Below are positions 1-36,143 of a stretch of DNA of 36,143 nt, piece after piece; the first letter of the stretch is position 1; the number at the start of each line of letters is the position of its first letter. Source of the stretch: an uncultured Persicobacter sp. GTDB lineage: Bacteria > Bacteroidota > Bacteroidia > Cytophagales > Cyclobacteriaceae. The notes under the pieces were generated by a model. That model was not told the DNA's origin. It ran no database searches and worked only from the letters and a program-made list of their open reading frames with translations. The position numbers and the translations under genes were made by a program. The stretch is taken from positions 1-36,143 of the forward strand of contig CANMKE010000041.1 in the NCBI GenBank assembly GCA_947498325.1, given 5' to 3'.

Positions 1-565
1 GCACCGGCAACACCACCCGATTCCTGAAATCACTGAAAGATGCGTACTTCCCGCTTAGGCCCAAAACTTCCTTTAAGCTCTTGAGGGTCATGACACGCTT
101 CTTGTTTTTTGCACTGGCATTCTTGAAAAGACAGTAAAAATAGCTCGTGAAATGACTTTTGAAATTCTGAAAAATGGAATAGGACAGTTTGGTAAATCGC
201 TGTGATTGATGCAATAAATAGTCCTTTAGATCATCACAGAGGCGAACATTAACGTATCCCCGGTGCTTGGGACACTCCAAAAAACCGAGTACTTTAATCA
301 GTTTACCTTTAATCCTGAACTCTTTTGTCATCAAGCCATTAAACACCTCCCGATAGGATTCATAAAGACTGCCAGAGCATTGCTCCGAAGGGCTGAAAAT
401 ATTGAGTGGAATCCGATAATTATGAAACTGATCATCTTCCATTCTAACCTTGCTGATCAAAACTGCAATCACCCTTTGCTCACACATCTGCATCTGTCCA
501 AAAATATCGGACAGATCATTGCCAAAGACGATGGGAGAAATAGACAGTTGTTCTTTAAAGGTCAT
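1..565 (-). CDS. Rep_3-family plasmid replication initiator (partial, runs off left edge)
   Basis: On the minus strand an open frame begins at the ATG at 565 and is still open at base 1, giving 188 N-terminal residues starting MTFKEQLSISPIVFGNDLSD. The pattern (short N-terminal segment, then an amphipathic run ending in YRIPLNIF, then a run around QRFTKLSYSIFQNFKSHFTS) fits the tandem winged-helix initiators of the Rep_3/RepB family (PF01051), which bind iterons and open the origin. The C-terminal part lies outside the window. Five 21-bp iterons lie about 145 bp upstream, with an AT-rich stretch (616-670) between, which is the expected layout. The frame is open a little further upstream but has no ATG, so 565 is the start. 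No clear Shine-Dalgarno sequence is seen. It differs clearly in sequence from the second Rep gene at 21226. Confidence 0.8.
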   Translation of the reverse strand, partial: MTFKEQLSISPIVFGNDLSDIFGQMQMCEQRVIAVLISKVRMEDDQFHNYRIPLNIFSPSEQCSGSLYESYREVFNGLMTKEFRIKGKLIKVLGFLECPKHRGYVNVRLCDDLKDYLLHQSQRFTKLSYSIFQNFKSHFTSYFYCLFKNASAKNKKRVMTLKSLKEVLGLSGKYASFSDFRNRVVLPV

Positions 566-710
566 GGTGAGCGTGATTGTAATCTTATAATTTCTTGGTA
601 TAAGATAAGAATCAATTTTTACAAACTAAACAATTTAGCGAAAAAAAATTTTTAATTTTTTACTAAAAAAAATAGTTGCGTTTTGAAGCCCTAATTTTGC
701 ATAAAAGTGC

Positions 711-812
711 ATCTCCCATTTTTGTCTGAGATTTCCCAAAACTGTCTGTAGATTTCCCATTTTTGTCCGAGAGTCTCCCATAATTGTCTGTGAATCTCCC
801 ATTTTTGTCGGA
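711..812. repeat. Iteron array of the left replication origin
   Basis: Five direct repeats of about 21 bp share the form ATYTCCCATTTTTGTCYGAG. The CCC triplets fall at 715, 735, 756, 777 and 798, so the spacing is 20, 21, 21, 21 (two helical turns). Copies 1, 3 and 5 are nearly identical; copies 2 and 4 differ in the centre. This spacing and the neighbouring Rep_3 gene mark an iteron origin. One more copy stands alone at 1092-1110. Confidence 0.85.
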
Positions 813-1316
813 AGATTTAGTCGTGAAATAGTCAAAAATCCCTGATTTAAGCCTGTAAAGGCCACTTTTGAAAAAATGAAAATTCAGACAAACAATTATA
901 AACATTATAAAAAAACTAAACACTACGAGCTGCGCTCAGTTGGTCGTTCGTTTTTATATTTTTTTGAATTGGAAGAATAGGCCAACAAGAAAAAATTGCA
1001 GATATGAATTTTGTTTGAAGGTTTAACAAATAATAATTTCCGACAATTCCCTGAGCAGAGCCGAATATGCTAAAAAGCATTCAGGTACTCCGATTTCCCA
1101 TTTTTGTCTGCCGCATTTTATCGACGGAAAAGAAGGGCATTGTCAGTTCTTTTCATTTTTGTGGCGATGTTGGAAGGAAAAGGAGGGAGGAACACGTATT
1201 CTTTCTTTACTTGTTTGGCAGTAAAGAGAATTTCCCCAGGTGAAAACCCTGAACTTACTTAACACCAAAATAGTTACTATCATTGTTATTTGGTCTGTTT
1301 ATTGTTACTTTCAGCC
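813..1316. other. Intergenic part of the left origin, no gene
   Basis: About 500 bp without a credible coding frame. It is AT-rich (especially 880-1030). It contains a hairpin ATGCT-AAAA-AGCAT at 1067-1080 and a solitary full-match iteron (GATTTCCCATTTTTGTCTG) at 1092-1110. The region between iterons and the HigB gene probably belongs to the origin and to the HigBA promoter, but I cannot assign a promoter box with confidence. Confidence 0.5.
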
Positions 1317-1628
1317 ATGGTAAAAACACGAAACAGGATCATAAGCGATAAAGTGATTCGGGAATTTTTACTCAAGCACCCTACCGCTAAGCACGTATTT
1401 GAGCGGTGGCTATTTGACGCCAAAAGGGGGATCTTTAAAAATTTTGATGACCTTCAAAAAACGTTTAGGGCCCCAGATAAAGCCGGTAAGAACATTGTTT
1501 TCAATATCGGTGGGAACAAATACCGACTGGTGGCAGATATCAGAATGACTGAAAACAGAGCGATATTCTATATTTTATTCGTAGGGACGCATAAGGCTTA
1601 CGATCAAATTAAGGCAGAAGAACTATGA
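1317..1628 (+). CDS. HigB-type mRNA interferase toxin
   Basis: A 103-residue protein starting MVKTRNRIISDK. The C-terminal half has the signature of the HigB_toxin family (PF09907): a GNKYRLV strand, a basic/acidic turn and a final strand ending in VGTHKAYDQI. Family members cleave mRNA on the ribosome when their antitoxin is lost. The frame is open to an earlier ATG at 1290, but the added residues (MVCLLLLSA) look like untranslated leader and the family normally starts near the MVKTR position. The stop overlaps the next gene's start as ATGA, so the two are translationally coupled, in the toxin-first order typical of HigBA. It sits beside the left replication origin, where it could stabilise the replicon. 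Confidence 0.85.
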   Translation: MVKTRNRIISDKVIREFLLKHPTAKHVFERWLFDAKRGIFKNFDDLQKTFRAPDKAGKNIVFNIGGNKYRLVADIRMTENRAIFYILFVGTHKAYDQIKAEEL

Positions 1629-2023
1629 AGTTAAAGACAGAACAAGAATATGACAAAGCGGTTGAGATCATCAATGGCCTACTGAAAAAAGAGCTTGATA
1701 CTTTTGATGAAATTTATCTGGACGCACTGACGGATGCAGTAGAGGAGTATCAAGATGAAATGTTTGAGCCATTAGGCGAACCAACCGCTCAGGAATACCT
1801 GTTAGCGATCATGGAGGAGTATGATATGGCCAAAAAGGATCTGATTCCCTATTTCGGGAGCAAACAGCGTGTTTACGAATTTTTCAAAGGGAATAGTCCA
1901 TCCAAAGACACCATCGCTCGCCTGGTTCAAGGTCTAAACATTCCAGCCAATATATTCTTCAACAGCACCAACTATCATATTGACTTGGAAGAAGCTAAGG
2001 CTCCGAATAATATGGGGGTGTAA
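1625..2023 (+). CDS. HigA-type antitoxin, HTH regulator
   Basis: A 132-residue protein encoded with an ATGA overlap behind the HigB toxin. The N-terminal half is acidic and helical. The C-terminal half carries an Xre-like helix-turn-helix (around residues 78-112, with the SKQRVYEFFKG and SKDTIARLVQGLNIPANIF segments), as in HigA antitoxins that have a long N-terminal extension. It should neutralise HigB and repress the operon. A strong intrinsic terminator follows 60 bp after the stop, so toxin and antitoxin form a closed two-gene unit. Confidence 0.85.
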   Translation: MKLKTEQEYDKAVEIINGLLKKELDTFDEIYLDALTDAVEEYQDEMFEPLGEPTAQEYLLAIMEEYDMAKKDLIPYFGSKQRVYEFFKGNSPSKDTIARLVQGLNIPANIFFNSTNYHIDLEEAKAPNNMGV

Positions 2024-2082
2024 GACAAGGCCCGTGGTTCGATTGGCTACGGAATGAAATAACCTACAGCCTACCCCTTTAC

Positions 2083-2124
2083 AAAATCAGAAATCCACAA
2101 CTTGTTGGTTTTCTGATTTTTTTT
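2083..2124 (+). terminator. Intrinsic terminator of the HigBA operon
   Basis: Perfect 11-bp arms AAAATCAGAAA (2083-2093) and TTTCTGATTTT (2110-2120), with an inner CAAC/GTTG extension and a T-run. This is the standard Bacteroidota long hairpin with U tail, placed directly behind the antitoxin gene. Confidence 0.85.
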
Positions 2125-2134
2125 GATCTTTACT

Positions 2135-2148
2135 GTATAGTTTTATAC
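2135..2148. promoter_or_regulatory. Small palindrome upstream of resolvase
   Basis: GTATA-GTTT-TATAC, 22 bp before the resolvase start codon. It could be a promoter-overlapping operator or part of a resolvase binding site. I see no second or third subsite, so a full res site is not demonstrated. Confidence 0.35.
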
Positions 2149-2170
2149 TACCCGTTCAAAAGCAAACAAA

Positions 2171-2755
2171 ATGAAGGCGATTTACATCCGAGTTTCAACC
2201 ACCAACCAGAACACGGCCATTCAACATGACTCCAGTGGTCAAGCAAAAGAATTTATCGACAAGTGTTCGGGAGCCATTCCATTTTTTGAAAGAGGTGCCG
2301 TGAAGAAATTGGTGCGGGCAGTGGAACAAGGAAAAATCACCGAAGTGGAAGTTTCCCGTTTGGACCGCTTCGGACGGAAAGCCGAAGATGTCAAAAAAGC
2401 CATCAACTGGTTTGGCCGACGGAAAGTGCAAGTTGTGATTAAAAGTCAAGGCTTGGTTTGTTTCAATGAACGCTGGACCCTCACGCCCGCTACCCGAATG
2501 ATTATTGGCATCCTGGCGGAGTTCGCCGAATTCGAAAGAGAAATCATTAAAGAGAAAACCTTGGCCGGCATCGCACACGCCAAACTTGAAGGCAAATTCA
2601 AAGGGCGCAAGCCAGGGAGTAAGAATGTCCATCGCCACCATTTGTACGATAGCGTGATGGCGCATTTGGAGGCGGGATTATCGGTAACGGCTATTCATAA
2701 AATGACTGGGGTGAGTCGGGTGAGTATTTCTAAGTGGCGGGATGAGGGGAGGTAA
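2171..2755 (+). CDS. Small serine recombinase (resolvase/invertase family)
   Basis: A 194-residue protein with the serine-recombinase order: catalytic Ser9 in YIRVSTTNQNT, the arginine segment SRLDRFGR (62-69), the E-helix AEFEREIIKEKTLAGI, and a C-terminal Hin-type helix-turn-helix after a GRKPGSKN linker. The region before SRLDRFGR is shorter than usual, since the common GGRPxLxxLL stretch is reduced to GAVKKLVRAVEQGK. The catalytic residues seem intact. Such enzymes resolve plasmid dimers or cointegrates, or invert DNA. I found no flanking invertible repeats. A 47-bp piece of a closely related gene lies inside the inverted-repeat element at 5633-5839. Confidence 0.85.
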   Translation: MKAIYIRVSTTNQNTAIQHDSSGQAKEFIDKCSGAIPFFERGAVKKLVRAVEQGKITEVEVSRLDRFGRKAEDVKKAINWFGRRKVQVVIKSQGLVCFNERWTLTPATRMIIGILAEFAEFEREIIKEKTLAGIAHAKLEGKFKGRKPGSKNVHRHHLYDSVMAHLEAGLSVTAIHKMTGVSRVSISKWRDEGR

Positions 2756-2764
2756 ATTCGGTTA

Positions 2765-2797
2765 AAAACCGCTCTGAAGATCATTCAGGGAGGTTTT
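2765..2797. terminator. Terminator between convergent resolvase and toxin genes
   Basis: AAAACC...CTGAA-gatca-TTCAG...GGTTTT, 10 bp after the resolvase stop. The symmetric A and T ends let it work in both directions between the convergent units. Confidence 0.6.
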
Positions 2798-2876
2798 GGC
2801 GGGATATGCAGTTATGTGGACGAACTTAAAAAACAAAAATTCCACCTTGCCGAATAAGCAAAATGGGATTTCGAGA

Positions 2877-3176
2877 TTAGTCCACTCTTTTGAGTTGTTC
2901 CTGGAAATACTTTTTGTAGGCTTCGCCTCTTGAAACTAAATATTGAAAAATGACCGTGTCGGTTTCTGGGTCTATAATCAGGACAAAGAAAGCTCTTTGA
3001 CTCCCAATCTTTATCCGATATACATGTTCGAAACCTGACATCTTCAGGCAATCGGTGATCTGTTCTACGGAGGTAGCTTCTTTCACCTCTTCAATCATCC
3101 GTTTTATACTCTGCAATTGCTTGCCTGACTGTTTTTTAACCGCTTTAACAAAGGCTTTGGAATATTCTACCTTCAT
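2877..3176 (-). CDS. RelE/ParE-superfamily toxin
   Basis: A 99-residue basic protein starting MKVEYSKAFVKAVKKQ. It has the RelE fold pattern: two N-terminal helices, then strands with YRIKIGSQRAFFVLI and a closing segment VIFQYLVSRGEAYKKYF. The closest textbook relatives are YafQ/RelE-like ribosome-dependent mRNases; a ParE-like gyrase poison cannot be excluded from sequence alone. The start overlaps the stop of the upstream antitoxin gene (ATGA), so the order is antitoxin then toxin. Confidence 0.8.
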   Translation of the reverse strand: MKVEYSKAFVKAVKKQSGKQLQSIKRMIEEVKEATSVEQITDCLKMSGFEHVYRIKIGSQRAFFVLIIDPETDTVIFQYLVSRGEAYKKYFQEQLKRVD

Positions 3177-3412
3177 TGATTAAGCCAATTTTCAAAATCA
3201 TCCTTCTCTTTCTTCGACAACAAAACTTGTCCATCAGGCTCTGAAGCCAAAAGCGAGCGATAAGCCTGATTATCAGCAATGCTTTCCGCTAACTTATCCA
3301 ATTCTTTCTCTATGAATGATTTAAGATTATCACCATTAAGTGTTGCCTGAATGGACAATGCCCTAAAGGTTGGTTCCTTAATATCAATCAACTTTCGTTT
3401 CCTTCCTTCCAT
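3173..3412 (-). CDS. Antitoxin of the RelE/ParE-like toxin
   Basis: A 79-residue protein, basic at the N-terminus (MEGRKRKLIDIKEPTFRALS) and acidic at the C-terminus (KKEKDDFENWLNQ). The first 40 residues fit a ribbon-helix-helix DNA-binding domain (short strand, helix, turn, helix), and the tail would wrap the toxin. It is coupled to the toxin by a 4-base overlap. The AT-rich divergent region (3413-3480, with repeated TATA-like steps around ACTATATATACGACATATAC) is the likely promoter-operator. Confidence 0.75.
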   Translation of the reverse strand: MEGRKRKLIDIKEPTFRALSIQATLNGDNLKSFIEKELDKLAESIADNQAYRSLLASEPDGQVLLSKKEKDDFENWLNQ

Positions 3413-3506
3413 GTCGTTATTGATTAGTTCGATAAATATACACTATATATACGACATATACAACGCTACGTTATTTGCTCAAGGTTGCCCGCCCTTCCTT
3501 AAATCA

Positions 3507-3518
3507 GTACCACGGTAC
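3507..3518. promoter_or_regulatory. Palindromic operator candidate in divergent intergenic region
   Basis: GTACC-AC-GGTAC lies 45 bp before the HTH gene at 3563, between it and the divergently read toxin-antitoxin unit. It is a plausible binding site for the HTH protein it precedes. Confidence 0.4.
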
Positions 3519-3562
3519 CTGTAAAATTTGATTTAGCAATTCAAAACACTAACTTAAAAACC

Positions 3563-3817
3563 ATGAAAACACCAAGCGCCATCCACTTATTCGAAACTAC
3601 CTCAGAGAAAATTGATTTCCTTCGTGAGTTCAAAAAAGAAGCTACTGCAGAGGAGTACCTCTATGCTTTGGGCGAGCTGATTAAAGGAATCGGTGTTAAT
3701 ACCATGTCGGAGCGTTCGCAGGTATCTCGTCAAACGCTAAGCAAATTGACCAACCGTAAGTCTAATGCTTCTTACAAAACCATCCATGCGATTGAAAAGT
3801 CGTTAGGGTTTATTTAA
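3563..3817 (+). CDS. Small HTH antitoxin-like regulator
   Basis: An 84-residue protein. Residues 45-84 form a helix-turn-helix (MSERSQVSRQTLSKLTNRKSN then YKTIHAIEKSLG) like that of addiction-module antidotes in the HI1420/HigA-2 group. The N-terminal half is helical and acidic. It is followed after 6 bp by a 66-residue gene in the same direction. No toxin of known family is adjacent on this strand, so it may be an orphan antitoxin or work with the next gene. Confidence 0.65.
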   Translation: MKTPSAIHLFETTSEKIDFLREFKKEATAEEYLYALGELIKGIGVNTMSERSQVSRQTLSKLTNRKSNASYKTIHAIEKSLGFI

Positions 3818-3823
3818 AACACA

Positions 3824-4024
3824 ATGACCAGTACCGAAATATTTATCCAATACGAACAAACAGCCCCTGATTACCATTTGCTATTATTGACAATTTCATC
3901 TGCTGCGGGGTACGAAGAAATGTTGAGATTATTAGAGGAAGCTGAGAAGGCAGGAAAAAGACTCTCCATTGAATTTAGCCTTGAGATATTTGATGCTTAC
4001 ACCATTACTCAAGTTGATCCCTGA
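3824..4024 (+). CDS. Unknown 66-residue protein in operon with HTH gene
   Basis: I do not recognise a family. The product (MTSTEIFIQYEQTAPDYHLL...) is acidic and looks like an alpha/beta mini-domain. It starts 6 bp after the HTH gene stop and is followed about 115 bp later by a strong terminator, which supports a real two-gene unit. It could be the partner of the HTH protein, but there is no motif to prove this. Confidence 0.5.
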   Translation: MTSTEIFIQYEQTAPDYHLLLLTISSAAGYEEMLRLLEEAEKAGKRLSIEFSLEIFDAYTITQVDP

Positions 4025-4137
4025 TGGGTCTATGTTGCACAGAACTGAATATCTCGACATAGAAGTGTAGGGAATAATGAAATACAATAAGATTGAAATA
4101 TAAAAAATCCAGGGCTTGCGTAGTTCTGGTAACCCGA

Positions 4138-4159
4138 AGGAGGCAACTGCCTCCTTTTA
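4138..4159 (+). terminator. Intrinsic terminator
   Basis: AAGGAGGC-aact-GCCTCCTT, a perfect 8-bp stem and 4-base loop followed by TTTTA. It closes the HTH/66-residue unit and separates it from the gene at 4248. Confidence 0.8.
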
Positions 4160-4247
4160 TACAACTGTCTATCCAAACACTGAGCATGCTAAACTGGCGT
4201 AGTTATCCAGCACATAAATACTACATTAAGCCATAAACTTTTTTATA

Positions 4248-4952
4248 ATGAAATTTGACGAGCAACTTTTAAGTCCATTCATGGATACCTATTTCGGATA
4301 CGGAAATCTGAAGAGTGATTTTTGGTATGTTGGCATGGAAGAGGGTGGAGACACTTCTGAAGATCGTATCCATGAGATGCTAAACCATTGGCGTGAGAAT
4401 GGTCAGTACCAGACCAAGACACTCAAACATGGCAGAAGTACTCTTCAAAAAACTTGGGAAAAATTAATTAAAATTCACCTCAGTAGTAAACAGGAGGGAA
4501 ATCCTTCAATCGAAGAGGTCAGACAATATCATCAAGATCAATTGGGACAGGAATCGGACTGCTTAGTTGAACTATTTCCTTTGCCATCCCCTGGCATGAA
4601 AAAATGGAGCTATAAAAATTGGAAGTTGAATGAAATTAACTTCTTAGATAGTCGTAAAAATTACCGCCAAAAATTAGGCCCTACCAGGGTAGAAACACTC
4701 AAACAATTAATTGCCGAGCACCGACCAAAGGTAGTCCTGTTCTATGGCAAGCAATATCAATCCTATTGGAATCAAATTACGAGTGTGCAAACGGAAGAAT
4801 GGAAATTATTCGATCAGTTAAAATTTCCTGTAATGATCCATCAAACAGCATTCACGCTCTATGTTTCTATTGCACATGTGGGAGGTGCTCGGGGAGTCAC
4901 TAATCAATTTCTCTACGATGTTGGTAAATTAATCAAAGAACATAGACCCTAA
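4248..4952 (+). CDS. Uncharacterised protein, possible uracil-DNA-glycosylase fold
   Basis: A 234-residue protein. Near the N-terminus it has WYVGMEEGGD (27-36), which resembles the GxxPG-type loop after the first strand of UDG-superfamily proteins. Around residues 161-166 there is a hydrophobic strand plus GK (KVVLFYGKQY), and near the C-terminus IAHVGGARG, where UDGs place their HP-type motif. The key catalytic residues of known classes are not clearly conserved, so DNA-repair activity is not established. It is a single gene preceded by a terminator and followed by a GGAGGG/CCCTCC hairpin (4962-4985) without a T-run. The link to UDG is a fold-level guess. Confidence 0.5.
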   Translation: MKFDEQLLSPFMDTYFGYGNLKSDFWYVGMEEGGDTSEDRIHEMLNHWRENGQYQTKTLKHGRSTLQKTWEKLIKIHLSSKQEGNPSIEEVRQYHQDQLGQESDCLVELFPLPSPGMKKWSYKNWKLNEINFLDSRKNYRQKLGPTRVETLKQLIAEHRPKVVLFYGKQYQSYWNQITSVQTEEWKLFDQLKFPVMIHQTAFTLYVSIAHVGGARGVTNQFLYDVGKLIKEHRP

Positions 4953-5023
4953 GCTCAATAGGGAGGGGATCTACGGATGCCCTCCTACACCAATTAAAAA
5001 TCTTTGAGAGATTGGGGAAACTG

Positions 5024-5068
5024 TGTGATTTGCTTTCAAACTTGGATCTTCCGAGATTAACAACATCG
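5024..5068. repeat. 45-bp direct repeat, copy 1
   Basis: This 45-bp segment (TGTGATTTGCTTTCAAACTT...) is repeated identically at 5100-5144, a 76-bp offset. The second copy joins directly to the IstB remnant. Confidence 0.9.
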
Positions 5069-5099
5069 GCATCCGGAACAAAGACTGCACCTCTGCCGT

Positions 5100-5144
5100 T
5101 GTGATTTGCTTTCAAACTTGGATCTTCCGAGATTAACAACATCG
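5100..5144. repeat. 45-bp direct repeat, copy 2
   Basis: Identical to 5024-5068. The partial tandem duplication lies at the broken edge of the IS21 remnant and probably records a replication or recombination scar. Confidence 0.9.
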
Positions 5145-5309
5145 ATATCCAACCTGGATTTCGACCGATGGCACGAGATCTTCCTCGATCCTGTTTTAAC
5201 GGCTGCTCTGATTGACCGACTGACTCACAAAGCACATTTGTTGAACATGACCGGAGAATCGTACCGACTAAGGGAAACAAAAACTTTCATGAAGCTGTCT
5301 GAAAAATAG
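5145..5309 (+). pseudogene. Remnant of IS21-family IstB ATPase (C-terminus only)
   Basis: The frame encodes SNLDFDRWHEIFLDP, then LTAALIDRLTHKAHLLN, then GESYRLRETKTF and a stop. This is the characteristic C-terminal end of IstB, the AAA+ helper of IS21-family transposition. The Walker motifs and the IstA transposase are absent, so only about 50 residues of a normal roughly 250-residue protein remain. Sequence just after the stop (to about 5375) may be leftover IS end, but I could not define terminal repeats. Confidence 0.75.
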
Positions 5310-5376
5310 TACACTGAAAACTACGGGCAATGTCCCGATTTATTTTATCTTTAGTGGTACCCTTTTCAATTGGTAG

Positions 5377-5565
5377 GGTGGTATAGATTTCGTTGGTGGT
5401 GACAGATCAGAATATTTTATCCCAGTAATAATAGCTATCAGTATAGCATTATTTTTATTGATTAGAGTAGTCATTTTATGGTACTTTAAGATCGATCACA
5501 GAGTTAAGCAAAATGACATGATTATCCTGCTTCTGACGGAATTAGTAAAAAACAAACCTGAGTAA
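5377..5565 (+). pseudogene. Small single-TM protein lacking a start codon
   Basis: A frame open from 5377 to the TAA at 5563-5565 encodes SEYFIPVIIAISIALFLLIR followed by a WYFKID segment and a charged tail ending LTELVKNKPE. This resembles a common small Bacteroidota membrane protein (one TM helix, WYWKID-type motif, coiled tail). An in-frame TAG at 5374-5376 precedes it and no ATG is present before the TM segment. The gene seems to have lost its 5' end to the neighbouring IS21 remnant. Confidence 0.5.
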
Positions 5566-5632
5566 CTCCTACTCATCAGCCTATAAATTTATAGACCAGG
5601 AAGCAATTCTCTGTCCGTTCAAAAAAGGATAG

Positions 5633-5839
5633 GACACTATCCCACAAAGTGTGTAAACTCATTTTAGGATCTGATCATTTTATCGGATCCTATTTTCATG
5701 TATAGCCATAAAGTGACTCAAAATTTATCCCGAGTTTTTAGGTAGACATCGTCATTACTTGTGTACGGCGCATTTGCAAGCGGGATTATCCGTAACGGCG
5801 ATTCATGAAATGAGTTTACACACTTTGTTGGGTAGTGTC
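5633..5839. mobile_element. Non-autonomous inverted-repeat element (MITE-like) with captured resolvase fragment
   Basis: A 207-bp unit bounded by 32-bp inverted repeats at 5633-5664 and 5808-5839 that differ at two positions (ends GACACTAYCC, inner part AGTGTGTAAACTC). This end type resembles IS256-like elements, but no transposase is encoded. Inside lies a GGATC/GATCC hairpin near 5667-5692. There is also a 47-bp segment (5767-5813) matching 42 of 47 bases of the resolvase gene at 2659-2705. No convincing target-site duplication was seen. Confidence 0.7.
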
Positions 5840-5876
5840 TTTTAAAGTAGTAACGGAACAGTTCCCCTCGTGATCT

Positions 5877-6368
5877 TTAAAATTTATCTGGACCTTGCTT
5901 CATTCTAACTTTAAATGAATGTAATAAATTCATAATATCTTCATTAGCAGCATCAATAGGGTAACTCTTTCCTCCTAATGCTGGGTAGAAATTATTAACA
6001 TATTGGCTTGGTTCAACTTGAATTCGGGCAGCCCCATCTTTAGTTTGAATTTTAATAATGGCATAAATATCATTTTCTGTATCGGGTGATGTAGAAGTTA
6101 TGCCTGTAATTATAGTATGGAGCAAATATTTACCCGTAACAGTTCCCGCCTCCTTATCGGAGTATTGAACGACTGATTTGGCGTCAGTAAAATTTTCAAC
6201 CATCCAATTATTTGCCATGACAAATAGATCAGATTGACTAACATTTGGTACATTAACAACACTTCTCTTTGCTTCAGGTGTTAGTAACGTTTTGCTGTAC
6301 ACCCCACCACAACTCGTTAGTAGAACACTACAAAACATAAGGGCCAAGGCAATATTAAATTTTTTCAT
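5877..6368 (-). CDS. DUF4468 lipoprotein
   Basis: A 163-residue precursor with a lipoprotein signal peptide (MKKFNIALALMFCSVLLTSC, lipobox cysteine 20). The mature part has the DUF4468 layout (TBP-like fold): QSDLFVMANNWMVENF, then a charged KEAGTVTGKY strand and a VEPSQY strand. Family members are periplasmic or membrane-attached proteins of unknown function, almost confined to Bacteroidota. It is read away from the restriction operon and has no operon partner in the window. Signal peptide and domain look complete. Confidence 0.8.
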   Translation of the reverse strand: MKKFNIALALMFCSVLLTSCGGVYSKTLLTPEAKRSVVNVPNVSQSDLFVMANNWMVENFTDAKSVVQYSDKEAGTVTGKYLLHTIITGITSTSPDTENDIYAIIKIQTKDGAARIQVEPSQYVNNFYPALGGKSYPIDAANEDIMNLLHSFKVRMKQGPDKF

Positions 6369-6656
6369 ATAAGTAGTAGTTTTAAAAGAATACTAAAAAA
6401 CATACTACCATTTTTGCGCCAACACCATCTATTTGGCTAAAATTCAACCACTTAACGACTGATAACTATCATTATTTACAATACTCAACTTGGGTTCTTA
6501 CAATATTAGGACAGCTACTATATAAAAGCACATCAACTGCACTTACACCTTCTACCTTTGCATCCAATCACAGCTTCCCTCACAGGAAATTCAGGTGATA
6601 AATATCATTCGGAATCATGAATGAAATGCTTACTTTGCTTGCAAACAACTTTGAAT
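6369..6656. promoter_or_regulatory. Divergent promoter region of lipoprotein and defence operon
   Basis: 288 bp without genes. On the + strand a Bacteroidota-type -7 box TACCTTTG (TAnnTTTG) lies at 6553-6560, about 95 bp before the helicase start. A matching -33 TTTG is not evident. The region is AT-rich throughout. Confidence 0.45.
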
Positions 6657-9600
6657 ATGACCGCACCAATAATAGATAATAAGTCGAATAATCTTATTGA
6701 TATTCTAAAGGCAGGCCTTGGCAAACAGGACTATGTCTCTTATATGACCCAGTACATGACTGTTTATGCTTTCCATGCGCTGTTGCCTGAGCTGAAGAAA
6801 GTCGATCAGGTGCGGTTTTTATTTACTGACTTGGTTTCTCCTATTATTGAAAATCAATTTAATGCAGTTCGGCCAGTTGATTTTTTGGGTGATAAAAATG
6901 AAGTAAAGCAAAAGAATAAGCTTACCTTAAAATTCATCTCAAAACAATGTGCTGAATGGTTGGCGGTCAAAGGGCAGGTGAAAGTTGCCAGTAAATTTCC
7001 GATCTCGGCGGGTAATATCATTACGGTTGAAGGAGATCGGCCTATGGCCATTAACGGTTCAAACCTGAGTTTTACTTCGGCGGGCCTTGGCTTGAGCAAG
7101 GTAGAAAACAGTATCACTTCAGGCATGATGGTCAATGATCCTAACATGGTTCAAAACTTCCTTTTTCAATTCAAAATGAACTGGGAGAATAATGCCATGG
7201 TGCGAGATTTTAAAAATGAACTGATCAATTATCTCAAGTGGGGCTATAAAGATTACACTCCTAAAGAACTTTACTACTTCACTTTATACAAGATCTTCGA
7301 AGACCAATTGGATGAATTGGACGAAGAGAAAATTGTCAAATCAAAGACAGGATTCAAAGATACCATTGTCTGGGAAAAGCTTTATAAGTTCCAAAAGGAT
7401 GGTGTTTTGGGTGCCATTGACAAGATCGAAAAGTACGGTGGTTGTATCGTCGCCGATTCGGTGGGGCTTGGAAAAACCTTCGAAGCCTTGGCCGTGATCA
7501 AGTATTATGAGCTTCGCAATGATCGGGTATTGGTGCTTTGTCCTAAGAAATTACGGGACAACTGGATGGTCTATACCCAAAACGACAAGCGCAACATCTT
7601 ACAGGAAGACCGTTTCAATTACGATGTACTGAATCATACCGACCTCTCCAGGGAGAAAGGGCTTTCGGGGGATATTAACCTCGAAACGATCAATTGGGGG
7701 AATTATGATTTGGTGGTCGTGGATGAATCCCACAACTTCCGAAATAATGTAGCTCGAAAAGACCGTGAAACCCGATATACCCGTTTCATGAATCACATCA
7801 TCAAGGCGGGGGTAAAAACCAAGATCCTGATGTTGTCCGCTACACCAGTGAACAACCGCATGAATGACCTGAAAAATCAGGTCGCTTTTATCACCGAAGG
7901 AGATGATACGGCTTTTGAACCACAAGGCATCAACAGCATCAATCAGGTTATGAAAACGGCACAAACCCAGTTCAACCAGTGGCTAAAAAAGAAGCCCGCT
8001 TTGGGAACGGACCGCATCGGTAACCTGATGGACAGCATCGATGGCCGTTACTTTAAGTTGTTAGACTTGCTGACCATTGCCCGCTCGCGGAAACATATCG
8101 AAAAATATTATTCCACCAAGGATATTGGGGAGTTCCCTAAGCGTCTAACGCCCAAAAACATCAAGTCCAATATTGACTTGGCGGAACAATTCCCCGCACT
8201 CAAAGAGGTCAATAAAACGATCAAAAGGCTGCATCTGAGCACATACAGCCCAATGTCTTATCTACTCCCTGAAAAGGTAGAAGAATACAGTGCCCAATAC
8301 GATAAGAAAGTTGGTACAGGTAACGCTTCTTTCAAACAAATCGACCGAGAGGCCAGCCTGATCCACTTGATGCGCATCAGCTTGTTGAAAAGAATGGAAA
8401 GCTCCATTCACTCCTTTACCCTGACGGTCGAGAAGCTGATCAATCAAGTTGAAAACACCATCAAACGCATTGAGGAACACGATTACCGCCAAGTAGATAA
8501 CAACCTATCTATCTTGAGCGTTGATTTCGATGATCCAGAGTTTACCGATATGATGGTCGGCTCCAAGATCAAAGTATTACTCCAAGACATTGACCTTTTG
8601 CGCTGGAAACAGGACATCGAAGAGGATCGAAATTACCTCTATAATCTCTTGCAGGATGCCCAAAAAATTGACGCCCAACGTGATGCGAAACTAACAGCGC
8701 TAAAAGAAGAAATTCAATATAAAATTTCATCACCGATCAATGAGGGGAACAAAAAGGTGATCGTCTTTACTGCCTTTGCGGATACGGCCAAATACCTGTA
8801 TGCCAACATTTCCGACTGGGCAAAAAAGGAATTTGGGCTGTCTTCCGCTTTGATTACGGGTGGTGGCGACAACAAAACTAACTTATCAAATTCTGGGCGG
8901 GATTTGAATGAACTTTTGACCAATTTCTCTCCCCGTTCCAAGTCCCGGTCCAAGGTTAATGACCGAACGGATGAGATCGATATTCTGATCGCTACCGACT
9001 GTATTTCCGAAGGTCAGAACTTGCAGGATTGTGATTACCTGATCAACTACGACATTCACTGGAACCCCGTGCGCATCATTCAGCGATTTGGGCGAGTAGA
9101 TCGTCTGGGCTCTACCAACAAAAAAATTCAGTTGGTGAACTTCTGGCCCAATATGGAGCTGGACGAATACATTGACCTCGAAGCCCGAGTGAGTGGCCGA
9201 ATGGTACTTTTGGATGTATCGGCTACGGGCGAAGAGAATGTGATCGAAGAAAGTAAAGGTATGAACGATTTGGACTATCGCAAGCAACAACTGGAACAAC
9301 TGCAAGGCGAGGTAGTCAATATCGAAGACATGAACGGCGGGGTATCGATCACAGACCTGACGCTGAGTGATTTCCGAATGGAGCTGATGGACTATATGAA
9401 AGAAAACGAGGATTTCCTTCAGCACTGCCCCAATACCATTCATGCCGTGGCCAAATCGATCAATGAAGATGCACCCGAAGGTGTTATTTTTTGCCTAAAG
9501 CAAATAAAAAAATTTAAGCAGGATGACCGTGCACATAACCCGATCGCCCCCTATCATTTACTCTATATTGCTCAGGACGGTGAGGTCCGTTTTACACATA

Positions 9601-9878
9601 CCCAGTCCAAGCGGGTGCTGGATCTTTTTCAGCAGATGGCACACCAACAAACAGCCGTTAATCATGAACTGCTCCAGGAAATGATGACACAGACCGCCGA
9701 AGGAAAAGACATGGATGCCTACACTGAGCTATTGGAAAAAGCGGTCAATAGCATTGCAGGTAAAGTAGAGCAGAAAGGGGTCGCAAGCTTGTTTTCCGTC
9801 GGCGGTACGACCAGCACCAAAGACATGGCCAAGCAGTTGGATGATTTTGAAGTGGTTTCATTTTTGATTGTGAAATAG
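6657..9878 (+). CDS. SNF2-type helicase with PLD-like N-terminus, first gene of defence operon
   Basis: From the ATG at 6657 (MTAPIIDN) the product has 1073 residues. An upstream in-frame ATG at 6621 adds 12 unlikely residues. The N-terminal region carries NGSNLSFTSAGLGL, which matches the GSxN-T-xGLG block of phospholipase-D-like domains found at the front of such helicases. I do not see the HxK part of that motif, so any nuclease activity is doubtful. The helicase core follows: Walker A ADSVGLGKT (266-274), DESH box (356-359), SATPVNNR, then the second RecA domain with ISEGQNLQ and QRFGRVDRLGS (about 807-818). Such proteins accompany DUF4391 proteins and Type III-like Mod/Res pairs, as here. 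Its likely role is DNA translocation in the restriction complex. The next gene starts 1 bp after its stop. Confidence 0.85.
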   Translation: MTAPIIDNKSNNLIDILKAGLGKQDYVSYMTQYMTVYAFHALLPELKKVDQVRFLFTDLVSPIIENQFNAVRPVDFLGDKNEVKQKNKLTLKFISKQCAEWLAVKGQVKVASKFPISAGNIITVEGDRPMAINGSNLSFTSAGLGLSKVENSITSGMMVNDPNMVQNFLFQFKMNWENNAMVRDFKNELINYLKWGYKDYTPKELYYFTLYKIFEDQLDELDEEKIVKSKTGFKDTIVWEKLYKFQKDGVLGAIDKIEKYGGCIVADSVGLGKTFEALAVIKYYELRNDRVLVLCPKKLRDNWMVYTQNDKRNILQEDRFNYDVLNHTDLSREKGLSGDINLETINWGNYDLVVVDESHNFRNNVARKDRETRYTRFMNHIIKAGVKTKILMLSATPVNNRMNDLKNQVAFITEGDDTAFEPQGINSINQVMKTAQTQFNQWLKKKPALGTDRIGNLMDSIDGRYFKLLDLLTIARSRKHIEKYYSTKDIGEFPKRLTPKNIKSNIDLAEQFPALKEVNKTIKRLHLSTYSPMSYLLPEKVEEYSAQYDKKVGTGNASFKQIDREASLIHLMRISLLKRMESSIHSFTLTVEKLINQVENTIKRIEEHDYRQVDNNLSILSVDFDDPEFTDMMVGSKIKVLLQDIDLLRWKQDIEEDRNYLYNLLQDAQKIDAQRDAKLTALKEEIQYKISSPINEGNKKVIVFTAFADTAKYLYANISDWAKKEFGLSSALITGGGDNKTNLSNSGRDLNELLTNFSPRSKSRSKVNDRTDEIDILIATDCISEGQNLQDCDYLINYDIHWNPVRIIQRFGRVDRLGSTNKKIQLVNFWPNMELDEYIDLEARVSGRMVLLDVSATGEENVIEESKGMNDLDYRKQQLEQLQGEVVNIEDMNGGVSITDLTLSDFRMELMDYMKENEDFLQHCPNTIHAVAKSINEDAPEGVIFCLKQIKKFKQDDRAHNPIAPYHLLYIAQDGEVRFTHTQSKRVLDLFQQMAHQQTAVNHELLQEMMTQTAEGKDMDAYTELLEKAVNSIAGKVEQKGVASLFSVGGTTSTKDMAKQLDDFEVVSFLIVK

Positions 9879-9879
9879 C

Positions 9880-10635
9880 ATGAAAGATAATATTTTTTCA
9901 ATTTTAAATTTCCCTAAAGTAACTGAGAACAACCAATTTGTCCCCAAAAAGGCATTCTTGGAAAATGTACCGCTGAGCAGTAGCGAAAAAAAACTCCTGA
10001 GTGAGGAAGTTCAAAAATTGTACTGGATGGCGACCTTCCGTGCGGAAGAAACAGGCATGAGTACCCTTTTGACCGATCAAGAGGATTTCTCTGAATTGCA
10101 CTTTATCTTCTTGGAGCTGAACCGTAAAGAGAAGGCTTCGCAAGTCAGCATGATGGTGCAAAAGGCCATTCCCTACCCTTTGATCCTGTTGGTGGTCGAA
10201 GGGGAAGAACTGGCCATTCACCTATGCCAAAAAAGCATCAACCAAAACGATACCCAAAAGCGGGTGTGCGGTGAAGCATTCTTAGGGCCTTGGCTACCAT
10301 ATCCCGATGAAAAAATTACCCAGCCATTTTTGGAAAACATGGGCTATGAAAAAATCCTCAAAGCAGATTTGAAGCAATGCTATCAGGCAATATGGCACAA
10401 TCTGCAAGAGGCGAAAATCGCTTTGGACAAAGGGCATTTTCAAACGCATAGCCAAGAAGAATTAGCAAGCGAAACTCACCGCATCGCCGAGCGGGAACGC
10501 CTGATCGAAGAGCTGAAGCAACTCAAAAAGCAGTTGAAGAAAGCCGACGGGATTGCGGAACGGGTAGCGTTGAATGTGCGGATAAAAGAAATTTTTTCAG
10601 TAATTAACCAAATGAATTCCGATGAGATTAGATGA
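9880..10635 (+). CDS. DUF4391 protein, partner of the helicase
   Basis: A 251-residue protein. The first 190 residues have the pattern of DUF4391 (KxxVPKKxFLEN near the N-terminus, helical KLYWMATFRAEE, strands FIFLELNRK and ILLVVEGEELAIHLC). The C-terminal 60 residues form a charged coiled coil (ERERLIEELKQLKKQLKKA). DUF4391 proteins recur next to SNF2 helicases and Type III-like methylase/restriction genes, and their biochemical role is unknown. It starts 1 bp after the helicase stop and overlaps the next gene by 14 bp. The overlap joins a G+C-richer gene to an AT-rich one, suggesting a recombination junction at its 3' end. Confidence 0.75.
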   Translation: MKDNIFSILNFPKVTENNQFVPKKAFLENVPLSSSEKKLLSEEVQKLYWMATFRAEETGMSTLLTDQEDFSELHFIFLELNRKEKASQVSMMVQKAIPYPLILLVVEGEELAIHLCQKSINQNDTQKRVCGEAFLGPWLPYPDEKITQPFLENMGYEKILKADLKQCYQAIWHNLQEAKIALDKGHFQTHSQEELASETHRIAERERLIEELKQLKKQLKKADGIAERVALNVRIKEIFSVINQMNSDEIR

Positions 10636-12322
10636 ATTAAAGATTTCAAATTTTCGAGGACTAAAAGGGAACAATAATATTATTAAGTTCTCAGGAGCAA
10701 ATATTATTTTTTTGATTGGGCAAAATAATGTAGGGAAGTCGACTTATTTAAGAGCCTATGAATATTTCGTAAGCTCAAAACAAAACGCACTAATAACAGA
10801 CTTCTATGACTCAAATAATGATCACCCAATAATAATTGAGGGTACATTTACAATTGAGGAAGGGGATGATGCTAATACTGATTTTAACAAAAAAAACAAA
10901 GAACCAGAATGGATTAGCAAATGGGCTACTGATGGAGTAATCGTTAAAGTGAGAAAGAAATGGGATCACCCCAATGGTTCATTTAAAAAACAAACTTTTG
11001 ATCCTCAAACAGAAGAATGGGTAGATAATGGCTTTGGAGGAATGGATAGCTTATTTACTCGTTATGCTCCAACACCTATATCGATTAATGCTATGGAAAC
11101 AGAGCAGTCTTTAAAGGAAAAGGTTAATAAATTAATTCAAGACAAACACCTTAAAACTATTCAGAAAGAACAAGGAGAGCTCTGTCAAGAAATAAAAGAT
11201 AAGATTTATGAACTGCAAACAAATATTGCTGGAGCTGAGTCAACTTCGAGATGGAATGAGGAGCTAAATCAACAATTTTCCAAAACCTTTGAAGACTTGG
11301 TACTATCCATTCAACCTGACCGTGATGACAATATCAAGCTGGAGGATGCCTTCAAAAAAAATCATACCATTTCAGTAACCAACAAAACCAACAACCAAGA
11401 AAGTACCTTCTTACAATGTGGTCATGGTGTAATTAGACAGGCATTATTTAGCTTTCTGACATTCTTGGATAAATTTAAAGAAGGTAATCAAAAGGAATAT
11501 ATCATTCTTTATGAAGAGCCTGAGTTATTTTTACATCCGAAGGTCACTTTTAAATTACGTCAAAGTTTATATGATTTAGCAGAAAATAGCCCTTATCAAA
11601 TTCTTTGTGCGACCCATTCGCCAATGATGATTGATATATCCAAACCGCACTCTACCCTGGTTAGAATAACAAGAGAAAATGATTTCAGCACCGTTACTAC
11701 CCAAGTCGGAGACGATGTTTTTCAAAAAGATGAAGAGACAAAACAACGGGTGCAAATGATTAACCGCTTTAACCCACATATATGCGAAGTTTTCTACGCA
11801 GACAAGGTGTTGTTGGTAGAAGGGGACACAGAAACTATTGTCTATAGAGACCTCCTTCATCGATTTTTCCCTAATGAAGAAGTCTACGTATTAAATACAG
11901 GATCAAAAAATAATATTCCATTTTTTCAGGAAGTACTAACTCATTTTGAAATTGAACATTATGCGATTCATGATGTCGATAGTCGCCTTCGGAAAGATGG
12001 GAAAAAGAATAGTGCATGGGCATTTAATGATAAAATTTGGCAAGGTATTCTCAAAGCAAATGAAAAAAAGGATGGACTTGCCCGCAGGTACGTCCATTTT
12101 AGAAATTTTGAAGGTGCGCATAGTATTAAGCTTGCAGGCGGTAAAGATAAGCCCTTATCTGCATACCAGTTTTTACAAAAAATAACTGATAATATGTCTG
12201 ACAAACCAGACTGTCTCAGATGGTTAATTGATATATGTGGAGACCAATCCATTGTACATGACCAAGCTTATATAAATGCTTTAGACCCTGAAGAGAATTT
12301 AGTTGATTCACATGATTTATAA
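10622..12322 (+). CDS. OLD-family ATPase with TOPRIM nuclease domain
   Basis: 566 residues. N-terminal ABC-type ATPase: MRLDELKISNFRGLKG, Walker A GQNNVGKST (33-41), a coiled middle part, Walker B in YEEPELFLHP, and the H-loop CATHSPMMID. The C-terminal TOPRIM domain has the metal-binding glutamate in LLVEGDTET (E400) and the DxD pair in HDVDSRL (D451, D453). All key residues of an active OLD nuclease are present. OLD proteins are anti-phage effectors alone or with partners (GajA in Gabija, for example). No UvrD-like GajB gene is adjacent, so this is not Gabija. The gene is visibly AT-richer than the flanking helicase and Mod genes, suggesting separate acquisition. Confidence 0.85.
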   Translation: MRLDELKISNFRGLKGNNNIIKFSGANIIFLIGQNNVGKSTYLRAYEYFVSSKQNALITDFYDSNNDHPIIIEGTFTIEEGDDANTDFNKKNKEPEWISKWATDGVIVKVRKKWDHPNGSFKKQTFDPQTEEWVDNGFGGMDSLFTRYAPTPISINAMETEQSLKEKVNKLIQDKHLKTIQKEQGELCQEIKDKIYELQTNIAGAESTSRWNEELNQQFSKTFEDLVLSIQPDRDDNIKLEDAFKKNHTISVTNKTNNQESTFLQCGHGVIRQALFSFLTFLDKFKEGNQKEYIILYEEPELFLHPKVTFKLRQSLYDLAENSPYQILCATHSPMMIDISKPHSTLVRITRENDFSTVTTQVGDDVFQKDEETKQRVQMINRFNPHICEVFYADKVLLVEGDTETIVYRDLLHRFFPNEEVYVLNTGSKNNIPFFQEVLTHFEIEHYAIHDVDSRLRKDGKKNSAWAFNDKIWQGILKANEKKDGLARRYVHFRNFEGAHSIKLAGGKDKPLSAYQFLQKITDNMSDKPDCLRWLIDICGDQSIVHDQAYINALDPEENLVDSHDL

Positions 12323-12365
12323 TTGATATTTGAGCTAATCAAATTAAATTTTTCCCAAATAACCG

Positions 12366-12373
12366 TATCTTTC
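12366..12373 (+). promoter_or_regulatory. Internal -7 promoter element
   Basis: TATCTTTC, close to the Bacteroidota -7 consensus, sits 26 bp before the AAA ATPase start in the only real gap (76 bp) inside the operon. It suggests the ATPase/nuclease pair can be transcribed on its own. Confidence 0.4.
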
Positions 12374-12398
12374 CCCGATCAAAAATAAGCATATCTTA

Positions 12399-13640
12399 AT
12401 GACACGCATCAAAATAAAAAACTTCGGTCCCATCAAGCAGGGCGTTTCCAATGACGGCTGGATTGAGATCCCCAAAGTACTCTTACTGATAGGAGATCAA
12501 GGTACGGGCAAAAGCTCGGTGGTCAAGTTGATATCCTCTTTTTTGTGGATGGAGAAAAACTTGGTGCGTCGTCTGCATGACCCACATCTTTTTAGGGAAA
12601 AAGGGCGAATTAAAACGGCTTTATTGAATTATCATCGAATAGGTAATTTCCTGCAAGCGGATACTCAGATAGAGTTTCAAGGAGAAGCCTATCATATTTC
12701 CTATAAGGATGAATACCTTACCTTCACTGAACAAACTGATGGTAGTAAGCAGTATCCTCAGCCTAAAATCATGTATGTTCCTGCCGAACGAAATTTTCTT
12801 TCCTATGTAGAGAACACAAAAGATTTACATATTGCCTCGCCAGCTTTTAGGGATTTTTTATCAGAATTCGAGAAAGCAAAAGAGAAGATGGAGGGCAACA
12901 AGTCCAAGCATACGCTTCCTATTGGTGATTTAAATTTGTCGATTGACGGACGTTATAAAAACCGAAGTCTAAAAATTAGTGGAAAGGGCTATGAACTAAG
13001 GCTTTCCGAGGCATCGAGTGGTATCCAGTCGATAGCTCCTATTAGTTTGGTTTCTGAATATTTAACCTCAAGGTTAGAGGCTTCAGAAAGGGAAGAGGAA
13101 GTGATGACACAACATCAAAAGCGGATATTTGAAGATGAAGTCCAATCTATTTTTAGTATGGGATTACCAATAGAGCATAGAAGAATACTACTGAATAATC
13201 TAAGTCGAAAATTCACCAACTCCGCCTTTATCAACATTGTCGAAGAACCTGAGCAGAACCTTTACCCTGATTCGCAGTGGAATGTGGTCAAGCAATTGTT
13301 GTCGATTAGTAATCAGCGGAAGCAAAACCAACTCTTACTCACCTCCCACAGCCCGTATATCATGAACTACCTGACCATTTCCTTACAGGCGGGCTTGTTG
13401 GCCGAACGATTAGAAGGCAATGCGGAGGCAATCCAAAAGGTAAATGAGATTATTCCTCAAAAAACACACCTGCATTCGGGAGACCTGAAAATATATCAGC
13501 TCAAAACGGATGGTAGTATGGCTCTATTACCCGATTATGAACAGCTTCCTTCAGACGATAACTTCCTGAATGAAGCCTTGGCTAAGACCAATGAGGTCTT
13601 TGGAGACTTACTGGAAATCGAGCAAACTTATTTAATGTGA
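12399..13640 (+). CDS. AAA (ABC-type) ATPase of a two-gene module
   Basis: 413 residues. N-terminus MTRIKIKNFGPIKQG, Walker A GDQGTGKSS (32-40), a signature-like LSEASSGIQS (about 206-215), Walker B in NIVEEPEQNLYP (around residue 282) and the H-loop LLTSHSPYIMNYL. These place it among SMC/RecF-like AAA ATPases (AAA_15/AAA_21 type) common in defence systems. It lacks a TOPRIM domain. Its stop overlaps the start of the next gene (TGATG), a small PD-(D/E)XK protein, so the two look like a sensor-effector pair. The architecture recalls PARIS or Septu, but the partner is neither DUF4435 nor HNH. Confidence 0.8.
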   Translation: MTRIKIKNFGPIKQGVSNDGWIEIPKVLLLIGDQGTGKSSVVKLISSFLWMEKNLVRRLHDPHLFREKGRIKTALLNYHRIGNFLQADTQIEFQGEAYHISYKDEYLTFTEQTDGSKQYPQPKIMYVPAERNFLSYVENTKDLHIASPAFRDFLSEFEKAKEKMEGNKSKHTLPIGDLNLSIDGRYKNRSLKISGKGYELRLSEASSGIQSIAPISLVSEYLTSRLEASEREEEVMTQHQKRIFEDEVQSIFSMGLPIEHRRILLNNLSRKFTNSAFINIVEEPEQNLYPDSQWNVVKQLLSISNQRKQNQLLLTSHSPYIMNYLTISLQAGLLAERLEGNAEAIQKVNEIIPQKTHLHSGDLKIYQLKTDGSMALLPDYEQLPSDDNFLNEALAKTNEVFGDLLEIEQTYLM

Positions 13641-14161
13641 TGACTAATTTTTTAAATGCCCCACATAAAGAAGAGGCAAGAACGGAGGTGAGGTTTGGTT
13701 TAATAGATAAGGAAGAGGAAGGTTTGGCAAAGAGTACGGCTAAAAATACAGAGGATTGGATTGCTGAAGTAAAAAATTCAGAAGAACTTGAGGTCTATTT
13801 TACTGCCGTAGATAAAAAGATTGTTGTCTTTAAAGAAGGTACCGAAGATGACAAGGAAAGTTCTTGCGATGGCCTTTTGCAATCGCCCGATAGCTTTATT
13901 TTAGTTGAACTAAAGGATCGAGCACCTAATAAAAGAAATGCTGATATTAAGAAAGGCAAGAAGCAATTGCGAAATACAATTAAACTCATTAAGGCTAATC
14001 ATAAGGAGGAAGAAATAAGTGCATTACCCAAACTGAAAATTGCTCATATTTCTAATAAACAGAGAAGGACTCCTATAACACTCATTACCGCTTCAAAAGA
14101 ATTCCTACATGAAACTGGTTTCCAGCTTGTGGTAGATCGAAAAATAAAAATTAAGAAATAA
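13640..14161 (+). CDS. Small PD-(D/E)XK-like nuclease candidate paired with AAA ATPase
   Basis: 173 residues from the ATG at 13640, which overlaps the ATPase stop by one base. An in-frame GTG at 13637 is the alternative start. Motif layout: D77 in SCDGLL, then E90 and K92 in FILVELKDR, then Q109 in KKGKKQLRNTIKLI. This is the D...ExK...Q arrangement of restriction-like nucleases. I do not recognise the family by name. Tight coupling to the ATPase and location within a defence operon make an effector nuclease the best guess. It is very lysine/glutamate rich and AT-rich like the two upstream genes, and Mod begins 5 bp later. Confidence 0.6.
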   Translation: MTNFLNAPHKEEARTEVRFGLIDKEEEGLAKSTAKNTEDWIAEVKNSEELEVYFTAVDKKIVVFKEGTEDDKESSCDGLLQSPDSFILVELKDRAPNKRNADIKKGKKQLRNTIKLIKANHKEEEISALPKLKIAHISNKQRRTPITLITASKEFLHETGFQLVVDRKIKIKK

Positions 14162-14166
14162 ACCCC

Positions 14167-16074
14167 ATGTCCAATATAAAAATCACCCCAACCTCCCCCC
14201 TTGCACAAAGCAAGGACCTCCTGTCTGATAACATCGCCAAGCTACAACAGCTCTTCCCTGAAGCTTTTACCGAAGGAAAGATTGACTTTGAAGCTTTGCA
14301 GAACCTTTTGGGTGACCATGTAGAAGACAAAGAAGAGCGCTACAACTTCACTTGGGCAGGCAAACAACAAGCCATGCGGGAAGCCCAGAAGATGAGCCGT
14401 GGCACCCTACGCCCTGCCAAGTCGGATAGCGTGGATTGGGACACCACCCAAAACCTCTACATCGAAGGAGATAATTTGGAAGTGCTCAAGCTCCTGCAAA
14501 AGAGCTACCACTCCAAGGTAAAGATGATCTATATTGACCCGCCATACAATACGGGGAAGGATTTTGTGTATAAGGACAACTACAAGGACAACCTGCAAAA
14601 CTACAAGGAAATCACAGGACAGGTAGGCGAAGATGGGGCACGCCTATCCACCAACAGTGATACCGCAGGACGTTACCATTCCAACTGGCTGAACATGATG
14701 TACCCTCGCCTGAAGTTGGCAAGGAACCTGTTGAAAGAAGATGGGGTGATCTTTATTTCAATTGATGACAATGAGGTAACCAACCTTAGAAGAGTGTGTG
14801 ATGAGATCTTTGGGGAGGATAATTTTGTGGCGAATGTTATATGGGAAAGAGCCTTTTCTCCTAAGAATGATGCTAAATACATATCAGAGAATCATGATCA
14901 TGTTGTCATTTATTCCAAGAGTAAGGAAAATTTCGTATGTGGTAGATTAGAACGATCTGCGGAGTCATTATCGAGATATAAGAATCCAGACAATGACCTA
15001 AGGGGAAAATGGACAAGTGGTGATTTATCAGTTAAAACATACAATGAGTCTTATGATTATCAAATCAAGACTCCCTCTGGGAAATTTGTAAACCCACCGC
15101 ACGGATCATGCTGGAGAGTTTCAAAGGAACGATTTGCTGAATTAGTAAGTGAAGATAGGATCTGGTTTGGTGCTAATGGTGATAATGTCCCTCGTCTTAA
15201 AAGATTTTTAAGTGATGTTCAAGATGGCGTAGTTCCAATTAGCATTTGGTCTAACAAAGAAGTAGGCCATAACCAAGAAGGCCGTCAAGAATTAAAAGCT
15301 ACATTTGATGGGCAAGGTTTTTTTGATGGGCCAAAGCCTGTTAGGTTATTAAGAAGAGTTTTTAAAGTAGCTAATATTTCTAAATCCGACCTCATCCTCG
15401 ACTTCTTCTCTGGCTCCGCCACCACCGCCCACGCCACGATGCAACTCAATGCCGAAGATGGCGGAAAACGCAAATTCATCATGGTGCAGTTGCCTGAACC
15501 TACGCCCGAAAAGAGCGAAGCACGCAAGGCGGGCTATGAAACGATCTGTGAGATTGGCAAGGAGCGTATCCGCAGAGCAGGGCAAAAGATCAAGGAGGAA
15601 AACCCAATCGCTACGGCGAAGCTGGACACAGGCTTCAAGGTACTGAAGTTGGACAGCTCCAATATCAAAAGCTGGGATCCGAATTATGAAGAATTGGGCA
15701 ACAGCCTTTTTGATGCGGTGGATAACATCAAAGAAGACCGCACCAATGCCGATCTGGCCTATGAAGTATTGCTAAAATACGGCTTGGACTTGACCCTACC
15801 GATCCATGAGGTGGACCTGAACGGCCACAAACTGTTTGATGTCGGTATGGGGGCTTTGCTGTTGTGCATGGAGAAAAATATCGATTCCAACCTGATCAAC
15901 AGCATCGTCAAATATGCCGAAGACAATAGTCTGATCGAGGACGAACAAGCCGAAAAGATCAAGCGCAACTGTCGCGTGATTTTCCGTGATACAGGCTTTA
16001 TTGATGATACGGTCAAGGCGAATGCACTCAAGGATTTTGAGCGTATTGGGATTACTGAGGTGCGTTCAATTTAA
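14167..16074 (+). CDS. Type III restriction-modification Mod subunit (adenine/cytosine-N4 methyltransferase)
   Basis: 635 residues. Catalytic motif DPPYNTG at 124-130 precedes the AdoMet-binding motif DFFSGSATTAHA (from 412), the beta-class order of Type III Mod proteins. Between them lies a target-recognition region (about residues 200-408), whose DNA is AT-richer than the flanks, with borders near 14770 and 15390. N-terminal and C-terminal helical parts are G+C-richer. The DPPY form suggests N6-adenine methylation, as in EcoP1I-like enzymes. It is followed 14 bp later by Res. It would methylate one strand of an asymmetric site and recruit Res to unmodified sites. Length is usual for the family. 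Confidence 0.9.
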   Translation: MSNIKITPTSPLAQSKDLLSDNIAKLQQLFPEAFTEGKIDFEALQNLLGDHVEDKEERYNFTWAGKQQAMREAQKMSRGTLRPAKSDSVDWDTTQNLYIEGDNLEVLKLLQKSYHSKVKMIYIDPPYNTGKDFVYKDNYKDNLQNYKEITGQVGEDGARLSTNSDTAGRYHSNWLNMMYPRLKLARNLLKEDGVIFISIDDNEVTNLRRVCDEIFGEDNFVANVIWERAFSPKNDAKYISENHDHVVIYSKSKENFVCGRLERSAESLSRYKNPDNDLRGKWTSGDLSVKTYNESYDYQIKTPSGKFVNPPHGSCWRVSKERFAELVSEDRIWFGANGDNVPRLKRFLSDVQDGVVPISIWSNKEVGHNQEGRQELKATFDGQGFFDGPKPVRLLRRVFKVANISKSDLILDFFSGSATTAHATMQLNAEDGGKRKFIMVQLPEPTPEKSEARKAGYETICEIGKERIRRAGQKIKEENPIATAKLDTGFKVLKLDSSNIKSWDPNYEELGNSLFDAVDNIKEDRTNADLAYEVLLKYGLDLTLPIHEVDLNGHKLFDVGMGALLLCMEKNIDSNLINSIVKYAEDNSLIEDEQAEKIKRNCRVIFRDTGFIDDTVKANALKDFERIGITEVRSI

Positions 16075-16088
16075 TCGGGAGGATTCAG

Positions 16089-19037
16089 ATGAAAATAAAA
16101 TTCGAAAACAACCTCGACTATCAGAACGAGGCCATTGACAGCTTGTGCAATTTGTTCGACGGACAAAAACAATGCACCACCACCTTTACTGTGCCTACGG
16201 CCAAAAATCAGGACCTCTTTTCGGTCAATGAAGGGGTCGCCAACCGTCTGGAACTGGATCAGGACGAACTGTTGGAAAACCTGCGTTCGGTACAGCTCAA
16301 CAACGGGCTGAAGCAAAGCCAATCGTTGGCGAGCAAGGACTTTACCGTGGAGATGGAAACAGGTACGGGGAAAACATACGTCTATCTGAAATCCATTTTT
16401 GAGCTCAACCAAAAGTACGGGTTCAGCAAGTTCATCATTGTGGTGCCGTCTATTGCCATCAAGGAGGGAACGATCAAGTCGTTGGAGATCACCAAAGAGC
16501 ATTTCAAGGAGCAGTTTGACAATGTCCGCTATGATTTCTTTCACTACGATTCACAGAAACTGGAACAGGTGCGCTCTTTCGCCACCAACGACTATATCCA
16601 GATCATGGTGATCAATATCGGTGCTTTCAACAAATCTTTCAAGGACCCTTCCAAAGAAGACAAGGCCAATATCATTCATCGCCGTTCGGAGAAACTGTCG
16701 GGCAGAAAGCCAATCGAACTGATTGCGCAAACCAGCCCTATTTTGATCATCGACGAACCGCAGACCGTCGATACCACCGAAAAATCCGCCGAGGCCATTG
16801 CCTCTTTGAACCCTTTGTGTTCGTTCCGTTTTTCGGCCACGCACCGCGAGAAACACCACCCGATCTTTAAGTTGGATGCCATCGACGCCTACAACAAAAA
16901 CTTGGTCAAGGAGATTTCCGTGGCCTCTTTTGTGTCCGAAGATGATGCCAACCGCCCCTATATCCGATTGCTGAAGGTCGATAATAAAAAGTCGCCGATC
17001 ACGGCACAGGTGGAGATCGATGCCAACGTCAAGGGCGTAACCAAGCGCAAGAAAATCAGCGTCAAGCAGAATGTCGATTTAGCCGAAAAAGCCAAGCGTT
17101 CGATCTATTCGGGCTATATCATCAAGGATATTTATTGCGGAGAAGACCAGCAATACATCGACTTTACAGGCCGTGAGGACGTCGTGCATGTCGGTCAGGC
17201 GATCAATACCGTCGATGAGGATTTGATCAAACGCCAGCAGATCCAAAAGACCATTGAAGAGCATCTGGACAAGGAACTTTTACTGAACCCCAAAGCCATT
17301 AAAGTGCTGTCGCTTTTCTTTATCGACAAAGTAAGCAACTACCGTGGCTATGACGCCGAAGGCCATCCCGTGAAAGGAAAGTATGCCCTTTGGTTTGAGG
17401 AAATCTATCAGCAGGTGGCCAGTCGGGACAAATACCGCACCCTTTTCGGGGAGGTCAAAGACATTGATGTCATCGCTTCCGAGGCGCACAATGGTTATTT
17501 TGCCCAAGACAAAAAGGGAGGATTCAAAGACACCAAGGGAACCACCTCTGCGGATGAAGATGTCTATCAGCTGATCATGAAAGACAAGGAAAAGCTATTG
17601 AGCTTCGACTCCAAACTGCGCTTTATCTTCTCCCACTCCGCCCTGCGCGAGGGTTGGGATAACCCCAATGTGTTCCAGATCTGTACGCTGAACGAGACCA
17701 CTTCAGAGATCAAAAAACGTCAAGAAATCGGACGTGGATTGCGCCTGGCGGTGAACCAGTTCGGTGAGCGAGTGAAAGACCGTTCGGTCAATCAACTGAC
17801 CGTCATGGCAAATGTGTCCTACAAGGAATTTTCTGAAAAGCTCCAAAAAGAATTGGAAGAAGATTTGGGGATCAAGTTTGGCGTTATTGAAATCCATAGC
17901 TTTGCTGGCATCAAAATGCCCGACCCGAACAACACCCGTGAGTACAAACCGATCGGTGAGGAACAATCCAATGTAATTCGTGAGGCCTTCATGGCCGAAG
18001 GTTATATTGACAAAAAAGGAAAGGTTACCGACACCCTGCGCATCGCTTTGCGCGACAATAAACTGGTCGTTCCAGCGGAATTCGCCCCAATCAAACCGCA
18101 GATCGAGCAGGTAACCAAAAAGATCACAGGCTCTTTGAACATCAAAAATGTCAAAGACAAAAAGACCGTGCAGGTGCGTAAGGAAGTGCTTTTGAGCGAA
18201 GAGTTCAAAGCCCTTTGGGACAAGATCAAGTACAAGACCAAGTATCGGTTGTCGTTTAATACGGCCACACTGATCGACCATTGCGCCAAAGCCTTGAAGG
18301 AAAACATGTATGTAGGCAATGCCAAGGTCGATGTGATTACCAACAAAATGGGGATCAATAAATCAGGGGTAGAAAGTGTTTCGGAAAAGACCCGAACTAT
18401 GGAAGTACAGACCAATACCGCCCTACCTGATATTCTGACTTATATCCAGAATGAAACCCAGCTGACCCGCCGAACCCTGGCAAAGATCCTGACACAGTCA
18501 GATACTTTAGAACACTTTAAGCGCAATCCGCAGAAGTACATCGACGAGGCTATTCGCATGATCAAAGATCAGATGGCACACTTGCTGATAGATGGCGTTG
18601 AATACGAAAAATTAGGTGAAACAGAATTCTACGGACAACGACTATTCGAAGACCACGAACTGATCGGCTATCTGGACAGTAACTTGACCGCAAGTAGCAA
18701 ATCGCCTTACGATCATGTCCTTTATGACTCGGGCACCGAAAGGGATTTTGTTACACAAATGGAGAAACAAGAAAACGTGAAGCTATATGCCAAGCTACCC
18801 TCTTGGTTCAAGATCGATACGCCAGTGGGTACCTACAATCCCGATTGGGCGATTGTCTGGGAAAAAGATGGCGACCAAAAGCTATTCTTTGTGGTCGAAA
18901 CCAAAGGTGGAATCAGCGAATTGGGCTTGCGCCCCACTGAAAAAGCCAAGATTGATTGTGGTAAGAAGCATTTTAAAGCATTGGGCACGGGTGCCGAATT
19001 GCAGGTGGTGTCGAGTTTGTCGGAGTTGAGGAAGTAA
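16089..19037 (+). CDS. Type III restriction enzyme Res subunit
   Basis: 982 residues. SF2 motor: METGTGKT (89-96), DEPQ box (222-225, the DExx variant usual in Type III Res), FSATHR, then REGWDNPNVFQ and RQEIGRGLRLAV in the second RecA domain. The C-terminal endonuclease domain has the PD...ExK pair: NPDWAIVW (D about 919) and VVETKG (E937, K939). All residues for ATP-driven long-range cleavage are present. A good GGGAGG ribosome-binding sequence 9 bp before the ATG confirms the start. The gene directly follows Mod and is probably co-transcribed with it. Confidence 0.92.
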   Translation: MKIKFENNLDYQNEAIDSLCNLFDGQKQCTTTFTVPTAKNQDLFSVNEGVANRLELDQDELLENLRSVQLNNGLKQSQSLASKDFTVEMETGTGKTYVYLKSIFELNQKYGFSKFIIVVPSIAIKEGTIKSLEITKEHFKEQFDNVRYDFFHYDSQKLEQVRSFATNDYIQIMVINIGAFNKSFKDPSKEDKANIIHRRSEKLSGRKPIELIAQTSPILIIDEPQTVDTTEKSAEAIASLNPLCSFRFSATHREKHHPIFKLDAIDAYNKNLVKEISVASFVSEDDANRPYIRLLKVDNKKSPITAQVEIDANVKGVTKRKKISVKQNVDLAEKAKRSIYSGYIIKDIYCGEDQQYIDFTGREDVVHVGQAINTVDEDLIKRQQIQKTIEEHLDKELLLNPKAIKVLSLFFIDKVSNYRGYDAEGHPVKGKYALWFEEIYQQVASRDKYRTLFGEVKDIDVIASEAHNGYFAQDKKGGFKDTKGTTSADEDVYQLIMKDKEKLLSFDSKLRFIFSHSALREGWDNPNVFQICTLNETTSEIKKRQEIGRGLRLAVNQFGERVKDRSVNQLTVMANVSYKEFSEKLQKELEEDLGIKFGVIEIHSFAGIKMPDPNNTREYKPIGEEQSNVIREAFMAEGYIDKKGKVTDTLRIALRDNKLVVPAEFAPIKPQIEQVTKKITGSLNIKNVKDKKTVQVRKEVLLSEEFKALWDKIKYKTKYRLSFNTATLIDHCAKALKENMYVGNAKVDVITNKMGINKSGVESVSEKTRTMEVQTNTALPDILTYIQNETQLTRRTLAKILTQSDTLEHFKRNPQKYIDEAIRMIKDQMAHLLIDGVEYEKLGETEFYGQRLFEDHELIGYLDSNLTASSKSPYDHVLYDSGTERDFVTQMEKQENVKLYAKLPSWFKIDTPVGTYNPDWAIVWEKDGDQKLFFVVETKGGISELGLRPTEKAKIDCGKKHFKALGTGAELQVVSSLSELRK

Positions 19038-19066
19038 TTTTTTTAAATTGTAAAAATAGTAGAAGT

Positions 19067-19351
19067 ATGAAATGGAGAGTATTAGATGTAGTGTTGTTTG
19101 TTGTTCCAGCGATGGTGATAAGTTATCATATTGCAGATATGTTTTTACTGCATCATGCTGAAGAAGCAATTGCATTTTTTGGCGTCGGCCCCCTATGTTT
19201 AGGATTACTAATTCGTAACTGGAGAAAAACCAATTATGGCTATGAGGCTAATGACAAGAAGAAAAATGAAAAAACAATAGAAGAGCCTCGTTCTGAGGAT
19301 TTAAGCCAAGCTGAAAAAGCCAAATTGTATGACGAAACTATTGGAGGGTAA
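19067..19351 (+). CDS. Small two-TM membrane protein
   Basis: 94 residues. Two hydrophobic segments (about residues 5-27 and 36-50) are followed by a charged cytoplasmic-type tail with KKKNEKTIEEPRSEDLSQ. No family recognised. It lies 29 bp after Res and directly before the operon terminator, so it is probably transcribed with the defence genes. Whether it takes part in defence is unknown. Confidence 0.55.
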   Translation: MKWRVLDVVLFVVPAMVISYHIADMFLLHHAEEAIAFFGVGPLCLGLLIRNWRKTNYGYEANDKKKNEKTIEEPRSEDLSQAEKAKLYDETIGG

Positions 19352-19406
19352 TTATTTACCTTGGTCGTAGGTTTTGATCTACAACTCAAAAAAATAAACT
19401 TGGTAT

Positions 19407-19437
19407 AGCTCTGACTGAATATCAGGGCTATTTTTTT
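19407..19437 (+). terminator. Intrinsic terminator of the defence operon
   Basis: Stem AGCTCTGA (19407-19414) / TCAGGGCT (19422-19429), one mispair, 7-base loop, then A and seven T. It is placed 55 bp after the last small gene. Confidence 0.8.
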
Positions 19438-19452
19438 ACCCAATCCTGTAAA

Positions 19453-19470
19453 GGCGTAATTCATTACGTC
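19453..19470. repeat. Near-palindrome between operon and HNH gene
   Basis: GGCGTAAT-TC-ATTACGTC. The surrounding 185 bp (19438-19622) hold nothing else I can support. It could be a regulator site or a repeat remnant. Confidence 0.35.
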
Positions 19471-19622
19471 TAACCTATCGCGAAAAACCTTTGATCCAAG
19501 CGGACCAAATATCCTCTGCGAATAATTTCAAAATCAAATCAAATTAACGATTTTTGCTGTAAATAACAGACGCTCAAAACCCCACCTATATTGAAAAGGG
19601 AGGGTGCGACAGGGGACCAATT

Positions 19623-20675
19623 ATGACTCGAAGTTACATACAGCAGACATTTTCAAATACGACCAATAGCTATAAGTTCTATTGGTTCCTGTCTATATTG
19701 GACTTCATGAAAATGAATGACCGTGAGGTGGTAACTTATACAGATATCTGTATTGACATGTTGAGTCGGTTATGGTATCCTGTTATTTATTTCAAGATCA
19801 ACTTTGGTAAGCAGGATCAATTTGCCCGTCTGATCCTCGGGATCAAGGAGCATTACCAATTGAATGATAACATTTACCCAAGTGACCTGATTGAATTTCT
19901 GAGGGAGCACCACGATGATCGGATCATACAAGATGCGGTTAAAGTTATCTTTCGGTTTGTCCCTTATCGCTTCCTGCGCCCGTGGTTTCCTGAGTTGTCA
20001 GGTGTGAAGGATGGTCTTATCAATGGTATGATTTCAATAAATCAACACACGAAAGCTGTTCCCTATATCATTGATCAGGCGCAACAGCAAATCATACTGC
20101 GTAAGGATCCGTGGATCATGGAGAATATGGCCTACGTCGAAGCCTTCACGCTCAATAAATTGTACCAATATCTATCGAAGCGGAATCCGAACGTTCCTGG
20201 GGTGATCAACAAACTGATCAAGCCGGAGCATCGGCGGTTGGGTACGCAAACGAAGTATTGGAAAGGGTTTATTGATGCTCATCCGCACACCAAGAGTGTG
20301 TTTGAGCAGACCGACCTGCAGGCATTACCAGACCTTAGCATCGATCATTTCGTCCCGTGGAGTTTCACTACCCATGATCAGCTGTGGAACCTGCACCCTG
20401 TCAGCAGGAGGGTCAATAGCTCGAAGGGGAACCGCTTGCCTACAAATGATTATCTGATGCCTTTCATTGACTTGCAATATGATTTCATGCAACACCTTTT
20501 AGAGCAATCCTCAGCAAAGAAGATGTTGGAGGATTATTATCATGCTTTTGATGTGAGCCGTGAAGAACTGATGATGATGGAGCACGATGGCTTCCAACGG
20601 ATGCTGAAAAAACAGATTAACCCCATGTTGGAGGTCGCCAGCAATATGGGCTTTGGCAGTGGGTGGGAGATCTGA
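19623..20675 (+). CDS. HNH endonuclease-domain protein
   Basis: 350 residues. The N-terminal 200 residues are helical and of unknown fold. The C-terminal HNH motif is complete: IDHFVPW (D241, H242), HDQLWNL (H251, N256) and VNSSKGN (N265, K268, N270). HNH proteins of this size occur as stand-alone restriction factors and as effectors next to restriction systems. The gene is separated from the Type III operon by a terminator and has its own upstream region, so it is a neighbouring rather than integral defence gene. Start at the ATG at 19623, with a purine-rich GGGAGGG about 20 bp upstream. Confidence 0.75.
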   Translation: MTRSYIQQTFSNTTNSYKFYWFLSILDFMKMNDREVVTYTDICIDMLSRLWYPVIYFKINFGKQDQFARLILGIKEHYQLNDNIYPSDLIEFLREHHDDRIIQDAVKVIFRFVPYRFLRPWFPELSGVKDGLINGMISINQHTKAVPYIIDQAQQQIILRKDPWIMENMAYVEAFTLNKLYQYLSKRNPNVPGVINKLIKPEHRRLGTQTKYWKGFIDAHPHTKSVFEQTDLQALPDLSIDHFVPWSFTTHDQLWNLHPVSRRVNSSKGNRLPTNDYLMPFIDLQYDFMQHLLEQSSAKKMLEDYYHAFDVSREELMMMEHDGFQRMLKKQINPMLEVASNMGFGSGWEI

Positions 20676-20737
20676 ATGGTGTAGCTCACAGCTAATCCTT
20701 CTACAGGTGGTTCCTGAATTTATTGAAGAGCTCAGGA

Positions 20738-20890
20738 ATCAAGCAATGGGCTAACAGCAGTCAAACCCATTGAAATGGGTTAGGCTGGTGGTTCAATGGA
20801 AATGGTAGGTTTGATTGGATGCACCGTTTCAATGGAACCACAGGGCGGTACGGACGTTGCATGCAACGTCCCTACGGCGGGTTTGACTTT
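20738..20890. repeat. Composite palindromic repeat, copy A
   Basis: It contains the blocks AAGCAATGGGCTAAC, then AACCCATTGAAATGGGTT (hairpin), a TTTCAATGG block and the 20-bp perfect palindrome GGACGTTGCATGCAACGTCC (20852-20871). The same blocks recur in the same order at five other places in the window. Confidence 0.85.
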
Positions 20891-20932
20891 ATCTGGTCGT
20901 AGCATCCCGCTACGATCCCCCAAAAAAGTATA

Positions 20933-20954
20933 GGTCAAGCACGCAGGCTTGACC
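20933..20954. repeat. Second inverted-repeat family, copy 1
   Basis: GGTCAAGC-ACGCAG-GCTTGACC. Related copies are at 23519-23540, 27956-27977 and 34337-34358. Three of the four lie within about 80 bp of the GACGTTGCATGCAACGTC palindrome. Confidence 0.75.
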
Positions 20955-21010
20955 CTACGCCCCCAACGAAACAGTCATATCAATCAAAAAAACCGCGCAC
21001 AGCGCCCGAT

Positions 21011-21207
21011 TTTTACTATTTTCTTATTTTACTATTTTAGGGCCGTGGAACGCCAGTGGGCATCAAGGAGTTGTGGCGTGAAACGGTACAGATTGTTTCC
21101 TAAAAGGGTACGGATTGTTTCTTTAAAGGTAGCAGATTGTTTCCTTTAGGGGTACAGATTGTTTCTTTTGGGAAATGAAAGGTTACAGTAACTTGATTTG
21201 CTGTAAC
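21011..21207. repeat. Second replication origin: AT-rich unwinding region, four iterons and operator
   Basis: Two direct copies of TTTTACTATTTT (21011-21022, 21027-21038) form an AT-rich unwinding-type region. Four iterons with core GGTACAGATTGTTTCC begin at 21085, 21107, 21128 and 21151, a period of about 22 bp (the third has one extra base). An inverted repeat GTTACAG...CTGTAAC (21182-21188, 21201-21207) then lies just before the Rep start and may be the autoregulatory operator. A -7 box TACCTTTG is at 21215-21222. The iterons are unrelated to those at 711-812. Confidence 0.85.
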
Positions 21208-21225
21208 ATTTGGCTACCTTTGGGC

Positions 21226-22164
21226 ATGGATTTGCAGAAGAAGGATGCCTATCAGGCGCATATTATCACCTACGGAGGCAGAAATTGGGAGGTGTTGGAT
21301 AGTAAAATTGTGGCGATTATCAGTTTGAACTTCAAAAAAGGAAACAATCTGTACCTTTTCAAGAAGAGTGAACTGGAGGAGGCTTTGGGGAAAAAGATAA
21401 CGACCAAGCAGATAATGGAATCGGCTGAACGTCTGACCAAGGCGATCAAGATTAAGGAAGATGATGAAAGCTGGGTGTTTAAAAATATCTTCGAGGAATT
21501 CGCTTACAAGCGGGGGCAAGTGTCCATTAAGCTGACTGATTTTGGCGAGGATGCATTCATTGACCTGAAGCAGTTCACGGCTTATGATCTGGATGCGCTG
21601 ATCCAATTCAAATCCAAATTTACCCCTTTCCTTTTTCAGGTAGTGCAGAGCTGGAAAAAACGTGGGCAAACCCCAAAAATAGATTTGGAGGAACTTCGGG
21701 TTTGGATGAATGCCGAGGGGAAGCGTTACGATAAGTTCGCTGTTTTCAGACGGGTGATTGATGAGAGCATGGCCGAAATCAACGAGGGCATCAACCTCAA
21801 CGCAACCTACACCCTCTTCAAAACGGGCAGAAAATTCACCGACATTCAATTTCAGTTCAACAAATACCAACAGCAAGAAAACTCCGCCGAGCTACAAACG
21901 GCCCTCGACCAACAGGCCGATAATCCGCATGCTTATGCGCAAAGTCTTAAAAGCAAACAAAAGACTGAGACGGTTTATACCTCACCCCAAACGGAAAACC
22001 GTAAGCCTTCTCAGGCCGATTTCACCAATAACCAGCTCCGCCATATGGAGATCCTAAAGCCCTTGATGGACGAAGGACAATCTTTTGAAGCGGTGCAAGC
22101 GGTGGCGAGAGAACGGTATAAGTTTAATTTTACCGAAGAGATGTGGGGGTATTTGGTGGGGTGA
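21226..22164 (+). CDS. Rep_3-like plasmid replication initiator protein
   Basis: 312 residues from the ATG at 21226 (MDLQKKDAYQAHIITYG). An in-frame ATG at 21175 would lie inside the iteron/operator region and adds an unlikely leader. The first 220 residues show two winged-helix-like units (LVF-type helices around NLYLFKKSELEEALG and YDLDALIQFKSKFTPFLFQV, the latter typical of RepB/Rep_3 initiators). The last 90 residues are a low-complexity linker plus a short C-terminal domain. Four iterons and an AT-rich repeat lie directly upstream. An inverted copy of the iteron core is embedded at 21340-21355 within the coding sequence, possibly for self-control. The promoter-like TACCTTTG 3 bp before the start would make a nearly leaderless mRNA. 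Confidence 0.85.
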   Translation: MDLQKKDAYQAHIITYGGRNWEVLDSKIVAIISLNFKKGNNLYLFKKSELEEALGKKITTKQIMESAERLTKAIKIKEDDESWVFKNIFEEFAYKRGQVSIKLTDFGEDAFIDLKQFTAYDLDALIQFKSKFTPFLFQVVQSWKKRGQTPKIDLEELRVWMNAEGKRYDKFAVFRRVIDESMAEINEGINLNATYTLFKTGRKFTDIQFQFNKYQQQENSAELQTALDQQADNPHAYAQSLKSKQKTETVYTSPQTENRKPSQADFTNNQLRHMEILKPLMDEGQSFEAVQAVARERYKFNFTEEMWGYLVG

Positions 22165-22170
22165 TTGATT

Positions 22171-22380
22171 GTGTACCCCACAGCTGAAGCAATGGGCTAA
22201 CAGCAGTCAAACCCATTGAAATGGGTTGGTTCCTCCTTTCATTTGAATATCGGACCATAATTGAGCGCACCGTTTCAATGGATTCACAGGGCGGTACGGA
22301 CGTTGCATGCAACGTCCCTACGGCGGGTTTAACGCTGGTAGGCCATGGTTTCAACCGTGGTTTACAAAATTTGTACCCCA
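22171..22380. repeat. Composite palindromic repeat, copy B (full length)
   Basis: A 210-bp unit opening and closing with TGTACCCCA. It contains CAGCTGAAGCAATGGGCTAA, the AACCCATT/AATGGGTT hairpin, the 20-bp palindrome (22298-22317) and a CCATGGTTTCAACCGTGG hairpin. It fills the gap between the convergent Rep and AbiF genes. Confidence 0.85.
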
Positions 22381-22387
22381 CTTGCTA

Positions 22388-23320
22388 TCATTCCCCAGCC
22401 CACAAAGGATCCTTTAGCCATGGATGCAATCTCCCCTGCTGATCGGTTGGAATCCCCATCAACTTGATATAGCCTTTGGGGCATTTGTTGGCGTTCATCA
22501 AAGCATTCAATTTCTCCTTAAAGCTCGAAGAGGGATTGATGGTGTTGAGCAGAAACTGAATGATACACAAACTATAAAACGTCCGGTTGGTCTTGCTTTG
22601 AAACGCCGGATTGATCCACCTCTTTTTCGTCTTTTTCAACCAAATAGGCTCAATGGCAATCTCCCTATTCCACAACCTGCCGTGGTGCCCACAGATATTC
22701 CGAATGTAAGTCAAGGAGTGAAGCCAGGAAGCAAATACGGTATGATGGACGCCAAATTGATCGGCGATCAGTCTTTTGTCATCATTGTCTTTAAGGTGCT
22801 TGAATAGTCGAGAGATTTGACCGAAGGTCAGTAACTCGATCGTCATCCAGGCCGGCGGAAGATCAGGCTGTTGATAGCGGTCAAAATAATGTTTGATGAA
22901 CGTCTCAGGGTTTTTCTGGTGCTTCGCATGTACCACCAATGATTTCAACTCTTCACAAACATCCACCCGACTGGTTTTCTTGAACAGCTGCGCATTCGTG
23001 TACCAATGCGATCCATATTTATGCGAAAGTTGATAGATCAATTGTGTTTTTATCCCTACCTCAATGCGCTCAATCGCATCAAAAACCAACAACCTCAACT
23101 CCCGGTCAAAAACATATAGGTCCAAGATATTTTGGAAAGTCGTTCCCCTATTGAACTGGTCTTTTTGCTGCTGAAAAACAAGCGCATAAGCACTCAATCG
23201 ATAGTAACTGATTTGCTTTAGATAGTCTGCACAACGATCCGGATCCTGAATCATCAAGCCTCGTTGCTGGAGCAAATCGACCTGTTGCGAAAAAGTTAAG
23301 GGTGGTTTATTATAGTCCAT
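22388..23320 (-). CDS. AbiF/AbiD-type abortive infection protein (Abi_2)
   Basis: 310 residues matching the Abi_2 family (PF07751): N-terminal PPLTFSQQVDLLQQRGLMI, YYRLSAYALVF, YVFDRELRLLVFDAIERIEV, and the HEPN RNase motif RNxxxH at 207-212 (RNICGH), then GRLWNR. HEPN proteins of this kind are RNases triggered by phage infection. The start codon at 23320 follows only 4-5 bp after the T-run of a hairpin in its own leader. Known abiF genes often carry a conserved small RNA in this position. No protein partner is adjacent on this strand. Confidence 0.85.
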   Translation of the reverse strand: MDYNKPPLTFSQQVDLLQQRGLMIQDPDRCADYLKQISYYRLSAYALVFQQQKDQFNRGTTFQNILDLYVFDRELRLLVFDAIERIEVGIKTQLIYQLSHKYGSHWYTNAQLFKKTSRVDVCEELKSLVVHAKHQKNPETFIKHYFDRYQQPDLPPAWMTIELLTFGQISRLFKHLKDNDDKRLIADQFGVHHTVFASWLHSLTYIRNICGHHGRLWNREIAIEPIWLKKTKKRWINPAFQSKTNRTFYSLCIIQFLLNTINPSSSFKEKLNALMNANKCPKGYIKLMGIPTDQQGRLHPWLKDPLWAGE

Positions 23321-23324
23321 AAAA

Positions 23325-23412
23325 CAAAAAACCTCCCAAGTGTGCTACTCCTAAAAGTAAGCCTGGGAGGTGTATTATCTTCAAATCTGTAAAAGATTGT
23401 TATTTCCTGATT
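23325..23412 (-). ncRNA. Structured leader RNA of the AbiF gene (abiF-RNA candidate)
   Basis: On the minus strand, downstream of a -7 box TATATTTG (23419-23426), the transcript would hold a small hairpin AATCT-TTTAC-AGATT. A long stem CCTCCCA...TGGGAGG (23364-23370 with 23332-23338) follows, with an inner GCT/ACT-AGT/AGC helix and then a U-rich run ending just before the AbiF ATG. This is a transcript with its own intrinsic terminator in front of the toxin gene, the layout of the abiF RNA motif and of RNA-regulated toxins. The exact 5' end is inferred. Confidence 0.6.
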
Positions 23413-23418
23413 GGACTG

Positions 23419-23426
23419 CAAATATA
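23419..23426 (-). promoter_or_regulatory. -7 promoter box of AbiF leader RNA
   Basis: TATATTTG on the minus strand matches TAnnTTTG. The -33 element is not clear. Confidence 0.4.
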
Positions 23427-23518
23427 AAGAATGTGCCGTTAATAATCATCTTTTTGCCTAATAATAAAGACGGAAATTGTGGTGATGGTGTTGTTGTCCC
23501 TTGATCCATGTACCCATA

Positions 23519-23540
23519 GGTCAAGCACACCGGCTTGATA
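23519..23540. repeat. Second inverted-repeat family, copy 2
   Basis: GGTCAAGC-ACACCG-GCTTGATA, same family as 20933-20954, slightly degenerate at the 3' arm. Confidence 0.65.
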
Positions 23541-23600
23541 CTACATTAGCCAATAAAATGGATTAGATCGGTCGCTCATTGGAACAATCCTCCTCCCTAA

Positions 23601-23677
23601 AAAGCACCCCTAAAGCGCTATCCAAGCAAGCCCAAAGCACCCTCAAAGTACCACAAAAGCACTATAAAAGCGCCCTA
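23601..23677. repeat. Tandem array of seven 11-bp units
   Basis: AAAGC-type pentamers (AAAGC, CAAGC or AAAGT) start at exactly 23601, 23612, 23623, 23634, 23645, 23656 and 23667. Consensus AAAGCACYCTA. Less regular units continue at 23709, 23720 and about 23730. The period is close to one DNA turn, so the A-tracts are helically phased. It lies upstream of the DUF4248 gene. Confidence 0.75.
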
Positions 23678-23815
23678 TTAGCTTGGAATAGTTATAAAAA
23701 GCAGTGTCAAAGCTCTTGCAAAGTACAAAAAAGCCGGCTCAGAGGGTGCTTATTGCCCGCTATTGCACGTATAATAAGCAGACCGCCTCCTTGTTTCACA
23801 CAAACCCTACGCTTT

Positions 23816-24043
23816 ATGAGCCCAAAGCGCAACACCATGTACAAGCAGGAAGTCGCCAAGATCATTTTCACCCACGCCTCCTCCGAAGCCTCGCCCATGC
23901 AAACCCTTCGACGGGAAATTAGAAGTTGTCCGGAGCTGCAACAAAAATTAAAAAGCCTGACCAATAAGGACAAGCTTCATTATTATAATGCGCAACAGGT
24001 GCAGTTGTTGTTTGAGCATTTTGGGGTGGGGATTGATGGTTAA
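23816..24043 (+). CDS. DUF4248-like small protein
   Basis: 75 residues from the ATG at 23816 (alternative ATG at 23837, MYKQEVAK). The pattern K-E-(L/V)A-x-(I/L)(Y/I)F...A...LRREI..CPELQ..L......HYYNAQQVQLLFEHFG fits DUF4248, a Bacteroidota-only small domain. Its function is unknown, perhaps DNA-associated. The frame stays open upstream through the 11-bp array, but that stretch encodes low-complexity residues and is unlikely to be protein. A 158-bp near-identical copy of its 3' part is found at 24809-24966. Confidence 0.6.
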   Translation: MSPKRNTMYKQEVAKIIFTHASSEASPMQTLRREIRSCPELQQKLKSLTNKDKLHYYNAQQVQLLFEHFGVGIDG

Positions 24044-24069
24044 TTTTCCACGCACCGTATGGAAAATGT

Positions 24070-24483
24070 TTATTGCATTGCAGAGGGCTCATCAAGCACC
24101 TTTGCGATAATTTGATAAAGTTCCTCTCGCTCGACTTTTCCACCGGCGATATTCTCGGTAAGGTTTGCCCCCTGATCACGGACAAAATCACTGATTCGGT
24201 CAGGATCAACGCCATTACCGAACCAAAAGGAAATCACAGATGCCAGCGCTACCCGCTTGTTACCATCCTGAAAACAGTGATTCTTGATCAGGCTCCAATA
24301 CAAAAAAGTGCTTTTTGAGACCAGGTCAGGATAATAATCATCGTTCTGAATATGCGATAAAACCGAGTCTATCAACCCTTCATGTTCTGGTGATTTGATG
24401 CCATGTAATCCGCCGAAACGGTTAATGGAGGTCGCCTGAATTTCTAAAAGTGATGCTTTGCTTAAATAGGTGAACTTTCTCAT
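24070..24483 (-). CDS. Doc/Fic-family toxin
   Basis: 137 residues with the Fic signature H69-C-F-Q-D-G-N-K-R77 (HxFxDxNKR), plus the Doc-type N-terminus (helix LLEIQATSINRFGGLHGIKSPE) and a C-terminal helix. Doc proteins phosphorylate EF-Tu; classical Fic proteins AMPylate. The D in position 5 of the motif is usual for Doc. It overlaps its antitoxin gene by 4 bp (ATGA). The module sits between two DUF4248 copies. Confidence 0.85.
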   Translation of the reverse strand: MRKFTYLSKASLLEIQATSINRFGGLHGIKSPEHEGLIDSVLSHIQNDDYYPDLVSKSTFLYWSLIKNHCFQDGNKRVALASVISFWFGNGVDPDRISDFVRDQGANLTENIAGGKVEREELYQIIAKVLDEPSAMQ

Positions 24484-24692
24484 TTAGCCAAATAATCAAA
24501 GACATCCTTGTGCTTGTCCATCATCTGCTCCGCAAAATTAACCATCTTCTTTTGCTCCTGCTCCTTATGCATCGCAATGATCTGATTTACCGCAGTACTG
24601 TTACTTACCCTGTTCGCTTTGGCGTATCGCTCAATGTACTGAACAACATCAGCATCAAGCGTAAATGATTTTCTTGACTTCATTCCGTCCAT
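24480..24692 (-). CDS. Ribbon-helix-helix antitoxin of the Doc module
   Basis: 70 residues from the ATG at 24692 (MDGMKSRKSFTLDADVVQYI). The frame is open to 24737, but that stretch contains a Bacteroidota -7 box (TATCTTTA, 24717-24724), so the later start is preferred. Residues 5-45 form a CopG-like RHH domain (KSFTLDADVVQYIERYAK then NRVSNSTAVNQII), and the C-terminal helix should bind the toxin. The usual Doc partner is Phd, so an RHH partner is a non-standard pairing. Confidence 0.7.
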   Translation of the reverse strand: MDGMKSRKSFTLDADVVQYIERYAKANRVSNSTAVNQIIAMHKEQEQKKMVNFAEQMMDKHKDVFDYLAK

Positions 24693-24716
24693 AACCTTAG
24701 ATTTAATTCGTTTACC

Positions 24717-24724
24717 TAAAGATA
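24717..24724 (-). promoter_or_regulatory. -7 promoter box of the Doc module
   Basis: TATCTTTA followed by GG on the minus strand, 25 bp before the antitoxin start. A nearly identical box stands before the YobI gene (32140-32147). Confidence 0.45.
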
Positions 24725-24802
24725 CGAAATCAAACACACAAAGTATGATTTAGTAATACTTTTCGGGTAAATGGGATATTTAATCACTTCATAATACAGT
24801 GA

Positions 24803-24994
24803 ATCACCTTCACCCACGCTACCTCCGAAGCCTCGGCCATGCAAACATTGCAACGAGAAATTAGAAGTTGTCCGGAGCTGCAACAAAAATTAAAAAGCCT
24901 GACCAATAAGGACAGGCTTCATTATTATAATGCGCAGCAGGTGCAGTTGTTGTTTGAGCATTTTGGAATCAACACTGAGGATGCTTTGTTTTGA
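24803..24994 (+). pseudogene. 5'-truncated DUF4248 copy
   Basis: 24809-24966 matches the intact gene's 23867-24024 without gaps and with few differences, but the first 10-17 codons are missing and an in-frame TGA lies just upstream (24800). A shorter product from the ATG at 24839 (51 codons) is possible. The two copies frame the Doc module. Confidence 0.7.
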
Positions 24995-25165
24995 TGTTTA
25001 TGAGCTTTATCCTAATGTAAAAAGTCCTCGAAGGTACATTTGGACAGCTCCCGTATAAATCACCCGCTCACTACTAACAGCAGATATTCCGTATCAACAG
25101 CTAAATTTAAGTACATAAAGGTTACTTTCTGGATTAATAATAAATATATTGAAAATTATTACTGG

Positions 25166-25204
25166 TCAATCAGAAAATACTAAAAGGGTGATTGGCTTTT
25201 TTTT
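25166..25204 (+). terminator. Terminator-like hairpin in the leader of the propeller lipoprotein gene
   Basis: CAATCA (25167-25172) / TGATTG (25189-25194) with a 16-base loop and a run of eight T (25197-25204), ending 15 bp before the ATG at 25220. It may be an attenuator, since no gene upstream on this strand needs a terminator except the DUF4248 remnant. The 170 bp before it (24995-25165) hold nothing else I can support. Confidence 0.55.
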
Positions 25205-25219
25205 AAAACATCAAAACCT

Positions 25220-26617
25220 ATGAACTATTTAAGTCACCGTTTGGCCTTGATCCTTCTTGGCTTTTCTATTCTTTTTTATAGCTGTTCAAAAGATGGAGAT
25301 CCATTAAATGATGAGGAGAACGATCAAGAAGAAGTCACTGACATCAACGCCACTTTGCAAGGGATGGAGTTTTCAGGCTTCTACCATGTTGGGCAACCAT
25401 TGGGACCGGAGGACTATCTTAAGGCCTATTTTTATTTTAAAGAGCCAGGCAGTTATAATATTGTATTGAATCCTGGTAATGGTTATCAATTCACAGCATC
25501 GGGAGAGGTAACCTCGGTACCAAAACTCGAAACAATCCAATTGATTGGAACGGGGACTCCCCTAAACAGTCAAATAGACCATTTTTCATTCGGGGATGAA
25601 TCACCACTCAAAACAGTGGATATTCAGGTAATGCCCGATAATTCCCAAAAGCTCATTTTAATCAGTGAAGAAACACAACATACAGGCATCAAATCCACTG
25701 TTTTACTCGATGCTTTGAATGATAAAAAAGTGTGGGAAATTGACCAATCGTATGACTACGGCATCCTACACAATTCACATTTGATCGTGTCCTCTGAGGC
25801 TGGTATAGAAGCCTTGGATGCTTATACAGGACTGTCGGTTTGGCAACAAAGTGATCTTCAGTCTTCCGAAGAGATGCATATGATAAATGATGTATTGTAC
25901 GTGCAAACAGAAAATGATTTATTTGTTGCAATTAATCCCGAGAACGGTAGTATCATTTGGACAGTTGAAAATTACCTAAGAGAGGTATATTTTCAGGAGG
26001 ACAAAATCTATCTTCAAAAGGGGGATTACAGTATTTTCACTATTGATTACAATGGAAATTTCGACCAAAACATTCTCGATGAGGAATGTAGTTTAGTAGG
26101 TGTATTGGAAGATGTACTGATTTATTATAAAAATGGTGACCGCCAAGTCATAGGCTACGACTTAACTAAGCAAGAACAGGTATGGCATATAGATGATATT
26201 TGGTATTACAACCAAATCAACATCATAGGAAATAATCTTTTTGTAAGGCTGAGTGATGCTTTTGACGGAAGCTATGTTAAGTGCTATAATGGTCAAAGCG
26301 GGAATATGGATTGGGAATTTTCAACTAATGATGACTTAAATTATCAGTATCTGTACGAGGATGAAGTACTCTATCTGGCCTCTTTAAAGAATACAGTTGC
26401 CATAAATACTGCTAATGGTGAGCAATTATATCAAACAAACAATGGTTATATTTCCGGACTTGAATCCACGATAATAAAAGATGGTGAAACTTTATATTTC
26501 GGCACTATTAACAAATTGTGGGCAGCAGCAGCCCCAACTGGTAAGGTCGGAAATTGGTATCCTAAAAAGGATAACATCAAGATAAAAAATATATATGGAG
26601 TACTACCTAAAAAGTAG
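25220..26617 (+). CDS. Lipoprotein with PQQ-like beta-propeller repeats
   Basis: 465 residues. Signal peptide with lipobox cysteine at 22 (FYSC), followed by SKDGDPLNDEENDQEE, an acidic stretch like the Bacteroidota surface-export signal. After a linker and a first beta-rich domain, residues 170-440 contain propeller blades with the PQQ-type pattern (LDAYTGLSVWQ, INPENGSIIWTV, YNGQSGNMDWEF, INTANGEQLYQ). Probably an outer-membrane or surface scaffold of the BamB-like fold, with unknown ligand. It stands alone between two terminators. Confidence 0.75.
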   Translation: MNYLSHRLALILLGFSILFYSCSKDGDPLNDEENDQEEVTDINATLQGMEFSGFYHVGQPLGPEDYLKAYFYFKEPGSYNIVLNPGNGYQFTASGEVTSVPKLETIQLIGTGTPLNSQIDHFSFGDESPLKTVDIQVMPDNSQKLILISEETQHTGIKSTVLLDALNDKKVWEIDQSYDYGILHNSHLIVSSEAGIEALDAYTGLSVWQQSDLQSSEEMHMINDVLYVQTENDLFVAINPENGSIIWTVENYLREVYFQEDKIYLQKGDYSIFTIDYNGNFDQNILDEECSLVGVLEDVLIYYKNGDRQVIGYDLTKQEQVWHIDDIWYYNQINIIGNNLFVRLSDAFDGSYVKCYNGQSGNMDWEFSTNDDLNYQYLYEDEVLYLASLKNTVAINTANGEQLYQTNNGYISGLESTIIKDGETLYFGTINKLWAAAAPTGKVGNWYPKKDNIKIKNIYGVLPKK

Positions 26618-26643
26618 TCCGTATTGAATTGTAACAAAAAGTG

Positions 26644-26695
26644 CCCGATGAAGGAAGTCTGATAATGTGAATTTCCGATCATCGGGTATTTTTTT
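26644..26695 (+). terminator. Intrinsic terminator of the propeller gene
   Basis: CCCGATGA (26644-26651) / TCATCGGG (26679-26686), perfect 8-bp arms, then TA and a run of seven T. The 200 bp that follow (to 26902) hold nothing I can name. Confidence 0.8.
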
Positions 26696-26902
26696 ATAGT
26701 AAAATTCCCTTCATAGTTCCCTCCTTAGTCAAGTAGTCAGTTGAGGCTAAAAAACACTAAGCACTCGCTTATTCTCCTTTGAATTTCTACGTTCAAATCC
26801 AATCAAACACTGACAAATCCATTCATCAACATTCAAATACATTCAACTCCAAATCGGTTCGTGCTATATTCTCGATAGATAGAAAAACATGAACCGGAAA
26901 GT

Positions 26903-27391
26903 ATGAATGAAGATTTAGCCAATATTGCCAAAGTAGCCGCTGTCGGAACCGTTGTTGCGGGTGGGCTATATTTCTACAACAAGGGCAAGAAGATCCTACC
27001 GGTGGCTGATCTGAAATTCACTTATCACCTTCCTCGTCTGCATTCGGTGGACTTGCAAAAGGTGGTCATTGCCGTGGACATTCAAGCCTACAATCCCCGC
27101 ACGACAGCGGTGGCTTTGGGGCTTCGCCAAATCGTGGCCAACTACAATGGTGCTCCATTGGCGTTTTCGGTGCCGCAAGGCAAGGTTCATCAGATTGCAC
27201 CGACCTCTACGCAGGTGCTTCCAATCAAATTTGAAATTCCGCTTTCTAACCTCTTGGGGAAAGGATTGAAGATTTCACAAGTATCGACGATCCTTTCATC
27301 CCTTGCCTTTGACTTGCACCTGACCGTGAACGGTGAGCAGGTCAATCATCACTTAGCTTCAAATTTACCCACAGCTAAAGCAATGGGCTAA
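26903..27391 (+). CDS. LEA-type-2-like membrane-anchored protein, C-terminus formed by a repeat
   Basis: 162 residues. An N-terminal hydrophobic stretch (8-26) is followed by a beta-sandwich typical of LEA-2/WHy domains (VDLQKVVIAVDIQAYNPRTTAVALGLRQIVANYNG...). Such proteins occur near phage-like and plasmid gene sets in Bacteroidota; their role is unknown. The last seven residues (PTAKAMG) and the stop codon are encoded by copy C of the palindromic repeat, so the original C-terminus was replaced or slightly shortened by repeat insertion. It is the first gene of the rightward cluster. Confidence 0.65.
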   Translation: MNEDLANIAKVAAVGTVVAGGLYFYNKGKKILPVADLKFTYHLPRLHSVDLQKVVIAVDIQAYNPRTTAVALGLRQIVANYNGAPLAFSVPQGKVHQIAPTSTQVLPIKFEIPLSNLLGKGLKISQVSTILSSLAFDLHLTVNGEQVNHHLASNLPTAKAMG

Positions 27392-27556
27392 CAGAGTAAA
27401 CCCATTGAAATGGGTTGGCTTGGTGGTTCAATTGAAACGGCATAATTGATTGAATGCACGGTTTAAATGGAGTCCCAGGGCGGTACAGACGTTGCATGCA
27501 ACGTCCCTACGGCGGGTTTAACTCTGATAGGCCATGGTTTCAACCGTGGTTTACAA
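27366..27556. repeat. Composite palindromic repeat, copy C
   Basis: Blocks CAGCTAAAGCAATGGGCTAA, AACCCATT/AATGGGTT, the palindrome (27488-27505, first outer base changed) and CCATGGTTTCAACCGTGG. Its first 26 bases are also the 3' end of the LEA-like gene. Confidence 0.85.
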
Positions 27557-27575
27557 CAAAAAAATCCATTCCTCC

Positions 27576-27749
27576 ATGAATACCCAACCAACAACCACCC
27601 CAAAACGCAACAGCTCCCGCCTGGTCGTCAGCGTGAAAGTAAAATACTTCTGGGGCGAAATTATTGATGTGCAGGTCGGCTATTTCCGAGGCTTCGGCAC
27701 CAAAAAATTAGTCCTTCCGTTGCCGTATGATCCGATGGAGGCGCAATGA
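27576..27749 (+). CDS. Unknown 57-residue basic protein
   Basis: Starts MNTQPTTTPKRNSSRLVVSV and ends DPMEAQ. A basic N-terminal linker is followed by a beta-rich segment (KVKYFWGEIIDVQVGYFRGFG). No family recognised. Its stop overlaps an ATG (ATGA) that opens a truncated frame, which suggests it was an operon member before a repeat insertion. Confidence 0.45.
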   Translation: MNTQPTTTPKRNSSRLVVSVKVKYFWGEIIDVQVGYFRGFGTKKLVLPLPYDPMEAQ

Positions 27750-27826
27750 TGGTGTTTTTGGACGTAGTGATCCTGTCGTGTACCCCACAGCTGAAGCAAT
27801 GGGCTATCAATACAAAAACCCACTGA
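27746..27826 (+). pseudogene. Gene start cut off by repeat insertion
   Basis: ATG at 27746 overlaps the previous stop. The first residues MMVFLDVVILSC look like a membrane segment and then run into palindromic repeat copy D, where the frame stops at 27824-27826. Probably the 5' end of a former next gene of the cluster. Confidence 0.4.
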
Positions 27827-27925
27827 AGTGGGTTGGGTTGGTGGTTCATTTGAAACACTTGTTTTGATGGAATTATCGGTTTGATCTGGCTTGCAGATCG
27901 GTACGGACGTTGCATGCAACGTCCC
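27779..27925. repeat. Composite palindromic repeat, copy D
   Basis: TGTACCCCACAGCTGAAGCA start, hairpin AACCCACT/AGTGGGTT (compensated arms, both changed relative to copies A-C), and the palindrome at 27905-27924. The compensating change in both arms suggests the hairpin is maintained. Confidence 0.85.
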
Positions 27926-27955
27926 TACATTGTGGGATGTATCAACACTGGTATA

Positions 27956-27977
27956 GGTCAAGCACGCAGGCCTGACC
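27956..27977. repeat. Second inverted-repeat family, copy 3
   Basis: GGTCAAGC-ACGCAG-GCCTGACC, 31 bp after the palindrome of copy D. Confidence 0.7.
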
Positions 27978-28059
27978 CGACGCCCCCAAAACCGATAAGG
28001 ATTCGGCAACCGCATACTGATCTTTTTATAAAACGACACCAAACCATAGCGCATGCCGG

Positions 28060-28270
28060 TGCGCATCATCAGACCATTGGCGATCGCACGTTTTTGCTTG
28101 CGGGCAAAGGAGGCATACATGGCATTATAGACGCCATTGATGCTGTATCTTTTCAACTCACGGGAGATCGTCGAGCGGTGCACACCCAAGTATTTGGCGA
28201 TCACGGATTGCGATAGCCGAGGGGCGAAGTGCTGGAGTAGCTGACGTTGTGGGTGGGTGAGTTGGGGCAT
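28060..28270 (-). pseudogene. IS30-family transposase N-terminal remnant
   Basis: From the ATG at 28270 the frame encodes MPQLTHPQRQLLQHFAPRLS, then QSVIAKYLGVHRSTISRELK and ASFARKQKRA, the HTH module of IS30-type transposases. The DDE catalytic domain is absent; the frame continues into the repeat region without similarity. Only about 70 of the usual 300 or more residues remain. It lies immediately downstream (in the sense of its neighbour) of the YobI-like gene. Confidence 0.7.
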
Positions 28271-28306
28271 TATGGTTTATTTATACCTCTATTCACGCAT
28301 ACCGGA

Positions 28307-31300
28307 TCATCTTGTTTCGAACGTTCGCTTCATATGAGCCCTAATGCTACCATCTTCTATTTTGCTCTTCGAAGATACAATCCCTAATTTTTCAAGTTCA
28401 TGTAAAAGCCTTTCATTCGGATCACTATCGTCAACAACTACCTGCCTCCCTTCAACAACACCTTGCCAATCATCTCCAAGGCTATGTACTTGAGCTATTA
28501 ACCGTTCGGTACTCAACTGATCTCCATACTTGATCAAAAGCTCTTTCCTTAAATTTATAGGTGTATTCAATACCTGATCGAACAAATGATCTATTTGTAA
28601 AGGTTTATCAAATAGAGAGACCAAATCTTCTGCTACATTTTCACAGAATTTATCGTCTGATTTCAGCATTCCTTCTGTTATTATGTCAGTGATAAACTTT
28701 TCTTTATCACTCTTTTCGGTCATCTTCAAGTATAACTGATGAGTATCACCTTCGCTTAACAATGGATAAATATCATTAACAAAATTACTGCTTAGTAGCA
28801 CGTTAATTTTTTTATCATGTTTGTTTCGAGCATTCCACAGATAATCAAGATAATGACCATTATCTGTCATGTCCCCTGTAGATATTTCTTTTATTTTCTC
28901 AAGTAGATCAAGGCTGTAACCCAATGTTCCACACTCAATAATCAGGGACAAGTGTTTTTCGGATATTCCATTAAGATTATAAGTCGAAGTGTAGTATCCC
29001 CAATTCTTTAACACTTTTCTAAATGTGTCTATTTCAACCTCAGGGCGTTTATGAACAATGTAGCTAAATAAGGCTTTGTGATCTTCATTATCTTTCGTGT
29101 AATCGGTTAACAAATCATCAATACACAAATCTATATACCCCCAAAATGGATCATCGAGTACATTTTCAGGCTTAATCAATTTCTCAAAATAAACTACCAC
29201 ATTTTCCCAAGAACACTTCACCCTTCCATTCACCTCAATTAAATGCGCCCAAAGCGATGTATCCCCGACATCCTCAAGGCTTTCAAGTTCAAAATCACAA
29301 TGCTGTATCAGTTGTTGCTTCTTTTCCAAAGACAGTTTTTCATGTGCCCACAATTCTATCAATCCTTCAAGAGGCTCTTGGGTATTGGTTGCTTCATCCA
29401 AAAGGATCTTAACATAATCATCGATATGCTCTGATACCCGTTGCTTCAATACTTCCGATGAACATGCTCGGATTTGGCCATAGTTACCTTTCCAATATTT
29501 ATCAATATCAACCACTACGTCTTCTCCAACCTCCTGATCTTCTTCCGTATTTTCGAAAAAATGAAGGATGAAGGTAATCATGTGCTTATTGAGCGCATAA
29601 TAACCTTCTGAAATGATATGCTCCGTTATTTCCCTTTGGTAATGACCGCTTCCTAAAGATAAATTAGCGAAGGATAAAGAGATTTCATCAAGGAACGATT
29701 TAAAGTTCTCCTTTCCTGTTTCATCTATCTGATAATCTTTTAAATAAGCAATAAAATCATCACACACTTGTAACCAACCCTTTGCCGAATTACTAAGGTG
29801 GCATTGCCTTGATCTTCCGTCATGATCAGCATACAAAGCAACCATGGCAAATGCTTTCGCACATTGGTTATCATTAGAATAATTTCTCAAGAATTCGGGA
29901 TAGTATTTGCTGATATTCATGAAAAAGGATCCGACTCTCCATTTATAATTCTTAGCTTCAAAAGCAGAGAAGAAAAAATCAATAACGTCCTTGGCTCTCG
30001 AATCATTTGTTTTGATTCTAAAATTGTTGAAGATTGGCTCAATATCAGACTCCTCCCACAAATCATCAATCAAATGAACATTTAATATTGCATTTGATTT
30101 CTTTTGGAATGGCTGGATACGCTTCAGAAGTCCGTCGATGTTGGTCAGAGGATGGTCTATTGGTAGCACACTGATGCCATTCAAAGAGCGTAAGAACAGA
30201 ATATCATTTTGAGATAAGATCCCTTCTCCATACACCCCTATATATTGGTCATAAGTATCATCGATATACCCTCTACGAATCAAAACTAACAAAAGCTCTA
30301 AGCCATTTACCTTCAGTAGATTATCGATGCAATAGAACGATTCATCAATGATAGCATTATCTTCTTTCTTCTCCTTTAAAAACTCGCCGAATAGTTCTTC
30401 AAACTGCTCTTTTTTCGAAAGGTGATCTAAAAATGTTTGATACACATCCTCTTCAGAAAGTAATCGTTCCCACGAACGATGCGAAACATTCACAATGTCA
30501 GTTCTTAATCGGTGGATTTTGTAGTGTAACTGTTCAACCTTTACCGCATTTCGCTCTGTAATATTTTGATATTGTTCATTAAAATAATAGACAATTTCAT
30601 CAGCAGGAGAAAAATTCTTAAAAAATTGAATCATACCCTCCTTAGATCTGTACTGAGCAAAATTATTAAAACTAAAATTATACCCCCGTTCAAAAATCAC
30701 TTTAGCGATCACACTATCAATGAGTGCTTCATGATCCCTATGTGTTATAGATTCAATCCCTTTGATATTTGCTTTAAGTTCAGAAATTTCTTCTTCATAC
30801 CTTTTAGTAAGGATCTTAAGGAGTACATCTCGTTGCTTCAATATCTTCTGAATGTTACTCTCTCCATTATGTATTTTTGCAAAATCCTGAGGACAAACGT
30901 TCTTATAGAAGATCATTGCGAACAGCTTCACCTTATCCACTACAGCCCTGGAAGCATCCTGCTCGGCTAACTTTTTAAGGTAAATTTCAAATTCAACAAT
31001 GATGTTATTCACCATGCGAGGGTCATGCAAATAAATTCCAATCTGGTCTAATAACTTCTTTAACTCTGAGACCTGATCTTTGGATAGCCATGCCACACCT
31101 TCCCCCTGGAATTTTAATTGCATTCGCTTGAATAACTCACTACCCGATGTACTTTGATTCATATGTGCGACAACGGGCAATATATAATCAAAAAACTTCG
31201 TCCTATCCTCTGCATTTTTAAAAATATCATCCTTGATCGCATACAAGAAGCGAACTTGATGCTTGACCTGTTTACTATTGTTGATTAATGTATTCAGGTC

Positions 31301-32116
31301 CCGTAGTTTACTAAAGAGTTGGATATCATCATATCGATCAATATCCTCAAAAACAATCACTTCCACTCCTGTAACCTCAAAGAAATATAGGATTTCATCC
31401 AAGTTGTTTTTTATAGAAAGCTGTTCCTTATGAGAACTTGCTTCAATGCTTTGATTACTAAGCTTGGTCACTCTCAAGTTTTTAAGTCCCCGTGCCACTT
31501 TGAAAAGAATGAATACCATTCCAACAATTGCAGAACAGGAGGCGAAAAAACGTAAATCTTCTTCTTTAATATAGGCTTGAGCTTTCAGGTTAGTCAATAA
31601 AACATCTGTCCAATCCGGTTTCAATAAAACACCCAATGAACCTAAAAAAACGAGCATTCCAAGCGTGAAAAACCACTGACTGAACCGACTTAACCTATTC
31701 ACCCGCTCCACCCTTGAATCTGGTAAAGCAGATGGTTTTTGACTGTAAATCATCTGTTGGACAATTGCCGACTCCAAGTGCTTATGTTTCTCTAACTCAC
31801 CATTCGTTAAGCCTTCGTACAGCTTTTGATCATGTTCAAAATAAGTTAAACTAATTTCAACTTTCCGATAAAATGGAAAGTAACTAAAAAATGAACGAAT
31901 GATAGAGCTCTTTCCCGCTCCATAACCACCGCTTATGGCAATGTTATTTAGCTTGTTTGTTCTAAAGGCTTGCTTCAGTTTTACTATATAAACAGATTCC
32001 TCTCCAATATTATCTTCAGGTAGAAGGGTTTCCTCCGTAGATAAAGGAGTTGAATATAAAAATAGCATCAGGTGAGACCGTATATGCCTAAAGGTTTTGA
32101 TTAGATTCTGAATCAT
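28307..32116 (-). CDS. YobI-like P-loop NTPase with transmembrane hairpin
   Basis: 1269 residues from the ATG at 32116 (MIQNLIKTFRHIRSHLM). The frame is open to 32185, but that part contains a promoter-like box (32140-32147) and homologues start near this methionine. Walker A GGYGAGKSS (63-71); two membrane segments (about 148-165 and 189-208) inserted after it; Walker B VIVFEDIDRYD (254-264); a sensor-like LYAIKDDIF. The remaining 900 residues are helical and repetitive in character. This is the layout of YobI-ATPase/KAP-like NTPases, thought to act in membrane-linked conflict systems. It is AT-rich, on the opposite strand, and splits the rightward gene cluster. Confidence 0.75.
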   Translation of the reverse strand: MIQNLIKTFRHIRSHLMLFLYSTPLSTEETLLPEDNIGEESVYIVKLKQAFRTNKLNNIAISGGYGAGKSSIIRSFFSYFPFYRKVEISLTYFEHDQKLYEGLTNGELEKHKHLESAIVQQMIYSQKPSALPDSRVERVNRLSRFSQWFFTLGMLVFLGSLGVLLKPDWTDVLLTNLKAQAYIKEEDLRFFASCSAIVGMVFILFKVARGLKNLRVTKLSNQSIEASSHKEQLSIKNNLDEILYFFEVTGVEVIVFEDIDRYDDIQLFSKLRDLNTLINNSKQVKHQVRFLYAIKDDIFKNAEDRTKFFDYILPVVAHMNQSTSGSELFKRMQLKFQGEGVAWLSKDQVSELKKLLDQIGIYLHDPRMVNNIIVEFEIYLKKLAEQDASRAVVDKVKLFAMIFYKNVCPQDFAKIHNGESNIQKILKQRDVLLKILTKRYEEEISELKANIKGIESITHRDHEALIDSVIAKVIFERGYNFSFNNFAQYRSKEGMIQFFKNFSPADEIVYYFNEQYQNITERNAVKVEQLHYKIHRLRTDIVNVSHRSWERLLSEEDVYQTFLDHLSKKEQFEELFGEFLKEKKEDNAIIDESFYCIDNLLKVNGLELLLVLIRRGYIDDTYDQYIGVYGEGILSQNDILFLRSLNGISVLPIDHPLTNIDGLLKRIQPFQKKSNAILNVHLIDDLWEESDIEPIFNNFRIKTNDSRAKDVIDFFFSAFEAKNYKWRVGSFFMNISKYYPEFLRNYSNDNQCAKAFAMVALYADHDGRSRQCHLSNSAKGWLQVCDDFIAYLKDYQIDETGKENFKSFLDEISLSFANLSLGSGHYQREITEHIISEGYYALNKHMITFILHFFENTEEDQEVGEDVVVDIDKYWKGNYGQIRACSSEVLKQRVSEHIDDYVKILLDEATNTQEPLEGLIELWAHEKLSLEKKQQLIQHCDFELESLEDVGDTSLWAHLIEVNGRVKCSWENVVVYFEKLIKPENVLDDPFWGYIDLCIDDLLTDYTKDNEDHKALFSYIVHKRPEVEIDTFRKVLKNWGYYTSTYNLNGISEKHLSLIIECGTLGYSLDLLEKIKEISTGDMTDNGHYLDYLWNARNKHDKKINVLLSSNFVNDIYPLLSEGDTHQLYLKMTEKSDKEKFITDIITEGMLKSDDKFCENVAEDLVSLFDKPLQIDHLFDQVLNTPINLRKELLIKYGDQLSTERLIAQVHSLGDDWQGVVEGRQVVVDDSDPNERLLHELEKLGIVSSKSKIEDGSIRAHMKRTFETR

Positions 32117-32139
32117 TAAAAAAAGTAAAGGTTTAGTCC

Positions 32140-32147
32140 TAAAGATA
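32140..32147 (-). promoter_or_regulatory. -7 promoter box of the YobI-like gene
   Basis: TATCTTTA followed by GG on the minus strand, 24 bp before the preferred start. The same box and spacing are seen before the Doc antitoxin gene. Confidence 0.45.
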
Positions 32148-32332
32148 CACAATAATCCCCAAAGGACGGAATCTAACCATGACACCCTTTTTTATTATGG
32201 TCTTACTCAATAAATCATTTGATTGATATATAAATACTAAAAAAATATTAGCAAAACACAACCAACAACCTGAGGATCAGTATAACCATACAAGAACTAA
32301 TTCCGACGAGCGCAATCTTTTATTGACTAACT

Positions 32333-32815
32333 ATGCAAAGATTCGTCGAAGTATTGATTCCTTCCGAGCAGATCCAAAATTTCGGAAGTGTGGACGGCTT
32401 CTCCGTAGCCGTTAAAGAGGCGCAACTCCGCCGTGAGCGTTTGGCTTACAACCTGAGTGTTCAAAATTACCGTGATAAAAATGAAGCCGCTGACTTGCAG
32501 AGACGTCAGTTGCAGATCGTTGAGTTGGAAGCACAAAAGCAGGTACTTCAGACCAAGATTGACAATGAGACCAATCCGGACAAGCTCCGTGAGTTGGACA
32601 TTGACAAGCGCAAGGTGGAGATCTCGATCGAGGACCGCAGTTATGATCTGGAGATGGCGAACCGTTCTGATTTTACGGATGTTCAGGCTAAAATTAATTG
32701 GGAAAATGAGATGGAACTGTTGGATGAACTGATGGTGGCTTTGTGTACGGAGTTCGCCACGGGGGTCATCGGCAGTGGTACGATAATTTATAACGAGGTG
32801 GAATATACTGCCTAA
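32333..32815 (+). CDS. Coiled-coil protein of unknown function
   Basis: 160 residues (start MQRFVEVLIPSEQIQNFGSV). Residues 25-110 form a long charged coiled coil (EAQLRRERLAYNLSV, QRRQLQIVELEAQKQVLQ, IDKRKVEISIEDRS). The ends are globular. No family recognised. A strong terminator follows. Together with the genes at 33179-36143 it forms the right part of the cluster begun at 26903. Confidence 0.6.
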   Translation: MQRFVEVLIPSEQIQNFGSVDGFSVAVKEAQLRRERLAYNLSVQNYRDKNEAADLQRRQLQIVELEAQKQVLQTKIDNETNPDKLRELDIDKRKVEISIEDRSYDLEMANRSDFTDVQAKINWENEMELLDELMVALCTEFATGVIGSGTIIYNEVEYTA

Positions 32816-32854
32816 GCTTTATTTTAAAGTTCGTTAGACTTAGTTCGATTATGG

Positions 32855-32887
32855 ACACCCGTGGGCTCACTTGCGGGTGTTTTTTTT
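32855..32887 (+). terminator. Intrinsic terminator
   Basis: ACACCCG (32855-32861) / CGGGTGT (32874-32880), then seven T. It lies 40 bp after the coiled-coil gene. Confidence 0.85.
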
Positions 32888-32890
32888 GTA

Positions 32891-33060
32891 TGTACCCCAC
32901 GATTATTATGTACCCACAGCTAAAGCAATGGGCTACCAATAGTCAAACCCGCTAAAGTAGGTTGGTTTGGTGGTTTATTGAAACGGTATGCTTGATTGGA
33001 TCCACGATTTCAATTGGAACACAGGACTGTACGGACGTTGCATGCATTGTCCCTACCGTC
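32891..33060. repeat. Composite palindromic repeat, copy E (degenerate)
   Basis: TGTACCCCA, then CAGCTAAAGCAATGGGCTA, AACCCGCTAAAGTAGGTT, and an imperfect palindrome (33033-33052, two changes in one arm). It lies between a terminator and the next gene. Confidence 0.75.
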
Positions 33061-33178
33061 GGGTAAACCATGGTTTGGTTCCTCAGCGGGTCGAAGGAAC
33101 AACCGTGGTGGACAAAGGCGTCCACATTTCGGGACAAAACCATGAAGGAATGATGAAAGATATACTGCTTGAGTGGTT

Positions 33179-34219
33179 ATGGAAAATGGTAAATATGCTG
33201 ATTCTTCAGTCGGTAGGTGTTGGTTCGATGTTGGTATTTTTGAGGATCCTGTGGATCAAATGGAAAAGAAAGCGGGGATGATTTTAACGCAAGGCGATGA
33301 GGCGAAGAGCATTACGGCGATTTTCATGGGCGTGAGCATCAACAAGAAATTGGATAATCCTTATGCACCGTCGGCGGTGAAATTTTCTTTTGCCCTGAGT
33401 GATGGACGCCGAATGGTGAGCCTTCCGGCTTCGGGTGAAACGGCGCAACAGGTTGAAAGAGTGTTGAGCCGTAGCTTCCAATTGAACGAAGAAGCGCAGG
33501 CGAATTTCATTGAAAAATGGGATCAGGCGATTTCCAATAGCAGTGCCGACCGTGAAACCCGATACATCATTACGGGCAATATTTTGCAGGCGACGCCCAT
33601 CTACAAGGGCAAATTAATCAGCTATACGACCGCCGATGATAAGGTCAAAAAGGGGATTTTGGTCCCTCCTACCTGGTCATTCAAAGAGAATGCTCGCCAT
33701 GTGGTGGTGCCCGCTTCGCAATTGGGAAAGGTACTGAGAAGTCTGAGCGTCGGGCAGTCGTTCAGCATGATTAAGAAGGTTTCTTTTATGCGGCAGCGGG
33801 GGCGATTCAACATCATCATCAAGCAGCATAAGACCTATCAGATGATTTATACCGACTGGGATTTGATAAATCTGATGGAACAATCGGACGGATTTCAGAA
33901 GGTTTCTGACAAGATGAAGGCGTCTTTTGTGGATGAAAATTTGGACAAGGTGCTCGATATTTTGAGTGATAAATATTCGATCAATGCGCAGTTGGATCGG
34001 GAGAAGTATGACTTCGAACCACCGGAAGAGGTACCGAAAGATGACAATATTACGGCAGAAGCATTGAAGCTGTTTGACCAGGATAAGAGGGGCTTTGATC
34101 AGCGTTTGAGTGCGCAGGAGAAGCGAAAAAAGGCGAATGACAAGAAGGCTAAAGGTAATCTTAAACTGGCTCGAATGCGGGCAAAAGCGATTTTGATTTT
34201 GCAGGCGCAGGTTTTGTAA
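33179..34219 (+). CDS. Protein resembling the C-terminal module of DarB/strawberry-notch-like polyvalent proteins
   Basis: 346 residues from the ATG at 33179 (MENGKYADSSVG); an in-frame GTG lies 6 bp upstream. Residues about 110-165 read RYIITGNILQA...GKLISYTTADD..KKGILVP. I recall this pattern from the end of very large plasmid and phage polyvalent proteins with strawberry-notch/DarB helicase parts. The rest is basic; the C-terminal 60 residues are a Lys/Arg-rich helix (RLSAQEKRKKANDKKAKGN). No helicase motif is present here, so if related it is a stand-alone module. The function is unknown; protection or packaging of transferred DNA is a guess. Confidence 0.5.
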   Translation: MENGKYADSSVGRCWFDVGIFEDPVDQMEKKAGMILTQGDEAKSITAIFMGVSINKKLDNPYAPSAVKFSFALSDGRRMVSLPASGETAQQVERVLSRSFQLNEEAQANFIEKWDQAISNSSADRETRYIITGNILQATPIYKGKLISYTTADDKVKKGILVPPTWSFKENARHVVVPASQLGKVLRSLSVGQSFSMIKKVSFMRQRGRFNIIIKQHKTYQMIYTDWDLINLMEQSDGFQKVSDKMKASFVDENLDKVLDILSDKYSINAQLDREKYDFEPPEEVPKDDNITAEALKLFDQDKRGFDQRLSAQEKRKKANDKKAKGNLKLARMRAKAILILQAQVL

Positions 34220-34230
34220 CCGCTGAGATA

Positions 34231-34358
34231 TTGTCCACAGATTACACAGATTTCCACAGATTATTTTTGGTAATGGTAATCCTCTGTACGGACGTTGCAT
34301 GCAACGTCCCTACAATCGGTGGGTGTGACATGCACAGGTCAGGCACACCGGCCTGATC
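34231..34358. repeat. Intergenic repeat cluster (ACAGATT triplet, palindrome F, second-family copy 4)
   Basis: Three CACAGAT copies begin at 34236, 34245 and 34255. The 20-bp palindrome follows at 34290-34309 without the upstream hairpin block (partial copy). GGTCAGGC-ACACCG-GCCTGATC lies at 34337-34358. The second family's arms change together here (AAGC/GCTT to AGGC/GCCT). Confidence 0.7.
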
Positions 34359-34403
34359 CTACGAAAAACCCAATCCATAAATTCAACATAAAACAATAGT
34401 CCC

Positions 34404-35345
34404 ATGATCCTAAACATCAACAACTACAAAGACCAAGTCAAGAAAATTGATTTTTCCAAACTCCCCAAAGCGTTGCAGGAGGCGCACGAGCAGTTTGATG
34501 ATTTCGCCGAATTTTACAAGGAGGACGATCAGATCAAACAAATGTTGGACAATCATTTCAAGCTGGTGATTAAGCACACTTCGTCCAAAACGGGCGAAAA
34601 AAAGACGAGCACCACTCGAACCACGGCGAAGCGAACAACTAAGCGAACGACCAAGAAAGCACCGGCAAAAAAGGCAAGTCCACGGGCGAAGACAACAGCG
34701 GCGAAAACAGCAACCAAAAAGCCCTCAACAACAAAAACAGCCCGCAAAACGACAGCGAAGAAAACCACTACCCGCAAGGCTCGGACCCCAAAGGCAGCGG
34801 TGCGCAAACCGAATGAAGTTTCGGCGATGCCGATGGAAGTGCGCCTGATGCGTCGTTACAAAAATTTGCACAATAAAAAGGTAACGATCAAGCAGATCAT
34901 CTTGCTATACAAAGCTATCCAACGGGCGGCGATTGAAAAGACGATCCGCAAAAACAGTGCGAATGCGGACATGATTTTGAAGATTGCCAAGGAGCTCAAC
35001 AATACTTACCAAGAAGCCAAAAGCGATACGTTCACCTATGAAATTCCGAAGAAATTGTACACGGATGTTGAGGGCACGGTGGCGATGTATGGCATCAGTG
35101 CGGCGGTGAACTTGGTCAAACGCTTCATTGGTTTGTATCACACGATCACTGAAGAGAAGGCAAAGCGTTTGCTCAAATCCATTGAAAACAGTCTGAAAAA
35201 TCAGAAGGTCAAAAAGGGCGATTACGGCTATGCGCAGGTGATGAAAGTGCAGAAAATTTTAAAAGACTATTTGAAACAAGATCAATTGATATTGAAGGAA
35301 ACAGAGCTGGCAGGCTTGCAAAAAGTCTGCGGGCGGGGAAAGTAA
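34404..35345 (+). CDS. Lys-rich (histone-H1-like) linker protein, 0-frame product
   Basis: 313 residues. N-terminal domain MILNINNYKDQVKKIDFSKL to about 62; then about 75 residues of Lys/Thr/Ala/Arg repeats (KRTTKRTTKKAPAKKAS type, histone-H1-like, DNA-binding character); then a helical domain with two similar units (MRRYKNLHNKKVTIKQIILLYKAI...EKTIRKNS and LVKRFIGLYHTITEEKAKRLLKSIENSLK). I recall homologues in other Bacteroidota plasmids and islands in which this is fused to the P-loop ATPase encoded next. Here the reading ends at TAA (35343-35345), directly after a slippery heptamer. Confidence 0.7.
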   Translation: MILNINNYKDQVKKIDFSKLPKALQEAHEQFDDFAEFYKEDDQIKQMLDNHFKLVIKHTSSKTGEKKTSTTRTTAKRTTKRTTKKAPAKKASPRAKTTAAKTATKKPSTTKTARKTTAKKTTTRKARTPKAAVRKPNEVSAMPMEVRLMRRYKNLHNKKVTIKQIILLYKAIQRAAIEKTIRKNSANADMILKIAKELNNTYQEAKSDTFTYEIPKKLYTDVEGTVAMYGISAAVNLVKRFIGLYHTITEEKAKRLLKSIENSLKNQKVKKGDYGYAQVMKVQKILKDYLKQDQLILKETELAGLQKVCGRGK

Positions 35346-35386
35346 TCGCCACTGCCGACCGTTCAGATGCGGTTTCCGGCAGTGGC
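35336..35386 (+). promoter_or_regulatory. Candidate programmed -1 ribosomal frameshift signal
   Basis: Slippery heptamer G-GGA-AAG at 35336-35342 is in the correct 0-frame phase (X XXY YYZ). The 0-frame stop TAA follows at once (35343-35345), then a 5-nt spacer counted from the heptamer (35343-35347). A stem GCCACTGCCG (35348-35357) / CGGCAGTGGC (35377-35386) of 10 perfect pairs follows, with inner ACCG/CGGT pairing. A -1 slip moves ribosomes into exactly the frame of the downstream ATPase. The layout is that of the E. coli dnaX signal. Confidence 0.65.
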
Positions 35387-35431
35387 AATCTCGGTGCTTT
35401 TGATGTCGTGAGTGCGGAGCAACTGAGCTCG

Positions 35432-35956
35432 ATGAAATTCGATACGCTCAAGTTGCCCGCACCCTTTTCCGGCTTGTTGGGTGAACCCTTTCAGCCGTTC
35501 TACATGATGATCTACGGACGACGTTTTCAGGGAAAATCAACCGTGGCCCTATGCCTGGCCAACGCTTTGGCGAAGGTGGGGAAAAAGGTACTTTTTGTGA
35601 GTAACGAAGAAGGGCTTCAGGGCAGTTTGCAGGAGAAAATCAAACGCCTGAAGGTGGATCAGCATATTGATTTTGTACAGGATTTTCATGAAGGACAACT
35701 CAAGGAATATGATGTGGTTTTTATGGATTCGGTACAGACGATCGGCTTGAAGGTGGAGCAGTTTCAGGCATTCAAACAGCAGTACCAGAACTGTTCGATC
35801 GTGATGATCTTCAAACAAAATCGGGACGGCAGTTCAAAGGGCGGATCGGACTGGGAGCATGATGTGGATGCGATCATGAAAGTAGAGGACCGCTCGGCGA
35901 CGATGGAAAAAAATCGCTTTCCCAAAGCAAAACCCAAAACCTATAAAATATTCTGA
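35432..35956 (+). CDS. P-loop ATPase (RecA/KaiC-like), -1 frame partner
   Basis: From the ATG at 35432 the product has 174 residues; the frame is open back through 35342 and encodes plausible protein there (AFDVVSAEQLSSMKFD). Walker A GRRFQGKST, Walker B YDVVFMDSVQ, and a late EHDVDAIMKVED segment place it among small RecA-like ATPases. No clear ribosome-binding site is present at 35432 or at the GTG at 35408. Its main route of expression may be frameshifting from the upstream gene, giving a fusion of 517 residues. The stop overlaps the next start (TGATG). Confidence 0.65.
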   Translation: MKFDTLKLPAPFSGLLGEPFQPFYMMIYGRRFQGKSTVALCLANALAKVGKKVLFVSNEEGLQGSLQEKIKRLKVDQHIDFVQDFHEGQLKEYDVVFMDSVQTIGLKVEQFQAFKQQYQNCSIVMIFKQNRDGSSKGGSDWEHDVDAIMKVEDRSATMEKNRFPKAKPKTYKIF

Positions 35957-36143
35957 TGGAAGTATTCGTAAGCAAATCCTTTTGGCTGATCATCGGACTG
36001 TTCGGCAGTTTGATCGTCGGCATTTTGAGTGTCATTATCAGTCGGGCAATCGGCAATATGGCCTCCAAACATGACCTTGTTGCACATGTGGACCTACTCA
36101 CCAAAGACATAGTCTTCTTGAACAAAGAAGTGTCCGACATGCG
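35956..36143 (+). CDS. Single-TM protein with coiled coil (partial, runs off right edge)
   Basis: Starts MEVFVSKSFWLIIGLFGSLI at an ATG overlapping the ATPase stop. One membrane helix (about 9-30) is followed by a heptad-like segment (HDLVAHVDLLTKDIVFLNKEV). 62 residues are visible; the rest lies outside. Short membrane-plus-coiled-coil proteins of this kind are common in phage and plasmid gene sets. Family not recognised. Confidence 0.6.
   Translation, partial: MEVFVSKSFWLIIGLFGSLIVGILSVIISRAIGNMASKHDLVAHVDLLTKDIVFLNKEVSDM

Follow-up and report, generated by a model that had tools for sequence, protein, structure and literature searches.

A probable programmed -1 ribosomal frameshift joining a RadA-like ATPase to an upstream protein in mobile DNA of Bacteroidota

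Introduction

Near the end of a 36,143-nucleotide contig from an uncultured Persicobacter sp. (GenBank assembly GCA_947498325.1, CANMKE010000041.1; the whole of this stretch is called the window below), an open reading frame stops and a P-loop ATPase lies open in the -1 frame, which raises the question of whether the two are separate genes, a single gene broken by mutation, or one gene that is read in two ways. An earlier note on this DNA had proposed the last, a programmed -1 frameshift that fuses a histone-like protein to the ATPase. To our knowledge, few conserved -1 frameshifts are known apart from those of insertion sequences, phage tail chaperones and dnaX. A literature search, with most subscription papers and all supplements outside its range, returned no text in which this frameshift or this gene is named, and automatic annotation hides the frameshift gene, which appears as two genes on plasmid pPP10. 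Our analysis indicates that ribosomes very probably shift frame at a conserved signal, by which one gene yields a short and a longer protein.

Results

The junction in the window

The features of the junction, all on the forward strand, are as follows.
34404..35345, +, ORF1, 313 aa, the terminated product; related loci also have homologous ORFs 5' of the ATPase
35336..35342, +, slippery heptamer G GGA AAG, in a phase that suits -1 slippage; both tRNAs can re-pair
35343..35345, +, 0-frame stop TAA, abutting the heptamer; a stop stands here in 24/24 junctions
35348..35357, +, 5' arm, GCCACTGCCG, of a putative stimulatory stem, 5 nt past the heptamer
35358..35373, +, inner helix ACCG/CGGT of the window stem-loop; among the 24 junctions, confined to the three Persicobacter copies
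35377..35386, +, 3' arm, CGGCAGTGGC, of the putative stimulatory stem, pairing with 35348-35357
35342..35956, +, -1 frame extension, RadA/RecA-like P-loop ATPase, 204 residues plus stop; Walker A at about 35516-35539

ORF1 ends with CGG GGA AAG TAA, and the -1 frame stays open from 35336 until 35956. The heptamer, its phase, the TAA, the stem at 5 nt and the -1 ATPase frame that the earlier note had described are all in place, and the lengths it gave, 517 aa for the fusion and 313 for the terminated form, agree with the sum 313 + 204 = 517. The stem consists of 10 Watson-Crick pairs with the ACCG/CGGT pairs as an extra inside, and in a 65-nt fold the stem-loop has a minimum free energy of -28.7 kcal/mol (z -3.56; 1 of 200 shuffles was as good). 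Perfect stems of at least 10 pairs start at only 6 of the 72,166 window positions on the two strands, the junction stem included, while GGGAAAG occurs seven times over both strands and is directly followed by T[A/G][A/G] in one case. The 18-base pattern, allowing up to two mismatches, has one occurrence in the window where 0.08 would be expected, and 8 of 100 shuffles had one. Since both the heptamer with its stop and the long stem are rare in the window, the signal is unlikely to have arisen by chance.

Conservation among close relatives

Relatives were collected by protein similarity of the ATPase only, so that the slip signal was no part of the search, and rows that exactly repeated the matched stretch of an earlier row (for example L048, from another genome) were left out. 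The 27 rows above 200 bits represent 26 places, L056 being half of the L035 copy; at two of these (L002 and L052) the contig ends before the junction, which leaves 24 that reach it. The script that located junctions required a stop and a stem, and every place above 200 bits that reached the junction passed. Slip site, stop and stem are thus kept in 24/24 junctions, with GGGAAAG as the heptamer in 22, AAAAAAG in one (L074) and GGAAAAG, a weaker slip site, in one (L075), and the stem, beginning GCCA[C/T]T, starts 5 nt downstream of the heptamer in all 24. These loci are not 24 independent events, as some genomes contribute several of them (four in G293, three in G297), and they have 13 distinct stem sequences.

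The close relatives belong to Marinilabiliales and other Bacteroidales, an Ichthyobacteriaceae MAG and Persicobacter plasmids. In an unrooted ATPase tree with several long branches, the 24 frameshift loci fall on one side of a branch with support 100/99. A genome classed in the same species as that of the window (G292) has two copies, which are 98 and 97% identical to the window over the -1 frame; their coordinates correspond to plasmids pPP10 and pPP1 of Persicobacter psychrovividus NBRC 101262.

Constraint on the RNA

The Ala and Thr codons within the 5' arm are GCC and ACT in 24/24 loci, with identical third bases; L073 has an inserted Ile codon between them, so that its arm reads GCCATT. 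By comparison, in the 16 invariant four-fold columns of the ATPase the share of the most frequent third base averages about 54%, with a maximum of 79%. The third base of the Val codon is also the same in 24/24 loci, but it is forced by the stop codon, and the Gly column at the 3' arm reaches a share of 79% because the protein alignment is out of register with the stem there. Base pairing was counted on arms placed by script, because the alignment (A4) mixes indel classes. Standard pairs fill 190 of the 192 cells of stem pairs 1-8; among the 13 distinct stems, pair 7 is realized as A-U, G-C, G-U or U-G and pair 10 as U-A, A-U or G-C, with one mismatch at pair 7 and three each at pairs 9 and 10. 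Arms pair better with their own partners than with swapped ones (9.38 vs 8.72 of 10 pairs), and 20 of 20,000 permutations were as good, in a test that is inflated by the kinship of the rows.

Pattern searches served as controls. The bare pattern GGGAAAGTARNNGCCAYT occurs in 37 IMG/VR stretches, two of which have an uninterrupted Watson-Crick stem of at least 8 pairs; profile matches to ORF1 and the ATPase are confined to these two, L179 (the Carboxylicivirga record) and L189 (new). In one other IMG/VR stretch (L178), both frames are open for 60 codons, with a stem of 2. The same pattern gave 8 matches in 395 genomes of the class, 3 of them this junction and the other 5 with stems of at most 3. 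A control pattern, read backwards, gave 3 matches. This strict measure counts only uninterrupted Watson-Crick pairs and gives the true members L211 and L217 a score of 5, so that the family is not delimited by a threshold of 8 pairs alone. Asking instead for a stem of at least 5 plus 60 open codons in both frames selects exactly L179, L189, L211 and L217 out of the 44 loci tested.

Other possible stimulators were considered. In the 23 of 24 loci covered, the best anti-Shine-Dalgarno pairing in the 27 nt upstream averages -5.5, against -5.7 for random synonymous codons. A few loci carry AAAGGAGT 9 nt 5' of the heptamer. With no enrichment over random synonymous codons in this set, an upstream Shine-Dalgarno helper is not visibly under selection. 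Pairing between the loop and the downstream sequence in 20 distinct pairs scores z 6.1 over shuffles, and p 0.11 with swapped partners. Marinilabiliaceae junctions (for example L038:4001-4075, L041:4001-4075 and L084:1501-1575) have GCCC in the loop and GGGC downstream, a pairing that is absent in the Persicobacter copies and that might build an H-type pseudoknot on the conserved stem.

The two products

ORF1 is composed of a short N-terminal helical part, a disordered, basic linker rich in Lys, Ala and Thr, and a C-terminal helical domain (about aa 140-308), the last being confident in the structure model. A fold search of the PDB gave no match at E<=0.001, no Pfam family, histone families included, was above the cut-off, and the comparison of the ORF1 profile with sequences of solved structures gave one chance-level match (E 0.5). 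What corresponds to the term histone-like of the earlier note is the K/A/T-rich linker; with both the Pfam and the PDB fold searches empty, membership of ORF1 in a histone or histone H1-like family is not supported.

That the downstream part is a P-loop ATPase, as previously proposed, is borne out by a RecA core with a Walker A motif, which fold searches place near RadA. Its structure model (mean pLDDT 69) has RadA structures 8rxc and 5lkm as top matches (E 1e-8 to 1e-9, TM 0.60-0.68), and its profile matches are PHROG 6891 'ATPase' and AAA_24, the latter being the sole Pfam family above the cut-off when ORF1 and ATPase were scanned. Among sequences of solved structures, the matches of the ATPase query (P0002) at E<=0.1 were three RecA chains and a NifH-like ATP-binding protein. 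GxxxxGKS and KNRFP are invariant in the ATPase alignment; we take KNRFG to be the name of the corresponding RadA-type motif. Cellular RadA carries an N-terminal zinc finger and a C-terminal Lon-like domain, for neither of which a Pfam match was obtained in the 204-aa ATPase part, which is therefore called a RadA-like domain and not a RadA orthologue.

Past the slip site, the -1 peptide reads (G/K)KVxA(I)T in all 24 loci. Its residues K2, V3, A5, T6, V25 and S26 are invariant in the aligned rows (12 and 15), and V25 and S26 precede an ATG (MKF) that is in frame at alignment column 94 in 23/24 loci and absent in L073. Among the Persicobacter copies, the -1 frame has 31.5-33.5 synonymous changes over about 130 sites and 4.5-6.5 non-synonymous changes over about 488; the first 32 codons alone have 2.5-3.5 synonymous and 1.5-2.5 non-synonymous changes, which are small numbers. 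In the distant pair L069 and L050, changes in the first 25 codons amount to 7.5 synonymous over 18.2 sites and 25.5 non-synonymous over 56.8, and these about equal rates suggest that the linker right after the slip is loosely constrained as protein.

Gene neighborhood and the mobile element

Two neighboring genes of the window belong to the same module.
33173..34219, +, strawberry-notch helicase, C-terminal remnant of 348 aa; the full length on plasmid pPP10 is 1285 aa
35956..36141, +, small membrane protein, the next gene of the module by synteny, ending at the contig end

On pPP10, the order is a virion-type transglycosylase (PHROG 873, 1e-35), genes without assignment, a weakly methylase-like gene (PHROG 6380, 1e-4), the strawberry-notch helicase, ORF1/ATPase, the small membrane protein, a weakly holin-like protein and an amidase, the last three having been scanned in the near-identical pPP1 copy. 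Among 18 loci, the helicase part is upstream in 16, the other two ending before it; the small membrane protein comes next in 17, and a holin-like protein and an endolysin of another type are found in 16 each. One locus (L054) has no small membrane protein, holin-like protein or endolysin, and seven of the 18 have one extra gene between helicase and ORF1.

An IMG/VR record with the module also encodes an integrase and a DnaG-type primase. The holin and spanin matches are weak (E 0.0012 and 0.017), and no capsid or terminase families were found among the scanned proteins, save that the transglycosylase matches 'head' families through its enzyme domain and that there were sub-threshold scaffold-like matches. 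The endolysin, the weak holin and spanin matches, the transglycosylase, the integrase, the DnaG-type primase and the IMG/VR class suggest that the element is phage-like. At L085:711-11346 and L060:1288-7980, a conserved operon encodes about ten proteins, none of which matches a capsid family and some of which, judged by eye, probably have a membrane segment; a virion-type transglycosylase accompanies them. These genes may encode the shell of a virus-like element that has yet to be described.

The genome of the window has a second copy of the module (L058, G000:C57:1-7699), with an ATPase 96% identical, which ends at the contig end; the membrane, holin-like and amidase genes are followed there by ParB/ParA/replication-like ORFs (by eye), as on pPP10. 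Within the window, 26903-27391 and 23579-24043 resemble (by eye) pieces of the first genes of L085, which encode proteins of 822 and 78 aa, so that the window seems to hold a broken-up element. With its helicase reduced to the last 348 aa, the window copy of the module may be a remnant in which the frameshift gene is still intact. Two ORFs at 14167-19037 look (by eye) like a type III restriction-modification pair of methylase and Res subunit.

Fused, frameshifted and split forms in the wider family

Searching with the ATPase (P0002) at E<=1e-5 gave matches in 32 of 291 genomes of the order, and profile searches gave matches in 20 of 395 genomes of the phylum at 1e-15 and in 47 of 395 genomes of the class at 1e-20. 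Among 52 distant loci also passing tblastn at 1e-8, the ORF1 profile matches in the same frame as the ATPase in 19 (weakly in L013 and L014), in a separate upstream ORF in 3, and nowhere in 30. Of the 68 matches listed for the class, the 48 that were examined comprise 31 single ORFs with both parts, 16 without an ORF1 match and one frameshift copy (L126, with the coordinates of L072). The statement in the earlier note that other Bacteroidota have the protein as a single chain therefore proved right. The same note had taken an in-frame single gene without a slippery site in related genomes as evidence against the frameshift; such genes were found in distant kin only, the close kin having the slippery site. 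By eye, KVxAT was seen at the junction in none of 30 single-chain proteins, as expected if this peptide is a by-product of the signal.

Further arrangements were observed at individual distant loci. L020 (G198, position 1309, minus strand), placed elsewhere in the ATPase tree, carries another candidate frameshift signal, with A AAA AAG TAA at the homologous junction and, starting 2-3 nt on, a stem of different sequence with 10 pairs in the fold (11-12 complementary by eye). L024 (G177) has a run of ten A in the overlap of ORF1 and ATPase, where transcriptional or ribosomal slippage is possible at the same fusion point. In L022, ORF1 and ATPase are separate, non-overlapping genes.

Discussion

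A programmed frameshift and its alternatives

We conclude, with a probability of about 0.9, that a programmed -1 ribosomal frameshift joins ORF1 to the RadA-like ATPase, the slippage itself being deduced from sequence comparison. The earlier note had named alignment with homologues as a check, and there heptamer and stem are kept in 24/24 junctions, with synonymous constraint and covariation; together with the pattern controls, this argues for a conserved programmed frameshift and not a mutation. A plain frameshift mutation or sequencing error in a once-single gene might be suggested by the many distant relatives that are single ORFs and by the truncated helicase gene that adjoins the window copy. 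However, the same break, base and signal recur across isolates, MAGs and a complete plasmid, 24 loci in all, and the -1 frame of the Persicobacter copies changes mostly at synonymous sites, so that this reading has next to no probability and is rejected for the family. Read-through of the stop is excluded as well, since it would stay in the 0 frame and the ATPase is in the -1 frame.

It is very improbable that ORF1 and the ATPase are two separate genes, with translation of the latter initiated at an ATG of its own (MKF), either internally or by coupling, and the heptamer incidental. Public annotation of pPP10 (NZ_AP025302.1, 38627-40167) does give two CDS, with the ATPase from the downstream ATG; that ATG is present in 23/24 loci, the stretch before it is variable in distant pairs, and the genes do not overlap in the distant L022. 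Separate initiation nevertheless leaves unexplained the heptamer, stop and stem in 24/24 loci, the synonymous constraint and the covariation, and it fits poorly with the invariant V25 and S26 before the ATG, with L073, which is without the ATG, and with the fused form being common in relatives (31/48). Internal initiation of the ATPase at MKF is possible in addition to the frameshift. Transcriptional slippage at the G4A3 run is very improbable as a substitute for ribosomal slippage, because the GGGGAAAG run is too short and mixed for polymerase slippage and the conserved stem, at its constant spacing, has the typical look of a ribosomal stimulator; even so, the distant L024 has its ten-A run in the overlap, and long A runs serve the same end in Thermus dnaX (PMC5009743).

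Under the programmed frameshift, ribosomes translating ORF1 would arrive at G GGA AAG, where the two tRNAs would move back to pair with GGG AAA in the -1 frame. The stem-loop, 5 nt further on, would slow the ribosome and supply the pause. Heptamers of the type X_XX.A_AA.G, G_GGA_AAG by name, are described as highly shift-prone in E. coli (PMC4066793, PMC5009743). The majority of ribosomes would probably end at the adjoining TAA and release the 313-aa protein, and a fraction would go on to make the 517-aa protein with the RadA-like ATPase domain, presumably in a fixed ratio of the two forms.

The gene neighbors, namely the strawberry-notch helicase, the endolysin and the holin-like protein, suggest a use in replication, packaging or cell entry of the element. 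As the most likely role, judged from these neighbors, we propose that ORF1 would be an oligomeric DNA-binding subunit of the mobile element's DNA-processing machinery, whose multimers would bind the element's DNA while a minority of subunits bring the RadA-like motor, the shift setting the share of subunits with an ATP-driven motor. More speculatively, the frameshift may be old in a widespread, undescribed virus-like element of Bacteroidota and may determine how many RadA-like motors each DNA-binding oligomer carries within a complex for packaging or entry. As part of the same tentative picture, relatives with one chain, with A AAA AAG and a different stem, with a ten-A run or with separate genes would indicate that the ratio was repeatedly rewired. 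A family with single-chain, frameshifted and split versions offers a comparative system for the setting of a motor-to-subunit ratio.

Comparison with known systems

The slip site of the phage lambda G/GT tail chaperone is GGGAAAG, the same heptamer as here, and there, as presumed here, the longer, minority product is the shifted form. The lambda proteins are, as far as known, unrelated to ORF1 and the ATPase, and the present case differs in having a stem-loop after the slip site and an ATPase as the extension. The -1 frameshifts of IS1 and IS3 transposases likewise add a catalytic part to a DNA-binding protein in mobile DNA, but no transposase families are among the family matches of ORF1 and the ATPase. 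Polyvalent proteins of mobile elements in Bacteroidetes have an SMS/RadA domain joined to other domains, and strawberry-notch-like helicases are coupled to adenine methylases in phages and plasmids (PMC5512222). A RadA-like domain is thus fused to other parts in mobile elements there as here, and the portion of that paper available to us mentions no recoding.

The earlier note had taken E. coli dnaX as its model. The likeness extends to the slip heptamer, the stem-loop and the ATPase gene; the direction is reversed, in that the E. coli shift shortens the product (tau/gamma), whereas here the long product needs the shift, which adds the ATPase. The ATPase also differs, with a RadA/RecA-like fold here and not that of the clamp-loader AAA+ family. 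A reversed type of dnaX has been described (PMC5009743), with the gamma stop immediately behind the slip site and tau dependent on the shift. As with dnaX, different lineages appear to reach the same products by different means.
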